IMG/VR virus record: IMGVR_UViG_3300049793_000099
Span: 32,911 to 96,910 of that record
DNA: 64,000 nucleotides
Source of the DNA: a virus
Strand: one strand, 5' to 3'
Under the pieces are notes generated by a model that was given only the letters and a program-made list of their open reading frames with translations, was not told the DNA's origin and searched no databases. Every line of letters begins with the position of its first letter. The stretch's first letter is position 1. Of this stretch, positions 1 through 64,000 are shown piece by piece. The position numbers were made by a program, and so were the translations under genes.

Positions 1-443
1 TTAATGAACCTGCAGATTTAAGTGCTACAAGTATGAGAAGTGCTGGAGGACATATTTCAATTGGTTGGGATGAACCTACACAAGATCAACAAATTGATAT
101 GGTTAAAGCTATGGATGCTATAATTGGATTAGAATCTATATTATTAGATACCGATACAGAACGTAAAAAACTTTATGGTAAAGCAGGTTGTTTTAGATTT
201 AGGGAGTATGGAATTGAATATAGAAGTTTATCAAATTTCTGGATTAAAACTGATGAATCTTTACAATGGGCTTGGAATACAACAATGAAAGCTATCGATT
301 TAGTTAATTCTGGTAAAATTGAAAAAGTTAAAAAACACGGAAATAGAATTGTTGAAGCAATTAATACTAATAATAAAGATTTAGCATTAGAGTTATTAAA
401 TGAATTTTCAAAAATTCAAGAAAAAGAATTACAAATAAATTAA
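1..443 (+). CDS. COOH-NH2 ligase (phiEco32-like type 2 amidoligase), 5' end outside the window
   Basis: The frame is open from position 3, before the first internal ATG at 33, so the gene starts upstream of the window and only its last 147 or so codons are visible. The protein reads NEPADLSATS, then AGGHISIGWDEP, and later LYGKAGCFRFREYGIEYRSL. The GGH-hydrophobic-H-hydrophobic-G signature and the LYGKAG...YGxEYRxLSxFW block resemble the phage COOH-NH2 ligase (type 2) family, glutamine-synthetase-fold enzymes predicted to join a carboxylate to an amine with ATP. The substrate is unknown. The gene lies 13 bases before a class II glutamine amidotransferase and is followed by a second amidoligase, so the three probably act together. 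The family call is by eye and is fairly secure; the function is inferred. Confidence 0.75.
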   Translation, partial: NEPADLSATSMRSAGGHISIGWDEPTQDQQIDMVKAMDAIIGLESILLDTDTERKKLYGKAGCFRFREYGIEYRSLSNFWIKTDESLQWAWNTTMKAIDLVNSGKIEKVKKHGNRIVEAINTNNKDLALELLNEFSKIQEKELQIN

Positions 444-456
444 AAAAATAAAACAT

Positions 457-2307
457 ATGTGTGGAATTTTTGGAATGTCTACAAATAAACCTGAAAATTT
501 AGATGTTAATGGTGTACATATTTTAGGTATTTATAATATAGAAAGAGGTAGAATGTCTTGTGGATTATCATGGGATGGTGATGTACAATATGGACTTGGT
601 TTTGATAAATTATATACAGATTTTATTGTAGATAGGGAAATTAAACCTATTAAAATACCTATTATGATTGGTCATACTAGACAACCTAGTTATGGTTTCG
701 CAATTACAGAAGATAATGCTCATCCATTTGGATTTGGTACAAGTAAAAATAAGGAAGGATATGAGATGATTTTCTGTCATAATGGAACTTTAAAAAATCA
801 TAAAGAATTAGCTAAAAAATATAATATTGATTTAACTGAAAAAATTCAAAAATTATCGTACGATGGTCATTGTTATGAAACAACTCGTGATAAAATTGAT
901 AGTGAAGTATTAGGTGAAATATTATATAAAACAAAAAAATTTCATGTTTTAAGTGAATATATTGGAGCTGCTGCTTTAGCTTGGACTTGGATTGATGAAC
1001 CAAATAAATTATATTTATGGTCAGGTGCTTCTAAAACAACACAAGGTTCTTTTACAGTTACAGAAGTAGAAGAAAGACCAATGAATGTTTATTGTAAAAA
1101 TGAAAACAGCATGTTCTTTTCATCTTTAAAAGATAGTTTGACTGTTTTAGGTGCATCAAAAAAAGATGATTTACAAATAGATTATAATACTGTTTATATT
1201 ATTACAGATGGTGATTTTGTAAGTGCTGAAAAACATAAAGTTAGTCGGCTGCAAGCAGGACAAAATGAAAATATCACGTATAATCAAAAATATAGTAGAT
1301 ATGATTATGGAAATGAAAATTATTGTGATTGGGAAGATGTGAGATCTCAAAATTTAAATAAAATTTCAACTGATGTTAATACAGCAAAAAATTCAATGAT
1401 TAATTTACAAAATGATAAACTAATTCACCCTATTACATATTATAAAAATAAAGTTTATTGTAAAAGTTTAAGATATTGGGAAAATGATTCTCTTATAAAT
1501 GGAGTTTATCTCTATATTAAAAATTGGGGTTTCAAGTTTGCAGGGATTGACACTTTTACAGCAAACGCTTATGTTAAAATTATAAAAGGTTTAGCTTTTG
1601 ATTATAAAGAAGGAACTTTTAATTTTAATATGTCAAATAAAGAAGGTTTTATACCATTTGAAAAAGATGTTAAAAATATACAATTTCATTATTTTACAGA
1701 TGGTGTTTTATTAAAAACTTTAGAAGATTACAATAGATCTGTAATTTTAAATAAAGATTTAAAAAATTCTGTAAAATGTATTGATTATCAAATGTTATCT
1801 TATATTTCTAAACATCCTATAATTGATATAAATTCTACAAAAACACCTTCTGTTGCAATGTTTGATGGTAAATCTTTTACTGGAAATATAACAGAACTAG
1901 GATTTGAAAAAATATATTATTTTAATAACGGCATATTTGTAAAATGGGTAAAAAGAGAAGACTTAATAACTAAAATTGAAACACCTGTTATAATATTACC
2001 TAGTGTTATAGAGTCAAGTAAGTTTGATAAAGAATTAATTAATAATTCTATTAAATCTATTAAAGATTTTGAAAAAAATAATGAAAAAGTTTTTAATTCA
2101 GAAATAATTACTAAAGAATTAGAGGATGAAGTTTTTATTTCAGAGTTAATTTTAGAATGTTTTGAAAAACATGCTGAAGAAGTATCTGAAACAATTATTG
2201 AACTTTCTGATTGGAAAGATAATGAAAATGTTAAAACCGCAATAAATACACTAAATCTAATAAATCATACTTTAAAAGATTTTGTCGAAAAACCTAATAC
2301 AAAATAA
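457..2307 (+). CDS. class II glutamine amidotransferase with a 300-residue C-terminal extension
   Basis: The protein begins MCGIFG, so Cys2 becomes the N-terminal nucleophile once Met is removed, as in the Ntn-hydrolase glutaminase domains of GlmS, PurF and asparagine synthase. Further family motifs are GHTRQP (residues 72-77), NAHPF (87-91), FCHNG (106-110) and DSEVL (148-152). They cover roughly residues 1-245. The domain releases ammonia from glutamine for a partner enzyme. Residues of about 300-616 match nothing I recognise: no synthase, isomerase or phosphoribosyltransferase motif is visible, so the acceptor domain must be elsewhere or novel. The flanking amidoligase genes are the obvious ammonia consumers. 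The gene is packed 2 bases from the next start. Domain call secure, pathway inferred. Confidence 0.85.
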   Translation: MCGIFGMSTNKPENLDVNGVHILGIYNIERGRMSCGLSWDGDVQYGLGFDKLYTDFIVDREIKPIKIPIMIGHTRQPSYGFAITEDNAHPFGFGTSKNKEGYEMIFCHNGTLKNHKELAKKYNIDLTEKIQKLSYDGHCYETTRDKIDSEVLGEILYKTKKFHVLSEYIGAAALAWTWIDEPNKLYLWSGASKTTQGSFTVTEVEERPMNVYCKNENSMFFSSLKDSLTVLGASKKDDLQIDYNTVYIITDGDFVSAEKHKVSRLQAGQNENITYNQKYSRYDYGNENYCDWEDVRSQNLNKISTDVNTAKNSMINLQNDKLIHPITYYKNKVYCKSLRYWENDSLINGVYLYIKNWGFKFAGIDTFTANAYVKIIKGLAFDYKEGTFNFNMSNKEGFIPFEKDVKNIQFHYFTDGVLLKTLEDYNRSVILNKDLKNSVKCIDYQMLSYISKHPIIDINSTKTPSVAMFDGKSFTGNITELGFEKIYYFNNGIFVKWVKREDLITKIETPVIILPSVIESSKFDKELINNSIKSIKDFEKNNEKVFNSEIITKELEDEVFISELILECFEKHAEEVSETIIELSDWKDNENVKTAINTLNLINHTLKDFVEKPNTK

Positions 2308-2309
2308 AA

Positions 2310-4103
2310 ATGAGTGCTGAAAAAAAAGTAATTACAATAAAAAGTGAGGAATTACCTATTTCTAAATGTAGAAAATTTAATACTCTTTATTATAAAATAG
2401 GAGATATTAATATTAAAAATTCAGGGGATTGTTATCTAATTAATGGTAAATGTTATAGAGAAGAAACTGGTTTAATTGTTTATAATCATAGTATAAATAA
2501 ATATGTTATTTTAGATAATACTTTAATTAGAGGTGTTGTTGATATACTAGAAGATGAATTAATTATAGGTTATTTTAATAATAATTTAAAATATTCAAAA
2601 GTTATAGATAAAGAAGATAATTCTTTTTATTTATATAATTCAAAAATTTTTAAAAATAATAAAGAATATAGGGAAAAATTATCTAGTGGAGATTTTTATC
2701 ACATATCAAAACTTTCCGCGTCTAAATTTAATATAATATATTTTCCAAATAAAGATTATAAACATAGTTTACCATATGACTCAAAGGGAATTATCGAACA
2801 TCATTTAAAAGGGTATAAAGAGTATAATCCTGAAATTTCAAACAATATTAAAAATTATGCACCTTTATTAGAAACTTTATCGTTTGGTTTAGAATTTGAA
2901 ACATCAAAAGGTTTTATTCCAAATAGAATACTTGATCAATACGGATTAATTCCTTTAAGAGATGGTTCTATATCAGGTATTGAATATGTTACTATCCCTA
3001 TGGAAGGTGAAAAAGGTTTACAATGTACTGTAGATATTCTTAAGGTATTGAAAGAAAGAACTGAGTATGAGGATAATACTTGTTCATTGCATTTACATTT
3101 AGGTAATATTCCAAGAACAAAAGAATTCATATTGGCATTTTTTAAAGTTGGTATGAAAATACAAGATGAAATGTTTCAAATGTTTCCTTTATATAAAAAA
3201 TATAATTATCATATTAAAAATAAAAATTATTCTGCACCATTACCAACATTTGAAATTTTATCTCAATTAGATCCTATTATCACTTCTGATAATATTGATT
3301 TTAATTTTGGAATATTGTACAAATATTTATCTATGGGTCAAGATTTCAAATCTGTTGGTAATGATCTTAATAATGTTGTGGCACATCCAGCAGATCCTAA
3401 TGGTAATCAAAAATGGTTAGTCAAATGTCGTTATTTTTTATATAATGTAGTTCCATTAATCTTTGGTAATAAACAAACTATAGAATTTAGAATTCACACT
3501 CCTACTTATGATATAAATAAAATATTACCTTTTATTTTCATGAATAGTTTGATAGTTAATTTTACGATAAAGCACCAAGAAAGAATTTTGAGAAACAAAG
3601 ATTTTTTAAATCAATTTGATTTATTTGGTATTTTAAGTAATCAAACGGAAGAGTATGATATTTTATGTGGAAGTAAATTTAGAGATTTAATGTATAATTA
3701 TATTGAAAAAAGAAAAAATTATTGTGAAAGTCAAATATTAAAAGGTAATATTTTAGGTACTGAATCTGAAATACCTGCACCAATGGATATTAATTGGATA
3801 AGTAATCAAGAAGAAAAAAAGAATTCTTTTTTTAAACAACACAGTCCAAAACCTTTACCAAAACTGAAAGTGCAAAATAATTACGATAAAGGTATGGACA
3901 CTATAAGAAAACCTATAGTTGTTTCTGAACATCAAGAATTATATAATTGGGAGAATAATATAAAACCTATACTTTTTAATAATTCAAGTTTTAAAGATGC
4001 AACGGAAACCAAAATTAATGTAGGTATTAAATCTCAAATAGAAAAATTAGAACAATCTCTAATAGCAGAGTTTAAAACACAAGCCTATGACCTCCCTTAC
4101 TAA
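2310..4103 (+). CDS. amidoligase-family enzyme
   Basis: The central part (about residues 185-430) carries the amidoligase pattern: FGLEFE at 192-197, DGS at 218-220 followed by E225, HLHLG at 261-265, and a late EFRIHTPT segment. These acidic and histidine positions correspond to the metal/ATP site of glutamine-synthetase-fold amidoligases, which form amide or isopeptide bonds. The N-terminal 180 residues are rich in Tyr, Asn and Lys and look beta-rich; the C-terminal 150 residues have no recognisable motif. The last 17 bases overlap the next gene. Together with the amidotransferase and the upstream COOH-NH2 ligase this makes a candidate peptide- or surface-modifying pathway. The family is reasonably clear; the substrate is unknown. 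Confidence 0.7.
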   Translation: MSAEKKVITIKSEELPISKCRKFNTLYYKIGDINIKNSGDCYLINGKCYREETGLIVYNHSINKYVILDNTLIRGVVDILEDELIIGYFNNNLKYSKVIDKEDNSFYLYNSKIFKNNKEYREKLSSGDFYHISKLSASKFNIIYFPNKDYKHSLPYDSKGIIEHHLKGYKEYNPEISNNIKNYAPLLETLSFGLEFETSKGFIPNRILDQYGLIPLRDGSISGIEYVTIPMEGEKGLQCTVDILKVLKERTEYEDNTCSLHLHLGNIPRTKEFILAFFKVGMKIQDEMFQMFPLYKKYNYHIKNKNYSAPLPTFEILSQLDPIITSDNIDFNFGILYKYLSMGQDFKSVGNDLNNVVAHPADPNGNQKWLVKCRYFLYNVVPLIFGNKQTIEFRIHTPTYDINKILPFIFMNSLIVNFTIKHQERILRNKDFLNQFDLFGILSNQTEEYDILCGSKFRDLMYNYIEKRKNYCESQILKGNILGTESEIPAPMDINWISNQEEKKNSFFKQHSPKPLPKLKVQNNYDKGMDTIRKPIVVSEHQELYNWENNIKPILFNNSSFKDATETKINVGIKSQIEKLEQSLIAEFKTQAYDLPY

Positions 4104-4788
4104 AAATATAAATGGTTTTAATTGGAAAAAAGAATTAAATTTAGAATGGTCAACAGCTTTATCTGATTTATTAGAATCTGATTATTCAAAACATCTAAGT
4201 AATTTTATAGAACAAGTTTATCTATCTGATAAAGAAATTTATCCTATAAAAAATAGATTATTTATACCTTTTAAAAGATGTTCTTTAAAAGATGTTAAAA
4301 TTGTGGTAATTGATAATAGACCTGTTAAAGATATTAGATCATCAGGTATAGGTAGAGGTATGCAAGAATCTTCAATATTAATTAAAGATTTACCTAGAGA
4401 ATTAAGAGAATTTAGAGATTGTATTTATGAAACAATATATGGAAATCAATATAGTATAACTAATTTTGATAATAGTCTTGATGATTATTGTGATGAAGAT
4501 ATGTTATTTTTAAATTGTTCGATGTGTGTTGAAAAAGATAAAGATTATACAATTATTTGGAAACATTTTATTCGTAATGTAATTCAAGAAATTAATAAAA
4601 AAAAAGAAAATGTTGTATATTTATTTTTAACAGGTGATAATTTAGATTTATGTGAGTATATTAATGGAGATAAAAACAAAATTATAATAAATCCATTTTC
4701 AATATTAATGAGTTATTCAACTATTTTTACAGAATTAGATGAATATATAGAAGAAAATTATCCACAATTTAATAGGATTTCATGGTAG
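4087..4788 (+). CDS. uracil-DNA-glycosylase-like protein without catalytic residues
   Basis: The scaffold follows family 1 uracil-DNA glycosylase (UNG) from end to end: IPFKRCSLKDVKIVVI aligns with the strand before the water-activating loop, MLFLNCSMCVE with the LLLNxxLTVE strand, and VVYLFLTGDN with the VFxLWGxxA strand. The C-terminus RISW sits where UNG has PIDW. The two catalytic motifs are replaced. GQDPYH reads DNRPVK (residues 76-81), so the catalytic Asp is Arg78, and the HPSP loop reads NPFS (202-205), so the catalytic His is Asn202. The protein is therefore probably not an active glycosylase. It could bind DNA, block host UNG, or act structurally in replication as poxvirus UNG homologues do. 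It overlaps both neighbouring genes by a few bases. Confidence 0.65.
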   Translation: MTSLTKNINGFNWKKELNLEWSTALSDLLESDYSKHLSNFIEQVYLSDKEIYPIKNRLFIPFKRCSLKDVKIVVIDNRPVKDIRSSGIGRGMQESSILIKDLPRELREFRDCIYETIYGNQYSITNFDNSLDDYCDEDMLFLNCSMCVEKDKDYTIIWKHFIRNVIQEINKKKENVVYLFLTGDNLDLCEYINGDKNKIIINPFSILMSYSTIFTELDEYIEENYPQFNRISW

Positions 4789-5258
4789 AAAATGAATTAA
4801 TTTGGATTCCTTACAATACTCCAGCACTTAAAAACTCAAAAGTTAAAACAAGTAGAGGTATATTTAGTTCTCCAACTGTTAAAAAGTATTTAAGAAAATT
4901 AGGAATCCAAAGTTATTCTTCTAATAGAAAAACAGTATTAGGATATGTTACAAGACCAAATCGATTTGAACAACTTCGAAAACAATTTGAAAAAGCATTA
5001 TTAAATAAAGGATTTCCTATATTAATATGTTTTCATTTTATTCGAGATAGTAAAAGATTATTTGATTTTGGTAATGCAACAGAAATTATATTCGATTTAC
5101 TTACAGCACACGATATTATTCCTGACGACAATGTATCATTTATATTCCCATCAATCATGACAGTTGATGGGATTTTACCAAATGAAAACAATATTAGAGA
5201 ATTGGAATGGTATTCGATTAATAAAGAAGAAAGTGGAGTTTGGATTAAAATAATTTAA
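4782..5258 (+). CDS. RusA-like Holliday junction resolvase (putative)
   Basis: This 158-residue protein has the length of RusA-type resolvases. It has a basic N-terminal half followed by an acidic cluster: D95-F-G-N98, D105-L-L and D115-D116 in the stretch IIPDDN. RusA enzymes carry DxDN, a helix with DxL, then a DD pair, and these aspartates bind the catalytic metal. The first motif here is DxxN instead of DxDN, so the match is not perfect. The gene overlaps the glycosylase-like gene by 7 bases and precedes a RecB-type nuclease gene, which suits branched-DNA processing during replication. Another metal-dependent nuclease fold cannot be excluded. Confidence 0.5.
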   Translation: MVENELIWIPYNTPALKNSKVKTSRGIFSSPTVKKYLRKLGIQSYSSNRKTVLGYVTRPNRFEQLRKQFEKALLNKGFPILICFHFIRDSKRLFDFGNATEIIFDLLTAHDIIPDDNVSFIFPSIMTVDGILPNENNIRELEWYSINKEESGVWIKII

Positions 5259-5268
5259 TTAAATAAAA

Positions 5269-5559
5269 ATGAAAAAAGAACTATTACAAAAAATTAGTAG
5301 ATTATGTTGTTTTGCTTTAAGTGATAAAGAATGTATTAAATTACAATCGTATTTAATTGTAGAAGATTACGCATCTGCTAGATTATATTTAGATAAACTT
5401 ATTGAAAATATTGAATGGACTTTAGCATTTGATGAAAATGATGAAGTTATTAAAAAACAATTAATAGATAGTAATTCACTAATGGATTTAGTAATAGAAC
5501 TAACAATTGTAAATGAAAGAGATGAAGGAAACGAACAAGTTGGAACAATTACTCAATGA
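5269..5559 (+). CDS. hypothetical protein, 96 aa
   Basis: A small acidic, largely helical protein with Cys and Leu in its first 25 residues and a Glu/Asp-rich C-terminal half. I recognise no family. It ends in TGA at 5557-5559. The next gene, in another frame, has its first ATG at 5513, inside this one, an overlap of about 47 bases that is long for this genome. Composition and spacing fit a real gene between two DNA-processing genes. Confidence 0.55.
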   Translation: MKKELLQKISRLCCFALSDKECIKLQSYLIVEDYASARLYLDKLIENIEWTLAFDENDEVIKKQLIDSNSLMDLVIELTIVNERDEGNEQVGTITQ

Positions 5560-6544
5560 TGAGGAAGTTATAGATTTAAAGCTTAGTTATAGCAGAATTT
5601 CTGACTTTTCAAGAAATGGACCAAAAGCATTAATTAGACCTTCAAATCCTGAGGGAGAAGGTCTAAGATTCGGTTCTTATGTAGATGATTTATTAGTAGA
5701 TAAAGTTACAAACAACAATTTATGTAAAAATTTATATGTTGTTTATGATGATAATAAACCAACTGCAACATTAGGTACATTATGTGATATTATTATAGAT
5801 AATTACGATAAAATTCCAGATAAGAATACAGTTTTAAAAATTATAGATCATAATGGATTTTGGAGTAAAATGAAAGAAGAAACTAAGATTAAACAATTTG
5901 ATATTGGTGAATTTTGGGATTATGTTAAAATTAAACTTGAAACAAAAGATAAATTAGTGGTTACTCAAAAAGAATCACAAGATGCTGAAGAATGTATAAG
6001 TTTATTATTAAATCATAAACATACTTATCATTTATTTAATAGCGATTTTGATCATCATTATCAATATAAATTTGAATATTATTATAAAGGATTTCATTTA
6101 AGAGGGATGATTGATAAAATGTCAATTGATCATTATAATAATATTATTTATATGGAAGATATTAAAACAGGTTCGTCGAGAGCAGATGAATTTACAAAAA
6201 GTTTTATTAAATATTGTTATTATTTTCAAGAAGCAGTTTATGTAAAAGCATTTGATAGTATTTGTAAACAATTAGAATTAGTTGGTTATACATTAGCACC
6301 ATTTAAATTCATATTTGTAGGTAGAGGTGAAAAAGTTCCTCACATATTTGAAATAAGTGATAAATGGCATAATGCAGCAATTAAAGGTTTTACAACAAAA
6401 GCTGGTTATAAATATAAAGGTTTAGATGAAAATTTAGATTTAATTTATTATCATTGGAAAAATAAACTTTATGATTTTAGTCAAGAAGTTTATGAAAATA
6501 ACGGAAGTTTAATATTAAATGATGATTTTATAGAAGTAAACTAA
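5513..6544 (+). CDS. PD-(D/E)XK nuclease of the RecB/Cas4 type
   Basis: The first 35 residues include LSYSRISDF, the opening seen in many RecB-family nucleases. The active-site parts are in order: GMID with Asp201, YMEDIKTG with Glu215/Asp216 and Lys218, and the family-specific Q-x-x-x-Y as Q239-EAV-Y243. These make a metal-dependent exonuclease-type site. Two in-frame ATGs (5513 and 5522) are possible starts; both lie inside the preceding gene and no later ATG precedes the conserved N-terminus, so the overlap is real unless a TTG at 5540 is used. It probably works with the RusA-like protein and the SF2 helicase in phage recombination or replication. The stop overlaps the next start. Confidence 0.75.
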   Translation: MKEMKETNKLEQLLNDEEVIDLKLSYSRISDFSRNGPKALIRPSNPEGEGLRFGSYVDDLLVDKVTNNNLCKNLYVVYDDNKPTATLGTLCDIIIDNYDKIPDKNTVLKIIDHNGFWSKMKEETKIKQFDIGEFWDYVKIKLETKDKLVVTQKESQDAEECISLLLNHKHTYHLFNSDFDHHYQYKFEYYYKGFHLRGMIDKMSIDHYNNIIYMEDIKTGSSRADEFTKSFIKYCYYFQEAVYVKAFDSICKQLELVGYTLAPFKFIFVGRGEKVPHIFEISDKWHNAAIKGFTTKAGYKYKGLDENLDLIYYHWKNKLYDFSQEVYENNGSLILNDDFIEVN

Positions 6545-6852
6545 TGGAAGAAAATAATAAAATTATCGCAGAGTTTATGGGTGCAAAATTAACTAAAGAT
6601 TTACAAATAGTATATCCTATTTATGAAGGAGATAGTAGTTATGTAAAAAATCTTAAATATCACTCAGATTGGAATTGGTTAATGGAAGTTGTTGAAAAAA
6701 TATATCAAACTAATTTATATTATGATAAATATATTGATTATAATAGTTCAATGTTTACAAATGGTAAAATAGAATTATCAACCAATAAAGAATCTGTTTA
6801 TAATCAATGTATAGATTTCATTAATTTTTATAATAAACGGAAAGAGAAATAA
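6544..6852 (+). CDS. hypothetical protein, 102 aa
   Basis: A short acidic protein with a compact motif YHSDWNWLMEVVEKI around residues 39-53 and a C-terminal helix IDFINFYNKRK. Small phage proteins of this pattern occur in Bacteroidetes phages without an assigned function as far as I know. The start overlaps the nuclease stop by one base, so translation is likely coupled. No membrane segment or catalytic motif is visible. Confidence 0.6.
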   Translation: MEENNKIIAEFMGAKLTKDLQIVYPIYEGDSSYVKNLKYHSDWNWLMEVVEKIYQTNLYYDKYIDYNSSMFTNGKIELSTNKESVYNQCIDFINFYNKRKEK

Positions 6853-6856
6853 ATTA

Positions 6857-7444
6857 ATGAGTAGAGAAATAGAAAACACTAAAAATAAGTTAAGATTTAA
6901 TAAATCTAAGACTTACTTATTACCATTATTATCAGAAGTGCTAGATTTAAATATAAAATTTTTACCATATCTTATTAATACATATTTATTTGATGAAAAT
7001 AATGAATATGAAAATTGTATATTTATATTACATGAATTCAATTTTAAAAATCCTGAATTCACTAAATATGAACATAAACTTACAAATAATGAATTGTTTG
7101 TAAAACATATTGATATAGATAATAAAGTAGTATATATATTTAAATTCCCAGAAGAATATCTTAATGAATATAATTGTTTATTAAATAGTCAATACTCTAA
7201 ATTTGGAGATGATGCTAAACAATTAATTTTAAGATTTTGGGCTGAAGTATATTCTGGTAATTCTGCAGGTGTAAACTTTCTACTAAAAGTTAAACAAATT
7301 TTATATAAAGAAGAAAAATTAAAAGAGAGATTACAAAAAGAATTAGGTGTTATATTAGATAGTAACCAAGAGTTAGGAGATTACGTTAATCCTCATAATG
7401 AAGTACTAATACTAACAGAAGTTGGAGGGAAAGTATGGAAATAA
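6857..7444 (+). CDS. hypothetical protein, 195 aa
   Basis: A soluble protein of mixed alpha/beta character with no motif I recognise. The middle (about 55-110) is rich in aromatic and Asn residues and looks like beta strands; residues 115-165 look helical with a Lys/Glu-rich segment, followed by a short acidic tail. It sits 4 bases after the previous gene and overlaps the nrdB start by 10 bases, so it is co-transcribed with the ribonucleotide reductase genes. That alone does not show a role in nucleotide metabolism. Confidence 0.55.
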   Translation: MSREIENTKNKLRFNKSKTYLLPLLSEVLDLNIKFLPYLINTYLFDENNEYENCIFILHEFNFKNPEFTKYEHKLTNNELFVKHIDIDNKVVYIFKFPEEYLNEYNCLLNSQYSKFGDDAKQLILRFWAEVYSGNSAGVNFLLKVKQILYKEEKLKERLQKELGVILDSNQELGDYVNPHNEVLILTEVGGKVWK

Positions 7445-8442
7445 ATAATAATAATTTAATGATAAAAAAAAGTTTGTTTAATAAACGAATAAATATATTA
7501 CCTTACGAATATCCGCAGTTATTAGCATATAAAGATGCAATACGTCATTCTTATTGGATAGATAGTGAATTTAATTTTACAGAAGATATTCAAAATTTTA
7601 AAGTTGATGTAACTGAAAATGAAAGAGATGTTATAAAGAAAACAATGCTTGCTATTGCACAAATCGAAGTAAATGTTAAAACATTTTGGGCAGATATGTA
7701 TAAAAGAATGCCAATTGCTGAAATTGGAGATGTTGGTATGACATTTGCTGAAAGTGAAGTGCGTCATAAAGATGCATATGCTAAGTTACTGACAATCTTA
7801 GGATTACAAGAAGAATTTGAACATGTTATAGAAGTTCCCGCAATTAAAAACCGTATTAGTTATTTAAATAAATACCTAGATGGTACTAGAAGTAAAGATA
7901 ATAAAATGTACACAAAAAGTATATTATTATTTTCACTATTTGTAGAACATGTTTCATTATTTAGTCAATTTTTAATAATGATGTCTTTCAATAAAGATAG
8001 AAATTTATTTAAAGGTATTTCAAATGTTGTAGAAGCGACATCAAAAGAGGAAGAAATTCATGGTAATTTTGGAGTTGAAATAATCAATATAATTAAATCA
8101 GAAAATCCAGAATGGTTTGATAAAGAATTTGAAGAACTAATAATTTCTGCGTGCATTAAAGCATATGAGGCAGAGTGTCAAATATTAGATTGGATATTTG
8201 AAAAAGGTGAATTAGAATTCTTATCAATATCTACAATTAAAGAATTTATTAAAAATAGATTTAATAACTCTTTAAATAATATTGGAATAAATAATATTTT
8301 TGAAATTGATATAAATTTAATTGAAAAAACATTATGGTTCGATGTGGAAATTAAATCAACAAAAGAAGGTGATTTCTTTTATAAAAAATCAATTGATTAT
8401 TCAAAAAAAACTAAATCTGTAACAGAAGACGATCTGTTTTAA
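7435..8442 (+). CDS. nrdB: class I ribonucleotide reductase, small (beta) subunit
   Basis: The protein makes the radical needed by NrdA for reducing ribonucleotides. Its helices carry the carboxylate and histidine ligands of the di-metal site: probable Glu78 in IAQIEVN, Glu108 and His111 in ESEVRH, Glu171 in FVEH, and Glu206 with His209 in EEEIH. Tyr115 lies seven residues after Glu108, the place of the radical tyrosine (E. coli Tyr122), so this looks like a tyrosyl-radical enzyme. The 335-residue length is normal for the family. The start overlaps the previous gene by 10 bases; a second in-frame ATG lies at codon 9. nrdA follows after 3 bases. Confidence 0.93.
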   Translation: MEINNNNLMIKKSLFNKRINILPYEYPQLLAYKDAIRHSYWIDSEFNFTEDIQNFKVDVTENERDVIKKTMLAIAQIEVNVKTFWADMYKRMPIAEIGDVGMTFAESEVRHKDAYAKLLTILGLQEEFEHVIEVPAIKNRISYLNKYLDGTRSKDNKMYTKSILLFSLFVEHVSLFSQFLIMMSFNKDRNLFKGISNVVEATSKEEEIHGNFGVEIINIIKSENPEWFDKEFEELIISACIKAYEAECQILDWIFEKGELEFLSISTIKEFIKNRFNNSLNNIGINNIFEIDINLIEKTLWFDVEIKSTKEGDFFYKKSIDYSKKTKSVTEDDLF

Positions 8443-8445
8443 TAT

Positions 8446-10071
8446 ATGGAATATAAAAAAAATTATTGGTTAAATAATGATTCAAGAGAATTTTTATCAA
8501 GAGGTTATATTAATGAATCACCTGAACAAAGAATTAAAGATATATCTAATTATGCTGAAAACATTTTGAATGTTAAAGGATTTGCTTTAAAATTTGAAGA
8601 ATATATGAATAAGGGTTTTTATTCATTATCAACACCTGTATGGATTAATTTTGGTAAAAATAAAGGACTTTCAATTAGTTGTTATGGTTCTAATGTAGAT
8701 GATACATTGGATAGTATTTTAAATGCAGGTAGAGAAATTGGTATGATGTCCAAATATGCTGGAGGTACTTCTATATACTTAGGTAATATTAGAAGTAGAG
8801 GGGAGTCTATTTCAACAGGTGGATTTGCTGATGGACCAATCCATTATGCAAGCATATATGATACAGTTGTAACTGTATGTAAACAAGCTGAAGCTAGAAG
8901 AGGTTCTTGTGCAGTATATTTACCAATTGAACATTCAGATATTGATGAATTTTTAAATATTGGTACAGAAGGTAATCCTATTCAAAATTTACAATATGGA
9001 ATTACTGTTACAGATAAATGGATGAAAGATATGATTTCTGGAGATTCTGATAAACGTAAAATTTGGGCAAAAGTAATTCAAAGAAGAGGTGAATTAGGTT
9101 TTCCATATATAATGTTTAAAGATACTTGTAATAATAATACACCATATAAAGAATTAGGATTAGAAATTACTGCAAGTAATCTTTGTTCCGAAATCCAATT
9201 ACCTACAGATAGTTATCATTCATTTGTATGTTGTCTAGGTTCAATTAATTTACTTCATTGGGATGAAATTGAAAAAACTGACGCAATTGAAACATATATT
9301 TTATTCTTAAACGCAGTAATGGAAGATTTTATTAATAAATCTGAACATTTACCAGGAATGAAACGCGCTTGGAGATTTGCAAAAGAACATCGAGCTTTAG
9401 GTTTAGGTGTTTTAGGTTATCATTCATATTTACAATCAAAATTAATTGAATTTGAATCATTGCAAGCTAAACAAGAGAATTATAAAATATTTAAAATTTT
9501 AAATAAACGTTCTCAAGAAGCATCTAAATGGTGTCATGATATATTAAAAATCACATCATTACGTAATGGACATGCAAATACAACCGTTTTAGCAATAGCT
9601 CCAACTAAATCGAGTAGTTTTATTTTAGGACAAGTTTCAATGGGAATTGAACCAATTAAATCTAATTACTTTATTAAAGATTTAGCTAAATCTAAAACAA
9701 TTTATAAAAATCCATTTCTAATTGCAGAATTGGAAAAGTATGAATTAAATACACCAAATATTTGGAAAAGTATTTTAGATATGGATGGTTCTGTACAACA
9801 TTTAGATTTTCCAACTAAAGAAGTATTTAAATCATTTATTGAAATATCGCCAAAAGAAATTATATTACAAGCAGCTCAAAGACAACAATTTATTGACCAA
9901 TCACAATCATTGAATTTAACAATTCACCCATCTATTCCAATAAAAGAAATTAATAAATTATATATTTATGCTTGGGAAGAAGGTGTTAAAACATTGTATT
10001 ATCAATTTAGTCAAAGTGCAGTGCAGTCGTTTGCAAGAGAAATTAATGAATGTAAATCTTGTGAAGGATAA
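8446..10071 (+). CDS. nrdA: class I ribonucleotide reductase, large (alpha) subunit without ATP cone
   Basis: This is the catalytic subunit. The active-site triad is in NLCSE (Asn245, Cys247, Glu249). The redox pair is Cys79 in SISCYG and a Cys in VCCLGS (262/263). The radical-transfer tyrosines are in TLYYQ near residue 515, and the C-terminal swinging thiols are CKSC (536 and 539). At 541 residues it is well short of the roughly 760 of E. coli NrdA. The catalytic barrel begins within the first 60 residues, so the N-terminal ATP-cone is absent and the enzyme should escape dATP shut-off at that site. The gene is complete and ends in TAA. A 307-base gene-free stretch follows. Confidence 0.93.
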   Translation: MEYKKNYWLNNDSREFLSRGYINESPEQRIKDISNYAENILNVKGFALKFEEYMNKGFYSLSTPVWINFGKNKGLSISCYGSNVDDTLDSILNAGREIGMMSKYAGGTSIYLGNIRSRGESISTGGFADGPIHYASIYDTVVTVCKQAEARRGSCAVYLPIEHSDIDEFLNIGTEGNPIQNLQYGITVTDKWMKDMISGDSDKRKIWAKVIQRRGELGFPYIMFKDTCNNNTPYKELGLEITASNLCSEIQLPTDSYHSFVCCLGSINLLHWDEIEKTDAIETYILFLNAVMEDFINKSEHLPGMKRAWRFAKEHRALGLGVLGYHSYLQSKLIEFESLQAKQENYKIFKILNKRSQEASKWCHDILKITSLRNGHANTTVLAIAPTKSSSFILGQVSMGIEPIKSNYFIKDLAKSKTIYKNPFLIAELEKYELNTPNIWKSILDMDGSVQHLDFPTKEVFKSFIEISPKEIILQAAQRQQFIDQSQSLNLTIHPSIPIKEINKLYIYAWEEGVKTLYYQFSQSAVQSFAREINECKSCEG

Positions 10072-10080
10072 ATTAACAAA

Positions 10081-10366
10081 GTGTGAAAAAAGGTTTGTAG
10101 TAGCACAAATTTAAGATACCTCAGAAACCTTGAAATATTTATAATAACGTAACTGAATAGTTTAAAATGCGTTAGTAAAGCCTCTTATTTAAATATATAG
10201 ATCCGAATAGGACCATAACTGATAATTTGGTATCCTTGAGTGAAGCTGTAAGGTATCTTTTAATAATGGAGAGAAGTGACTGAAAATAAAGTAGTGAAGA
10301 CGTACACACTGTCCTATAGACAGCTTCTTAGTGTTGTGGGAAAACCCCACATTCTCTCTTTATTTT
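10081..10366 (+). ncRNA. candidate structured RNA in the nrdA downstream gap
   Basis: The 307 bases from 10072 to 10378 contain no plausible coding frame, although genes elsewhere in this half abut or overlap. The stretch also looks less AT-rich than its flanks. Complementary segments include AAGATACCT (10113-10121) with AGGTATCTT (10251-10259), AAGCTGT (10243-10249) with ACAGCTT (10320-10326), AAGGTTT (10090-10096) with AAACCTT (10125-10131), GAGAGAA (10269-10275) with TTCTCTC (10352-10358), and a hairpin TGTGGG-AAAAC-CCCACA (10335-10351). The first two cross each other in the order of P3 and P7 of a group I intron. I do not see clear canonical core sequences or a split exon, and 7-base matches are expected by chance. 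An RNA is likely; its class is open. Confidence 0.45.
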
Positions 10367-10378
10367 AATAAATAACAT

Positions 10379-10666
10379 ATGAAACAAAAACTAAGAAAAG
10401 GTTATATTAATAAATCTGAATTTTGTAAAATTAATAACATTTCAATTTCTGATTTTAATAATTATTTATTAAAAAATAATTATTTTAAAATTTATCAAAA
10501 ACAAAGAATGAGTTTTTTTAATGGTAAAATTGGAAAAAAATATGAAGTTTTTGTGTTAGGAAATAATGATGCAGGTATGAAAATTTTAAATTTACACGGT
10601 AATAATCAATCTGGAAGTTACCAATATAGTATTAAATTTTTAAATGAGTTATTTAATATTAAATGA
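10379..10666 (+). CDS. hypothetical protein, 95 aa
   Basis: A small basic protein rich in Asn and Lys. The N-terminal half (KSEFCKINNISISDFNNYL) could form a helix-turn-helix-like unit, and the second half has the pattern GNNDAGMKILNLHGNN followed by a helix. I do not recognise the family. It is the first gene after the putative structured RNA, and its TGA stop overlaps the helicase ATG (ATGA), so the two are translationally coupled. It may assist the helicase, but that is inference from position only. Confidence 0.55.
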   Translation: MKQKLRKGYINKSEFCKINNISISDFNNYLLKNNYFKIYQKQRMSFFNGKIGKKYEVFVLGNNDAGMKILNLHGNNQSGSYQYSIKFLNELFNIK

Positions 10667-11751
10667 TGACAAAAAATGAAATTCAGAAAATAATAATTGA
10701 TAAAATTAAAAATGCTTTATTTAGAGGAATCGTCTTAGTTTCTGTCAGAGTTGGGAAAACCAGAATTATTTTAGAAACCATTAAAGAAATATCTAATAAT
10801 GACTTAAATATTAAAGTTTTAATTGGTTATCCAAATATTGATATAAAAAATTCATGGATTTCAGAAACTGAAAAATTAAATTATTATCCTAATATTGAAT
10901 ATTCAACATTTAAATCTTTAAAAAAAGTTCAAGATAATAAATATGACTTCGTAATTTTTGACGAAGGACATGCGATACCTCCTGATAATATATTACCAAC
11001 TGTATCTAAAATTGTTAAAAATAATAATAAGTGTATTATTATGTCTGGCACATATAGTGAAGATACTTTACTAAATTTAAAGTTTTCAACAGGTTTACAA
11101 CAAATTGTAGATTATAGTACAGATGATGCTATTAATGATAGAATTGTTAATGATTTTAAAGTAAAAGTTCATTTATTTAAATTAGATAATGTTAAATCTA
11201 TACAATTTGGAGGAATAAAAAAATGGTATTCTACAGATTACAAAGAATGTTTAAGAATGTCTAAAAAATTAGATGAGTCATTTGGAAAAGATAAAATGAT
11301 GATAGCTTTATTTAGAATGAAAATGATAAATAGTTGTCAATCGTTAATAAAGGTTGTGAAACAGTGGATTGAAAATAATCCTAATAAACGATTTATATTA
11401 TTTACAGGTGATGAGAAAGTTGGTATGAATTATAATATTCCAATGTTTAATTCTAAGAGTAAAAATAACGATGTTTTAAAAGACTTTCAAGAATATCGTA
11501 GTAATAGTTTATGTCTTATTAAAAAAGGTGGAACAGGGGTGACATACGAAGGTCTAGATACTATATTAATTACAGATATTAATTCTAACTCTGAAACATT
11601 AGAACAAAGATGTGGTAGAAGTTTATTATTTGAAGAAGATAAAGAATCTGTAGTACATATTTTTTGTAGTACAGAAGATTTTCAAATAAGGTGGTTAGAA
11701 TCAAGTTTAAAATCTATTAATTCCAATAGAATAAGTTATAAATATATATAA
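10663..11751 (+). CDS. superfamily 2 helicase (DEAD/DEAH-like)
   Basis: An ATP-dependent nucleic-acid translocase, short at 362 residues and apparently just the two RecA-like domains. Visible motifs are the Walker A VGKT (30-33), the DExH box DEGH (100-103), SGT (128-130, motif III), the GGTGVTYEG segment and QRCGR (315-319, motif VI). The size and the DEGH/QxxGR pattern resemble the SNF2/DEAD-type helicases of crAss-like and other phages. It probably acts in replication or recombination with the nucleases upstream. The TGA of the previous gene overlaps its ATG; a second ATG follows at once. Confidence 0.87.
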   Translation: MMTKNEIQKIIIDKIKNALFRGIVLVSVRVGKTRIILETIKEISNNDLNIKVLIGYPNIDIKNSWISETEKLNYYPNIEYSTFKSLKKVQDNKYDFVIFDEGHAIPPDNILPTVSKIVKNNNKCIIMSGTYSEDTLLNLKFSTGLQQIVDYSTDDAINDRIVNDFKVKVHLFKLDNVKSIQFGGIKKWYSTDYKECLRMSKKLDESFGKDKMMIALFRMKMINSCQSLIKVVKQWIENNPNKRFILFTGDEKVGMNYNIPMFNSKSKNNDVLKDFQEYRSNSLCLIKKGGTGVTYEGLDTILITDINSNSETLEQRCGRSLLFEEDKESVVHIFCSTEDFQIRWLESSLKSINSNRISYKYI

Positions 11752-11753
11752 AA

Positions 11754-11933
11754 ATGAAAAAAATTATAAAAATTAAAAATACTGTAAATTCAAAGAGATT
11801 TTGGATGATATGTGGATTATTAACAATTTTAGATGGTTTGATAAAAGTATTATCTTTTGGACGATATATCGGTCAATTTAATATAAATTATTTAACTAAT
11901 TCAAAAAATAAGAGATTTAATGAAAAAAATTAA
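11754..11933 (+). CDS. small membrane protein, 59 aa
   Basis: A short open frame fills the gap after the helicase. Its product has a basic N-terminus (MKKIIKIKN), one hydrophobic stretch (about residues 17-35, WMICGLLTILDGLIKVLSF) and a basic, Asn-rich C-terminus. It starts 2 bases after the helicase stop and overlaps the next start by 14 bases, the spacing typical of real genes here. No family is recognised. A single-pass inner-membrane peptide is the simplest reading. Confidence 0.5.
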   Translation: MKKIIKIKNTVNSKRFWMICGLLTILDGLIKVLSFGRYIGQFNINYLTNSKNKRFNEKN

Positions 11934-12642
11934 AGAATTGCAAGAAAGATCTAAACTTAATGAAGGTAGAAATTATGGTGTAGGATTTACTATCTTAAAT
12001 AAAATAGGTAATAAATTTGAAACCTATTTACCATTTACAGCTTGTAGAGATTATTTAAATGATTTTGCTTATGTAGAATCTACTAAGAAAGAAATCGGAT
12101 CAATTCACGGATATAATCATGAATTATTAAATTGTTTTGATAATAAAAAAATTGTATATTTTGGAGTAAAAGCTTTAGATTATAATAAAAATTATGGTAA
12201 ATATAATGAATTTGAAAAACTCCAAAATATATTAATTAATAATTATAAAAATCTACAATTATTTTTAAATAGAATTGAAGATGAATTAGATATTAAAATT
12301 AAAACCTCTGTAGAATTAGATGAAGAAACTTTAATTATAAAGTGTTCTAAATTTTGGGTTAAATCAACACCATTAATTAGTGTTTATACATTATTAATTA
12401 GATGTCATCTTAATACTGATTTAATAGAAGGCTCTATTATAGACATTCTTAAAAATAATAATCCTTTTATCAATGCTGACTCTATGATGAAAAAACCTTG
12501 TGTTGATTTTTATGAATTATATTTAAATAATAAAAGTAAATTTATTAATCCTGATTATAAAGGTTATAATTTAGTAAAAGAAAATAATCCTAATTTAATT
12601 CATAACTTTGGAATTGATGGATTTATTAAAAAACTTACATAA
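11920..12642 (+). CDS. hypothetical protein, 240 aa
   Basis: A soluble protein without a motif I recognise. It begins with a short basic helix, then has a segment (about 18-90) with regular strand-like spacing, including YGVGFTILNKIG and KKIVYFGVKAL, and a helical second half. The order resembles small phage proteins of unknown function found next to replication genes. It starts inside the end of the 59-residue membrane protein gene. The C-terminal 35 codons are shared in another frame with a possible upstream extension of the next gene, but the next gene has a better start after this stop. Confidence 0.55.
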   Translation: MKKIKELQERSKLNEGRNYGVGFTILNKIGNKFETYLPFTACRDYLNDFAYVESTKKEIGSIHGYNHELLNCFDNKKIVYFGVKALDYNKNYGKYNEFEKLQNILINNYKNLQLFLNRIEDELDIKIKTSVELDEETLIIKCSKFWVKSTPLISVYTLLIRCHLNTDLIEGSIIDILKNNNPFINADSMMKKPCVDFYELYLNNKSKFINPDYKGYNLVKENNPNLIHNFGIDGFIKKLT

Positions 12643-12643
12643 T

Positions 12644-12835
12644 ATGATAACAGCAATAAATTTTCTAAAAAGAGATGAAAGCGGTATTTATAATGAACAA
12701 GATATGATGTATATGATGATTGAATTTGCAAAAATGCACGCTGTTGAAATTCTTAAAAAATTAAGTAAAACAGAAATGGAATATCAAAGAAATATTCAAT
12801 ATATATATATCCTTTATCAAATATTAAATAAATGA
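12644..12835 (+). CDS. hypothetical protein, 63 aa
   Basis: I choose the ATG at 12644, one base after the preceding stop, instead of an in-frame ATG at 12608 that would overlap the previous gene by 35 bases. The product is small, Met-rich and helical: a Tyr/Asn N-terminus, EQDMMYMMIEFAKMHAVEILKK in two pieces of helix, then a Tyr/Ile-rich tail. It looks soluble and may bind a partner. Its TGA overlaps the ATG of the MazG-like gene. Confidence 0.5.
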   Translation: MITAINFLKRDESGIYNEQDMMYMMIEFAKMHAVEILKKLSKTEMEYQRNIQYIYILYQILNK

Positions 12836-13095
12836 GTTTAAAAGATAAAATAGAATTAGTAGCTTCTGAAAGAGATTTATCATATTGTTATTTAAAAACA
12901 GCAGAGGAATTATTCGAACTTGGAGAAATATTACTTAAACAAGTTACTAAACCTCAAGGAAGTGAAGAAAGAATACCACATTTAATTGAAGAATGTGGAG
13001 ATGTGATAATGAATATTAAAATTTTAGCTTCTAAATTGTATATTGAAGATGAAGTTAAGAAAAGAGTTGAATATAAATTACAAACATTATTATGA
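12832..13095 (+). CDS. MazG-like nucleotide pyrophosphohydrolase (putative)
   Basis: At 87 residues this is the size of single-domain MazG-type all-alpha NTP pyrophosphatases. The metal-binding pattern is EELFE (residues 25-29, ExxxE with an extra Glu) followed by EECGDV with Glu54 and Asp57 (ExxD). Such enzymes hydrolyse (d)NTPs to monophosphates and diphosphate, and phages use them for dUTP/dCTP removal or for lowering alarmone levels. The location among nrdA/B, thyX and another possible nucleotide-processing gene fits. The ATGA overlap at each end couples it to its neighbours. Confidence 0.65.
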   Translation: MSLKDKIELVASERDLSYCYLKTAEELFELGEILLKQVTKPQGSEERIPHLIEECGDVIMNIKILASKLYIEDEVKKRVEYKLQTLL

Positions 13096-13559
13096 GAAAT
13101 CCAAATAGAATATTAATTGTTTTAGAAATATTTGAAAATAATGATAAAATATTATCAAAATTTTTAGGTACCAAAAATAGTGAATTAATTCATAATATTT
13201 ATGATAATTGGGAATTAATTGAAAAAGAATGGATCGAATATCCCGATTCAAGATTTGGTCAATTGTTATCAAATTTAGAATTGGTTACAAAAGAAATTGA
13301 AAATCATATTTGGAATATTGAAGAAGATGATTGGTTATTTAAAAATAATCATTGTAATATCGAAGATGTTAAATTTTGGGGAATTAATTTCTATAAGAAT
13401 GGTAAAAAACGTAAAACAGTTAAATATAAATTATTAAAAGATTTAAAAACAGATCATATTAATAATATAATTAAATTTTTTGAAGATCAAAACATATTAG
13501 ATAAATTAAATAAAGAATATTTAGAATATTTTAATAAACGAATAAATGACGGAAAATAG
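13092..13559 (+). CDS. hypothetical protein, 155 aa
   Basis: The N-terminal half has a recurring phage pattern: a helix IxxxLxxxF, a short segment ending WIEYPDSRFGQLLSNLELV (about residues 47-65), then an acidic Trp-containing region. The P-D-x-R-x-G-Q-L motif is seen in small bacterial and phage proteins without a known role. The second half has a helix KTDHINNIIKFFEDQ. No catalytic residues are evident. It ends in TAG, one of the few TAG stops here, inside the start of the next gene. Confidence 0.55.
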   Translation: MRNPNRILIVLEIFENNDKILSKFLGTKNSELIHNIYDNWELIEKEWIEYPDSRFGQLLSNLELVTKEIENHIWNIEEDDWLFKNNHCNIEDVKFWGINFYKNGKKRKTVKYKLLKDLKTDHINNIIKFFEDQNILDKLNKEYLEYFNKRINDGK

Positions 13560-13872
13560 ATTCGGAGAAATAGTTGATGAAACGTTAAATCAAATTAAAG
13601 ATGTTTTGATCATAAAAGCAAAAGAATACCGCCGTAATAACAATGTTTTTCATATTTTTGATGAAGGAAGTAAACGTTCTGGATTAATTAGAGAAAAAGT
13701 ATTAGATGGAATGTTATTAAAACATGAAATATCTATTGCTGATATGACTAATGATTTAGAAAAAGGTATTTTACCTAAAATTGAAACAGTTGAAGAAAAG
13801 TTTGGAGATAATTTAATATATTTAATATTGAAAAAAGCTTCTATAATTGATAAAATTGAACAAAATGGATAA
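13546..13872 (+). CDS. nucleotide-modification-associated/MazG-like small protein (putative)
   Basis: The pattern FGEIVDETLNQIKDVLIIKAKEYRRNNNVFHIF, seen here in pieces over residues 6-38, resembles the phage family called nucleotide modification associated domain 1: a helix ending KxxEY followed by a hydrophobic VFxxF element. The C-terminal helix EEKFGDNLIYLILKKA is like the second acidic helix of MazG folds. An all-alpha nucleotide-binding protein is therefore likely, but the catalytic ExxE/ExxD set is not complete. It overlaps both neighbours by 14 and 8 bases. Confidence 0.45.
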   Translation: MTENRFGEIVDETLNQIKDVLIIKAKEYRRNNNVFHIFDEGSKRSGLIREKVLDGMLLKHEISIADMTNDLEKGILPKIETVEEKFGDNLIYLILKKASIIDKIEQNG

Positions 13873-14089
13873 ACTTACTTTACAATTAAAAACTGCATTA
13901 GTTAGATCATTTCTTAATTGTAAAATGGATAAATTAGATGAATCTTATATCCATACATCTAAAGGTAATTTCACTAGAAGAGAAATGAGTAATGAAATTG
14001 AAAATGAAACTGAAATAGGTTTACAACAAATGGAAAGTATATTAAAGTTAACAATTCATTTATTAGAACATAAAAAAGAAACTATATAA
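13865..14089 (+). CDS. hypothetical protein, 74 aa
   Basis: I use the ATG at 13865, which overlaps the preceding stop by 8 bases; an in-frame ATG at 13847 would add six residues. The product is a small helical protein containing SYIHTSKGNFTRREMSNE and a C-terminal Glu/Leu helix. It has no recognised family. The stop overlaps the ATG of the metallophosphoesterase gene (TAATG). Confidence 0.5.
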   Translation: MDKLTLQLKTALVRSFLNCKMDKLDESYIHTSKGNFTRREMSNEIENETEIGLQQMESILKLTIHLLEHKKETI

Positions 14090-14823
14090 TGAAACTAATT
14101 AAATTTTTTAAAAGTTTATTTTTTAAAAAAGAAATTAAACTTAAAAGAATTTGACATATTTCTGATACTCACGCATATCATAGATTATTAACAATTCCTG
14201 AAAATATAGACATTGTGATTCATAGTGGTGATGAATCTAATTATAAAGATCAATATACTAATGAACCTGAATTTAGAGATTTTATAATTTGGTTTGCTAA
14301 TTTATCTATTAAATATAAAGTGCTTATTGCAGGGAATCATAGTTCATTTATTTTTCACAATACTAAAGAAGTTAGAAAGATATGTAAAGATTTAAATATT
14401 ATATATTTAGAAAATGAATCTGTAGAAATTGAAGGAATTAAAATATGGGGAAGTCCTATAACTCCTAATTTTGGAAATTGGTGGTTTATGAAAAATAGAA
14501 GTAAAATGGATAAATTATGTTTATCTATACCAGAAGATACAGATATAGTTATTTCCCACGGTCCACCTAAAGGATTTTTAGATTTTTCTTATAATAGAGA
14601 TAATATTCTTGAATCTTGTGGTTGTAGAAGTCTTAGAAATCATATGTTAAATAGAGTGAAACCAAAACTTTGTTTGTTTGGACACATTCACAATACAGAA
14701 GATATTATAAATGCAGGAACATTAAAGTTATCTGGTTATGATACTATTTTTAGTAATGGTTCTGTAGTTACAGATGGTAAATTTGGTAAATTAAGTAGCA
14801 ATGGTAATATATTTGAAATATAA
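14089..14823 (+). CDS. calcineurin-like metallophosphoesterase interrupted by in-frame TGA
   Basis: From the ATG at 14089 the frame runs 21 codons to a TGA at 14152-14154 and then continues, without a frameshift, into a complete phosphoesterase: HISDTH (first metal motif), HSGDES, AGNHSS, ISHGPP and GHIH. The only start downstream of the TGA that a gene finder would use is a GTG at 14215, which would cut off SDTH and leave an inactive enzyme. Relatives as I recall them often begin KIWHISDTH or similar, so TGA probably stands where Trp (TGG) should be. Other genes here end in TGA, so wholesale recoding is unlikely. A nonsense mutation, a sequence error or programmed readthrough remain possible. 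The rest shows no decay. Confidence 0.7.
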
Positions 14824-14824
14824 T

Positions 14825-14989
14825 ATGGAAAAGATATTAACGAATAGATTAAATGAACTTAAATCTAAATTTAGTAATTATAGAAGACCTAAATTAGATA
14901 AATATTTAGGTCAAGATGACTTCATACTTCAAGATTTTAGAAGTAGAATTGATGAAGTTACACAACTTTTAAAAAAATTGAATGAATAA
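14825..14989 (+). CDS. hypothetical protein, 54 aa
   Basis: I take the ATG at 14825, one base after the phosphoesterase stop; an in-frame ATG at 14801 would overlap that gene. The product is a basic, helical peptide with NRLNELKSKFSNYRRPKLD in the first half and a leucine-spaced helix FRSRIDEVTQLLKKLNE at the end, suggesting a small coiled coil. It overlaps the thyX start by 8 bases. Confidence 0.5.
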   Translation: MEKILTNRLNELKSKFSNYRRPKLDKYLGQDDFILQDFRSRIDEVTQLLKKLNE

Positions 14990-15707
14990 AAATAAAGTAG
15001 AATTAATTGGATTTTATGGGAGCGATGAGGTAGTTGCTTTAAGTGCATGGACATCTACTTCTAGGGATTTAGATGATGATAAACGAAGAAGAATTCCTAA
15101 AATGTTAGATGTTTTATGGAGTAATCGACATGAAACTCCATTTGAAAAAGCTACAGTTCATTTTTTAGTAGATACTGAGATTGCTTCTCATATACATCTT
15201 TTAAAACATAGAATTTCGTCACTAAATGGCGAATCAGCTAGATATAAAGAATTAAAAGAAGATAAATATTATTTACCTGAAGATTGGAAAGGAGTTATAT
15301 CTACTGGAGATGTTTCTAAAACTAAAAAAGGAACTGAAATTAATTGGTATAGTATATTAGAAAGTTATACTAAAACAGGTAATATGTTATATCACCAATG
15401 TTTAGAAGATTTAACACCTGTTTTAGGTCGTAAGAGAGCTAAAGAAAGTGCTAGATTTTTTAAAACATATAATTCTCAAATTCAAGCAGATGTAACTTTT
15501 AATATGAGAAGTTTTGCTAATTTTATTAAATTAAGAGATAGTGAACATGCTCAATTAGAAATTAGAGAAATTGCACAACAAATGTGGAATTTAGTTCAAA
15601 ATGAAACTGATAGTAAATTTGAAAACATACTTAAAGTTATTGATGATCGAATTAAATTTGAAGAGAAGTGTGAAAAATATAAAAATTTAATACTGAATCT
15701 AGAATAA
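14982..15707 (+). CDS. thyX: flavin-dependent thymidylate synthase
   Basis: ThyX methylates dUMP to dTMP with FAD, NADPH and methylene-tetrahydrofolate. The signature RHRxxSxNExSxRY appears at residues 75-88 as KHRISSLNGESARY, with conservative change of the first Arg to Lys and Gly in the Glu position; Ser85, Arg87 and Tyr88 are kept. The C-terminal half has SQIQADVTFNMRSFANF and the Arg/Glu-rich segment LRDSEHAQLEIREIA, which in the family binds FAD and substrate (NxRxxxHFxxLR-type). Length (241) is usual. It complements the ribonucleotide reductase for DNA synthesis in an AT-rich genome. The next gene starts immediately after its stop. Confidence 0.9.
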   Translation: MNKNKVELIGFYGSDEVVALSAWTSTSRDLDDDKRRRIPKMLDVLWSNRHETPFEKATVHFLVDTEIASHIHLLKHRISSLNGESARYKELKEDKYYLPEDWKGVISTGDVSKTKKGTEINWYSILESYTKTGNMLYHQCLEDLTPVLGRKRAKESARFFKTYNSQIQADVTFNMRSFANFIKLRDSEHAQLEIREIAQQMWNLVQNETDSKFENILKVIDDRIKFEEKCEKYKNLILNLE

Positions 15708-16022
15708 ATGATTATACAAATTTTAATAATGTTAGGATTAACTATCCTACAAAATGCAAGTTTTACTTTAGTTAGTAGAGCAAGAAATAGTAATAGTATT
15801 TTATATCACACAGTTGCTTCAGTATTATCAAATGGAATTTGGTTACTTGTTATTAGACAAGTAGTTACTAATTTTGATAATTGGATATTAATGGTTACTT
15901 ATTTAGTAGGTGCTGTTATTGGAAGTATTAGTATGCGTTATATTGCTATGAAATATTTTGAGAAACCTAAGAATATAACAACTATTGTTAAAAAAATAAT
16001 TAATATGAAAAAATCAAATTGA
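15708..16022 (+). CDS. small integral membrane protein, 104 aa
   Basis: Three hydrophobic segments are visible: about residues 1-20 (IQILIMLGLTIL), 38-55 (ASVLSNGIWLLVI) and 60-80 (WILMVTYLVGAVIGSI). The string LQNASFTLVSRARNS is one I associate with a small membrane protein spread through unrelated phages, without a known role. A holin seems unlikely since lysis genes lie elsewhere. It ends in TGA and is the last sizeable gene of the plus-strand operon. Confidence 0.6.
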   Translation: MIIQILIMLGLTILQNASFTLVSRARNSNSILYHTVASVLSNGIWLLVIRQVVTNFDNWILMVTYLVGAVIGSISMRYIAMKYFEKPKNITTIVKKIINMKKSN

Positions 16023-16046
16023 TAGTGAAAATAATGATGAATCAGA

Positions 16047-16064
16047 CTATGATTTTTATCATAG
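16047..16064. other. perfect hairpin between the last plus-strand genes
   Basis: CTATGAT-TTTT-ATCATAG is a 7-base-pair perfect stem with a 4-base loop, lying between the membrane protein stop and the 29-residue Cys-rich frame. No T-run follows directly, so it is a weak terminator at most. It could be an RNA processing or stability element. Confidence 0.35.
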
Positions 16065-16088
16065 ATAATTTAAAAAATTAAAAAAATT

Positions 16089-16178
16089 ATGAGTAGATGT
16101 ACAGATACTGACAAAGACGAAGTTTGCACACAGCATCCTGAAACTTGTAGTAATCCAAATTGCACAAAACATAACTAA
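16089..16178 (+). CDS. cysteine-rich microprotein, 29 aa (putative)
   Basis: A short frame encodes MSRCTDTDKDEVC followed by TQHPETCSNPNCTKHN. It has four cysteines (4, 13, 20, 25) and two histidines (16 and 28) in 29 residues, a spacing suited to binding one zinc ion. It sits between the last membrane protein gene and the shared terminator, preceded by an A-rich leader typical of starts in this genome. Chance is possible at this length, but the Cys content is far above that of neighbouring frames. Confidence 0.4.
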   Translation: MSRCTDTDKDEVCTQHPETCSNPNCTKHN

Positions 16179-16184
16179 ATACAA

Positions 16185-16230
16185 AAAGCCACATACGACC
16201 TTTTACGGTTATATGTGGCTTTATTTTTTT
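16185..16230. terminator. bidirectional terminator between converging operons
   Basis: AAAGCCACATA (16185-16195) and TATGTGGCTTT (16212-16222) form an 11-base-pair perfect stem with a further short ACC/GGT pairing in the loop. A run of seven T (16224-16230) follows on the plus strand, and an A-run precedes it, giving U in the minus-strand transcript. The plus-strand early operon ends at 16178 and the minus-strand virion operon ends at 16242, so the element stops both. Confidence 0.88.
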
Positions 16231-16241
16231 AGACCCTTTAA

Positions 16242-19200
16242 TTATTTCCCCCAACGACTATTAAAAGAATTATAAAGCTCTTCTGATGTTACTCCTACTT
16301 TACTTAATATTGGAACTAATTTTTCAGTTTTTCTTTGAATTTTTAATTTACCTTTATTTTTACCACTTTCATATCTGTCATTAATTTCAGACCAATTCCA
16401 AGGTAAAATATATTCAAGTACATCTAATGTTTGTTCAATAATTCTTAATGATGGAATAGGTGATTTAGTAATTTTAGTAGCTTCACGAGGATCTCTAAAT
16501 TGACTAAGTTCTGATTCTAATCTTCTTGCTAAAAATGCAACAGTCCATAACCATTTTTTATCATCATCATCTCCTGCAGCACCAGCAGCTAACATACCAA
16601 TTAATGGTAATATTGCACCAGTTAAAGCTAATTCCATTACAGATTTTTTAATACCTGCTTTTTTATTATCAGATAATTCATTCCAATTGCTACTTATAAT
16701 ATCAAATTTAAGTTGTTTTAAAGCAGGGTAAATCGTATGACGTATAAATCTTACAGTTGATACATAAGAACCCTCTTCTGTTGTTCTAAGTGCATTATTA
16801 AAGTGTATATCATCCTCAGTTAAATCTTCTTCTTTAACTAAAGCTTTTGTTAAACCTCTAAATCTAGCTACAGCTTGTGGTATTAAATATCTTCTAAATA
16901 ATAAAATCATCTTACCCCACCAATGTCTATAAGCTTCAGGTTGCATATTAGAATCATAATTACCCATTGTATCAAAAAGTTTTCTTTTTACAAATAACAT
17001 AATTTGTTCTTTACCACCTTCTTTAATTTTAGAATTAAAACTTCTATTGGTATAAACAACTTTATTATCTAATCTAACAATTCCATCTTCATCTTTAAAT
17101 AACATATCTAATACTGAAACAGCTTTATCTTTCTCTACAATCTTACCGTTTTTATCAATATAATTATTACTATCATTCATAACTTTAATAGAATCTAATG
17201 TTGCCATTACCATTATAGATTGAACATAATGTTCACCACCTTCATGCATAAATTGTAAAGACTCAAAATTAACTGCTGTTTTAGCAATTGTATTTTTAAT
17301 ATAATCTTGTTGTTTAACGGTAAATCCACCAAAAGTATCAAACATTTGATTAATTTGATTTACAAAAGATTGTTTAATTGGTCTAGAATAATCTCCAGCA
17401 ATATTAGCTAAATCTTTAGTATAAATAGAATGTGCTTTTGAAACAGAACCTTTAGTTAAATGATTACCTGCAACTCTTTCTAAAAATATTTGAGCTTGTG
17501 CGTTTATAATATTTGCTGCTGCTGAAAATGTATTTAAAGATAAACCTACAGATGCAATCCAACCATTAGCAGTACTAATTGCTTTATTAACATCTAATGG
17601 ACCTAATTTATCATATTGAACATGTAAAATATCATAAAGATTTTTTTCAATAATATTCTCAATCATTTTAGCTTCGTTGGAAGTACCGTTAGAAGTTGTA
17701 GCTTCTTTTACTCTAGTTGCGTATTTATTAAGAATTGACTCACCACCTTTAGTTTTAATATAATATTCTTTATTTTTAGCAATCATTTTAATAGCTTCAA
17801 CTTTTATTGCAATTGCTTCTTTTTCTTGATAATTAATACCGTTAATTCTATTTAATCTATTAATAGTAAATAAATCTAAAGATTGTTGATCTGATGATAA
17901 TTTACCTCTGTAATGAACTCTTAAATAATGTATAGAATTACCTTTACTGTCTAAACGTTGTTCTTGATAACCAATGTCATCAGGTCTAATTTCAGTTAAA
18001 TCTTTAATTTTATCTTTAAGAATACCTTTTAAATTACCTTCAATAACTCTTTCTTCATCAGATTTAGTTACAGCTGGTAAATCATAATAAATAGCTCCTA
18101 CAAATTCACTAACTAAAGATTGTATTCCGTGAGTTTGTTCATCAGTTTTTTTAATAGTTTCAATAAAATAATTAAGAACTTCTTTTTCAGTTTTACTTAA
18201 TTTAGATAAATCATTTTTCCATTTAAAAGTAGGTATTCTTATACCATCTTTAACCGTAGTATTTTCTTTTCTAAATTTAGCAAAATCATTTTTAGCCTTA
18301 ATGTAATTTTTATCTTTGAAATTTTGAGAGTCTTTAATTTTAATATAAGACTCTTCTTTAGCGGCTTTAAACTTTTTATACTCTTCTTTAAATTTAATAG
18401 AGTATTCGCCTTTTAATATAGAATAACCAGTTGAATCAGTATCTAGGATATTTTTATATATCTCACCAGGTTTACTTGAATTTTTTTCTTTAACTAATTG
18501 TTCAAATAATTTAGATTCTTTAAAATCACCTTCTCTGGTTTGTTCAATAATTTTTTCTCTAGCTTGAGTAACTAAATTAGCTACAATACTTACTAATCTT
18601 GAATTATTATTAATAATATCACCAAACATTTGACCTGCCCAAGATATATCTGTACCAATACCAGTTAATAGATTGCCAACTTCGTTATCTAAATCAATTT
18701 GAATTTCTTCTAATCTTGGACCATTCATTTGTTTAGAAATCCATTCATCTTGACCTATATTAACCAAACCTCTTTGTTTGTATTCAATTGCTAATTGTTT
18801 ACGCCATTTATCTTCAACTTGAGGCAAATAATTAAGATTGTTTAATTGATTTTTAAGAATATCTGCTAATTTAGCATTAAAATCACTTTCTAAAACGGAA
18901 TTTCTACCAATAGCTTCTGTAATAGTGTCTTTAATTTCTTTAACAATATCTTCACCTATTTCATCTACTTTATCTTTTTGTAATGAAGATATTAATGTTT
19001 TAACATCGTCTACTAAATCATAAGAAGATAAATAAGTTCTATATAAATCAATTATTTCTAAACCATTATTAGCAGTTAAATCTTCCTTAATAAGCCTATC
19101 ATCTAATTGTTTAATTGTAGATAACATTGATTTAACATAAACGGCAATACCTTTCCATTGATTTAAACCATCAACCTTATTTATTTCTGATATTAAATCT

Positions 19201-20330
19201 TGAATATGTGCTTCAAATTTAGCACCTTTAGCCTCATTTTGTTTCTTATATTTTTTACTAAGATTTAGTAAATTATCTAAATTATCTTTAGCTTTATTTA
19301 AAGTTCTAGTAAGCCTATCTTCAACTGTTTCAATTTTAGTTTTAGATAAAGGTTTCTTATTTGCAAACATTGTTTTTTGAAGATTCATACCTCTATAATC
19401 CCTTCTATCTTGTTGAACATAATTAATAATTTCTTCAACAAGATTATCTGTTTCTTTAGTTTTAACTAACCTAAATAAACGTCTCACAGCATCAATAAAT
19501 TGTTTCCAATACGAAGTGTTATTTTCTTTATCTAAGCTTTTTAATTCATCTCTAAATGCTTTATTTGCATATATTTCAGCTACAAACTCTTTTTCATTAG
19601 TAAAACCATAACTTTCCATATCTGTAGAAAAATTACCAGTATTTTTAGCATGTTGATTAACTTGTAAATTCCAATATTTTTCATACATGTCTTTAACTAA
19701 TTTGGAAAATTCTTTTTCTTCAAAAGTAATAGGATTTAATAAAGCTTGTAATGATTGAGCATGAGCTAATTCATGAATAAAAGATTCGATTATAATATTT
19801 ATTGAATATTTTTTAAGTCTATCTTTACTAATTTGAATTGTATTAGTATCTCTACCAATTTGCATTACAGTGTTATCACTAACTAACGTAGACTCATTTA
19901 CAAGTTGAATTTTAGCTCCAGTTCTACCAATCAATCTTCTAGATTTTTCTAATAATTCAATACCAATAGGGGATAAATTCTTATAATTATTAAGAATATT
20001 TTCAAGAATTTCATCTACAGTAATTTTACCTTCCTCATCATTAAATAAAACTCTTATATTTTCATTAGAATAATTGACTGATTCATCACTAATAATTTTA
20101 GTATTTTTATTCCAATCTAATTCATTTTTTTTAGACCCTTTAAAATTGTTAAAAATATTTTTAACCTCTTCAACTTGTTCAGATTGAATAACATCTTCAA
20201 CTTTAGGATATGAATCTAAACCATTTTTATCTTGATATTGACTTATTCTCATTTCTAATAAGAGTGAAGGAAGCTTTGTAGCTTCCAACAACTCTTGAAA
20301 TTCTTTAATATCTGTTCTAATACAATTCAT
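16242..20330 (-). CDS. giant virion cargo protein with N-terminal zincin-like peptidase
   Basis: This 1362-residue protein is the last gene of the cargo operon, its ATG overlapping the stop of the RNA polymerase gene. Near the N-terminus, FIHELAH (HExxH at 186-190) follows a hydrophobic helix and is trailed by EFVAEIYAN with Glu252 as the likely third zinc ligand, the arrangement of zincin metallopeptidases. The middle is Lys/Glu-rich and helical. The C-terminal part has a Gly/Ala hydrophobic stretch (about 1235-1255) followed by an acidic DDDDKK run. Large polyvalent phage proteins often join peptidases to such regions, and they are packaged and injected. Cell-entry or processing protease is my inference; family length and site fit crAss-like cargo. 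Confidence 0.65.
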   Translation of the reverse strand: MNCIRTDIKEFQELLEATKLPSLLLEMRISQYQDKNGLDSYPKVEDVIQSEQVEEVKNIFNNFKGSKKNELDWNKNTKIISDESVNYSNENIRVLFNDEEGKITVDEILENILNNYKNLSPIGIELLEKSRRLIGRTGAKIQLVNESTLVSDNTVMQIGRDTNTIQISKDRLKKYSINIIIESFIHELAHAQSLQALLNPITFEEKEFSKLVKDMYEKYWNLQVNQHAKNTGNFSTDMESYGFTNEKEFVAEIYANKAFRDELKSLDKENNTSYWKQFIDAVRRLFRLVKTKETDNLVEEIINYVQQDRRDYRGMNLQKTMFANKKPLSKTKIETVEDRLTRTLNKAKDNLDNLLNLSKKYKKQNEAKGAKFEAHIQDLISEINKVDGLNQWKGIAVYVKSMLSTIKQLDDRLIKEDLTANNGLEIIDLYRTYLSSYDLVDDVKTLISSLQKDKVDEIGEDIVKEIKDTITEAIGRNSVLESDFNAKLADILKNQLNNLNYLPQVEDKWRKQLAIEYKQRGLVNIGQDEWISKQMNGPRLEEIQIDLDNEVGNLLTGIGTDISWAGQMFGDIINNNSRLVSIVANLVTQAREKIIEQTREGDFKESKLFEQLVKEKNSSKPGEIYKNILDTDSTGYSILKGEYSIKFKEEYKKFKAAKEESYIKIKDSQNFKDKNYIKAKNDFAKFRKENTTVKDGIRIPTFKWKNDLSKLSKTEKEVLNYFIETIKKTDEQTHGIQSLVSEFVGAIYYDLPAVTKSDEERVIEGNLKGILKDKIKDLTEIRPDDIGYQEQRLDSKGNSIHYLRVHYRGKLSSDQQSLDLFTINRLNRINGINYQEKEAIAIKVEAIKMIAKNKEYYIKTKGGESILNKYATRVKEATTSNGTSNEAKMIENIIEKNLYDILHVQYDKLGPLDVNKAISTANGWIASVGLSLNTFSAAANIINAQAQIFLERVAGNHLTKGSVSKAHSIYTKDLANIAGDYSRPIKQSFVNQINQMFDTFGGFTVKQQDYIKNTIAKTAVNFESLQFMHEGGEHYVQSIMVMATLDSIKVMNDSNNYIDKNGKIVEKDKAVSVLDMLFKDEDGIVRLDNKVVYTNRSFNSKIKEGGKEQIMLFVKRKLFDTMGNYDSNMQPEAYRHWWGKMILLFRRYLIPQAVARFRGLTKALVKEEDLTEDDIHFNNALRTTEEGSYVSTVRFIRHTIYPALKQLKFDIISSNWNELSDNKKAGIKKSVMELALTGAILPLIGMLAAGAAGDDDDKKWLWTVAFLARRLESELSQFRDPREATKITKSPIPSLRIIEQTLDVLEYILPWNWSEINDRYESGKNKGKLKIQRKTEKLVPILSKVGVTSEELYNSFNSRWGK

Positions 20331-23300
20331 TATGATTTACATTTTTTAATATACTCTTTAACATAATCTTCTCCAAATTCTCGAATCATATCGTTAAATT
20401 GCTCTTCATTAATAATATTCTCTCCCATTACTTCTTTATTTTGAATCCATAAATCATTTTCTAATTCAGATTCTTTCTTAATTATAACATTTTCTCTATA
20501 AAATATATCTCTAGGGTAGATAACCTCATTATTAAAAAACTCTAATTGTTGTTTATTTATAATTTCAACAACACCTTTACTAGGTTCTTTAAGGTTAATA
20601 CCGTTAGTATCAAAGTTAATGATTCTATTACCTTTCTTATCCTTCACATTAAGATTTTTAATATCAGTATATTCACCATTAATATTAAGGATAAATCTAG
20701 TATAAATACCTTGATAATTTGAATTATACCCAACTAATTTGTAATAAATTGGTGGATTTATACCATTAGAATCTTTTTTAATTCTAAAATATCCAACTTT
20801 TCCAGGTTTTTTAACTAAAAATCCATTAATATTTCTTAATTCTTTTTGAATTTGACTATCTGTAATATTTTTAACAAGTTTAGCATCTTCTAAATTAGAT
20901 AAATAAAATTGATCTATAAATATATCATCATTAACTTCTTCATAATTATCATATTCAAACGAGGTATCAATTATATATCTATTGATATTATTTCTATTAA
21001 ACCATTGTGTAGGAATCATAGTGAAGAATTGACTCATATGAGTGTTAAATCCAGATGTTAAATATGAATATTGAATAAGTTTATTAGCAAATTCTTCATC
21101 ATCATTTAATAAATCTAAAAATGAATTAATCATACTATCTTCAAATTCTTTAGATTTCTTTCTATTATTCAAACCTACAAATTCTAAAATATCCCCTTGT
21201 TTAACAGTCATTTGATCTATAATAGAATATAAACCTTCATTATTTTCTTTAAACAATTTAAATTCTTTAGGAAAATTCAAAGATAAATCTCTTCTTTCTT
21301 GATTAGTCATTTTAAGAGGTTGAAAACCTGACATAACATAACTATAAAAAGTCTTATCTAATTGTTTACTTAAATCCTCATTTAATAATATTTCATTATT
21401 AACATTGTGAGATATTTCATTAAAAGTATCTTGAATAGTATCATTAGCAACTAAGAATAATTTAGGATTGGATTTAACTATTTGTTCAGACTTAATGATT
21501 ATGTTTTTATAATATTTACTAAACATACTTTCAGAACCATTTGGATTTGTAAATTTAGAACTAAATCCTAATATAATATTTTTTTTAAATTTAACTTTAT
21601 CATCATAATCTAAACTATTATATTTTTCTTCAGCATCTAATATAGAATCTACAGCATTTTTAGATATAATTAATGAATTAACACTACCACCAATACCATT
21701 TACCATAAATTTAGATGCATCAATATTAATTTTAATAGCTTTAGATGCAGATTGATATTGTAAAAAAGTATTAAAAGCATTCATTTGAAAAGAATCTTCA
21801 TTTTCAATAACACCCTCTCTCAATTCTTTTAGACTTCTATTAAAAATATTAGTTTTATAAGAATTATCATAATTATCTTTACCAAACTTTTGTTCAATAA
21901 AAGTATCTTGTGTACTAATACCCTGATTTTGAGAACTTTCATATTGTTCAGAAAATTCTACATATTCTTTAATAACTGGTTGAGCTAAGAAAGCATTTAC
22001 ATAAAATGGATGTACACCTTTACGAAGTAATAAATTACCTGTATTAGTTGTCATAGTTACCCAATTACCTTCTGTAATATATGGGTCTTTAGCTATATCA
22101 ACAAATGCATTGAGAATTGCAGATAATGAATTACTAAGTTTAATAGATTTCAAACTATTAACATCTTTTTTAGAAAGACTTATTTCTTTAGCATAATAAT
22201 TTAAATCAGATTGGGATAATTCTTGTGAATATTCTTGGTCTAATTTGTCATTACTTTTAGGAACTTCAAAATTAGTTATACTTAAATCAGCTAAACTTCC
22301 TAATACATAATCCATTAATGAATTAGCTTGTTGTCCTACACCAGCCTTACCAGCTAAGAAACTATATTTAACATCTATATCTTTCAATTGATTAAATGTA
22401 GATAAATTAGTTGTAGATGCTACTTTAGCAATACTTCTGATATCATTTTTAATATAATCAAAATCTACAGGTGTCATTACTTCACCAATAACATTTTCAT
22501 TAAGTAAAACAGATTTATATAATTCAATTAATCTATTTTGTAAAGCTTCTTTAGTTTGTTCTGATTCAGGTTTATCATTATCATAATTTTGATAAACTAA
22601 TTTATTATCTTCAACTTTATAAGCTGGAAACATTAAATACATTTTATCAATATCATAATCAGAACCAGTTTTAGTAGTAATACCTGTATAAGCTACAACA
22701 GTATCGCCATTTTCTTCTGGAAGAATACCAACTATTTCCAAAGCATCATTAGATGATAAACCTTGATTAGGAATTCTATATCCAATAATATTTTCTAATA
22801 TTTTTCTATTTATAACACCATTTATAAACTCACCATTTTCATTTATATAACCAAATAATTTATCAGTATTACCGTTTTTATCTATATAATCTCTATAATT
22901 AGGAATATATTTAGCTATAAAACTACCTGATAACAATACACCACCTGGTCTAATTATTTTCTTACCGTTTTCAGATAATATAAATTCACCACTTTCATCT
23001 TTAAGAAATTGTGGTTCATGAGTAGTAGATAATGCTCTAGGACTCCACATAACTCCTTGTTTATCAGCATTTTCTTTATTAAGTCCAAAGTTACTCATCT
23101 GAATAAATGATCCACCATTAGTCTTAATTTTAAGAATTCTTTTAGTTAAGATAGAACTGAATATATTTTGTAATTTATCTTTAGCTTGAGCTACTCCATA
23201 AATACTAATTTCAGATTCTAAAGCATTAATAACATTTTGTGAACCACCTCTAGATTTTAATTCAGATATAATAGAATTGTAAAAACCTTCAATATTAGTT

Positions 23301-26300
23301 ATAGTTCCATCTTCAGCAACTCCAAATTCCTTTAATACTGATTCATAACCTAAGTTTGATAGTTCACCAATTACATTAGCGATATTTTCAACAATTTGAT
23401 TACCTGAAATTTCTTCATTATCTAAAATAAAATCTTTATCTAAATTAAAAGCTAAACCTTGGAATATATTCTTTTGAATTTGAGAACCTACTTCAGTATC
23501 GTGCATACCTTTAACAGGTAAATCTTGTTGAAGTTTCCATCCATTAGATGGGATTATAAAAGGTTTAAATGTAAAATTATCTAAAAGTTGACCATTATCA
23601 TTATGAATTTTAGTTGGTTTATTAGAACCTACTTTAATTGCATCAAATGTAACTAATTCATCAACTTTTTGAGTAATCATTTGATTGTATATTTTTTCAA
23701 GTTCATTGCCTTTACGCAATCTAGGAGATAATACAGCTTGTGAATATTTAAGAAATATTGGAACTCCGTTAACTGTTTGAAAATAAACTCCTTTTAATGG
23801 TGGGGCTACAGCTTTTAATTCTTCAGCAGTAAATGGTTCATTATTATTACCAAGTAATTTTTCATATACAGAATTATAAATATTATTCCATTTCCCAATT
23901 GATTGAACTAAAGTTTTCCATCTAGCTGGAGTAATCCAAGCTTGAGCATCTGCAGAATTAATCTTTTTGTATTTATTAGCTAAATCTTCACCTAATAATT
24001 CAATTAATTCTGGTAAGAATGGACTATCTATTTCAACACTTTCAATCGAAGCTATTGTATAATCTTTATTAACATTATCTAATCTTTGATATAAACCATC
24101 TGTATATGTAGCAGGTACACGCTTTTTATAATCTACTGCATTTTTATAATATGCAACATCTCCTGCAAACATTTTAGAATATTCAACATGAGATATTAAT
24201 GAGTTAATAAAGAAATCTGAAGAAGCTTTTAATGCATTATCAGATTTATATGAACCCCATATTTTAGTATCTAATTCTTTATTAATTATACCTTCAGAAG
24301 TTTTTTCAAATATTTTGTTTTTAACTAAATTATCTAAAGTTTCTTGAATACCATTTGATAATTCATTTGCAATATAAGATTTAATATCTAATTCAAATTG
24401 TGAATTTTTTAATGTACTTAGATAAGCATTACCTTCAGCATCATATATATTTTTGAAATTTAAATTAGAATCTTTAATTTTATCAGACGATAAAGATGGA
24501 AATAATTGTGATTTAAATGCATGACCTGCTCCCAAATGATAATAAACTCTTAATTTATCAGCATTTTTAGGATCGTTCATAAACTCACGTTCAAACTTCA
24601 TTCTTTTATATTCCGCATCAAAATAATTGAAAATTATATCAATAACTTCTTCATTAACAATAACATCTCTATTACCATTATCATATCTAGCATTAGTAGA
24701 TATATTTCTACCAATTGCTAATTCATATTGAGTTCCTTTATCTGCAGGAGTTGTAGTTCTATAAAAAGATTGTACTCCTTTAGTAAAACCTAATATCTTA
24801 TTAATAGTATCTGAAATATATTCCTGTTTGGAAATAGTTTTATTATCTTTACCTTCTATTGAATTTTCATCTGTTTGATAAGTATTAAAAGAAAATAATT
24901 CTAATTCATTAATACGCTTTTGAGATTCTTTAACTCTCTCCTGCTCTTGAACAGGTAGAGGTAAGAAATCTATAACTTGATATGTATCATCTAAAGCTAG
25001 TAAATATTTCATCCAATCCGAACCTTCATTATATTTAGAAATTTCATAATGTTTTAAAAGAATATTTCTATCTTTCTTCCAAGTTTTAATTGTATTAGAT
25101 AAATATGAAGGGTATGAATATACCCATTTTTGTTTACCTGCTGTAAATACAGAAGCATCTGAACCTTCAGATATATAAAAAGCTTCAGCTTTGGCTAATT
25201 GTTTAAATATAGTTTGATCTGATAAAATATTATCATAATTATTATTTTTATTATCAACAATATTTTTAATAAAATAACTTATATTATTGATTGTTTTATT
25301 GAATTTTTCTTCAGATAACTCATTATCATTATTAATTAATTTAAAATCATCTAAAAAATGTTGAAATCCTTTAATGGTATTTTCAACACCTAATTTTCTA
25401 AGTATATTAATAATATTTTGAACACTATCTAATTGATTATATTTAATCTTATTTAAATCACTTTTAATAATATTTAAGTAATCTTTATCTTCTTTAGATA
25501 TAGTAATACCATCTTTAGTTTCAGTGATAAATCTATCTTTAAAATTCTTATTCCATTCGTTAAATACATCAGATTCTTTCTTACCAGTTTCAGATATATT
25601 AATATTAGTTACCTCTTTAGTACCATCTTCATTATATTTATTAATGGTAGTATTATAATTATTAGTATCTAAATTAAATGCTTGACTAAATTCATTTTTA
25701 ATCTCATTACTTAAATCTGGTTGAGATAAAATTCTATATAATTCTTTAAAATAAGGTTTTTTATTCTCAAATTTTAATATCTCAGCTTTAAATATTTCAA
25801 ACACATCTTCTTGAACACCATCTTTAACAATTGCAATTTGATTTGTCAATTGAGGTAATAATGAAGCATATATTTCATCAAAAGATTTATAAATCGTATC
25901 ATTTAAAAACTCATCTTCTGCAGTAGTATCTTCAATTAAAGATAATCTTAATTTAACATTTGCAGAAGTATTATTTTTAGTAGTTCTTTCATTTGAAGCT
26001 ATACCAAATCCTGGATCTTTTTCATTCTCATTAATTTGAATTTCAACTAAATCAGTATCTTCATCATTATTATTAAAATTTTCAGAATATTTAATTTTAT
26101 AAGTTTCTAATGAATTAACTACATTATTAACAATTTCATCTAAATTTTCATATAAAGCAATTTCTAATAATTCAGCAGTGTCTTCAAATAAATAATCACC
26201 ACTATTTTTAAATACATTAATTCTTTCATTTAATTTATTAGCAATACTTTCTCTAATTGAAATAGTTTTACTATCTAAATTAATATTTTCAAAATCAATC

Positions 26301-26704
26301 TTTAAATTATTTTTAAAATAATTATTAACTAATACTTTAGTAATGCGTTCAATTTGTTCATTTGAAAATAAACCTTTTAATGATTTAGTATTTTCAATAA
26401 TCTCAACTTTATTTTTATCTTTATCTATATAATAATAGTTACCATTCTTTTCATTTTTATAAAGTTTAGGTTCACCATTTTCTTCAATACGAGATTGTCC
26501 AGATTTATAATCATATTTTGCAGATTGTAACATTGGGTTTACTTCATAATCTTCAATCCAATTACCAAAATTAGTTAAAAAATCTTTATCATTCTTAAAA
26601 TAGGAATGAAGAGTTGCTGCTAACTCTTCATCTCCATTATAAGCCTCTAATATTGTATTGTATAAACTGGATTCTTGTCCATTTACTATAAATTTACACG
26701 CCAT
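20330..26704 (-). CDS. virion-packaged DNA-dependent RNA polymerase, crAss-like
   Basis: At 2124 residues this is the largest gene here. Residues 1349-1353 read DYDID in the context TKTGSDYDIDKMYLMFP. crAss-like phages carry a single-chain virion RNA polymerase of about 2,200 residues whose double-psi barrel active site has the signature DFDxD; Tyr for Phe is a conservative variant. The three Asp would bind the catalytic magnesium. Position in the chain (about two thirds along), length and neighbouring cargo genes all agree. The enzyme is expected to be packaged in the capsid, injected with the DNA, and to transcribe early genes before host polymerase is used. The rest of the chain gives no motif I can read by eye. 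Confidence 0.82.
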   Translation of the reverse strand: MACKFIVNGQESSLYNTILEAYNGDEELAATLHSYFKNDKDFLTNFGNWIEDYEVNPMLQSAKYDYKSGQSRIEENGEPKLYKNEKNGNYYYIDKDKNKVEIIENTKSLKGLFSNEQIERITKVLVNNYFKNNLKIDFENINLDSKTISIRESIANKLNERINVFKNSGDYLFEDTAELLEIALYENLDEIVNNVVNSLETYKIKYSENFNNNDEDTDLVEIQINENEKDPGFGIASNERTTKNNTSANVKLRLSLIEDTTAEDEFLNDTIYKSFDEIYASLLPQLTNQIAIVKDGVQEDVFEIFKAEILKFENKKPYFKELYRILSQPDLSNEIKNEFSQAFNLDTNNYNTTINKYNEDGTKEVTNINISETGKKESDVFNEWNKNFKDRFITETKDGITISKEDKDYLNIIKSDLNKIKYNQLDSVQNIINILRKLGVENTIKGFQHFLDDFKLINNDNELSEEKFNKTINNISYFIKNIVDNKNNNYDNILSDQTIFKQLAKAEAFYISEGSDASVFTAGKQKWVYSYPSYLSNTIKTWKKDRNILLKHYEISKYNEGSDWMKYLLALDDTYQVIDFLPLPVQEQERVKESQKRINELELFSFNTYQTDENSIEGKDNKTISKQEYISDTINKILGFTKGVQSFYRTTTPADKGTQYELAIGRNISTNARYDNGNRDVIVNEEVIDIIFNYFDAEYKRMKFEREFMNDPKNADKLRVYYHLGAGHAFKSQLFPSLSSDKIKDSNLNFKNIYDAEGNAYLSTLKNSQFELDIKSYIANELSNGIQETLDNLVKNKIFEKTSEGIINKELDTKIWGSYKSDNALKASSDFFINSLISHVEYSKMFAGDVAYYKNAVDYKKRVPATYTDGLYQRLDNVNKDYTIASIESVEIDSPFLPELIELLGEDLANKYKKINSADAQAWITPARWKTLVQSIGKWNNIYNSVYEKLLGNNNEPFTAEELKAVAPPLKGVYFQTVNGVPIFLKYSQAVLSPRLRKGNELEKIYNQMITQKVDELVTFDAIKVGSNKPTKIHNDNGQLLDNFTFKPFIIPSNGWKLQQDLPVKGMHDTEVGSQIQKNIFQGLAFNLDKDFILDNEEISGNQIVENIANVIGELSNLGYESVLKEFGVAEDGTITNIEGFYNSIISELKSRGGSQNVINALESEISIYGVAQAKDKLQNIFSSILTKRILKIKTNGGSFIQMSNFGLNKENADKQGVMWSPRALSTTHEPQFLKDESGEFILSENGKKIIRPGGVLLSGSFIAKYIPNYRDYIDKNGNTDKLFGYINENGEFINGVINRKILENIIGYRIPNQGLSSNDALEIVGILPEENGDTVVAYTGITTKTGSDYDIDKMYLMFPAYKVEDNKLVYQNYDNDKPESEQTKEALQNRLIELYKSVLLNENVIGEVMTPVDFDYIKNDIRSIAKVASTTNLSTFNQLKDIDVKYSFLAGKAGVGQQANSLMDYVLGSLADLSITNFEVPKSNDKLDQEYSQELSQSDLNYYAKEISLSKKDVNSLKSIKLSNSLSAILNAFVDIAKDPYITEGNWVTMTTNTGNLLLRKGVHPFYVNAFLAQPVIKEYVEFSEQYESSQNQGISTQDTFIEQKFGKDNYDNSYKTNIFNRSLKELREGVIENEDSFQMNAFNTFLQYQSASKAIKINIDASKFMVNGIGGSVNSLIISKNAVDSILDAEEKYNSLDYDDKVKFKKNIILGFSSKFTNPNGSESMFSKYYKNIIIKSEQIVKSNPKLFLVANDTIQDTFNEISHNVNNEILLNEDLSKQLDKTFYSYVMSGFQPLKMTNQERRDLSLNFPKEFKLFKENNEGLYSIIDQMTVKQGDILEFVGLNNRKKSKEFEDSMINSFLDLLNDDEEFANKLIQYSYLTSGFNTHMSQFFTMIPTQWFNRNNINRYIIDTSFEYDNYEEVNDDIFIDQFYLSNLEDAKLVKNITDSQIQKELRNINGFLVKKPGKVGYFRIKKDSNGINPPIYYKLVGYNSNYQGIYTRFILNINGEYTDIKNLNVKDKKGNRIINFDTNGINLKEPSKGVVEIINKQQLEFFNNEVIYPRDIFYRENVIIKKESELENDLWIQNKEVMGENIINEEQFNDMIREFGEDYVKEYIKKCKS

Positions 26705-26706
26705 AA

Positions 26707-29700
26707 TTATTTACATCTTTTTTCGTATTCTTGAGGATACATTTGTTTAAACATTTCAAAATCTCTTAATTCTTTTTCAGAAGTTAAATTACCTTCTTGT
26801 TTCTTTTTAAACAAAACATCCATTCTTCTAAAGTCAGTTTGTCTTTGTTTAGGATTTCTTTTCTCATTAAAAACTCTATCTTGAGTTTCTTTTATCTCAA
26901 AATTTTCCACAGTTCCAGGTATTTCTGACAAAGATAAGAAATTTTCCTGAGAATTCCTAATATTATTTAATAAATTATTTATTTCTATATCTAATCTATT
27001 AAAATTACGTTCTTTTTTAAAAAGTTCATTTAATCTATTTAATATATTTTCAGATGCTTTTTTAGATATACTATAAAAATTTTTTATTAAATCCTGTTCT
27101 GATAATTTACCATCATTTATATCACTTCTTAAAATATAACGAGCTAATATCAAAACATTATTAGTAGTTAAATTATTTTTTAAATATTCAACTTCTATTT
27201 TTGACGCTTTAAATTTTTCTTGAACATCCTTAATAATTTCTTGATTATTTCCAAATAAACTATCGAATCCAGTATTATCAATTTTAACCTCAACACCTGA
27301 TTCCGAAACTTTAGGTTGATTAGTTACTGTAATACTTGTATTTAAATAAATATTAGTGTAACCTTGAAATGTTGGTTCATTAACTACTGCATTAGTAGAT
27401 AATATATTGTTATCAACTAAATATTTAAGATAATCTGCAGAATTAGATTTAAGATTAGTTTTAGTATTATCAATTTCAGATTTAGGATTAATCTTAATCT
27501 GATGTCTTTTTTGATTAATTAAGAAATCTATAATTTCATTTTGATCTTGTTCAATTGTATCTATTGTAGATTCTTTATCACCATAATATAGAATTCCATT
27601 AACAATTTGCATTTGAGATTTAATATTTGCTGATTGATATATTAATAAATCAATAATTTCTTGAAGTTTAATATCATTTTTATTACCCCCAATAATATTT
27701 AATTCAGCTTCAAAATTAGTTGTAATAGTTTCTTTTAAATCATTATTAACTTCAGAAATAGTTGTATCTAGTGATTTCTCATTAGTTATAATTTCTTTAT
27801 AAATTTCATAAAGTAAAACTGCTTCACTTTCACTAATTTTTTTAATATTAAGTTTTAAAGGAAAAAGTTTACCATTAGTTTGAGGAATAGTTAAATATAT
27901 CTCACCTGCTGCATTTGGCTTAATCTTATCGTTATTAAATTCAAATATTTTATCATTTAATATATTTTGTAATTTACCAAATGAATTTATAACATAAATA
28001 TTTTCTCTAATATAATTTAAATCTTTAATTCCATTTAATTGAAGAATATTATTATTAGCAAATCTATTGCTATCTACTTTTAACAATCCTTTATATTGAT
28101 CTTGTATTGTAGTTTTAATATCATTAATAGATATACCTTTAATTAAATTATTAACAATTTCAATTCTTAATAATTCTGTAGCAATATTTATATCATTTGT
28201 AATCCTTCTAGTTTCAATTGGAGCTTTAACCTCATTTGTAAATTGTACATTAATAGGTAAGAAATCTATTAATAATTTAGGATTAGAAAAATCTTTATTG
28301 TTAAACGCATTTAAAGCTACTATTACTTTAGGATTTTTACCAGGATTTTGATTAATTTCAAATCCAACTTCTTTACCAGATTTATTAACAGGTTCTCTTT
28401 CATATTCTAAATACAAAGGAAATTGTTCTGATATAAAATTTAAAGGTAAACCTGTATTTCTATCTGTACTAATAACTTTAACACCTAATCCATAATCTAC
28501 TTCGCTATTCTGAATACTTTTAAGCTCTTCTGAGGTGTTATTTTCATTCTCTTGAGGTATAAGTTCATCTGTAACAATTGATCCTTCTGTAGCTGTTAAA
28601 CCATCATACGTTGTTACATTATTAAAATCACTATCTTCTTGAGTAGCATTAACTCTTTCTTCATTATTAATAACTTCTTCTTTAGCGATGATTTCAACTT
28701 TTTTCTCATTAGCTTTTTGTTGAAGAACTTTATCTACATTAGTATTTGTTTTAGGTAAATTATCTAATTCATCAGTAGTTGTAGCATTATTAATTACTTG
28801 TGAAATTTCTTCTGCTTTAGCTACTATTTCTGGAGAAGTTGCTTCTTGAAGTTTCTTTTTAGCTACAACTTCATTATTAATCTTATTATTTAACCATTCA
28901 TTATCCCAAATAGTACTATTTGTAGCTTCTTCAAAATCTTTAAGTTGTTCTTCAACTTTAATAATTTGAGAATTAACTAGATTTAATCTAGGATTATTTG
29001 TTTTAGTTTTAATAGTTTTAAAAATATCTTCTGTTTTACCTTCAATATAATTAGGATTTATAATTTCAATAATTGATGAATTAGTTTCTAAATCAGCTCT
29101 TTGTTTCTGTAATTTTTGTAATTTATCCTTAGCATCAAATTCTTCAGCTCTGTCAGATATAAATGTAGAACCAACTCTATTCATAAAGTCAACAAGATGT
29201 TCTTCTGTAACTTCTGGATTATCAATTCTAATAATTGAAGCAGCCGTATCTTTATAAGAACTTAAATCCTTTTGAAGAGATGTTGCTTTTTTCATTATTT
29301 TATCAACTCTTTCAATATTTTCTTTATTGATTTTAACTTGTTCTTCTGAAATATCTTTTGAAGTTTCTGTTGGAAATGCTACTTTTAAATATTCATGTAA
29401 TCCATCTAATGTAACTTGATCTTCACCTATAAACTTTTGAATAAGATTGAACTCTGCTTGACCTTTTAAGTATTCAATAGTATTAGTATCACTTTCTTGA
29501 ATAGCTTTATCATAAATTTGAGAATGTTGTTCAGTTAAATCTAAAGCATTTTTAACTTTAACAACAGCTTCAGGAATAAATACTTTTTTACCATTAACTA
29601 ATTTATCTCTAGTTGAAACTTCACCAGTTTCAGGATTAGTATATTCCTCTTGTTTGTAAAGATTTGTTTTAACTACATCTTGATAAGCAGTAGATTCACC

Positions 29701-31095
29701 ATTAATTTTATCACGAAGTCTTTCAGTTTGCTTTCTATCTGCAATATCTTGACCATGTCCTGTAATTACTGATATAGGAGAACCCATCATCCCACCTAAA
29801 AAACCAGCAATTTGACCTTCTGTAGTACCTAAAGTTTTAATAAAATCTGAACCAAATGTAAGTGGATTGTAATCATTTAAACGACTATTACCTAATTTAC
29901 CTTTTATTGCAGAATCAACATTTCTATTTTCTGTAACTGTTTGAGCTATTTCTTCAGAACCTTCTGATAAAAATGTTTCTCCAATTCTTTCACCAGCTTT
30001 CTTTAAACTTTCTTTAAATCCTGTTTTTTCAATACTTCCAATTTTATCTAATAATACTTTAGATGGAGTTTTACCAAATAACATTTTAGATTGAATATAA
30101 TTAGGAACAGCTAAGATAGCAATATTTTTAATAAATGTGTTTTGCATCGCTAAAGCTTTTTGTTCTTTAAAAGCTTCTTCTACAGTCTTATTACTTATAT
30201 CGTTAGATAGTTTATTATATTCATCAATATTTATTTCACCATTTCTTCTACGAATATCTAATTCTTGCAATGCTTTCGATTGTTGAGCTGGATAATTTTG
30301 TATAAACTCACCTTTTCTAGAGTCTAAATCATCAGAAACACCTTTAGCTTCAGAACCTGCTTCCGCAATAGTATTAAATGCAGGAATCATATATTGATCT
30401 ATTTTATCTATAGTAATACCCGCTTCCATTAAAGCTTTTCTACCAGCTTCCATCCCTTCACCATATTTAGCTAATTTAGCAGCTTTGATAGATGCTCCAA
30501 ATAATGAATTAGCACCCCCCGCCAATTTAAATATTGCACCTGGAGCTAACATTCCTAACATGAATCCTGCACCATCAGCACCATCTTCTGCCCAAAATGC
30601 AGAGGATGATACTTTATCAAAAAAATCACCATTTTTAACTGATTCTTTAGTGTAAACAGGCAATGCTTCTTTAACTTTTTCATCTAATCCATCAAAATAT
30701 TTAACCCATTGATTGTTAAATGCTGTTTCAAAACCTTCATTTTTATCAGCAAATGGTGATATTGCAATACCTCCAATTACACCAGGAAGTTTAGCTACTT
30801 CTACTGCAGCTTTAGCTCCTGCTCTAGCTAAACCAATTCCTAAATGATCTAACCCAGATTGTTGTTCTGCACGATGTTCATTTATAGAACCTTGTATATT
30901 ATCAGGATTTATATCAGCACCCCAGTTTAAATTTTCATCATAAACAGAGTTTCCATAATCAGTATTGATAGCCAATACACCAGATGTATTTCTTCCAAAC
31001 ATTGTAGATGTTGGGCTTGGTTTACTTTGGGTAGTGTTATTTTTTTTATCTCGATCTTTAAAATAATCATCGTATGTTTTTCTTCCGTTTATCAT
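26707..31095 (-). CDS. large virion cargo protein, 1462 aa
   Basis: The N-terminal 450 residues contain Gly/Ala-rich apolar stretches (about 84-114, including AKLPGVIGGIAISPF, and 177-194, MLAPGAIFKLAGG, plus IAGFLGGMMGSP near 430), separated by charged helices. Such segments are typical of injected internal virion proteins that cross or line a membrane channel. The remaining 1000 residues are Asn/Lys/Glu-rich and probably helical and beta segments without recognised motifs. Between the RNA polymerase gene and the next cargo gene with gaps of 1-2 bases, it is surely part of the same ejected set. No enzyme motif is visible. Confidence 0.65.
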   Translation of the reverse strand: MINGRKTYDDYFKDRDKKNNTTQSKPSPTSTMFGRNTSGVLAINTDYGNSVYDENLNWGADINPDNIQGSINEHRAEQQSGLDHLGIGLARAGAKAAVEVAKLPGVIGGIAISPFADKNEGFETAFNNQWVKYFDGLDEKVKEALPVYTKESVKNGDFFDKVSSSAFWAEDGADGAGFMLGMLAPGAIFKLAGGANSLFGASIKAAKLAKYGEGMEAGRKALMEAGITIDKIDQYMIPAFNTIAEAGSEAKGVSDDLDSRKGEFIQNYPAQQSKALQELDIRRRNGEINIDEYNKLSNDISNKTVEEAFKEQKALAMQNTFIKNIAILAVPNYIQSKMLFGKTPSKVLLDKIGSIEKTGFKESLKKAGERIGETFLSEGSEEIAQTVTENRNVDSAIKGKLGNSRLNDYNPLTFGSDFIKTLGTTEGQIAGFLGGMMGSPISVITGHGQDIADRKQTERLRDKINGESTAYQDVVKTNLYKQEEYTNPETGEVSTRDKLVNGKKVFIPEAVVKVKNALDLTEQHSQIYDKAIQESDTNTIEYLKGQAEFNLIQKFIGEDQVTLDGLHEYLKVAFPTETSKDISEEQVKINKENIERVDKIMKKATSLQKDLSSYKDTAASIIRIDNPEVTEEHLVDFMNRVGSTFISDRAEEFDAKDKLQKLQKQRADLETNSSIIEIINPNYIEGKTEDIFKTIKTKTNNPRLNLVNSQIIKVEEQLKDFEEATNSTIWDNEWLNNKINNEVVAKKKLQEATSPEIVAKAEEISQVINNATTTDELDNLPKTNTNVDKVLQQKANEKKVEIIAKEEVINNEERVNATQEDSDFNNVTTYDGLTATEGSIVTDELIPQENENNTSEELKSIQNSEVDYGLGVKVISTDRNTGLPLNFISEQFPLYLEYEREPVNKSGKEVGFEINQNPGKNPKVIVALNAFNNKDFSNPKLLIDFLPINVQFTNEVKAPIETRRITNDINIATELLRIEIVNNLIKGISINDIKTTIQDQYKGLLKVDSNRFANNNILQLNGIKDLNYIRENIYVINSFGKLQNILNDKIFEFNNDKIKPNAAGEIYLTIPQTNGKLFPLKLNIKKISESEAVLLYEIYKEIITNEKSLDTTISEVNNDLKETITTNFEAELNIIGGNKNDIKLQEIIDLLIYQSANIKSQMQIVNGILYYGDKESTIDTIEQDQNEIIDFLINQKRHQIKINPKSEIDNTKTNLKSNSADYLKYLVDNNILSTNAVVNEPTFQGYTNIYLNTSITVTNQPKVSESGVEVKIDNTGFDSLFGNNQEIIKDVQEKFKASKIEVEYLKNNLTTNNVLILARYILRSDINDGKLSEQDLIKNFYSISKKASENILNRLNELFKKERNFNRLDIEINNLLNNIRNSQENFLSLSEIPGTVENFEIKETQDRVFNEKRNPKQRQTDFRRMDVLFKKKQEGNLTSEKELRDFEMFKQMYPQEYEKRCK

Positions 31096-31096
31096 T

Positions 31097-32905
31097 TTAA
31101 TGTTCCATTATTAATTGCATTTGTTGAATAAATTGTTCATTATTCATTTTTGGAGATTCTTGATAACCATCCATTTGTATTTGAAATGTATTATCATCAT
31201 TAACTTTAACTTTAGCTTTAGATAACTCTTTACTTCCTGAATATTTACCAGTAGGATTAACCCATTCTCCTAAATTATTAAGTCCTGATTTATAAGTTTG
31301 ATTAATCTCTTGCATTTTTCTAAATGTAGGATCTTTCATTTCATTAGGAGTTCTACTAATAACTACATTAGCTTTAACATTTCCATCTTTATCTAAAATT
31401 TGAGCACGATGTGCCATTGTAGATTGTTCAAATTTATTTTCAAAACCATAATTACTATAATTTATAGGAGATTCTACACCTAAATAATCAACTTTATCTC
31501 CTGTTTCAAATTTAACTTTTTTACCAGTTTCTACATCAATCATAGTTCTAAGTGGAGAACCATCTTCAGTTTGTCTTAAATCTTGAGTTAACGTTCTATT
31601 TCTTGAAGTTTGATCTTTAGATGCTAAATTACCTGAAAATAATTTATTATCAATAGCTACATCTGCTCTAATAATATCTGATGCAACTGTTGGAAATTTC
31701 ATATGGTTTTTCATATAAAATCCAATTTTTTCAGCATTATCTGTACTATTTAAATCTGCATTTTCAGAAAGTTTTCCTGATTTTATTAATCTTTTTGCGG
31801 CAGTTTCATAAAATTTTTGTTGCATTGGAGATAAAACATCTTTATAAGTTTGTACACCTGATTTTTGAGGTGTATAACCACCACTTGTACCCATTGTAAC
31901 TGCAGAACCAACACCACCAGTATTTCCTAATGTGCTACCAATTTTAGTAAAATTAATTTCTCCAGTATCTTTATCTAAATTTTTAATAGTACTTGGATCT
32001 TGTATCGCATCATTAAATATCGAACCTTTAATGTTTCCATCTTTAGTTGGTTTAGGTGCTGCAATGTATTGAGCATTTTCACCTCTATTATCAATAACTT
32101 TATTAGATAACATACTATTAATTCCTGAAGTAAGTTGGTTATATATATTTTGTGTATTATCACCTTCGAACTTAATAGAATCTTGCCATTCTTTACTAGC
32201 TAATCTTTGATTAACAAGATTTTGTGCAGATTGTAAATTAGGTTTATTTGAAGTTTCAATTCTTCTACCACTTCTATCTACCATAACCATTCCTCCATCA
32301 GGACTTGGTTGAAAACTATATCCAGAAGCTTTCATTTCACCCACAACTTGTTCGCCTAATAAACTATGAACATCTTTAAGTACATCCATTACTTCAACTT
32401 TTTTAGGTGCTCCTAATTGACCTATGTTGGATATATTATTACCTTCAAAACCTGTATATTGTTTAGAAAAATTATTCCAATTAGCTAAAGCCCTTTCTCT
32501 AGACCATCCTTTATTTTTTTGAGCATCATCTAAATAATCATTAAAATTTTTAGAATAAACTTGTTTTGCTGCATTTATTTGACCTAATCTACCTGTTGGT
32601 GATATAAGATTTTGATATTCTCTATTAAGTGCTAAAAAGTCTCCTTGTGTATTTGGATTAACGCCCTCTCTACTTAATAATTCAGCTTGTGATGCTAATT
32701 TATTTTCTATTCCAGATTTAACATTTAAAGCTTCATTCATATGTACATCTAAGGGATCAACTTTAGCTAATCCTTGTCTTAACATTTCTTGTTGAGCTAT
32801 TAATTGGTCGTGTTTTTGTCGTTGCATCAAAGGTATCATCATAGTCTCTTGAAGACTTAATGGATTGAAATTTGAAACACTACCGTTGTCGTAACGATTT
32901 GCCAT
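31097..32905 (-). CDS. virion cargo/internal protein, 602 aa
   Basis: A Gln/Asn-rich protein with a helical first 150 residues, including LQETMMIPLMQRQKHDQLIAQ in pieces, that look like a coiled-coil or capsid-binding region. A Gly-rich middle (about residues 320-350, GGVGSAVTMGTSGGY) follows, then a beta-rich end. I recognise it only as the type of conserved gene lying between cargo genes in crAss-like phages. Its start shares one base with the stop of the 863-residue gene, and its stop is a base from the next gene. Confidence 0.6.
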   Translation of the reverse strand: MANRYDNGSVSNFNPLSLQETMMIPLMQRQKHDQLIAQQEMLRQGLAKVDPLDVHMNEALNVKSGIENKLASQAELLSREGVNPNTQGDFLALNREYQNLISPTGRLGQINAAKQVYSKNFNDYLDDAQKNKGWSRERALANWNNFSKQYTGFEGNNISNIGQLGAPKKVEVMDVLKDVHSLLGEQVVGEMKASGYSFQPSPDGGMVMVDRSGRRIETSNKPNLQSAQNLVNQRLASKEWQDSIKFEGDNTQNIYNQLTSGINSMLSNKVIDNRGENAQYIAAPKPTKDGNIKGSIFNDAIQDPSTIKNLDKDTGEINFTKIGSTLGNTGGVGSAVTMGTSGGYTPQKSGVQTYKDVLSPMQQKFYETAAKRLIKSGKLSENADLNSTDNAEKIGFYMKNHMKFPTVASDIIRADVAIDNKLFSGNLASKDQTSRNRTLTQDLRQTEDGSPLRTMIDVETGKKVKFETGDKVDYLGVESPINYSNYGFENKFEQSTMAHRAQILDKDGNVKANVVISRTPNEMKDPTFRKMQEINQTYKSGLNNLGEWVNPTGKYSGSKELSKAKVKVNDDNTFQIQMDGYQESPKMNNEQFIQQMQLIMEH

Positions 32906-35496
32906 TATTTTCCTTTATTTTTTAATAAGTAACCACCTAAAGCTTTTTTAGATGTACTATCTGTTAATACTCCTGCTTTTTCAGCAGCAGCTTTAATTTC
33001 TGCTGGTGTAGCATTGGGATTAGTTTTTTGATATTCTCCAAGCCAACTATAACCTGTTGTAGTTTTAGCTATTTTTTTATAAATTTCTTCTTTACCAACT
33101 TCACCGATATCATTACCAATTGCAGATATATATTTAGATTTTTCATTACGATAAGCTGCTGAATTTCTATCATTAATATCTAATTCCGAATTAGATTGTT
33201 GTAGATTAGTTTGATCAACACCTAAATTAAATTGTTGAGCAACAGCCTCTTGTTGTCTGTTTTGAGCTTCGGCATTCATATAAGCATTCGATAAAGCTTT
33301 AGTTTTATTTAATTGAGAACCTAATATTGCATTTCTAACAACCCCTTGTGATGCACCTGATTGTTGAATTGCAGAATTAGTATTATTTAACTCTTGATTA
33401 ACAATATTTTGTTGCTGAGCCATATCTACATAACTAGGTTTGTATCTATTATCAAGTCTACTAAGTCTAATTCCATTTGGTTTTTTAAGTTTAGCTAATT
33501 GATAAGCATTTGCTGCAATTGGTGCATATCTTGCTATATTGCCAGCATTATTATTTATATAATTCCCAACTTTACTTGCATTGTATTCTAACATATCTAA
33601 ATTAGAAGGTCCTGGCGTAGTAATTCTATTTGCATTTGAAATATCAACAATTGGTTGTGTTCCAATTGTATAAGGTGTTGTTGCTGAAGCAGGTTTTAAG
33701 AAATTTTGTAAACCATTTGGATCTTGATTTCTTGCATTTAATTTTAAATTTTCATAATAATCTCCTCCATCAGCCATTTGTTTAAGTTTACCACCATATG
33801 CAGCATAGTTGATATTATCTTTTGAATTATTAGAAGCTATAGTATTAATTGCTTTTGTAATTTTATCATTATCATATGTTTGATAGAAATTCTCTGATTC
33901 TAAACCTTTATCTTTAATCCTTTGTTCTAAATCTTTTTGATTTATTGTTTCTCCAGGTTTCATACCCAACTTAATTCTAAGTTGATGAAAATTTCCATAA
34001 GATTCTTCAGGAGTGTTCATATATCTTTTAACTACATTAGGTGCATTCTTAGTTTTTTGTTCAAAAGGGGAACCTAATACTCGTTTAAGAGCAGATCCTA
34101 ATATTACATCTTGACCTCCAGCATGTACACGTTCGTGTTGTATTACCCCACCATCAACACCTTTTTGATATACAATTTGTTCTTGTGGAGCAGAAGTTTC
34201 GTATCCTTGAAATTCAGCTTGACTATCTTGTCCAAATAATGGATTAGCAGCACTAGTTTGTTTTATAGGAACATTAGCTCCATAATTTGTAAGATCTAAT
34301 AATCTTTTTTTATTATATCCTGTATTCTTTTCAAATTTTTTAAGTGTTGCAGGATCTTTATACCAATTTACATAATTTTTAGTAGCTTGTGCTACTGCTG
34401 GATCATCTATTTTAGGAATTGTTATATTATCACTTGTAGGTATACTTCTTGAAAGTTTTTGATTAAACTCTTTAATTGGAGATAAAATTAACGTATCACC
34501 ATTTCTTCTAATATCTTTTTTAGGTGGATCTATTTCACCACCTAAAGCATATTGATCTGAAAATTGATTGTTATATGTTTGTGCATTTTTAGCTAAATAT
34601 CTATTTTCAGCTCTTTCTCTAGATTTACCTGCGATAACACCACTAATAAATGGCGCTGCTAACGATAGTCCTTTTTCAAATTGTGTAGAATCTTTACTTT
34701 GTAGCACCTCTCTTTGTCCTGCAGAAGGATCAAAAAGTCCTGTAGATACATCCCTACCTTTTTCTCCTCCAACAGCCTCTCCAGCAGCTAATAATCCTTT
34801 TTTCGCTCCAAATATTAATCCTGCAATAGGAAACACACTTGCTACAGCTTTAGTTGCACTATCATACGCTTGATCTTGACCTTTAAGTTTAGGATTAAAT
34901 GTATATTTTTTATCTAATGCAGATGATGGTAAACTTGCTAAACTATCCCCTACTGCAGTTCCTATTGCACCTGCAGTAGACGAAACTCCTGTACCAGAAG
35001 AAGTATTGTCGGTTGTTCCTAATTTTGTAGATTCTAGTGCATTATCACTTGTATTGATTGTTAATCCACCACCAAACATCTGTTTTCTATATCCACCAAA
35101 TGCCATTTGACTCATTCCGTCAGGAGTTTCGGAATAATTTTGTTGTTCCATTTCAGGTTCTTGAGGTTTCATAAATTCCTGAGCTTCTGCTATTTTAGAT
35201 AACATTGAATCTTTAGTAGATTGTGAAATTTTATCATTTCTACCTTTAAATTTATTATCTATAAACTTAGTAGCATCTGCTACAGATTTACCAATTAAAG
35301 ATTTAGGTAGATTATATTGGGATACACTATTTTCATCTAAAAATATTCTATTGCTATATACGAAATTATTTTGCTTTGTCTCATTTTCTTCTACACTATT
35401 ATTATTACCGATAGGAATTCCTCCCAAAGGATTTTGAGAATGTAAACCACCTGTATCAAATCGAGTAAGGTCTCCACCTTGTGCATATCTGCTCAT
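32905..35496 (-). CDS. virion cargo protein with HExxH motif and repeated A-x-G-G tags
   Basis: This 863-residue protein opens the cargo operon. A zinc-peptidase-like motif QHERVH places HExxH at 454-458, followed about 45 residues later by NTPEESYG as a possible third ligand. Short Gly-Gly tags recur: YAQGGDL (4-10), MAFGGY (131-136), YALGGEI (316-322), YAAYGG (564-569), MADGGDY shortly after, and KALGGYL at the C-terminus. They may be cleavage or packing signals. Residues 155-275 are Gly/Ala/Ser-rich with a hydrophobic segment, and the C-terminal third is Gln/Asn-rich and helical. A promoter-like element lies just upstream. Peptidase activity is a guess from five residues; virion role comes from position. 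Confidence 0.6.
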   Translation of the reverse strand: MSRYAQGGDLTRFDTGGLHSQNPLGGIPIGNNNSVEENETKQNNFVYSNRIFLDENSVSQYNLPKSLIGKSVADATKFIDNKFKGRNDKISQSTKDSMLSKIAEAQEFMKPQEPEMEQQNYSETPDGMSQMAFGGYRKQMFGGGLTINTSDNALESTKLGTTDNTSSGTGVSSTAGAIGTAVGDSLASLPSSALDKKYTFNPKLKGQDQAYDSATKAVASVFPIAGLIFGAKKGLLAAGEAVGGEKGRDVSTGLFDPSAGQREVLQSKDSTQFEKGLSLAAPFISGVIAGKSRERAENRYLAKNAQTYNNQFSDQYALGGEIDPPKKDIRRNGDTLILSPIKEFNQKLSRSIPTSDNITIPKIDDPAVAQATKNYVNWYKDPATLKKFEKNTGYNKKRLLDLTNYGANVPIKQTSAANPLFGQDSQAEFQGYETSAPQEQIVYQKGVDGGVIQHERVHAGGQDVILGSALKRVLGSPFEQKTKNAPNVVKRYMNTPEESYGNFHQLRIKLGMKPGETINQKDLEQRIKDKGLESENFYQTYDNDKITKAINTIASNNSKDNINYAAYGGKLKQMADGGDYYENLKLNARNQDPNGLQNFLKPASATTPYTIGTQPIVDISNANRITTPGPSNLDMLEYNASKVGNYINNNAGNIARYAPIAANAYQLAKLKKPNGIRLSRLDNRYKPSYVDMAQQQNIVNQELNNTNSAIQQSGASQGVVRNAILGSQLNKTKALSNAYMNAEAQNRQQEAVAQQFNLGVDQTNLQQSNSELDINDRNSAAYRNEKSKYISAIGNDIGEVGKEEIYKKIAKTTTGYSWLGEYQKTNPNATPAEIKAAAEKAGVLTDSTSKKALGGYLLKNKGK

Positions 35497-35517
35497 ATTA
35501 TATGTTTTTTATATATT

Positions 35518-35539
35518 ATCTTTGTAGGTTTACAAAGAT
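35518..35539. promoter_or_regulatory. perfect palindrome over the cargo-operon promoter
   Basis: ATCTTTGTA-GGTT-TACAAAGAT is a 9-base-pair perfect inverted repeat with a 4-base centre. Each arm contains TATCTTTG when the flanking base is counted, so a -7 box faces outwards on each strand. It lies around the expected transcription start of the cargo operon, a good place for an operator. Confidence 0.55.
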
Positions 35540-35564
35540 AGACTATTTTTAAATTTATTCCAAA
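35533..35564 (-). promoter_or_regulatory. Bacteroidetes-type promoter of the giant cargo operon
   Basis: On the minus strand TTTG (35564-35561) is followed after exactly 20 bases by TATCTTTG (35540-35533). This fits the Bacteroidetes primary sigma consensus TTTG, 19-21 bases, TAnnTTTG. The start codon at 35496 lies about 37 bases downstream, leaving a short leader. The terminator of the upstream tail gene lies just before it. Confidence 0.7.
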
Positions 35565-35588
35565 TAATTTATTGTATATTTTATAATC

Positions 35589-35634
35589 AAAAAAAGGTAT
35601 AGATTCTATTAATTAAAATATTATCTACACCTTT
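35589..35634 (-). terminator. terminator after the large tail protein gene
   Basis: AAAGGTATAGAT (35593-35604) pairs with ATCTACACCTTT (35623-35634). The single A/C mismatch on the plus strand becomes a G-U pair in the minus-strand RNA, and seven A (35589-35595) give the U-run. It ends the transcript of the gene finishing at 35644. Confidence 0.75.
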
Positions 35635-35643
35635 ATTGTTGTT

Positions 35644-38600
35644 TTACACACTATAACTGATAATTATATCATGCAGTATTAATTTATAATTAGAGGTATT
35701 ATCAAATTGTAATACTAATTTAACCCAAGGATTTCTAATTCTTTCTCTAGAATTTTGATTACGAGGTAGAATAGCATTCCAATCTCTAAACTTTCTCCTA
35801 AGATTTGAATTTCTACTCAATGTTAATGGTATTAAGCCAGAATCCTGATATTCATTATAAAGTCTAATTTTAGTTAATGTTTTATCGGGTTGATCTACAT
35901 CATTTAAATATACTTCAGATTTATACATTATATTGTCAAATACAGTATCTAAATTTGAATCAGGATTAACATTTAATATTACATAAGAAGGATAATTTAT
36001 ACCATAAAAATTATTATAATTTCCTTCATATTGACGATATATCGATTTTAAATTAGGATTAGTTGTAATAAAATATTGACCTTTACTTATATACATGCTT
36101 GGTAAATAATCATAAAAAGATATAAATTGATCTCTAGATTCATTAAAAGATAATGTGAATGATTCTTCACTATTTAAGAATGTCATAAAAACATCATTAT
36201 TAATATAATCAAAACCTGCCGAAATACCTTGTTTAATTAAAGGATTGTTTATTTTAAGACCTTCTAATTCAATATTTTTAATAAAGTATGTATGCATACC
36301 TTTAGTATCAGATAAACCGTTTATTTGACTTTTAAAAACACAAAATGCTTTATTTAATAAATCAAAATAATATATACCTTGAGATGTTGAAACAACACTC
36401 CATTTATTTAATGTACCACTATCTGTTGAAATATATTGATATCTATCAAGAACACTACCAGTACCTAATTGTACAGCTAAACCATCACTACCTGTAATTT
36501 GAACTCTAGGACTTATAGATATAAAAGAAAAAGCTTTATCTTGAATACAATATGTTTCATCATTAAAACTAGTTAAACTATTAATTGGTCCATGTTTACC
36601 ATCTAATGTCATTATTTCATTAGGTAATATATCTGTCCAATTATCTATAAGCTCTCCTGCTGATTTTAATTTTGTTGTAATAATATTTGTATCTAAACTA
36701 TTTATTTTTTTAATATTATAATTTAAACCTGTTCGTTGTATTAAATCTGGAACTTGGGAATATACTTTATTATATTTATGATATTCACTATCAATAGGTT
36801 GAAATCTAGAATCCCATGGTAATAAACTTAAATCATTTCTATTTGGTAAATCTATTGTAGTTTCAGTTAAAAAATTAACAATTTCTTCTAATACATAAAC
36901 ACCTTCTGCAATATCATTACTATCTGTACGTACCACCCTAAGAAATTTAAATCCATTTACAAATGTATCGCCTGGTGAGTCAATTAATATTGAAGGATTT
37001 AAACTATCAAACTCTACGAATTCTCCAATTTCAATATAGTTACTACGTTTTTTATCTTCATAACTATTACCTCCATAAATATTACCTAAATAGATCTCAG
37101 AATCACCTTTAACAAGTTCTCCAATTAAACCATTATTGTCACCACTAAGTCCTGCACTTACACACATTGATTCAAGTAATGGTCTATTAAAATGTTCAAT
37201 TGAAGAATCATCTGAACCAGTAACTAATGTTAAACATCTATTACCATAAGATCTTATAGAGATAATTCTTCTACCATATTTACCATCATCATCATAAAAA
37301 GTATCACCATCAGTTAATACACTTTCTAATGAATTTATATATCTATAATTAGGATCGTTATTGTAATTTGTACCTGCTTGACCTTTTTCAGTAATTTCAG
37401 GTTTACCATATATATCTATATATAATGGTGTTGGAGATTTTATATAATTAGTATGTACTCCTAAATCTGGATTAACATCTCCATATTCTCTATTAAACAT
37501 TGAGTGTATTACTCTATCTGCATTACTTACCCCAGGATGAGATATTAAACCTCTATCAAGAATATTATCCACATTTCCTTCACCAATATCTATTATAGTT
37601 TGATCAGTTACTGAATAATTAGGAGATATACCGTTAAAAGCCTTCCCTTCGATTGTAATTACATCGTCATCTGAATATCTTCTCAACCATGAACTATTAT
37701 AACTATTTTTTAACGAACCTTTTATCTTAAGTTTGAGATTATCTGAAATAGATATTGATTCGTTAAATAATATTTCTGGAGAATATAATTGTAACATTGA
37801 ATTAAACTGATATAACCTTCCAGAAACATCTGAATCACCATAATAACTAAGTTGAACTTCAGTATCTGGCGAATCTCTATTTTCATTCATCAATCTTAAA
37901 TGTTCGGCTTTACGAAGAGGTTGTGTATTACCGTTTAAAGTTGTATTATTGCAATTTCTAACAAGTATATTGGGTAATTTAGGTAAATTGTTTACAATAG
38001 GTAAAGTTGGAGTTGCGCTATTATCTGTAGTTTTAAAATCAATCATCATGGGTGTTAATAATCCATTTGAAACGATAGTTCTATCACTTAATTTTCTTTC
38101 AGCGATTATCACTTTATATCCAGTAGGGATATCGTATATTGAATCAAATAAATTAGTAGATAACCAAGTAAAAAAAGCAGGCTTTAATGTAAGTTTAAAG
38201 GTATTGTAATTACCTGCTAAATTACCATCTCTAGCTTTAATATCTGCAATCCATTTAGGTTGTGATATTTGACCATAGGCATTAAAAAATTCAATACCTA
38301 TTCGATATATTTCATCATCTTTAAAATATTTACCTTTCTTATTGTATATAGTGGTTTGAGTAAGTTCGTAAGAAATGTATTTACCTTCTCCTCCAAATGT
38401 TATACCATCTTTTTGAAATTTATATACATTAGGGTGTAAATTTACACTATCATGTTTGATAAGTTCACTGTTATCATAATCAGCATCGGTAGTTATTGTA
38501 AATAATGTACCATCTGGTACTCCAGCAGTTAATTTTAAATCTTTATATATTTCTGCTATATTTGAAGAATTGTAAGAGTAAGCTCGAGTATCTAAATCAA

Positions 38601-39663
38601 CATCAAAATTAATTTCTTTATAGTTTGCAAAAAATAATCTATTAAATTTTGTATTTATATGCTTTGGAATAATAATATCGGATCCTAGAAATATAAATTC
38701 CTCTAGAGATAATGTACTAATTACTATACCATCATCAAATATTTCTATACTACCATTAGAAGGAATACTCCTATCGTCTATTAACGATATACTTGGTACT
38801 TCATTGTAAGAAGTGTATTTAATAGCGTATACTTTAATATTTGTATAAGTATTATCTAAATTATCGATTAAAACAATTGGTGCAGATCCTACAAACTCAT
38901 TTACAGTACCACCACCAAATATACCTCTATCAAGAGGTACTAGTTTACTTAAAGGACTTATTTTTGTTTGAGAAGAATTAATACGATATAAATTATAAGC
39001 GTATTGTATCATACCTGCGGTATGTACGCCACCAGTAGTAATATCTGTTATAATAGGTTGTTTTAAAGTTGTTTTACCAACCATATCTATAACATTTTGA
39101 GAAACATCGATTAATTCTTCAAGATCTTGATTAGCAATTGAATGTTCAATGTTAATGAACCTCATTTGACTTATACCATCAACCCAATAAACTTTATCAA
39201 TAAATTCATTTTCAAAATTATTAATTGTTTGAATTGGGTTGTTAATTGAGAAATTTAGATTTCTAAGATATAATAAAGTAATCTCGTATGTTTCATAATC
39301 AACTTTCCAAATACAATCGAATCCTGTATTATCTGTAGTAAATAATATAATATATTTTCTACTGTTTGAATAACCAATTATAACTTGATCTCCACTTTGA
39401 CCTTCATAATCAATTTCATCATTAATATAAGATAATGTTTTATCACCATAACTAATTATTTTAATATCATAATCTATTATAGGTACTGGGATAGTTAAAA
39501 TTAAAGAATTACCTTTTTCATTTGTAACAGACCCCAAACTTTGTGAATCTGTTGCATTAATTCTAATATTTTTTCCTTCATAATAAAAATTTGGTTGATA
39601 TTGAGAAGAGGTAGTGTCCTGATTCATTCCATTATACGAATGTTTTGTTTGTTTATTCGTCAT
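35644..39663 (-). CDS. large tail protein (tail hub/nozzle or stabilisation protein, crAss-like)
   Basis: The N-terminus MTNKQTKHSYNGMNQDTT followed by QYQPNFYYEGKNIRI is the opening of the large tail protein that in crAss-like phages follows the connector genes and precedes the cargo genes; related podovirus proteins form the end of the short tail (P22 gp10/T7 gp12 type). The 1339-residue chain is beta-rich throughout, with many short Asn/Asp turns and no membrane segment. It probably forms the distal tube or hub through which DNA and cargo leave. It lies 6 bases after a connector gene and is closed by its own terminator. The exact tail position is inferred. Confidence 0.65.
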   Translation of the reverse strand: MTNKQTKHSYNGMNQDTTSSQYQPNFYYEGKNIRINATDSQSLGSVTNEKGNSLILTIPVPIIDYDIKIISYGDKTLSYINDEIDYEGQSGDQVIIGYSNSRKYIILFTTDNTGFDCIWKVDYETYEITLLYLRNLNFSINNPIQTINNFENEFIDKVYWVDGISQMRFINIEHSIANQDLEELIDVSQNVIDMVGKTTLKQPIITDITTGGVHTAGMIQYAYNLYRINSSQTKISPLSKLVPLDRGIFGGGTVNEFVGSAPIVLIDNLDNTYTNIKVYAIKYTSYNEVPSISLIDDRSIPSNGSIEIFDDGIVISTLSLEEFIFLGSDIIIPKHINTKFNRLFFANYKEINFDVDLDTRAYSYNSSNIAEIYKDLKLTAGVPDGTLFTITTDADYDNSELIKHDSVNLHPNVYKFQKDGITFGGEGKYISYELTQTTIYNKKGKYFKDDEIYRIGIEFFNAYGQISQPKWIADIKARDGNLAGNYNTFKLTLKPAFFTWLSTNLFDSIYDIPTGYKVIIAERKLSDRTIVSNGLLTPMMIDFKTTDNSATPTLPIVNNLPKLPNILVRNCNNTTLNGNTQPLRKAEHLRLMNENRDSPDTEVQLSYYGDSDVSGRLYQFNSMLQLYSPEILFNESISISDNLKLKIKGSLKNSYNSSWLRRYSDDDVITIEGKAFNGISPNYSVTDQTIIDIGEGNVDNILDRGLISHPGVSNADRVIHSMFNREYGDVNPDLGVHTNYIKSPTPLYIDIYGKPEITEKGQAGTNYNNDPNYRYINSLESVLTDGDTFYDDDGKYGRRIISIRSYGNRCLTLVTGSDDSSIEHFNRPLLESMCVSAGLSGDNNGLIGELVKGDSEIYLGNIYGGNSYEDKKRSNYIEIGEFVEFDSLNPSILIDSPGDTFVNGFKFLRVVRTDSNDIAEGVYVLEEIVNFLTETTIDLPNRNDLSLLPWDSRFQPIDSEYHKYNKVYSQVPDLIQRTGLNYNIKKINSLDTNIITTKLKSAGELIDNWTDILPNEIMTLDGKHGPINSLTSFNDETYCIQDKAFSFISISPRVQITGSDGLAVQLGTGSVLDRYQYISTDSGTLNKWSVVSTSQGIYYFDLLNKAFCVFKSQINGLSDTKGMHTYFIKNIELEGLKINNPLIKQGISAGFDYINNDVFMTFLNSEESFTLSFNESRDQFISFYDYLPSMYISKGQYFITTNPNLKSIYRQYEGNYNNFYGINYPSYVILNVNPDSNLDTVFDNIMYKSEVYLNDVDQPDKTLTKIRLYNEYQDSGLIPLTLSRNSNLRRKFRDWNAILPRNQNSRERIRNPWVKLVLQFDNTSNYKLILHDIIISYSV

Positions 39664-39669
39664 AATAGA

Positions 39670-40389
39670 TTATTTTTGTTTGATAATTTCTTTAACACCA
39701 AAATTTTTATAAAATGTTTCTTGAGGATTAATATCAATTATCATACGATTCACAGCATTCATCATTGTTTCCATTTGATCCATATTTTTAATTATCATTG
39801 AATTAGTAACTTGTGCGGAATAATAATGACGTTTTTGTTCATAGTATTGAAACACTTTGTCTGTAATTTTACCCATTGACCACAATCCTTCAAGTGTTCT
39901 ATGAATAATATAATATTCTAAAGCAACTTTAAATGATTCATTATCAGGTATTAATGGATAGCCAAATTCATCCGTAACTAATGCCATATATGAAATTGTA
40001 ATCCAACCTTCTTTTATAGAAGAAGTTAAAATATTACTTTGAGTTATATATGTACATTCTTGATAATAAGAATTGCAATTCTTACTATTTTCAATATCTG
40101 TATGATAAATATTACTGGCATATCTCATTGCAACACCCAGAGTACATCCATCATTAGAATATTGAACACCTTTAATTGATATTAAATTATTTGGTAATGC
40201 TACTTTATAATTATTTAATTTTAAAGGTGGATTTGTAACTTTATCTTCAAAAGCTAAAGAAGCTCCTATTAATCTTAAATATTCAATTGCATATTCTGCA
40301 GCATCTTCATATTTTAAATCTTGTATAATTGGTTGTTTTAATACTTTCCATAGTATATTTCCTAGACTGCAAGTTTTTCCTGAAACCAT
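39670..40389 (-). CDS. connector/tail ring protein, crAss-like (putative)
   Basis: A 239-residue protein with the motif EGWITISYMALVTDEFGYPLIPD in pieces around residues 126-149, a pattern I associate with ring (adaptor) proteins between portal and tail in crAss-like phages. The C-terminal part is helical with an MIIKNMDQMETMMN segment. It is the second of three connector-type genes in a row ahead of the large tail gene. Function is inferred from order; the sequence itself gives no enzymatic motif. Confidence 0.5.
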   Translation of the reverse strand: MVSGKTCSLGNILWKVLKQPIIQDLKYEDAAEYAIEYLRLIGASLAFEDKVTNPPLKLNNYKVALPNNLISIKGVQYSNDGCTLGVAMRYASNIYHTDIENSKNCNSYYQECTYITQSNILTSSIKEGWITISYMALVTDEFGYPLIPDNESFKVALEYYIIHRTLEGLWSMGKITDKVFQYYEQKRHYYSAQVTNSMIIKNMDQMETMMNAVNRMIIDINPQETFYKNFGVKEIIKQK

Positions 40390-40398
40390 CTTTTATAT

Positions 40399-40929
40399 TT
40401 AATATTGTTTATATGCTTCATAATTGTCTAAATTTGGATTTAATATTCTTTTAGCTAAAGTTCTTTGAAAAGAACGTGGCGGCTTATATCTAAAAAATCT
40501 CTTGTTTAAATAAGTTCCTTTACCTTTTAACATTAAAATTCTAAATACATATTTTGAAGTGTGATTATTTAAAAATCTAATGATCAACTTTTTCTCTTTA
40601 GCTTCCTCATCATTTTCCCATAATTGAGTTGTTGTTTTCCAATCAATTGGATGTGTATTTACAACTTTATTATCAACTAATTTAATACATCGTTTATTCT
40701 TTCTAATACAGAATGTAAATTTAGTTTTAATTGGTGTAAATTCTAAACCTTCGTTAATAATACTATCTACAATTCTTTTGTTAAAATCATAAACTATTTT
40801 ATCAAATAAAGTTTTGGATTTAGGGTCTTTAGATTTATATTTATAATAATTATAATAATCTTTGATACCAAAATCTGTATTTATTCGACCTTCCGATCTA
40901 ATGTTAATCATTATTTGCGTTATTTGCAT
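40399..40929 (-). CDS. structural/connector protein, 176 aa (putative)
   Basis: A basic protein with repeated Tyr/Lys (GIKDYYNYYKYKSKDPKSK near the start), a strand-rich middle and an Arg-rich end (RFFRYKPPRSFQRTLAKR). Genes of this size and character sit among the connector genes of crAss-like phages. The strongly basic C-terminus could contact DNA or the tail-end of the portal. Its start lies inside the preceding connector gene, overlapping it by 26 bases. Confidence 0.45.
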   Translation of the reverse strand: MQITQIMINIRSEGRINTDFGIKDYYNYYKYKSKDPKSKTLFDKIVYDFNKRIVDSIINEGLEFTPIKTKFTFCIRKNKRCIKLVDNKVVNTHPIDWKTTTQLWENDEEAKEKKLIIRFLNNHTSKYVFRILMLKGKGTYLNKRFFRYKPPRSFQRTLAKRILNPNLDNYEAYKQY

Positions 40930-41587
40930 TATCTTCAGGTATATTTAAAGAACCTATAAGAGTTTGTATAATCTCATTTCTAATATTATCTATATGATGC
41001 GCTTGTAATGGATATTCTGTTTCATTTTCATCGAAACAAGGTTTAGAATCTTCACAATTACAACAATTTTTATAATTTTGTAATTCTAAAGGATCTTCAA
41101 ATATACCTGTAACTGTAATACAATCGATTAATTTGACTGTTTCAGATTTACTAATTAAATATATATATTTATCTGTATCTAAGAAAGCATATATTGATTC
41201 AGCAAAAGGTGAGTATTGACTCCAAACTGCTCTTTCTTTATTAACAAAATTAAAAGGTTTTGTTATTTTAACAGAAGGTTTAACCTCTGTTATAGCTGAT
41301 TTAAGATGTAATTCTAATGGGATGGGTATAGTAGTCTTAGATCTCATTATCGTGTCACAATCATAGTCTAAACCACATTCATTAACAGATACTTCTTCCA
41401 TATCCATACAAAATTTTTGCAATATTGAATTATCTATTAATTTTTGTAAATTATTTGCATCATTACGTAGATATTTACTACGTTTTAAATTATAAAGGTA
41501 TATAATATACCTATCGGAGTAACGGGTGTCATCTACAGTATCTCTAATAGCCGTTCTGACATCATAAATTAGTTTTTGTAATTTCAT
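40904..41587 (-). CDS. connector/ring protein, 227 aa (putative)
   Basis: It begins with MKLQKLIYDVRTAIRDTVDD and DRYIIYLYNLKRSKYLR, a helix-loop-helix opening shared by head-to-tail adaptor proteins of Bacteroidetes phages, then a Cys-containing strand region (VSVNECGLDYDC). The tail end has another short Cys cluster CCNCEDSKPC near residue 175. These Cys could form disulfides or bind metal. A terminator of the upstream phosphoesterase gene precedes it, and the next gene overlaps it by 26 bases. Confidence 0.5.
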   Translation of the reverse strand: MKLQKLIYDVRTAIRDTVDDTRYSDRYIIYLYNLKRSKYLRNDANNLQKLIDNSILQKFCMDMEEVSVNECGLDYDCDTIMRSKTTIPIPLELHLKSAITEVKPSVKITKPFNFVNKERAVWSQYSPFAESIYAFLDTDKYIYLISKSETVKLIDCITVTGIFEDPLELQNYKNCCNCEDSKPCFDENETEYPLQAHHIDNIRNEIIQTLIGSLNIPEDNANNANND

Positions 41588-41597
41588 ATGTATATAT

Positions 41598-41624
41598 AAA
41601 AAAACCCCTCACTAGGAGAGGTTT
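41598..41624 (-). terminator. terminator after the metallophosphoesterase gene
   Basis: AAACCCCTC (41602-41610) pairs with GAGAGGTTT (41616-41624) around the loop ACTAG with one mismatch; a run of seven A (41598-41604) gives the U-tract on the minus strand. It separates the phosphoesterase from the connector genes. Confidence 0.8.
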
Positions 41625-41637
41625 ATGTTATTAATTA

Positions 41638-42570
41638 TTATAAATTCATCATTATATTTATTGGTACTTCACCTTGAAGAACTACTCCACATGCTATTGC
41701 GGGTTTAGGACCTTCTTTACCATAAGCCATTGCATAAGATTTATGATCAATACCGCATCCTACTTGCATTCCAAATAGTTTAAATTTAGCACCTACGCAC
41801 CAATCAATATAAGCTTGACTATGTAAATGACCTTGTACAATAGATTGTAAATCTCTACGAACTCTCGCTCTTGCAGTACCACCTTCGCCGTGAATGTATA
41901 ATACATCATCTATTTCAACTGATTCTGTAAAATTCCAATCTGGAGTTCCTAATACTTCAGCATAATCTTTAATCCATAGTTTAGACAGTCCGCTAGAATA
42001 AGCTTTACGCATTATCAATCTATCATGGTTACCTATAATTACTGTTGCTTTTGGAAAAGCTTTGTACCATTCTTTAATACGTTGTATAGCCATTTTAAGC
42101 TCTTGTCCAGCACTATATCCATCTGGATCAGTCTCATGATACGAACTTGCATGATTGTCTATTATATCACCTATAAATACCACTTCATTACATTTATATT
42201 TAGTATAAGTTTCTATACAATGAGATAAATAATTATCTAAACAAAATGGTTCATGTAAATCTCCAATAACTAAAACATTTTTACCAGATTTAAATTTTTT
42301 AACAAAAGATTCATCTGGAGTTAATGGATATTCTTGATGCTTAAAAGCATTCCTAAATACATCTTGTGAAGATTTAAAATCTTTATCTAATATAACTTTA
42401 AATGTCTCATGTCCTTTTCCAGGTTTAGATTTAAATTCTCTACGAATTTCACCTAGTGCTCGATAACATAAATTTTCATCACAATCTAATATTGTAGATA
42501 ATTTCTTGGAACCATATTTTATGTAACCCTGTTTTCCACGTAAAAATTCTTTAATATTTTCTAGTGTCAT
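41638..42570 (-). CDS. calcineurin-like metallophosphoesterase with N-terminal wHTH-like region
   Basis: All metal motifs are present in order: GDLHE (Asp104, His106), GDIIDNH (Asp135), GNHD (Asn181, His182), HGEGG (His227) and GHLH (His248, His250). Before them lies an 80-residue basic region that reads like a winged-helix domain (KLSTILDCDENLCYRALGEIRREF), which may bind DNA. Such enzymes hydrolyse phosphodiesters or phosphomonoesters, and crAss-like phages carry them beside structural genes; the substrate is unknown. The gene is an island with its own promoter-like element and terminator, differing from the plus-strand homologue, which is shorter and broken. Confidence 0.88.
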   Translation of the reverse strand: MTLENIKEFLRGKQGYIKYGSKKLSTILDCDENLCYRALGEIRREFKSKPGKGHETFKVILDKDFKSSQDVFRNAFKHQEYPLTPDESFVKKFKSGKNVLVIGDLHEPFCLDNYLSHCIETYTKYKCNEVVFIGDIIDNHASSYHETDPDGYSAGQELKMAIQRIKEWYKAFPKATVIIGNHDRLIMRKAYSSGLSKLWIKDYAEVLGTPDWNFTESVEIDDVLYIHGEGGTARARVRRDLQSIVQGHLHSQAYIDWCVGAKFKLFGMQVGCGIDHKSYAMAYGKEGPKPAIACGVVLQGEVPINIMMNL

Positions 42571-42594
42571 ATATAATATATTGATTAATAATTA

Positions 42595-42626
42595 CAAAGA
42601 TAATAAAATATTTTATAAATTCCTAA
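42595..42626 (-). promoter_or_regulatory. Bacteroidetes-type promoter of the phosphoesterase gene
   Basis: On the minus strand TTAG (42626-42623, one change from TTTG plus order) is followed after 20 bases by an exact TATCTTTG (42602-42595). The start codon at 42570 leaves a leader of roughly 20 bases. The -7 box equals that of the cargo promoter. Confidence 0.55.
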
Positions 42627-42647
42627 TTTTTAAGTAATTATTTTATA

Positions 42648-42905
42648 TTATTTTTTGATATTAAATATTTTAAATTTATAATCTACAAAAACAATAGGTT
42701 GTTTTTGAAAATCAGATTCTAAAAATAATTGATCACATTTTACTTCAAATGTTTTAATTTTAACAATTACTGGTTTAATTAGTTTGTTTGAACAACTTCT
42801 TTGTGTAAATATAACCAATAACAATATGACTATAATAATATTTTGAATATTTTTTTTATAATTTCCATTATTTAATTTTAATATATTTCTCAACCTCTTA
42901 TCCAA
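42648..42905 (-). CDS. small single-pass membrane protein, 85 aa
   Basis: A basic N-terminus is followed by a strongly hydrophobic stretch at about residues 22-36 (NIIIVILLLVIF), then a short Cys-containing extracellular/periplasmic part with KVKCDQLFLESDFQ. No family is recognised. It lies between the fibre genes and the phosphoesterase promoter. A role in lysis or in superinfection exclusion is possible but unsupported. Confidence 0.45.
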   Translation of the reverse strand: MDKRLRNILKLNNGNYKKNIQNIIIVILLLVIFTQRSCSNKLIKPVIVKIKTFEVKCDQLFLESDFQKQPIVFVDYKFKIFNIKK

Positions 42906-42979
42906 GTTATTGTTGTTATGTAAGAACTTGTTAGAATTAATCTACATAAAGTATTTGCTATATATTTTTCCACACACTC

Positions 42980-45900
42980 TTAATAAAAAATACTCCAATT
43001 TATATCTTCTAAAGTAATCGTATTATTTGAAGATGCTGTTCCCCATTGAACAGATAAACCAAATATATTTATAGCAGTAGTATCAATTGTTTTAGTACCA
43101 TTTGACGGTATTATAGATCCATCCGCAAATGCTCCTTCTTGAAATAAAGTTGCTATATGTGAATTACATGTACCACTTACCCCTACACTTCTTATAGTAA
43201 TTTCAAAATTAATATATGTGCCCGTATTAGTACTAGCTGTAACAGTTCTTGCCGCTGTAGCACTAAAAGTAGTAGTTCCTGCCGAACCTCCTTTACTTTT
43301 AATAGTTAAGGTAGGGGTAAGAACAGCAGATTGTATTAACCAAGCTGTAGCTTTAATTCTACTTCCTACCCTTAAAGTATTAGCTGCTACAGATAATTGA
43401 ATATTTGTTCCTGTAAACAAGGTTTCAGTTGTAGTATTTGCTACGCTATTACTATTAACTGAATTAGATAGTTGTACATTATCGTGAGGAGAATTATTTA
43501 CTATACCTGTCCCTCTATTAGATCTAAGTTGCCAATTTGGTGTAATTTGACTTAAACCATTTAAGTATGTACCTACTCCTATAAAGTCACAATCAGATAA
43601 TACAGCATTAGTTACTGTAGGTGTACCTATAGATATACCTGTTTGTGTAGTAGCAATATCGAATTCATTTCTTGATATTTTTAACTGTTTAAATATACCC
43701 GAAGGAATACTAATACAAGTTATAGTACTTATATTACCTTCCCATAGTCCATCAGCTATATTAACAAAATTACAAGTACCTTGTATAGTAATTCCAGCAC
43801 TACAATTTATTACAAGAGTCTTACTAGAGATTAAAATATCCACCCCATTAATTGTTCCTAAAGATTTACAACTTCCGTAGATAATATCTCTAAACTCAAC
43901 CTTATTTGTACTACCAGTAAAATTATATACAGATCCTCCCGTTGTAATAGCCGCTAAAGTTAAAAAAGCAATACTACAATCTTTATTTGCATTAATCAAC
44001 ATACCACTAGTTCCAGTATATATTAGTTGGTCACTAGATTTATCAACTCCATATATTAAATTAGAAGTATTAAATGTGAGAGTATTTGTACCAATATTAA
44101 CTGCTCCATTTATCTGATATGCTGTATTTGCAACAAGTGTTATATTACCTCCTGATGGTGTTGGAAAATCGGATAAAGATTTTATTAATACTGTATTAAT
44201 ATTTGACGCACTATATACCGTCTGTAATGTTGGTATAAATGTACCAACAGATTGATTATTTTGAATATCCATAAATAAATAATCAGTTCCTACTGTACCT
44301 CCTGACCAAGTAGTACTCTTTTTAAATATTATCCAACCAATTGCAATACCATTTCTTAGACCATTAGGGGAATCAATATAAATATCTGTACTAGTACCTG
44401 CTATAGCTTTATCAATATTGTCATATTGATGCTGTCCTCTTTGGATTCTTATTATACTTGATGGATATTTCCAGACTTTAGCTGCACCGAATTTACCACC
44501 TGCTAAAGTTGTTGTAACTCCTGCTATATCAATATTAGTTACATCAAAAGTTTGAGTATTAGAACCTTCAACATCAGTTTGATTTCTCATTCTAAAAGTA
44601 GCATCTGTTGCACCAGTTAAAGTAAATATAGGTCTTTTACTATTACCCCCTCCCCCATTTTTAATAACTAATCCACCCGTATGTGATAGTCTAGTACCTG
44701 TAGTTCCCACACTTACTAAATTTGAGTTAAATTTTTTTCTAAAACCATCAAATTCTAATAATTGATGTAATTGAACACTTAGTCCATCTGCATACATTGG
44801 TAAAAAATTTATAACATTTAAGTTAATTAAATTAGAGTGGACTAAAACCCATGTACCTATAATACTATCGTAAGTAGTTGGATCAGGTGGAGTTAAACTT
44901 TGAATTACGACACCCAAATTATTTATAGTAACAAAGCTTTCAGTCTGTGTTCCTAAAAAAGTTACAGTTTGTGCAGTTAAATTTACATTTATAGTTGTAG
45001 AGATAAAAGTATTAGGATCTACTATTTCTCCTATAACTTGTATATCAAACTTAGTATCATCTCCTCCATTTATTACAATTCCCGTACCACTAATTACTCT
45101 AGTTGATTGTAGATAATTAGATTGCTGTTGTAATAGGCTTAAAGCATTTTGTATAGTTGTAGTTATACTAATTCTAGCCCAAGTTATACTAGAATTAAAT
45201 CCTGTTAATACTGTAGCTCTAACATCTGTTGCTAAGTCCCTAAAGGTTTTAATGCCAGACCAAAAATCTGTTACACTTCCTGAACCCGTAATTGTAGACT
45301 CTTTAGTATCTATTTGTGCCTGTATAGAACTTGTAATACCAGTTAAATAACTTAATTCAGTTGGTGTGATACTTGAACTAATAATATCTTTATTAACATC
45401 TAAATATGGAACAGTATTAGCAGTTCCAGAACTAAATCTTGGTGCAATAGTAAATGTGATCTTAGCTGTAAATGTTTGAACTAAAGTCTTAATCTTAGTC
45501 CAACCTAAATAAAATTTCTTAGCTGTTACTATTTTAGCATCATCTATTGTTGCTTCATCCTCTATTATAGCTTGTGTTACAATTTGTGCAGTACCTCTAT
45601 TACTTATAGTAGCTTGTTGAGTATTATAAGAGGATATATGCCAATTAGTATTTGTCTGTCCAGGAGAATTAACTAACGCTCGTATTAAATCTCCCATATC
45701 AACGGAAATTCCTCCTAGAACTCCCGCTATATCAATTTCATATTGATCTCCTTTTAATATAGCGCCTGCAACTCCAGAACCATTTAATGTTGGAAAAAGA
45801 TTAGAACTAGCATCATATCCTCCCCGATCCTCTACTAATCCTAGAACTAAACTATCTGAATAAGAGTTGGCTGTATTTAGTATATCTGATAGACTAACAT

Positions 45901-46000
45901 TATCTACATTCTCTAAACCAACTGTACTTCTATCAATATCTATATTACCTACTTCATCAGAAGGTATGTTATTTATTTGATTAAGTGTATACTTTTCCAT
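42980..46000 (-). CDS. tail fibre / receptor-binding protein, 1006 aa
   Basis: The start MEKYTLNQINNIPSDEVG with a repeated Val/Asp/Asn pattern is of the kind that begins Bacteroidetes phage fibres. The chain is Thr/Ser/Asn/Gly-rich with long runs of beta strands; the middle includes VNLTAQTVTFLGTQTESF and the last 400 residues alternate strands as in beta-helix trimers. No enzymatic motif is visible, so binding of host surface polysaccharide is the likely job. Base composition looks less AT-rich than in neighbouring genes, which is common in fibre genes that are exchanged between phages. A second fibre gene lies 11 bases upstream. Confidence 0.65.
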   Translation of the reverse strand: MEKYTLNQINNIPSDEVGNIDIDRSTVGLENVDNVSLSDILNTANSYSDSLVLGLVEDRGGYDASSNLFPTLNGSGVAGAILKGDQYEIDIAGVLGGISVDMGDLIRALVNSPGQTNTNWHISSYNTQQATISNRGTAQIVTQAIIEDEATIDDAKIVTAKKFYLGWTKIKTLVQTFTAKITFTIAPRFSSGTANTVPYLDVNKDIISSSITPTELSYLTGITSSIQAQIDTKESTITGSGSVTDFWSGIKTFRDLATDVRATVLTGFNSSITWARISITTTIQNALSLLQQQSNYLQSTRVISGTGIVINGGDDTKFDIQVIGEIVDPNTFISTTINVNLTAQTVTFLGTQTESFVTINNLGVVIQSLTPPDPTTYDSIIGTWVLVHSNLINLNVINFLPMYADGLSVQLHQLLEFDGFRKKFNSNLVSVGTTGTRLSHTGGLVIKNGGGGNSKRPIFTLTGATDATFRMRNQTDVEGSNTQTFDVTNIDIAGVTTTLAGGKFGAAKVWKYPSSIIRIQRGQHQYDNIDKAIAGTSTDIYIDSPNGLRNGIAIGWIIFKKSTTWSGGTVGTDYLFMDIQNNQSVGTFIPTLQTVYSASNINTVLIKSLSDFPTPSGGNITLVANTAYQINGAVNIGTNTLTFNTSNLIYGVDKSSDQLIYTGTSGMLINANKDCSIAFLTLAAITTGGSVYNFTGSTNKVEFRDIIYGSCKSLGTINGVDILISSKTLVINCSAGITIQGTCNFVNIADGLWEGNISTITCISIPSGIFKQLKISRNEFDIATTQTGISIGTPTVTNAVLSDCDFIGVGTYLNGLSQITPNWQLRSNRGTGIVNNSPHDNVQLSNSVNSNSVANTTTETLFTGTNIQLSVAANTLRVGSRIKATAWLIQSAVLTPTLTIKSKGGSAGTTTFSATAARTVTASTNTGTYINFEITIRSVGVSGTCNSHIATLFQEGAFADGSIIPSNGTKTIDTTAINIFGLSVQWGTASSNNTITLEDINWSIFY

Positions 46001-46011
46001 AATTATATAAA

Positions 46012-48006
46012 TTAGTCAGTTATAGCTGCAATTACCAAAACATCACTATTATTATAGTACTGTAATCTAGGAGTTCCATCAGGTCTACTATATATAGTTT
46101 TAGTATATAAGTTAGAAAGGATAGTAGCAGTTGCACTACCAAATATAGTGATAGTGGCAGTATTAAATGTAGTTTGTTGTATATAACCTATGATTGCTGA
46201 AGGTATATTTATACTTGATCTATTAAATACGCACTCAACAAGAGACATATTAGAAAATAATGAAGTTATCTGACTAGAATTAAAAGTATTTGCCCATATT
46301 TGACAATTACTTATGTAACTATTTGTAATGGCACTCTGTCCCACAGTACTTTTATTATATACAAGATCTACACCACTTAATTGATTCCCGCTCATATACA
46401 TATTAGTAAAATCATTACTCTTTATAGTTGTATATAAATCAAAAGAATTATCATATATATATGATCCTTGTACAAAATTATTAAGATAAAATTCCACTCC
46501 CCTAAAATTAATATTATCTACATAAGAGTTCAATATTTTATTTGACCCCATTCCAACAGCTATAAGATAATTATGTGCATCATTTCCAAATTGAAATACA
46601 TTTATCGATGATTCGTCTAATTGTAATGCTACTATATCATTTTTTGTACAAACTACATCATTGTCTCCTAAAACTTCATACCTTCTAATTATTAAATCAT
46701 TATCATAATCATACTCTATTATATCGTAGGCTTGATTGTAATTACTAGTAGAGTATATATTTTTTATCCATTCTGAATTTAGAGTCAAAGAATTAGTTTT
46801 ATTTCCCAATAATCCATTTACATTAGTCCAAGAATATCCTCCCCATATTACTTTATCTCCTATACTATAAGTTTGTATTACTACACTACCTATATCCGCA
46901 GTAGTCCCACTAACATTACCTGTTATACTTATTGCTGTACTCCAATCCCCCGTTAATATTAAAAACAATCCTGTTTGTTCATTATTAAATAATTTACCTG
47001 TTGCTCCATTATTTGCTGTGATAAGTTCATTTGCGTTAAATGTTCCTACAATATTAGAAGCATTAAACGAACTAAGATTTGTCCATATACCATATCCATC
47101 TATTGATTTATTATACTTAGGATTCCAAAATTCTCCATGCCCTTCTTTAGTTAAACTTATGGGAGTCAAAGCTCGTAAATATATTGTAGTTCCTAGTGTA
47201 GTTCCATCATCATATAATGCGGGATGTACTCCTGTAATCTTATATATTGCTCCTGGTATTAAACCATTAACAGGGTCTAGTATTCCAGCAGCAATTATAT
47301 CATATATCTCTAGTATAGTTTTTTCTACCTGTAGAGTACTACTAATATCCCCTAAGGTAGCTAAAGTATAAGTTCCTGCTATTGGTGGTGCTGGAAGTTT
47401 TAAATACACATTATCTATAGTAGGAGCAGTAAAACTGAGTTCTGTAAAATTACCATCTATAGCTAATTCAAAACGTGGAATTCCTGATTGAGTTGATATT
47501 TCTCCTCGTGTTTCCACTCCATCTTCTACACTATTAGAATTTATAATGACATATGTCTCTCCAAGATTAAACTGTCCTAAAGTGTGATTAGTTTCATCAG
47601 TAGTTACTGAAGAAAATATACCTACCTGTCTATTTTTTTCTTCATCGTCTTCAAAAAGGTTAATACCTTGCTCACCTTCTGCATTTAAAAATGAACTAAA
47701 CCCAGATGTATCCAATACACTTTGTAAACCCTGAGAATCTCCACCACTTCCAGAATTAGATAATAATTCTAAATCATTTTCATCAAGAATTAGCTCTGTT
47801 TCTGCTAATGAAGAATTTAATTCATTTTTAAAATTTTTAATATTAAAAATTTCTCCAGTGTCAGTAAATTTAATTAAAGGTATTTGATATTTATATACAA
47901 AATAATCTAAATTATTATTTAGAAAATCTGTAGAAATAATTTCGATAATTTTAAGATTTACATTATCATTAATAGTATCTAATATTTTATTTAGTATTAA
48001 TCTCAT
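46012..48006 (-). CDS. tail fibre protein, 664 aa
   Basis: The first 85 residues look like an attachment part with helical LNKILDTINDNVNLKI; the next section contains GLQSVLDTSGFSSF and a long run of Gly/Thr/Asn-rich strands, typical of fibre shafts. The centre has PGAIYKITGVHPALYDDGTTLG, which resembles a beta-sandwich unit repeated in phage fibres. The last 250 residues show regular repeats of Asn/Ser strands ending in short hydrophobic turns, a beta-helix pattern. It is adjacent to the larger fibre gene and may assemble with it. Composition is also less AT-rich than the lysis genes beside it. Confidence 0.6.
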   Translation of the reverse strand: MRLILNKILDTINDNVNLKIIEIISTDFLNNNLDYFVYKYQIPLIKFTDTGEIFNIKNFKNELNSSLAETELILDENDLELLSNSGSGGDSQGLQSVLDTSGFSSFLNAEGEQGINLFEDDEEKNRQVGIFSSVTTDETNHTLGQFNLGETYVIINSNSVEDGVETRGEISTQSGIPRFELAIDGNFTELSFTAPTIDNVYLKLPAPPIAGTYTLATLGDISSTLQVEKTILEIYDIIAAGILDPVNGLIPGAIYKITGVHPALYDDGTTLGTTIYLRALTPISLTKEGHGEFWNPKYNKSIDGYGIWTNLSSFNASNIVGTFNANELITANNGATGKLFNNEQTGLFLILTGDWSTAISITGNVSGTTADIGSVVIQTYSIGDKVIWGGYSWTNVNGLLGNKTNSLTLNSEWIKNIYSTSNYNQAYDIIEYDYDNDLIIRRYEVLGDNDVVCTKNDIVALQLDESSINVFQFGNDAHNYLIAVGMGSNKILNSYVDNINFRGVEFYLNNFVQGSYIYDNSFDLYTTIKSNDFTNMYMSGNQLSGVDLVYNKSTVGQSAITNSYISNCQIWANTFNSSQITSLFSNMSLVECVFNRSSINIPSAIIGYIQQTTFNTATITIFGSATATILSNLYTKTIYSRPDGTPRLQYYNNSDVLVIAAITD

Positions 48007-48031
48007 ATTTATTTTATATTAATTATTTTTA

Positions 48032-48643
48032 TTATAGTTTTAAATTAATTAAATATCCAACTTGAATCGATTTATCAAATATTCCATAAGAGGTTAATAT
48101 AACATCTCCATTTTTACGTTGAATACCTAAATTAGCATTAATATTAAATTTATTTAATTCAACATTATTTGATATTGTACCACCTAATAATAAATTTATT
48201 GTTGGTTTTTTAATTTCAACAGGAATATCTAAACTTCTTTGTTTAATAAACCAATTATATTTTAAAGATTTTAATTCACCTTGAACTTCCACATCTCCTA
48301 CAATCTTAATAGTATCATTTTCAAAAGGAATTTGGTATTTTCTAACCGCTATTGATTTTATATATTCTTTTAGACGTTCAGTTTCTGATTCTAAATTAAT
48401 ATATTTATCTGCTAATTCTTTATTAAACGGATTTTCCATGACAATTAAACTATCTTTATATATCAAACTATCTTTAAGTTGTATTAGTGGCTTAGGATTG
48501 CTTATAATAGGTGATTTTCCAAATATTTCTGGTATAGTTACTTTAACAACTTTAGTTTCTGTAGGAGATGTCCATCTACCTATGAAAAAAGATATTAATA
48601 AAGCAGTTATTCCAATTATGATATATTTTATATTACTAATCAT
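48032..48643 (-). CDS. membrane-anchored protein of the lysis cassette, 203 aa
   Basis: An N-terminal membrane segment (about residues 6-21, KYIIIGITALLISFFIG) is followed by a helical, coiled-coil-like stretch near 75-100 and a beta-rich C-terminus ending in hydrophobic strands. The single anchor with a long extracytoplasmic part suits a spanin or holin-associated protein. It starts where the endolysin gene stops. Such proteins are frequent in Bacteroides phage lysis clusters, with no tested function that I know. Confidence 0.5.
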   Translation of the reverse strand: MISNIKYIIIGITALLISFFIGRWTSPTETKVVKVTIPEIFGKSPIISNPKPLIQLKDSLIYKDSLIVMENPFNKELADKYINLESETERLKEYIKSIAVRKYQIPFENDTIKIVGDVEVQGELKSLKYNWFIKQRSLDIPVEIKKPTINLLLGGTISNNVELNKFNINANLGIQRKNGDVILTSYGIFDKSIQVGYLINLKL

Positions 48644-49143
48644 TATATAAATATTTTTTTATATTGTGTAAGATGATCTTGTCTTTCTTTTAATCCATTA
48701 TAACCACCATTAATTTTTTTAGTAATAGTTTTAATATCGTCTAAATCTGCAAATTGATTAAGTTTTCTTTTATTCCAAAACCATAATGCACTCACCATAG
48801 CATTAACTTCTTGTTCTAATAATTCAGGATTATTAACAAAATCAATTCCTGTATCTTTAGTTAATTCTTTATAATTAGATAATCCTGTAATTTGGATATA
48901 CCCTCTTCCTTTATATTTTTGACCATCGTTATCATCTTCAGGAGTATTACCTAATCTTTTTGCAAGTTCGCCTGTATCGTATTTATCTAAATATATCTCA
49001 CTACCCAATTCTTTTAAAAATTTAAAATCTCCACTTTCATGTGAAATTTGTGCAAAAAAATGAGATAATCTTAATGGTGTTGTAATATTATATTTAGTAA
49101 GTAATGATTTATATTTATTACTTAATTCTAATACTTTATTCAT
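48643..49143 (-). CDS. GH19-type endolysin
   Basis: This 166-residue protein is a lone catalytic domain of the chitinase/lysozyme GH19 family, used by phages for cleaving peptidoglycan. Glu36 in AQISHESGDF is the first acid and Glu45 in KELGSE the second. The YKGRGYIQITGLSNY block, ALWFWNKRKLNQFADL and the INGGYNGLKERQ segment are classic family features. No signal peptide or cell-wall binding domain is visible, so it needs a holin or equivalent. It sits in the middle of a cassette with spanin-like and membrane proteins. Confidence 0.9.
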   Translation of the reverse strand: MNKVLELSNKYKSLLTKYNITTPLRLSHFFAQISHESGDFKFLKELGSEIYLDKYDTGELAKRLGNTPEDDNDGQKYKGRGYIQITGLSNYKELTKDTGIDFVNNPELLEQEVNAMVSALWFWNKRKLNQFADLDDIKTITKKINGGYNGLKERQDHLTQYKKIFI

Positions 49144-49145
49144 AA

Positions 49146-49334
49146 TTATTTACTTTTATATTTATAATAAGGATCATTTAAAATTTTATTAATTTCAATT
49201 AAACCTTGTTCTGTTTTATCTAAACTTTTTTTAATTTCTAAAGTCTCCTCTTCTAAAGTTAATTTAGTATTTTGATTATAACTTGTACATATTAAAAAAA
49301 TAAATGAAATAAATATTATTTTTAATTTCTTCAT
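49146..49334 (-). CDS. small lipoprotein-like protein, possible outer spanin, 62 aa
   Basis: A short basic start (MKKLKI) precedes a hydrophobic helix and Cys16 (IFLICTS), a weak lipobox since the residue before Cys is Ile instead of small. The rest is an acidic helical segment (EEETLEIKKSLDKTEQ). The ATG overlaps the TGA stop of the preceding membrane protein, the arrangement typical of spanin pairs. Together they could be inner and outer spanins that fuse the envelopes at lysis. Confidence 0.5.
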   Translation of the reverse strand: MKKLKIIFISFIFLICTSYNQNTKLTLEEETLEIKKSLDKTEQGLIEINKILNDPYYKYKSK

Positions 49335-49702
49335 TGTCCTAATTTTTTACGTATATTATCTAAATCTCTTTCCAATTTATTAGCTTTTTCTTTCAATTCT
49401 TTATTGTAATTATCTCTAAGATTATCTAATTCAGCTTTATTTTCAATATCTTTATTTTTTTCAGCTTCTCTAATTGCTTTTAAATAATCTTTACTATCTG
49501 ATAAATTTAAAGCTTTTTGAACATCTAATTTATTATTTGTTTCAATTTCTATATTTTCAGCATTAATCATTCTCGAATAACAAAAGAAACATGCCGCTGC
49601 CAATATAATATTTAAAATTAACGATAGAACCCAAGATCTATTTTTAGGTTCTATATCAATAACTTTAACTAACACATCTTTTGCATCTCCACTATCTATC
49701 AT
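49331..49702 (-). CDS. membrane protein with coiled coil, possible inner spanin, 123 aa
   Basis: Residues 1-20 are hydrophilic, about 23-41 form one membrane segment (WVLSLILNIILAAACFFCY), and the remaining 80 residues are a highly charged Lys/Glu helix, with NYNKELKEKANKLERDL giving heptad-like spacing. That is the plan of an inner-membrane spanin (N-terminal anchor, periplasmic coiled coil). The TGA stop overlaps the next gene's ATG, as in nested spanin gene pairs. A holin is an alternative, but one membrane segment and the long coiled coil favour spanin. Confidence 0.5.
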   Translation of the reverse strand: MIDSGDAKDVLVKVIDIEPKNRSWVLSLILNIILAAACFFCYSRMINAENIEIETNNKLDVQKALNLSDSKDYLKAIREAEKNKDIENKAELDNLRDNYNKELKEKANKLERDLDNIRKKLGQ

Positions 49703-49999
49703 ATATTTATTTTAATTTTTTTAGTTATTACTATTAATTTAGATAGTGTAAAGGTTGTAATATTTTTCATAGTAGGTTTTTAATAATATTTATATTTAAT
49801 TGTTATTAAGATAGGTTAATTTTAAAAAGCCATTTGTAATTTGTTATCAGCTTGATTTATTTCTGAACATTTTGTATCGTAATAGAAGATATTCCATTGT
49901 TTATAAAAACAGTATGATTGTTATTCTCATTAACAATTGTGTAATTTATTGTTATTACTTTTAATATTTATCTTTTTTTTTACAATTTATAAAATTCGC
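49703..49999. other. gene-free region between fibre and lysis genes
   Basis: This 297-base stretch has no frame longer than about 23 codons. A 23-codon frame on the minus strand overlaps the next start by ATGA, but its content is just Lys/Ile/Thr and I do not call it. The region is almost entirely A and T and has an inverted repeat ATTGTTA-TTCTCAT-TAACAAT (49917-49937) plus two ATTGTTATTA-like direct copies. No clear -7/-33 promoter pair is visible. It may hold a late regulatory site or a stretch of unstructured leader. Confidence 0.3.
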
Positions 50000-51604
50000 T
50001 TATATATAAAATATCACTACTCTGATTTTAAAATCAGCGGGGATTGGTGTGATAGGGTTTGCTATATCCCCAACTGCAGTATATGCCTCCATTATAGTAA
50101 CAGTATCTCCAACTAATACGTGCATCACTGTCGGGGTACTATTATTATATTGAACTCCTATACCTCCATCTCCCTCTGGTGTGTTGACTGTAACAATATC
50201 TCCTATAATAAATCCATTATTAGCTGTAGTACACTCTAAATAGGGTATCGCAGATATGATAGTACTGCCAGATAAAGCTGGAGCTAATGAGTGTTGATAA
50301 TCAAATTGCCATATAGGTAAATATTGTATTAATACTTGTATACCTGCATTAGCATTAACTATGTAAGGATTGGGAGTTGTGCCAGTTCCTGTAATTGTTA
50401 CCCCTGTCCCTGCTGTAACTATCGTTTCTGCTCCCGTTGGTGTTGGTACGGCTATTTGAAATGGTGTTGCTGTTGTTCCGTTACCTGTAACAATAGTATT
50501 TGTTCCATTATTAATTTTAGTTTCCGAACCATCTGGAGTAATACTTGTTAAATATTCTTTCGTTACAATAACTTTTCCCGATGCTGCGGTAATTAAGGCG
50601 TTGGTTACACTAGGTAATTCCGCCAATCCATTCTTTAATATTGTAAATGCATCTGAAAGAGATCCCCCATTAGTACCATTCCCCAAACTAAAAAGTCTGT
50701 CTGTAGATACGTATGTAGTAGGATTTCCACTCGGTGCTGTACCAAACATTCCTATGGATGTTTCACAATAAGCATTAGCGTCATTATTATTACCTCCTGC
50801 ATGAGAATACTTTGCAATAGCCCTAGATTGAAATCCTTCAACATGAGAAATATCACCCGAGGCTGTTGTTTGTTCTCCTTCAGCATGAGAAGATATACCA
50901 CTAGCTAAAGTATTAAGGTTTTGTGCATGAGAGGTATCTCCACTAGCTAAAGTATTAAAACCTTCAGAATGTGATTGTGTCCCACTAGCTTCGGTATCTT
51001 CACCCTCTGCATGAGAAGCATATCCAGAAGCTATTGATTGATAACCTTCTGCATTAGCAAAAGTATTACTTGCTATTGTATCTGCACCTGTGGCTGTACT
51101 ATATGAACCTGAAGCAGTTGTGCTATCCCCAGAAGTAAAACTAGAGGTTCCTCTAGCACCTAAAGTATTTGAAGGTGTGGTGCTTATAGACAAATCCACA
51201 GCATTATCACCAATAGGGCCATAATTAAGAGGATCTCTACCTCTAATAACTATACTAGTTTTACTAGACTCAGTTATTTTTTCTAAAGGTGGGAGAGTCG
51301 GTTCAATTGAGAAAAAATTATATACTTTATTAGAATAATCTATATTAAAAGTTATTATATTGTCAGGATAAATAAAATCACTATCTAATAATCCTGTATT
51401 TTCTTCTCCTGATATTACCTCCTTCCATTCCCATCTACTTCCTTCTTCAATACAGTAAACAACCAATCCTTTTTCATATATAAATGCTAAATTATTATTA
51501 ACACCCAAATTTTTTAAAGATTCTTCATTTTCTTTATATTCTTTTACATTTAATGGAATTTGAGTTTGAACTCTTAAACCTAAAGCTTTATTTGTATAAT
51601 CCAT
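50000..51604 (-). CDS. fibre protein with YadA-like head repeats, 534 aa
   Basis: About residues 155-290 consist of roughly eight tandem repeats of some 14 residues with the consensus SHAEGxxTxASGxx (for example SHAEGEDTEASG and SHAEGEQTTASG). This is the left-handed parallel beta-roll repeat of trimeric autotransporter head domains such as YadA, also used in phage fibres. After it the GNGTNGGSLSDAFTI segment and beta strands lead to a C-terminal knob. The N-terminal 110 residues form an attachment part. A head- or tail-fibre that binds host surface is likely. The start overlaps the stop of the next gene upstream by one base. Confidence 0.75.
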   Translation of the reverse strand: MDYTNKALGLRVQTQIPLNVKEYKENEESLKNLGVNNNLAFIYEKGLVVYCIEEGSRWEWKEVISGEENTGLLDSDFIYPDNIITFNIDYSNKVYNFFSIEPTLPPLEKITESSKTSIVIRGRDPLNYGPIGDNAVDLSISTTPSNTLGARGTSSFTSGDSTTASGSYSTATGADTIASNTFANAEGYQSIASGYASHAEGEDTEASGTQSHSEGFNTLASGDTSHAQNLNTLASGISSHAEGEQTTASGDISHVEGFQSRAIAKYSHAGGNNNDANAYCETSIGMFGTAPSGNPTTYVSTDRLFSLGNGTNGGSLSDAFTILKNGLAELPSVTNALITAASGKVIVTKEYLTSITPDGSETKINNGTNTIVTGNGTTATPFQIAVPTPTGAETIVTAGTGVTITGTGTTPNPYIVNANAGIQVLIQYLPIWQFDYQHSLAPALSGSTIISAIPYLECTTANNGFIIGDIVTVNTPEGDGGIGVQYNNSTPTVMHVLVGDTVTIMEAYTAVGDIANPITPIPADFKIRVVIFYI

Positions 51605-52263
51605 TATGTTTTTTTAATTTTAAAATTCATTATCCCATATGAATATATATTATAACTAATAAATATTCTTGTTTTTAAATCCTCATTGTAAAATGATTCA
51701 AATCCAGTTGTAATATCTGCATTATTATCATCATCATAAATATGATAATTATCATTTAAAGAAATATTATTTAATGCAAAACATATTAATCCTATATCTG
51801 TATAATTTATATCTTTACCTTCTTCAAATACTGATATTGAATCCAAAGATTTAGTTTCTAAATAAGTACCACTTTCAATCAATTCTAAAATATCATCAGA
51901 TATAACACCTAAAGGTTCTTGCCAATAATAAATTTTAGTTATTATTGGTTGTATAGGAATATTATTACAATCTGTTTTTTCAGCTTGTATGAAATTATTT
52001 TTTTTATTTATTTGATATATTTCTTGACAATTATCATTACAAATTATTTTAGAATTATATAAAAGATTACTATATATTTTTAAGAGTTGTTTTATTTCTT
52101 CATCACTTAATATTAAATGAACTTCTTGTAATAAATCATATGTAATAGCTAACAAATATATATCAATTGGATTTATTGATTTACCAATTTTAGCTTTTTT
52201 ATATTCTTTATTTAAAGAACTGATAATTCTAGCATAATGTGATTTTTCATTTATTTGTTGCAT
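51604..52263 (-). CDS. hypothetical protein near head/fibre genes, 219 aa
   Basis: A Tyr/Asn/Ile-rich protein. Residues 1-80 look helical (LLAITYDLLQEVHLIL), then a Cys-rich segment IICNDNCQEI and strands to the end, finishing in MNFKIKKT. No enzyme motif is present. It is co-transcribed between the 193-residue Cys-rich protein and the YadA-like fibre, so it is probably a small virion component or fibre adaptor. The family is not recognised. Confidence 0.45.
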   Translation of the reverse strand: MQQINEKSHYARIISSLNKEYKKAKIGKSINPIDIYLLAITYDLLQEVHLILSDEEIKQLLKIYSNLLYNSKIICNDNCQEIYQINKKNNFIQAEKTDCNNIPIQPIITKIYYWQEPLGVISDDILELIESGTYLETKSLDSISVFEEGKDINYTDIGLICFALNNISLNDNYHIYDDDNNADITTGFESFYNEDLKTRIFISYNIYSYGIMNFKIKKT

Positions 52264-52270
52264 AGTTTAA

Positions 52271-52852
52271 TTATTGTTGTATAAATTTACTACAAGAACT
52301 GCAGGTAATAGTTTGACAATTTTTACATTTAGATATTGAACAAAGTTTTTTAAGGTTATTTAACATTTCAATTGCTTGTGAATAATAACCCACATCTAAA
52401 GATTTTCCAATAGAATCAATTAATAAACTCACTGTAATTGTTAAATTACTTGTATAAACATTTACAGAATTACAATCTATAGATTTTTCTATATTTAATA
52501 GATAATTTAACATACATTTATAATAAGGTTGTAAATTATAAGTAATTCCTAAAGCAGGATCTTGGCAATTTATACAACCCTCATCTCCTTCATAATCACT
52601 TTCAACTTCAATAAACCAAATATCTATAAAAGAAACTAAATTTAATTCTTCAGCAGTTACTACAAAAACTTCAGTATTGTCAATTTGTTCTAATTTATAA
52701 TTTAAATCAATACTTAAAGAATCATCTTTAAAAGTAGCGATATTCCATAATTTAATTGAAGTTATTGTACTTCCTGTAATAGTTTCTACATTAATTGCAA
52801 GTTGTTGTCCATCATTTAAAATTTCAAAGTTATTTATAATAACTGCTGCCAT
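52271..52852 (-). CDS. Cys-rich structural protein, 193 aa (putative)
   Basis: The N-terminal 100 residues read as alternating beta strands (an Ig-like or jelly-roll feel), then two Cys in GCINCQ, a helical middle, and a Cys cluster at the end: KLCSISKCKNCQTITCSSC (six Cys in about 20 residues). That pattern suits zinc or disulfide stabilisation. It follows a terminator, so it may have its own transcript. Probably a minor virion protein, by place; no family match made. Confidence 0.45.
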   Translation of the reverse strand: MAAVIINNFEILNDGQQLAINVETITGSTITSIKLWNIATFKDDSLSIDLNYKLEQIDNTEVFVVTAEELNLVSFIDIWFIEVESDYEGDEGCINCQDPALGITYNLQPYYKCMLNYLLNIEKSIDCNSVNVYTSNLTITVSLLIDSIGKSLDVGYYSQAIEMLNNLKKLCSISKCKNCQTITCSSCSKFIQQ

Positions 52853-52865
52853 ATTTTTTGTATAT

Positions 52866-52911
52866 AAAAAAAGCTGACTGCGTACAAATTAATGTTTACA
52901 ATCAGCCTTTA
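52866..52911 (-). terminator. terminator after the 335-aa structural gene
   Basis: AAGCTGAC (52870-52878) pairs with the segment ATCAGCCTT (52901-52909), a stem of about seven pairs with one G-U and one unpaired base; the A-run before it gives the minus-strand U-tract. It lies just after the stop of the structural gene at 52934. Confidence 0.7.
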
Positions 52912-52933
52912 AGGTTATTATTTATTTATGTTA

Positions 52934-53941
52934 TTATACTACTGCTAAATCATCTGGTACTGTAGCATAAGTATCAACCGCTGTTCTAATAGAAGCAAGA
53001 ATTGCATTTGTATTAGCATTATTGGCTAATGTATCTGTATCTTTATCTACAGCAATAGTTAAAACTTTATATTGACGTTCTACAGAAGTTTCTGTACGAG
53101 GCATATAATGTTTAATGTGAATAAGGTTATAAACACCTGATCCAGAAGTATATGTTGGTGTTAAATTTCCAAAATTAGCTGGAAAACCATATTCTCTTGA
53201 TGGGTCATATTTAAATCCTTTAAGATCATATTCTGCATTACTAACCCATTTCGCAGTACCAGTACCTGGTTTTGATGCGGTAATTTGAGTAGTTGTTAAA
53301 ACATCAAGATTTGAACTATTGCCATTTGTAGGTACATTTTCAAAAACTTTACCTTTAACAGTAAAACGAAGCTTACGACCATCATCACGACCAACACGAT
53401 TAGGTTGATATTGTTCTGTAATTAAAATTCCAGTACCATCAGCAACTGCTGTAAATTCATCTGCTCCACGATTAGATAAATTTTTATTTAAAGATAGTAA
53501 AACACCATTTCTAATAGTTGTTGCTGTATCAGAACCTATTACTTGACCTGTTACATAATACCCTTGAATAGTTGTAAAGTTTTCAGGAGATAATTGATCT
53601 TCTAATCTAATTTCAACTTCGCATGTTCTTTTAGCTGCTACAACACCTGCTGTATTGAAACCATCTACTTTATAAGAACCTAATACTTCAGCAGAGTAAG
53701 CAGTAACTGTAACTCTTTCTACATATTTAGGATCAACTTTATCCGAGAATTCAAATCCTCCAGGAATAGCATCCGCTTTTTGTAAAACATAGAAAGGTTT
53801 CTTTGCTGCTACATCTGTACCATCTTTAGATAGTACTTTTAATTCTTTATCTGATGCTGAAGCAATAAAGGTAGGTACTGTTGTTTCTGTAGCTACTGCA
53901 TTTCCAATCATCATCTCACCTACTTGATTTGGTGTAAACAT
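52934..53941 (-). CDS. virion structural protein, 335 aa (putative)
   Basis: A beta-rich, Thr/Val/Gly-rich protein without membrane segments. It starts MFTPNQVGEMMIGNAV and contains strand-turn units such as VERVTVTAYSAEVLG and KRTCEVEIRLEDQLS. The high Ala/Thr/Gly content and a terminator directly after it suggest an abundant product such as a capsid decoration or tube component. crAss-like phages carry structural genes of this size after the capsid gene. Specific function unknown. Confidence 0.5.
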   Translation of the reverse strand: MFTPNQVGEMMIGNAVATETTVPTFIASASDKELKVLSKDGTDVAAKKPFYVLQKADAIPGGFEFSDKVDPKYVERVTVTAYSAEVLGSYKVDGFNTAGVVAAKRTCEVEIRLEDQLSPENFTTIQGYYVTGQVIGSDTATTIRNGVLLSLNKNLSNRGADEFTAVADGTGILITEQYQPNRVGRDDGRKLRFTVKGKVFENVPTNGNSSNLDVLTTTQITASKPGTGTAKWVSNAEYDLKGFKYDPSREYGFPANFGNLTPTYTSGSGVYNLIHIKHYMPRTETSVERQYKVLTIAVDKDTDTLANNANTNAILASIRTAVDTYATVPDDLAVV

Positions 53942-53975
53942 AATTTAATTTGTTTTAATTTATAATAATATTTAT

Positions 53976-54722
53976 TTATTCATTTATTTGGCTCATTTGA
54001 GCCTTTACTTGTAAATTTTGAGGTTTATAATCAGTTAATGCAAGCATTACAGCACGATCTAATATCTCTCTACAAATTTCTGTATTTAATTCACAAGGTG
54101 TTTCTGCAAAAACCCCATCAATTGTTAAATTATCTGATGGAAATGCTGTATTTAAATTTGTAATAATAATAGGTTTTGGATATTTAATATATCTAATTTG
54201 ATATTCTAAGGAACCTAATATATTATAAGGAGATATAATTTCAACAACTTTACTATTGTTGACATTAGATAAATCTAATCTCCATGCAATTTTTTCATTT
54301 GGTTTTTCAAATGGATTGTCAATTTGAGTATCATATTCATCATAAGATACTGGTTTAATATTTAATATCTTATTATTATAACAATCTTCTGAAGTTATTT
54401 TAGCTTTTTCATTAACTATTAAAAATAAATCATTTGGTACTATATAAAATTTTGCTTCAGAATCAATATTAGAAGAATTTGATATAACATCAGTTGTTTT
54501 ATAATCTTTAACTAATTGATTTAAATCCCTACGTCTTTTTTCAGTAGTTTCAAAACCTTTTTGTTTACGATTACTTAAAGGATCGTAGTAATTTTTAATA
54601 ATTTCTAATTGAGCAGTAGTTAAATAAACACTTAACTCGTATTCGTCAATTCCTGGAGAGCTCATAGAGGCTATTGCATTATATGCTAAATTGAACTCAT
54701 TTTTGAACTCTAAATTGGTCAT
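53976..54722 (-). CDS. head-tail adaptor-type protein, 248 aa (putative)
   Basis: It begins with LEFKNEFNLAYNAIASMSSPGI and continues with SVYLTTAQLEIIKNYY, a helical start conserved in adaptor proteins of Bacteroidetes phages; a strand segment DLFLIVNEKAKI and PVSYDEYDTQIDNPF follow. The end is helical. Its place after the capsid and head gene, before the structural gene, is that of a connector that bridges portal and tail. Activity beyond assembly is not suggested. Confidence 0.5.
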   Translation of the reverse strand: MTNLEFKNEFNLAYNAIASMSSPGIDEYELSVYLTTAQLEIIKNYYDPLSNRKQKGFETTEKRRRDLNQLVKDYKTTDVISNSSNIDSEAKFYIVPNDLFLIVNEKAKITSEDCYNNKILNIKPVSYDEYDTQIDNPFEKPNEKIAWRLDLSNVNNSKVVEIISPYNILGSLEYQIRYIKYPKPIIITNLNTAFPSDNLTIDGVFAETPCELNTEICREILDRAVMLALTDYKPQNLQVKAQMSQINE

Positions 54723-54724
54723 AT

Positions 54725-55582
54725 TTAATTAATTTTATTAATTTTAGCTTCAATTAAATTTCTTACATCTTGATTTTTTACATTATCTAAATAAGCAATT
54801 GCATTATCAAATGTAGCAACTTCTCCTGAATTACAAAGATCTAAGCCATCTTCTGTTGAATATTTATTTGATTTTTTAAGAATAACTCCTTTATCAATTC
54901 CTGTATTTATTAACATTTTTGTATAAAGAGTTTTATCATTCATTACACTAACAAATTTAACAGCTTCATTATCAATAAATTCTTCAACTTTATGTTGTAA
55001 CCAAGTTAATTTAACTTCTGGTGAAATAGGTTTATTTGTAAGTAATTTAAGAACACTAAGTAATTTACCTTTATCATCTTCAATTTTACCATACATTTTA
55101 AATGCTTCTTTTTTAGCATCGTATTTACCTTTATTTTCTAACATTTCTTCATCTTCTCTACAAATTGCAAATTGATAAGTTTGTTTAGAATTACGGGCAG
55201 CCCAAGTAGGAGAAATTTCACTCTTTAAAGATTCTAAAATTTTAATTGAAATAAAATCCATTGGATTACTTAAATCAAATCTATTATTAGCATCTTCTTT
55301 ATGTAATGTAACTCTAAAAGTAGTCCAAAAATCTTTATACACAGATAAATTTAAACCTGTGATAGATTCTATATATTCTTTTTCTTCATTACTTAGAACA
55401 TTAGCTATTGAACCATTCCTCATAAGAGGTGTGCAAAACTTACGAACAGCTTTAGACATTAAACCACCTGCGATAACATGATTTTTATCTACATTAGCAG
55501 CCATTCCTCTATTTCTATTAATATACCTAACTGTAATTATTTCAGTTGGTAATGTAAAATTACTTTTAATTGTTTTTTCCAT
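54725..55582 (-). CDS. conserved head-region protein, 285 aa
   Basis: The opening TEIITVRYINRNRGM and DKNHVIAGGLMSKAVRKF resemble a protein encoded immediately after the major capsid gene in crAss-like phages. The middle is helical and charged (SPTWAARNSKQTYQFAICREDEEML, read in pieces), the end Asn/Asp-rich. It could be a capsid-associated or completion protein; no enzymatic motif is seen. A terminator lies between it and the capsid gene, yet both face the same way. Confidence 0.5.
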   Translation of the reverse strand: MEKTIKSNFTLPTEIITVRYINRNRGMAANVDKNHVIAGGLMSKAVRKFCTPLMRNGSIANVLSNEEKEYIESITGLNLSVYKDFWTTFRVTLHKEDANNRFDLSNPMDFISIKILESLKSEISPTWAARNSKQTYQFAICREDEEMLENKGKYDAKKEAFKMYGKIEDDKGKLLSVLKLLTNKPISPEVKLTWLQHKVEEFIDNEAVKFVSVMNDKTLYTKMLINTGIDKGVILKKSNKYSTEDGLDLCNSGEVATFDNAIAYLDNVKNQDVRNLIEAKINKIN

Positions 55583-55621
55583 TCTTCTTTTTATTTGTCT
55601 TCTTCCGAAAGATTTTTAATT

Positions 55622-55650
55622 ATTAAAAAGGGGATTTTTTACACCCCCTT
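55622..55650 (-). terminator. terminator after the major capsid gene
   Basis: AAGGGG (55628-55633) pairs with CCCCTT (55645-55650); A residues before it (55625-55629) give the U-run on the minus strand. The stem is short but GC-rich for this genome, and it lies 11 bases after the capsid stop, as expected for a strongly expressed gene. Confidence 0.75.
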
Positions 55651-55660
55651 ATATTTATTT

Positions 55661-57172
55661 TTAGTTTAATATTGATGGGATCAAAGATGCAGTTCTAGAA
55701 GGATCTTTTACCAATGAACCAACTCCTTCTACAATAGCAGTCATTGTTGCAGAATCTTCCATCAATTGCATTGTTCCACCTCTACGACCTGTATAAGGAT
55801 CTCTAATACCTGCCATATATCCACGTAATTCATCAGAACCTCTAACTTTTACTTTTTGAATATTAGGCTCTTCCATTGAACCGATGTAAAGAATATCATA
55901 TCTGTAAGATTCAGCTACACCACCATCTGGGTGAAGAATTTTATTACGAACTTTATCATCATACATTGGATCAACTTCTAACATTACATGAATGTTATTA
56001 GGTGCTCTGTATTCTGTAAATTGGAATCCTGCACTAAATGCATTATCGTGGAATTTAGATTGAACTTGCTTAATTGCATTTTGATTAGTATTATCAAATC
56101 CTAATGCAGCCCAACCTGAAGCAATTTCTGCTACAGCTCTATGAAATTGAGCAGCCCCTCTCTCACCTGTACGTAACATGAATTTTCTTTCTCCCCAATC
56201 CAATTTACCTTCTGATAATTCAGATAGTAAATCTTCCAACATACGAATAGAGAATCTATTGTAGTAAGTTGTATTAGAAACTTCCATTTGTTCACGAATT
56301 CCTGAACCAGCTTTAATTTCAATATTAGCGTTACCTTTATTCAAAAAACGTCCATTTTCATCACGATTTGTTTTACCAAACATGATTGTTCTAGATTTAA
56401 TACGAGATAAAGCTTTTTCAAATTGCCAGTAAACTTCTTGCATCCAAGTTGTAGAACTATGTACTTTTCCTGTGTTAGGATCTCTTGTTTCAATACCTGC
56501 ATGATATACTGGTTGAATTTTACAATCAATCATTGCACCTGAAACTTTATGTTCCATACGAATTGAAGTAACAGAATTTCTCATTAAGAAAGGAGAAGTA
56601 AATTGAATACCCGCACCTTGAATAGAAAGTTCATCCTCAACAGGAGCACCTTCGATAGAGAATCTATTTCCTGATAAAAATTCGTCTCCAGGGATACCCA
56701 ATAAAGATTCTTGACCACCCCATACTTCACAAGTATAAACATAATTAGAACCTTCTTCATAAGGATCTTCAATAATTCTCATTTGATATGTATCTGGTCT
56801 ATGACCTGCAATCAAATGCATTTTTGTAAACCATTTTTCAGCATATACTAATTCAAATGTTGCTCTACCAGCACCAACACCAACAGTATTAGTGTCTACT
56901 ACAGCTCCATTCCATCTAGCTTCAACTAATGCTATACTACGTTCATCGGAACCAACAACTTTCCATACAAAATCATCTGCAGTAGCTATAATTTTTTCAG
57001 GAAATAAAGATAAAGTTGTATCCAAATTTTTCATTCCTGAATTTTGTAACAATACAGTTGTTAATGGCGAAATTAATTGTGGTTGAGAACCAAACAATTG
57101 AGAGATGTGATTTTTTAAAGTCAGCCCTGACCATGCTTGTGATTTCGTCATCACAAATTTCCCTATACTCAT
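55661..57172 (-). CDS. major capsid protein
   Basis: The 503-residue protein lies after the acidic scaffold-like gene, is ended by a GC-rich terminator, and has the balanced composition of an HK97-fold capsid protein: a helical start (SQAWSGLTLKNHISQLFG), beta-rich domains, and an Arg-containing C-terminal region. Pieces such as EKWFTKMHLIAGHRPDTYQ, NRFSIEGAPVEDEL and YRYDILYIGSMEEPN look like the crAss-like capsid family. It would form the icosahedral shell. The call rests on gene order and overall character, not on a single diagnostic motif, but alternatives are poor. Confidence 0.82.
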   Translation of the reverse strand: MSIGKFVMTKSQAWSGLTLKNHISQLFGSQPQLISPLTTVLLQNSGMKNLDTTLSLFPEKIIATADDFVWKVVGSDERSIALVEARWNGAVVDTNTVGVGAGRATFELVYAEKWFTKMHLIAGHRPDTYQMRIIEDPYEEGSNYVYTCEVWGGQESLLGIPGDEFLSGNRFSIEGAPVEDELSIQGAGIQFTSPFLMRNSVTSIRMEHKVSGAMIDCKIQPVYHAGIETRDPNTGKVHSSTTWMQEVYWQFEKALSRIKSRTIMFGKTNRDENGRFLNKGNANIEIKAGSGIREQMEVSNTTYYNRFSIRMLEDLLSELSEGKLDWGERKFMLRTGERGAAQFHRAVAEIASGWAALGFDNTNQNAIKQVQSKFHDNAFSAGFQFTEYRAPNNIHVMLEVDPMYDDKVRNKILHPDGGVAESYRYDILYIGSMEEPNIQKVKVRGSDELRGYMAGIRDPYTGRRGGTMQLMEDSATMTAIVEGVGSLVKDPSRTASLIPSILN

Positions 57173-57192
57173 ATTTATTTATTTGTTTTTAT

Positions 57193-57226
57193 AGTTACTT
57201 GTTAATTACAGATATTTAACGTAACT
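57193..57226. other. imperfect inverted repeat upstream of the capsid gene
   Basis: AGTTAC (57193-57198) with GTAACT (57221-57226), and TTAA with TTAA inside, give a stem interrupted by a small loop. It lies between the scaffold-like stop and the capsid start. No T-run follows, so it could be a leader structure, not a terminator. No -7 box is clear here. Confidence 0.3.
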
Positions 57227-57243
57227 TTTAAATATCCGTTTTA

Positions 57244-58326
57244 TTATATATTTAACACATGTCCAGAAAAATTACTGTATGTATTTTCATCCTGTGCCCA
57301 TAATGGTGTACCATTATCTTTTAATTTTGTTTTACGTGCAATTTGTTCTAAATCTTTTACAGCACTTGATTTAGCATTTGTTGAAATTTTACTTAAATCT
57401 TTAAAACCATTTGTAAGTTCATAAAAATGATACATTCTAATTTCAAACTCTAATGGATTTTCTCTTCGTTCTTTCATAAATTTATTTTCAAAAGTACCAT
57501 CTGGAGATTTACCAACAATATCATTAATTGATCTATAAACTTTATCTTGTAATGATTTATTAGGTTTTAAACCTGAGATTAAATCTTTAGATTCATAAAT
57601 GGTTTTTTTCATTTGTTCGTCTAATTTAACTTGTTCAATTTTCTCAGTTTCTAATTTTTCTTTATAAGAGTTAGTTTCTTTTTCAATTTCACGACTTTTA
57701 AATTCTTTAAGGCTTTGTAATGATTCTTCAGCATCTTCTAAAATAGCATCTTCTCCTAAATCAATTAAACGATTTAACATACGATTAGCTTTTTTTTCAT
57801 CTAAACCTTGATTAAGATAATCATCATAAATTATACGTTTAGCTAAATCAATATCATTTTTTAATAAATCTATATTGATAGAATTAAGATCTTGAATATC
57901 TTTTTTAGCAATTCCTATTTTATTTAAATCTAAATTTGCTAAATAATTATTTAACCTTAATTCTGCTTGAACATCTAATTCTTTATTAAAAACATTTGCA
58001 AAATCATCAGCAGATTTAATATCTTTTAAATCGATGTCTAGAGAAGGTAGCAAACCTTGTTCGTGAACAAAGGCGGCTAAAGAAGAATATAAGTTGGAAG
58101 AAGACTCACCACCTTCACCACCTTCATCTTCAACATCTTCCTCGTCTACTTCCTCTGAACTATCGTCCTCAACGTGGTTATTATTTTCTAATGTAATATC
58201 TTCTACATCTGTATTATTATCATTTTCTTCTTTATCAGTATGATCATTTTCAGGTACTGCAAAATTGAAATTCAATTCTTGGTTACCTTCAAATAAACCC
58301 ATACCTAATTCATTATCGTCTTCCAT
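57244..58326 (-). CDS. scaffolding-like head assembly protein, 360 aa
   Basis: The first 85 residues are extremely acidic (runs of Asp/Glu with SSEEVDEEDVEDEGGEGG), the next 40 include LYSSLAAFVHEQGLLPS, and the rest is helical and charged with an extended coiled-coil part (about 195-250). Such a layout between portal and capsid genes is that of a scaffolding protein, which is needed during procapsid assembly and leaves afterwards. The gene has a promoter-like element 39 bases upstream. Prohead protease residues are not visible. Confidence 0.7.
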   Translation of the reverse strand: MEDDNELGMGLFEGNQELNFNFAVPENDHTDKEENDNNTDVEDITLENNNHVEDDSSEEVDEEDVEDEGGEGGESSSNLYSSLAAFVHEQGLLPSLDIDLKDIKSADDFANVFNKELDVQAELRLNNYLANLDLNKIGIAKKDIQDLNSINIDLLKNDIDLAKRIIYDDYLNQGLDEKKANRMLNRLIDLGEDAILEDAEESLQSLKEFKSREIEKETNSYKEKLETEKIEQVKLDEQMKKTIYESKDLISGLKPNKSLQDKVYRSINDIVGKSPDGTFENKFMKERRENPLEFEIRMYHFYELTNGFKDLSKISTNAKSSAVKDLEQIARKTKLKDNGTPLWAQDENTYSNFSGHVLNI

Positions 58327-58364
58327 TCGATTATTTATTATTGTTATGTTTTATTCTAAGTTTG

Positions 58365-58396
58365 CAAATATACAAAATCGTAAGACGAAATGCAAC
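58365..58396 (-). promoter_or_regulatory. Bacteroidetes-type promoter of the scaffold/capsid genes
   Basis: On the minus strand GTTG (58396-58393) is followed after exactly 20 bases by TATATTTG (58372-58365), fitting TTG, 19-21 bases, TAnnTTTG. The start codon at 58326 leaves a leader of about 30 bases. The spacing matches that of the other two promoters. Confidence 0.65.
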
Positions 58397-58431
58397 TAAA
58401 AATTACAGTATTCTTAGTTGACTAAATTTCG
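58386..58431. terminator. dyad after the portal gene, possible weak terminator
   Basis: CGAAAT and CAACTAA (58386-58399) pair with TTAGTTG and ATTTCG (58414-58431), with an internal loop. It directly follows the portal stop (58442) and overlaps the -33 box of the scaffold promoter. The minus-strand RNA has no U-run after the stem, so termination would be weak; a regulatory role is equally possible. Confidence 0.4.
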
Positions 58432-58441
58432 CCCATAGCGT

Positions 58442-60838
58442 TTATGTAGTTGTTTTTTTCTTAATTCTAGAAATTTGATTAGCTTCTTTCTTTAATTCTA
58501 CATTATCCGCGTGTTTTGACATATCATTATCTAATACTTTTAATTTAAGATTGTAATCAGCTCTAGCTTTATTTATATCAAATTGAAATTTCTCTTGATC
58601 TAAAGGATCTCTAATACCATCATCAACAATTCTATCTTTATTAACATCTTTTCCTAATTCTGCAATATAAACTTTAGTTTCATTATCTCTTTGATTTTTT
58701 AAATCTTCAAGTTCTAGTTTCCTATTTTCTAAATCAACCATTGCAGCATTTGCTTCCTGTTGTGTTTTATTAGCTTCTTGTGCTTGTTGAGATTGATTTT
58801 GTTGCATAGTTTCTTCAGCAGTTTCTAACTTGCGTCTCATATCCATTAATGAAGGACTAAAATAAATATCCATAATTGTAGTCATTGATCCACCATTTTG
58901 AATAAATGCTTGAGCATATTGTTTAATAGCTTGTTCAAGTTCAATTATTTTAGGAGTATTAGATACTAATAACCCATAATCAGATTCAGCAAAAGTTTCA
59001 CCTTCCATATTAAGAATCTCAATAGTTTGATCATCTAAAATATATTGTACTTTTTTATTCTCAACATCCTTTAATGCAATTTTAGCAGTTTCTAAGAAAG
59101 CCTCTAATACTCTAATTTTAACAGCTTCGTGTTGCATATACCAATATTCAGTAATATGGCTTGATTGATTTACAGAACGTTCTACACCACCTACCGTTTC
59201 TCTATTGGAAATCTGACCTTCACGTTGTCTTGATACACCACACAATTCACCCATCTCCATTTTAATAAACTCAAGTAATTGTATGTGTTGTTGGATATAA
59301 GCACCAGTTTCCATATCAATAGCTCTACCACCAATAGTATTCATATTACCTGCAAGTTTACCTGTAGATTGCCCATGTTGACCTTCTTTAAACGAATCTA
59401 CTACAGCAATCTTATTTACTACTGCAAAATGCATCCATTTTTCAATTTCCCAATTAGTTGGAACTTTGGCTAAATCAAGTTCTAATATTTTACCATAATT
59501 TGTAGATATTGCTTTATTAAGTCTATCAAACATTACATCGTACATATATTGAAAATTTTTAGCTCTATCTACTAAAGATACAGCCTTTCCTTGATTTGTA
59601 TTATATATTTGTCCAATTATACCTAAATGACCTTTAGATGGGTTATTAGCTTTTACATATTGCACTTGAAGAGGTCTCATTTTAAGATAAATATCTTTAC
59701 CTAATTTAACACCTTCCCAACCTTCAGACACCCAAAAGTCAGTAGATTCTTCACCTAAATTTTTATCTATTTTATATTCTTCAGATTCAAATCTAAATTG
59801 TTCATCACCATATTCATCATAAAATTTAATCTTTTTAATTTTACGTAATGATTTCCATCTAACCTTTAACTCTCTAATATTACCATTTTCATCAGTATAA
59901 TTAGTATTAAAATAATGACCATTTAATTCAGCCATTTGGGTCATACTCTCAAACAATCCTGCAGAATCTGTTCTATCTCTAAATAATGTATGATTGTCTT
60001 GATCATCTGAATATGTACCTTTACCTGACCTTGTAGAATATTCTAATAAACAATCTATTTCTTCAGGTTTAAGTTCATCATAATATTCATCTACTAATTG
60101 ATTAGGTGATTTATGATCTTCCATAATAATAATATCTGCATCTTCAAATCGATTAGAATTACCAGTTCTAATTGCATGTACCTTTAATGGATTTAATTTA
60201 TCAAAGGTAGGTTCTCCATGAGATATATCAATTAAGTATATTTCTTCTGCAACAAGTAATGCATCTTTAAAACCATCTGTAAATTTTTCAGAAAACTTTA
60301 ATTCTTGCCAATAATGTCTAAGAATTTGATTTGCCATTTTTTCACGAAGATCTTGCCAAGTGTATTTCATATACTTACCTAACTCATCCATTTTTTTCTG
60401 TAATTCTTCTTCCTGATAATTTTCTTCTAACATTTTACTAAGTTTTTGAAAAAGAAATGTTTTTTTGTCCTCTTCTTTTTTAGTAATTGCATCAGGATTA
60501 GTTACAATAACAGACCAATCAAACCTACGTTTAATTTCTTCACCAACTAATAAATCAATTTTAGGTACAATGATAGGGATATGAGGTATTTGTTGAGGTA
60601 CATAACTAGCTTCTAAATGATGAGGATTAACAACTTCTGTTAAATCTTGCATATCTAAAATACCATTATAAAGATTATAATTAATAATTTTATTTTTAAA
60701 TGTACGTCTTACACCATCGTCGTGATAAAATGAATATTTATCAGAGAAATCTAAATTATCTTTTCTCCATTCTTTATCTTTTTTATTATACGGTAACCTT
60801 TGTCGAGGTTGTTGGATTCTTAAATTTCTACCTTCCAT
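58442..60838 (-). CDS. portal protein
   Basis: This 798-residue protein lies between terminase and scaffold, the usual place of the portal. The N-terminal half has VPKIDLLVGEEIKRRFDW and the pattern LKVHAIRTGNSNRFEDAD, typical of podovirus-type crAss-like portals; the middle has the segment GELCGVSRQREGQISNRETV, which is the stem-crown Gly/Arg-containing region, and the C-terminal part is a long Gln/Asn/Glu-rich helix (residues 690-740) seen in barrel-type portals. It would form the dodecameric gate through which DNA enters. Position and length together make the call fairly strong. Confidence 0.82.
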   Translation of the reverse strand: MEGRNLRIQQPRQRLPYNKKDKEWRKDNLDFSDKYSFYHDDGVRRTFKNKIINYNLYNGILDMQDLTEVVNPHHLEASYVPQQIPHIPIIVPKIDLLVGEEIKRRFDWSVIVTNPDAITKKEEDKKTFLFQKLSKMLEENYQEEELQKKMDELGKYMKYTWQDLREKMANQILRHYWQELKFSEKFTDGFKDALLVAEEIYLIDISHGEPTFDKLNPLKVHAIRTGNSNRFEDADIIIMEDHKSPNQLVDEYYDELKPEEIDCLLEYSTRSGKGTYSDDQDNHTLFRDRTDSAGLFESMTQMAELNGHYFNTNYTDENGNIRELKVRWKSLRKIKKIKFYDEYGDEQFRFESEEYKIDKNLGEESTDFWVSEGWEGVKLGKDIYLKMRPLQVQYVKANNPSKGHLGIIGQIYNTNQGKAVSLVDRAKNFQYMYDVMFDRLNKAISTNYGKILELDLAKVPTNWEIEKWMHFAVVNKIAVVDSFKEGQHGQSTGKLAGNMNTIGGRAIDMETGAYIQQHIQLLEFIKMEMGELCGVSRQREGQISNRETVGGVERSVNQSSHITEYWYMQHEAVKIRVLEAFLETAKIALKDVENKKVQYILDDQTIEILNMEGETFAESDYGLLVSNTPKIIELEQAIKQYAQAFIQNGGSMTTIMDIYFSPSLMDMRRKLETAEETMQQNQSQQAQEANKTQQEANAAMVDLENRKLELEDLKNQRDNETKVYIAELGKDVNKDRIVDDGIRDPLDQEKFQFDINKARADYNLKLKVLDNDMSKHADNVELKKEANQISRIKKKTTT

Positions 60839-60906
60839 TTATCTAAATTTATTTAACTTTACAATATACAACATTTTACTTTTAATTCAAAGTAGTATGT
60901 GATATA

Positions 60907-63177
60907 TTAATAGTATATTTGTTTTTCGTTCATAGCGTTTGGTTTATTAAAGTTTTTATTGAAAAATTTATCATTTGCTAAAGTATATATCTGTTTATCT
61001 TTATTAGCTATTGCAGATTGTGTTCGTTTATATCTATCTTCTCGAAGTATAAATAACATGCCTCCTGCAGATACCCTATCAAAGTTACCATCAGAATTCC
61101 ATTTAATACATTCTTCAATATATGCTAAACCTCTCATAGTATGTAGTTTTAATTTACCAGGATTTTCTTCATCTTCTACAGAGGTATTCATCCAATCAGC
61201 TTGTAATTTTCTACCCCATTTATTTACTTCAGCATTAGCCATTGTCCCTTTTGATGTGTTACCGTATCCCATATCTTTAGTCATTTGCATATCTTTAAGA
61301 ATTTGAGGAGTATCGCATAATCTAAATAAAGCATTTTTTTTATCAAAATAACTAAATAAACCTTTTAAGTTTTTTTCATAGTTAGCGATAGCATTATAAA
61401 ATTCTAATAACCTTAGTGATATTTCGTAGGCTTCTTCGGCTAATCTAGGTCTTCCTGAAAACTCTGCAACAATTCTATCTGTAAATAAATCCATCACCTG
61501 TATTGAAAATAATGAAGTACCTGAATCAGCATCAATAGGGTCAATACCTGCAATATATCTACCATGAGCTATTTCACCATTTGCATTTTCTGAAGGCATT
61601 TCAAATATTTCTAAACATCCTTCACGATTAGCATTATCCTTATCATAACTTCTTAATGGAAATTTATTATTATTTAATCTCCATTTAAGTTTACCATCAC
61701 CAGTTCTAACTATTTCTCCAACATAATGTTCCGCTAAGAAAGATTCTTTTCTAACCATTATAGATTCTAAATAATCTTTAAGATCTGATACTGGAAATAC
61801 AGTACCCTCAGTACGCATAATAGCATCTTGAGGTGTAATACATTCTTCTGCTTTCTTTTGAGTGATTGCAGATGGATCTGTAGAACTATATTTAACTAAA
61901 TGCCTGTCTAATAATATTTCTATTAAAGCTTTAATAATATCAGGTTCACCGATTTCTTCATCGTAACAATTTTTACGATTCATATACGCTCCCCAAAAAA
62001 AACCACATAGAGTATCACCATTTGAATTTTTATCAAATACATTTGGAATACCATATATATTATACGCTCCAGGACTATAAAATAGTTTTTCAGATCCTTC
62101 AAATGAACCTCCTTCAACTCCTCCTGTCCCAGCAGCAATCATAAATCCAAATGTAGTATTACCATCTTCAACAGCTTTTCTATTTACATTCCAAGCTTTT
62201 TCAAGATTATTAAAAAGACCGTCTTCTTCATAATGAATCAAAGGTCCTCGAATACCCCTAGCTTTATCAGGATTATCTTTTAATGATATACCGTGGACAG
62301 AAGCTAAATTACCTTTACGTACTCCATACTCATCTTTAAAACCCAATTGTATCTCCAATGTACTACCCGCTCTATCTACAACTCTCATTCTTTCTAAAGG
62401 AGTTGTTTCTGCAATCCAGTCTAAACAATCTACAATTTTACCCCAAATACCTTTATCTCCAGATAAGAAACCTTTATCAGAAGCTAAATGGAAGTTAGGA
62501 TTACCTGATCCTGGATAAACATATATATTACGAGGGCTCCAAGATGCAGCTTTAAAGCTCATACCACAACCTCTGGTTTTTAAAAGTTTACCATGTTTAC
62601 CTCTACGTTTACATTGCTCAACATAATGATGAAATAGATAATCTCCTAACCAAGGTTTAGCAAATTTACGAACACGTTCTCCTTGTGACTTAGCACCATC
62701 TGATTGTGTACCTGCTTGTTCTACTAACCAAATTGGGGAATAGTTCCAATAGAAATATAACTCTCCAGGAATCCATTCTCCATCTGATTCTCTAACTAAA
62801 CCATACTTCCATCTACTAAGTTCTTGTTTCCAAAATAAACCATATTCTGATTTAGGATTTGGGTTAGGAGTAAGATGTGTATATTTACCATGTTTCTCAA
62901 AGAATAAAGCTTTTTCTCTAAAAAAGTCCATATTTTCTAATATATGAGGGTTAGTTAAATCAACTTCTATTCTACCATCATTATAATCTTTAGATTTAGA
63001 TTTATCTTTAGCATAACCTCTTATATTTTCTGTACAAATTAAATTTTTAATAAATGTAATTGAACTTAAAGTATCTATTAACTCTAACCAAACTTCTCTT
63101 GGAACTGAATTTTTAATTTCATCTGTTAGTTTAGTTTGGTAGTTATTCATCTTATAAAGAGTTTCTATTCCTTCCAT
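60907..63177 (-). CDS. terL: terminase large subunit
   Basis: The packaging motor: ATPase and nuclease in one 756-residue chain. The P-loop is KTRGCGMSF (200-208), in which the usual Lys after Gly is Met, a form where Arg202 is likely to serve. The Walker B pair is YEED (316-319) after GIRGPLIH. The nuclease half has AGIDPIDADSGTSLFSI (first Asp near residue 545), the RNase-H-like DxxxDxG-type motif of terminases. The start overlaps the GroEL stop by 13 bases, linking assembly and packaging. Family is clear from the layout and motifs; the P-loop variation is worth noting. Confidence 0.85.
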   Translation of the reverse strand: MEGIETLYKMNNYQTKLTDEIKNSVPREVWLELIDTLSSITFIKNLICTENIRGYAKDKSKSKDYNDGRIEVDLTNPHILENMDFFREKALFFEKHGKYTHLTPNPNPKSEYGLFWKQELSRWKYGLVRESDGEWIPGELYFYWNYSPIWLVEQAGTQSDGAKSQGERVRKFAKPWLGDYLFHHYVEQCKRRGKHGKLLKTRGCGMSFKAASWSPRNIYVYPGSGNPNFHLASDKGFLSGDKGIWGKIVDCLDWIAETTPLERMRVVDRAGSTLEIQLGFKDEYGVRKGNLASVHGISLKDNPDKARGIRGPLIHYEEDGLFNNLEKAWNVNRKAVEDGNTTFGFMIAAGTGGVEGGSFEGSEKLFYSPGAYNIYGIPNVFDKNSNGDTLCGFFWGAYMNRKNCYDEEIGEPDIIKALIEILLDRHLVKYSSTDPSAITQKKAEECITPQDAIMRTEGTVFPVSDLKDYLESIMVRKESFLAEHYVGEIVRTGDGKLKWRLNNNKFPLRSYDKDNANREGCLEIFEMPSENANGEIAHGRYIAGIDPIDADSGTSLFSIQVMDLFTDRIVAEFSGRPRLAEEAYEISLRLLEFYNAIANYEKNLKGLFSYFDKKNALFRLCDTPQILKDMQMTKDMGYGNTSKGTMANAEVNKWGRKLQADWMNTSVEDEENPGKLKLHTMRGLAYIEECIKWNSDGNFDRVSAGGMLFILREDRYKRTQSAIANKDKQIYTLANDKFFNKNFNKPNAMNEKQIYY

Positions 63178-64000
63178 TCATTTTGATTTAAAACTACAGC
63201 TTCAGTACTGAGTATAACTTTAGCAACAGATACTGCGTTCTCTAATGCACATCTAGTTACCTTTAATGGGTCTATAATATTTTCTTCAAATCTATTTGAA
63301 TTATGAAAATTTGAAGAACCATTATTTATAATTGTGAAATAAGGTTTTAATAAACTATTATATAAATAACTTTCTAAAGAATTATCTTCTTTTAAATTAA
63401 TATCTCCTTTAAGTTTAATTACTACTTTAAATAAAGCACTACCTCCACCTTCAACAATTCCTTCTTCTAATGCACAAGCTACAGCTTTAACAGCATCATC
63501 ATATCTATCGAAACGTTCTTTCATTTCAAGTTCCGATTTACCACCAACTTTAATAATAGATATTTTACCTTTAAGGTATTCAATTCTTTGTTTAATTAAA
63601 TCTTTATCGTGCTCAACTAATTCTATATTTTTAGATAATTCAATTAGGTTTTCTAATTTATCAGAAACATTTATAGAATCATCTTTAACTAATATACTAT
63701 TATTTTTAGATATTTTACAAGATTGTAATTTACCAAGAATATTTGTGTTATAAGATTTAGACAAATCAGTAATAAGTGTACTTCCAGTGAAGTCACATAA
63801 ATCTTGTAATAGATCTTTGCGGTGTTTAGAGAATCCTGGTGACTTAATAACACATATAGGTAATGATTGTGATAGAACAAACGTTTCAAGCTTTCTAAGA
63901 GTTTGTTCATGAATATCTTCAACAATTATTAATAATGAATTATTAGATTGTTGTGTTAATTCTAATATATTTCTAAAGTTTTCTAATTTTTCTAATTTAC
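63165..64000 (-). CDS. groEL: phage-encoded GroEL-type chaperonin, 5' part outside the window
   Basis: The open frame runs to the window edge without a start, so only the last 278 or so residues are visible. The apical-domain part reads LLIIVEDIHEQT and PGFSKHRKDLLQDL, matching GroEL LLIIAEDV and PGFGDRRKAMLQDI. The intermediate/equatorial part has KVGGKSELEMKERFDRY, DDAVKAVACALEEG and EGGGSAL (the Asp in DDAVKA is at the place of catalytic Asp398), then IIDPLKVTRCALENA and TEAVV. The segment between GGGSAL and IIDP is about 25 residues shorter than in E. coli and the GGM tail is absent. The TAG stop lies inside the terminase gene start. It probably folds capsid or cargo proteins. Confidence 0.9.
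   Translation of the reverse strand, partial: KLEKLENFRNILELTQQSNNSLLIIVEDIHEQTLRKLETFVLSQSLPICVIKSPGFSKHRKDLLQDLCDFTGSTLITDLSKSYNTNILGKLQSCKISKNNSILVKDDSINVSDKLENLIELSKNIELVEHDKDLIKQRIEYLKGKISIIKVGGKSELEMKERFDRYDDAVKAVACALEEGIVEGGGSALFKVVIKLKGDINLKEDNSLESYLYNSLLKPYFTIINNGSSNFHNSNRFEENIIDPLKVTRCALENAVSVAKVILSTEAVVLNQNEWKE

Follow-up and report, generated by a model that had tools for sequence, protein, structure and literature searches.

What does a palindrome do when it is centred on the predicted start site of a phage promoter? The question arises in the window, a stretch of 64,000 nt from a 96,910-base phage record, at the promoter of a cargo operon. A major head protein is encoded, and Pfam identified the crAss ring proteins PF24228 and PF25702 in the window; the source phage is crAss-like. 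Packaging requires cargo proteins to be ready in time, among them the RNA polymerase with which the next infection starts, and their timing in crAss-like phages is not settled. A transcription study of phi14:2 was reportedly carried out by Drobysheva et al. The dyad offers a concrete 24-base target for mutation. Other hairpin arrangements seem to occupy this boundary in related cargo promoters, so that the question can be compared from phage to phage. In PhicrAss001, the RNA-polymerase genes are split between middle and late transcription, for a reason that a passage of the source calls unclear (PMC8375218). Among the literature matches listed, including excerpts of PMC8375218, PMC10136315 and PMC10172136, no promoter or palindrome is described at this place, and the promoter of phi14:2 may have been mapped earlier.

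The cargo promoter and its dyad

The site is flanked by long genes on the minus strand. In the direction of transcription, the end of a 1339-aa gene is followed by a terminator, the elements TTTGGAAT and TATCTTTG, a leader of about 32 nt and the cargo ATG at 35496. The upstream gene (35644-39663, minus strand) encodes a virion structural protein homologous to phi14:2 g071 (phrog_28748, 3.3e-275). The downstream gene (32905-35496, minus strand) encodes cargo protein 1 of 863 aa, which matches PF25725 crAss_CARG1 (E 9.6e-16), in agreement with the original prediction that the palindrome sits at the cargo promoter. Between the tail gene and the promoter, folding and alignment identified an intrinsic terminator (35589-35634, minus strand) with a 12-bp stem and seven T. 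A 71-nt stretch folds at -17.1 kcal/mol (z -4.5) and the stem and T run are kept in all seven aligned sequences; this terminator was absent from the list produced by a simple consensus terminator scan. Rfam gave no match in the window at the gathering score, and a search of genome contigs for host genomes using the cargo protein found no relative.

Promoters of the Bacteroidetes primary sigma factor are characterised by the -7 element TAnnTTTG and the -33 element TTTG (excerpts of PMC7366714 and PMC9723704). Both are present upstream of the cargo start codon. The box TATCTTTG at 35533-35540 (minus strand, read from 35540 to 35533) follows the -7 consensus, and the -33 element TTTGGAAT (35557-35564, minus strand), recognised from the sequence and from the alignment with relatives, contains TTTG at 35561-35564. 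Exactly 20 bases lie between this TTTG and the -7 box, 16 of them after the end of TTTGGAAT. This is the usual distance, and the minus-strand copy can be read as a -7 box, as had been proposed. Near relatives carry CTAGGAAT or TTAGGAAT in place of TTTGGAAT. The -7 consensus of F. psychrophilum spans -12 to -5 (according to a passage of PMC9723704), and in F. johnsoniae 4 or 5 nt separate the -7 element from the transcription start (according to excerpts of PMC6847099). The position of the -7 box thus predicts transcription to start at 35528 (minus strand), with a 32-nt leader before the cargo ATG.

The palindrome itself (35517-35540, minus strand) was characterised by sequence, folding and comparison with relatives. 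Its perfect 10-bp arms (35531-35540 and 35517-35526) enclose an unpaired 4-nt centre (35527-35530). The plus strand reads TATCTTTGTA-GGTT-TACAAAGATA, i.e. TATCTTTG is found on both strands, and the minus strand reads TATCTTTGTA-AACC-TACAAAGATA with the -7 box in its left arm. The palindrome is real, but it is not the perfect 22-mer initially described, its actual shape being 10 + 4 + 10 = 24 bases. As an RNA stem it has a predicted energy of -9.7 kcal/mol, and none of 200 shuffles was equally good. If the -7 box occupies -12 to -5, as inferred from F. psychrophilum (a passage of PMC9723704), the dyad would be centred between -1 and +1.

Chance expectation and sampling of relatives

Within the window, the exact shape of the dyad arose by chance 0.01 times per shuffle, in a test built on the pattern already found. 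Bare -33/-7 matches numbered 9 against 6.05 expected, which is not significant because the sequence is so AT-rich, and the genome carries longer perfect inverted repeats than the dyad, for example one of 16 bp at L002 12403-12440 (arms 6 nt apart, perhaps a terminator). The same intergenic gap was therefore gathered from relatives, and the significance of the dyad, as far as sequence can tell, comes from this comparison. A search for the palindrome elsewhere in the genome, which the original prediction had suggested, recovered no second copy in the window at up to three mismatches and none in the 96,910-base record at up to two.

Relatives were loci encoding a homologue of the upstream 1339-aa protein (13 and 49, overlapping). 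L020 was added from a palindrome scan and is biased because it was collected through its own dyad. After near-copies and contigs ending too early had been dropped, 39 cargo promoters were left. The dropped loci comprise near-copies or loci from the same record (L005, L010, L015, L016, L017, L018, L023, L024, L025 and L031), two in which a freer box search found no promoter (L034 and L035), those whose match or contig stops short of the gap (L044, L045, L046, L058, L059 and L062) and those with 28% identity that lay outside the promoter search (L061, L063, L064 and L065). Near-copies still inside the 39 are L013/L027, L028/L029, L039/L051 and L040/L041. L066 is a later find and enters only the accessibility, reverse-box and looser-stem counts. 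Terminator groups were assigned by eye from printed sequences.

The -7 boxes of the 39 promoters, chosen by the pattern TAnnTT[TG][GAC], read TAnnTTTG in 35 cases, TATATTTA in two and TATNTTGC in two. The spacing between -33 and -7 is 20 in 38 of the 39, where selection allowed only 19 or 20 and favoured 20. A freer box search gave mostly 20 too, with another box ranked first, or the box used here unlisted, in L004, L020, L022, L026, L037 and L014. CTAG replaces the TTTG of the window's -33 element at the same place in L004, L020, L022, L026 and L037, followed by the same GAAT. Late genes of crAss-like phages are thought to be transcribed by the host RNA polymerase (according to a passage of PMC10136315), which fits a host-type cargo promoter. 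Judging from these elements, the promoter of the cargo operon seems best explained as a host-sigma-type late promoter.

The dyad accompanies an upstream terminator

With at least 7 of 8 pairs required, 11 of the 39 cargo promoters repeat the -7 box as a mirror copy spaced as in the window; when the window and L020 are left out, 9 of 37 do. Shuffled downstream DNA gave 0.19 such copies on average and a maximum of three in 500 shuffles. For comparison we used a promoter of the same type that lies about 7 kb upstream in transcription in the same phages. In the window, its -7 box is at 42595-42602 on the minus strand (TTAGGAAT, spacing 20, TATCTTTG), the gene at 41638-42570 comes next, and neither the sequence nor the stem counts revealed a dyad. 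The comparison promoters carry T(T/A)GGAAT-like elements and mostly TA(T/C)CTTTG, and in most loci the ATG follows about 25-37 nt past the start of the -7 box. A promoter type combining (T/C)T(T/A)GGAAT-like elements, spacing 20 and TANCTTTG occurs at several genes (window 42602 minus, L002 7335 and 5382 minus).

Of the 14 cargo promoters behind a terminator, 12 have a strict stem (perfect, at least 8 bp, loop 3-8, left arm built on the -7 box), where 0.16 were expected; with the window and L020 set aside the count is 10 of 12. Only 2 of the 25 other cargo promoters and none of the 31 comparison promoters have such a stem. The two exceptions among terminator-preceded promoters are L053, which has a 2-nt loop and is caught by the looser count, and L009, whose 11-bp stem contains a single G-T pair (-8.7 kcal/mol). 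Under the looser definition (at least 7 bp, loops 2-12, L066 added) the -7 box forms the left arm in 14 of 15 terminator-preceded, 2 of 25 other cargo and 2 of 31 comparison promoters. The conservation of the palindrome in cargo promoters of related phages, which the original prediction presupposed, is thereby supported. The -7 box serves as the right arm in only 1 of the 15, so the partner arm lies mainly in transcribed DNA; in L053 it starts three bases before the predicted start. A search by the sequence of the terminator tail alone matched 13 stretches, three of which are unrelated DNA. The remaining ten, of which two are near-identical, all prove to be cargo promoters with the dyad. The phage phi14:2, whose host is Cellulophaga baltica, does not have this dyad.

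Pairing is kept while letters and geometry change

In the 12 dyads of equal spacing, 93.3% of cells are paired. At the fourth base of the -7 box, six of them have a C-G pair, five A-T and one T-A, with no mismatch, and L066 is a second T-A case. Another pair is T-A in 11 dyads and C-G in one. When the partner was slid by 1-3 columns as a control, 33-55% of cells were paired and no double change appeared. Among the 12, 5 have an open innermost pair and 2 an open outermost pair. These counts refer to sequences and not to events. In a tree of the upstream protein, built by a quick method without bootstrap, the sisters L004/L013 and L020/L027 differ in arrangement, which points to recombination in the intergenic stretch. 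Counted by letter type there are therefore at least three independent changes, and beyond that their number is uncertain.

The loop is 3 nt long in L060 and L012, 2 in L053, and 4 or 6 elsewhere, while L048 and L050 may alternatively form a 2-nt loop. The close sisters L012 (TTTGCATT-ttt-AATGCAAA) and L053 (TCTATCTTT-gt-AAAGATAGA) keep the pairing with altered geometry. Half-site sequence and spacing are nearly constant among the near relatives of the window, but not across the family, where one spacing is the commonest (13 dyads). As relatives keep the halves matching despite the changes of letters, the symmetry itself seems to matter for cargo production, and we infer that the selected trait is the ability of the arms to pair, rather than one fixed binding sequence.

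These results bear on the view that the dyad is only a by-product, either an inverted repeat that arose by chance in AT-rich DNA or a functionless relic of homing-endonuclease leaders. The genome is AT-rich and has further inverted repeats, and GIY-YIG genes adjoin the dyad in L012, L020 and L038. However, L004, L026 and the window all have intact arms, and in them the dyad lies between a virion gene and a gene that does not encode an endonuclease (the upstream proteins are only 63-77% identical where they match). The shuffles, the comparison promoters and the covariation speak against a by-product of either kind and lead us to reject a chance repeat. We regard this explanation as very improbable.

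The mirrored box

The second TATCTTTG (35517-35524, plus strand) had been proposed to start antisense RNA into the tail gene, which would make the promoter bidirectional. TAnnTTTG is indeed found on both strands in the window and its near relatives, and symmetric -10 regions in E. coli often initiate both ways (excerpts of PMC12825309). However, complete elements on both strands, as a bidirectional promoter demands, were not found: none of the 13 dyads sharing this geometry, the window's among them, has a reverse -33 element. The best -33 match has on average 1.92 letters of 4 in reverse and 2.85 forward, with a per-locus reverse background of 1.4-3.0. In 5 of the 13 dyads the T or A of TAnnTTTG is no longer present in the reverse box, whereas pairing persists at the consensus-free base and in the inner stem. 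Moreover, promoters of the E. coli kind share one -10 element and their start sites are most often 18 bp apart (according to a passage of PMC12825309). Based on the sequence comparison, the mirrored box is probably no promoter, and antisense initiation from it is very unlikely.

Protein operator or nucleic-acid stem

Dyad operators overlapping a promoter start site are of a general kind. A dimeric regulator of the phage or the host, existing in lineage-specific versions, could bind the dyad (-12 to +12) and block or time the RNA polymerase. Such an operator would account for the perfect arms centred on the predicted start, for the one spacing common to 13 dyads from several lineages, and for the concentration of the dyad where a terminator insulates the promoter and control would matter. 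The single site per record fits as well: the record of the window has no further copy within one mismatch, and among 18 records searched the same holds for those of L005, L026, L037, L048, L050 and L051, with weaker matches of 2-3 mismatches existing. A lone dyad per record also speaks against a general role in early promoters such as that of N4-like hairpin promoters. Imperfect TTTGTA-N4-TACAAA dyads, possibly at other promoters, were noticed elsewhere in the records of L037 (G003:81428-81451) and L029 (G011:63376-63399). What an operator explains less well is that arm sequence and spacing vary between closely related loci (L012/L053 and L047/L048/L060), which one dimer would hardly tolerate. 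Pfam searches of 30 phage proteins, a part of the gene set, yielded no HTH regulator, and these searches together with PHROGs searches of 10 proteins encoded in the left part of the record revealed no clear transcription regulator. The sole nucleic-acid-type Pfam matches among the 30 were zinc-finger and Myb-associated models below the cut-offs. An early protein of 126 aa was found in all 18 relatives searched, dyad present or not, and so does not track the dyad; a 72-aa early protein, the one with the Myb-associated match, matched none of 18. Of the idea that a regulator covers the transcription start, the geometry stands, as the dyad is conserved and centred on the predicted start and anything bound there would cover it; the regulator was not found among the proteins searched.

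The alternative is a stem, in the form of RNA or DNA, built from the -7 box and the first transcribed DNA. The -7 box would double as the 5' arm, the loop would cover the predicted start and the 3' arm would be the first DNA transcribed. The whole stem could form in RNA reading through the terminator from the tail operon. RNA born at the promoter would begin in the loop without the 5' arm and so stay open; the stem would therefore distinguish read-through from proper cargo transcripts. In the DNA version, equally compatible here, an extruded stem would conceal the -7 box. The varying letters and spacing appear to favour a nucleic-acid stem somewhat over a regulator. Taking together the geometry, the side on which the partner arm lies, the loss of consensus letters from some mirrored boxes, the likeness to T4 and the link with the terminator, we tentatively prefer the stem, which we judge quite possible though short of probable, and consider the protein operator possible but doubtful.

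The logic of the stem would be that of T4 gene e and I-TevI. In T4, the late promoters of gene e, soc, 49 and I-TevI lie within the 5' strand of an RNA stem; RNA born at the promoter escapes the stem, read-through RNA does not, and the translation start is hidden (excerpts of PMC3014915). Similar leaders are predicted for gene e in related phages (same source, in a passage). The cargo promoter likewise has its core in the 5' strand, the predicted start in the loop and a stem kept by pairing. Hiding of the translation start in read-through RNA was not seen in the window, where the predicted accessibility of the start-codon region is 0.65 in read-through RNA and 0.61 in the promoter's own RNA. 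No clear drop appeared in L004, L026, L037, L047 and L048 either. Accessibility is predicted to fall in 8 of 14 loci, including all five with a GIY-YIG-type gene next (L012, L020 and L038 tested by Pfam, L053 and L066 judged by sequence), an effect due in part to the stem's own 3' arm, which there lies within the stretch averaged. The stem of the window ends about 21 nt before the cargo ATG (-21), and the low-structure zone of F. johnsoniae extends from -20 to +20 (according to a passage of PMC6847099). A translation lock exactly like that of T4 gene e is thus unsupported for the window. Furthermore, the dyad is rare (2 of 25) where no terminator lies upstream and read-through RNA should be commonest, the opposite of what a simple read-through lock predicts. 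Its presence mainly behind a terminator that blocks read-through is at least as compatible with control of initiation.

Hairpins and insertions at the cargo boundary

Strong hairpins were also observed further downstream. Of 25 cargo promoters without an upstream terminator, 21 have a best 40-nt segment of -12 kcal/mol or below within the first 110 nt; this is true of none of 13 terminator-preceded ones (L022 was too short) and of none of 32 comparison promoters. The median best leader hairpin is -13.15 kcal/mol in 38 cargo promoters vs -3.9 in 32 comparison promoters (Mann-Whitney p 4.6e-7, uncorrected for relatedness). In 12 loci (L007, L008, L013, L027, L028, L029, L039, L040, L041, L042, L051 and L055) the hairpin is followed by a T run before the next ATG, and so is terminator-like and lies within the cargo leader, resembling an attenuator. 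In L006, L030, L032, L056 and L057 a strong hairpin lies within the first codons rather than in the leader. Cargo boundaries thus appear to have a hairpin at one of three positions. A broader scheme would be a structure-gated late promoter, in which the stem, as extruded DNA over the -7 box or as a mark of read-through RNA, and not a repressor times the operon for cargo proteins and RNA polymerase, and phages lacking the dyad use a terminator-like hairpin in the leader or a hairpin in the first codons instead; we consider this scheme unlikely as it stands.

Homing-endonuclease-like genes flank the cargo promoter in L018 (1597-2355), L020 (1883-2638 and 2782-3432), L012 (10572-11228) and L038 (4215-5051). 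Four of these five genes have GIY-YIG and/or NUMOD3 above the Pfam cut-off, and the one at L020 1883-2638 was likened to that of L018 by eye. As such genes are found on both sides in several relatives, the cargo gap looks like an insertion hot spot. A perfect 24-base palindrome, TATCTTTGTAATATTACAAAGATA, was noticed at L021 7741-7764, between or after genes and with no obvious promoter; none of six window proteins matched the stored stretch of L021.

Comparison with known systems

The window shares the -7 TAnnTTTG and the -33 TTTG with Bacteroidetes primary-sigma promoters, but differs from ordinary ones in the mirrored -7 box, the near-constant 20-base spacing and the extended TTTGGAAT. With the E. 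coli bidirectional promoters, as described in excerpts of PMC12825309, it has in common a promoter element with symmetry; here, however, the boxes face each other, there is one common predicted start site and no reverse -33 element. The two-fold symmetric site from -12 to +12 is shared with dyad operators over start sites, from which the window differs in that arm sequence and spacing vary between close relatives. Since the stem does not sequester the translation start, we do not class the window as a leader of the T4 gene e/I-TevI type, and unlike the T4 leaders it has a terminator in front and a promoter of the Bacteroidetes type. Shared with gene e and I-TevI are a promoter core in the 5' strand of the stem and own transcripts predicted to lack that strand.
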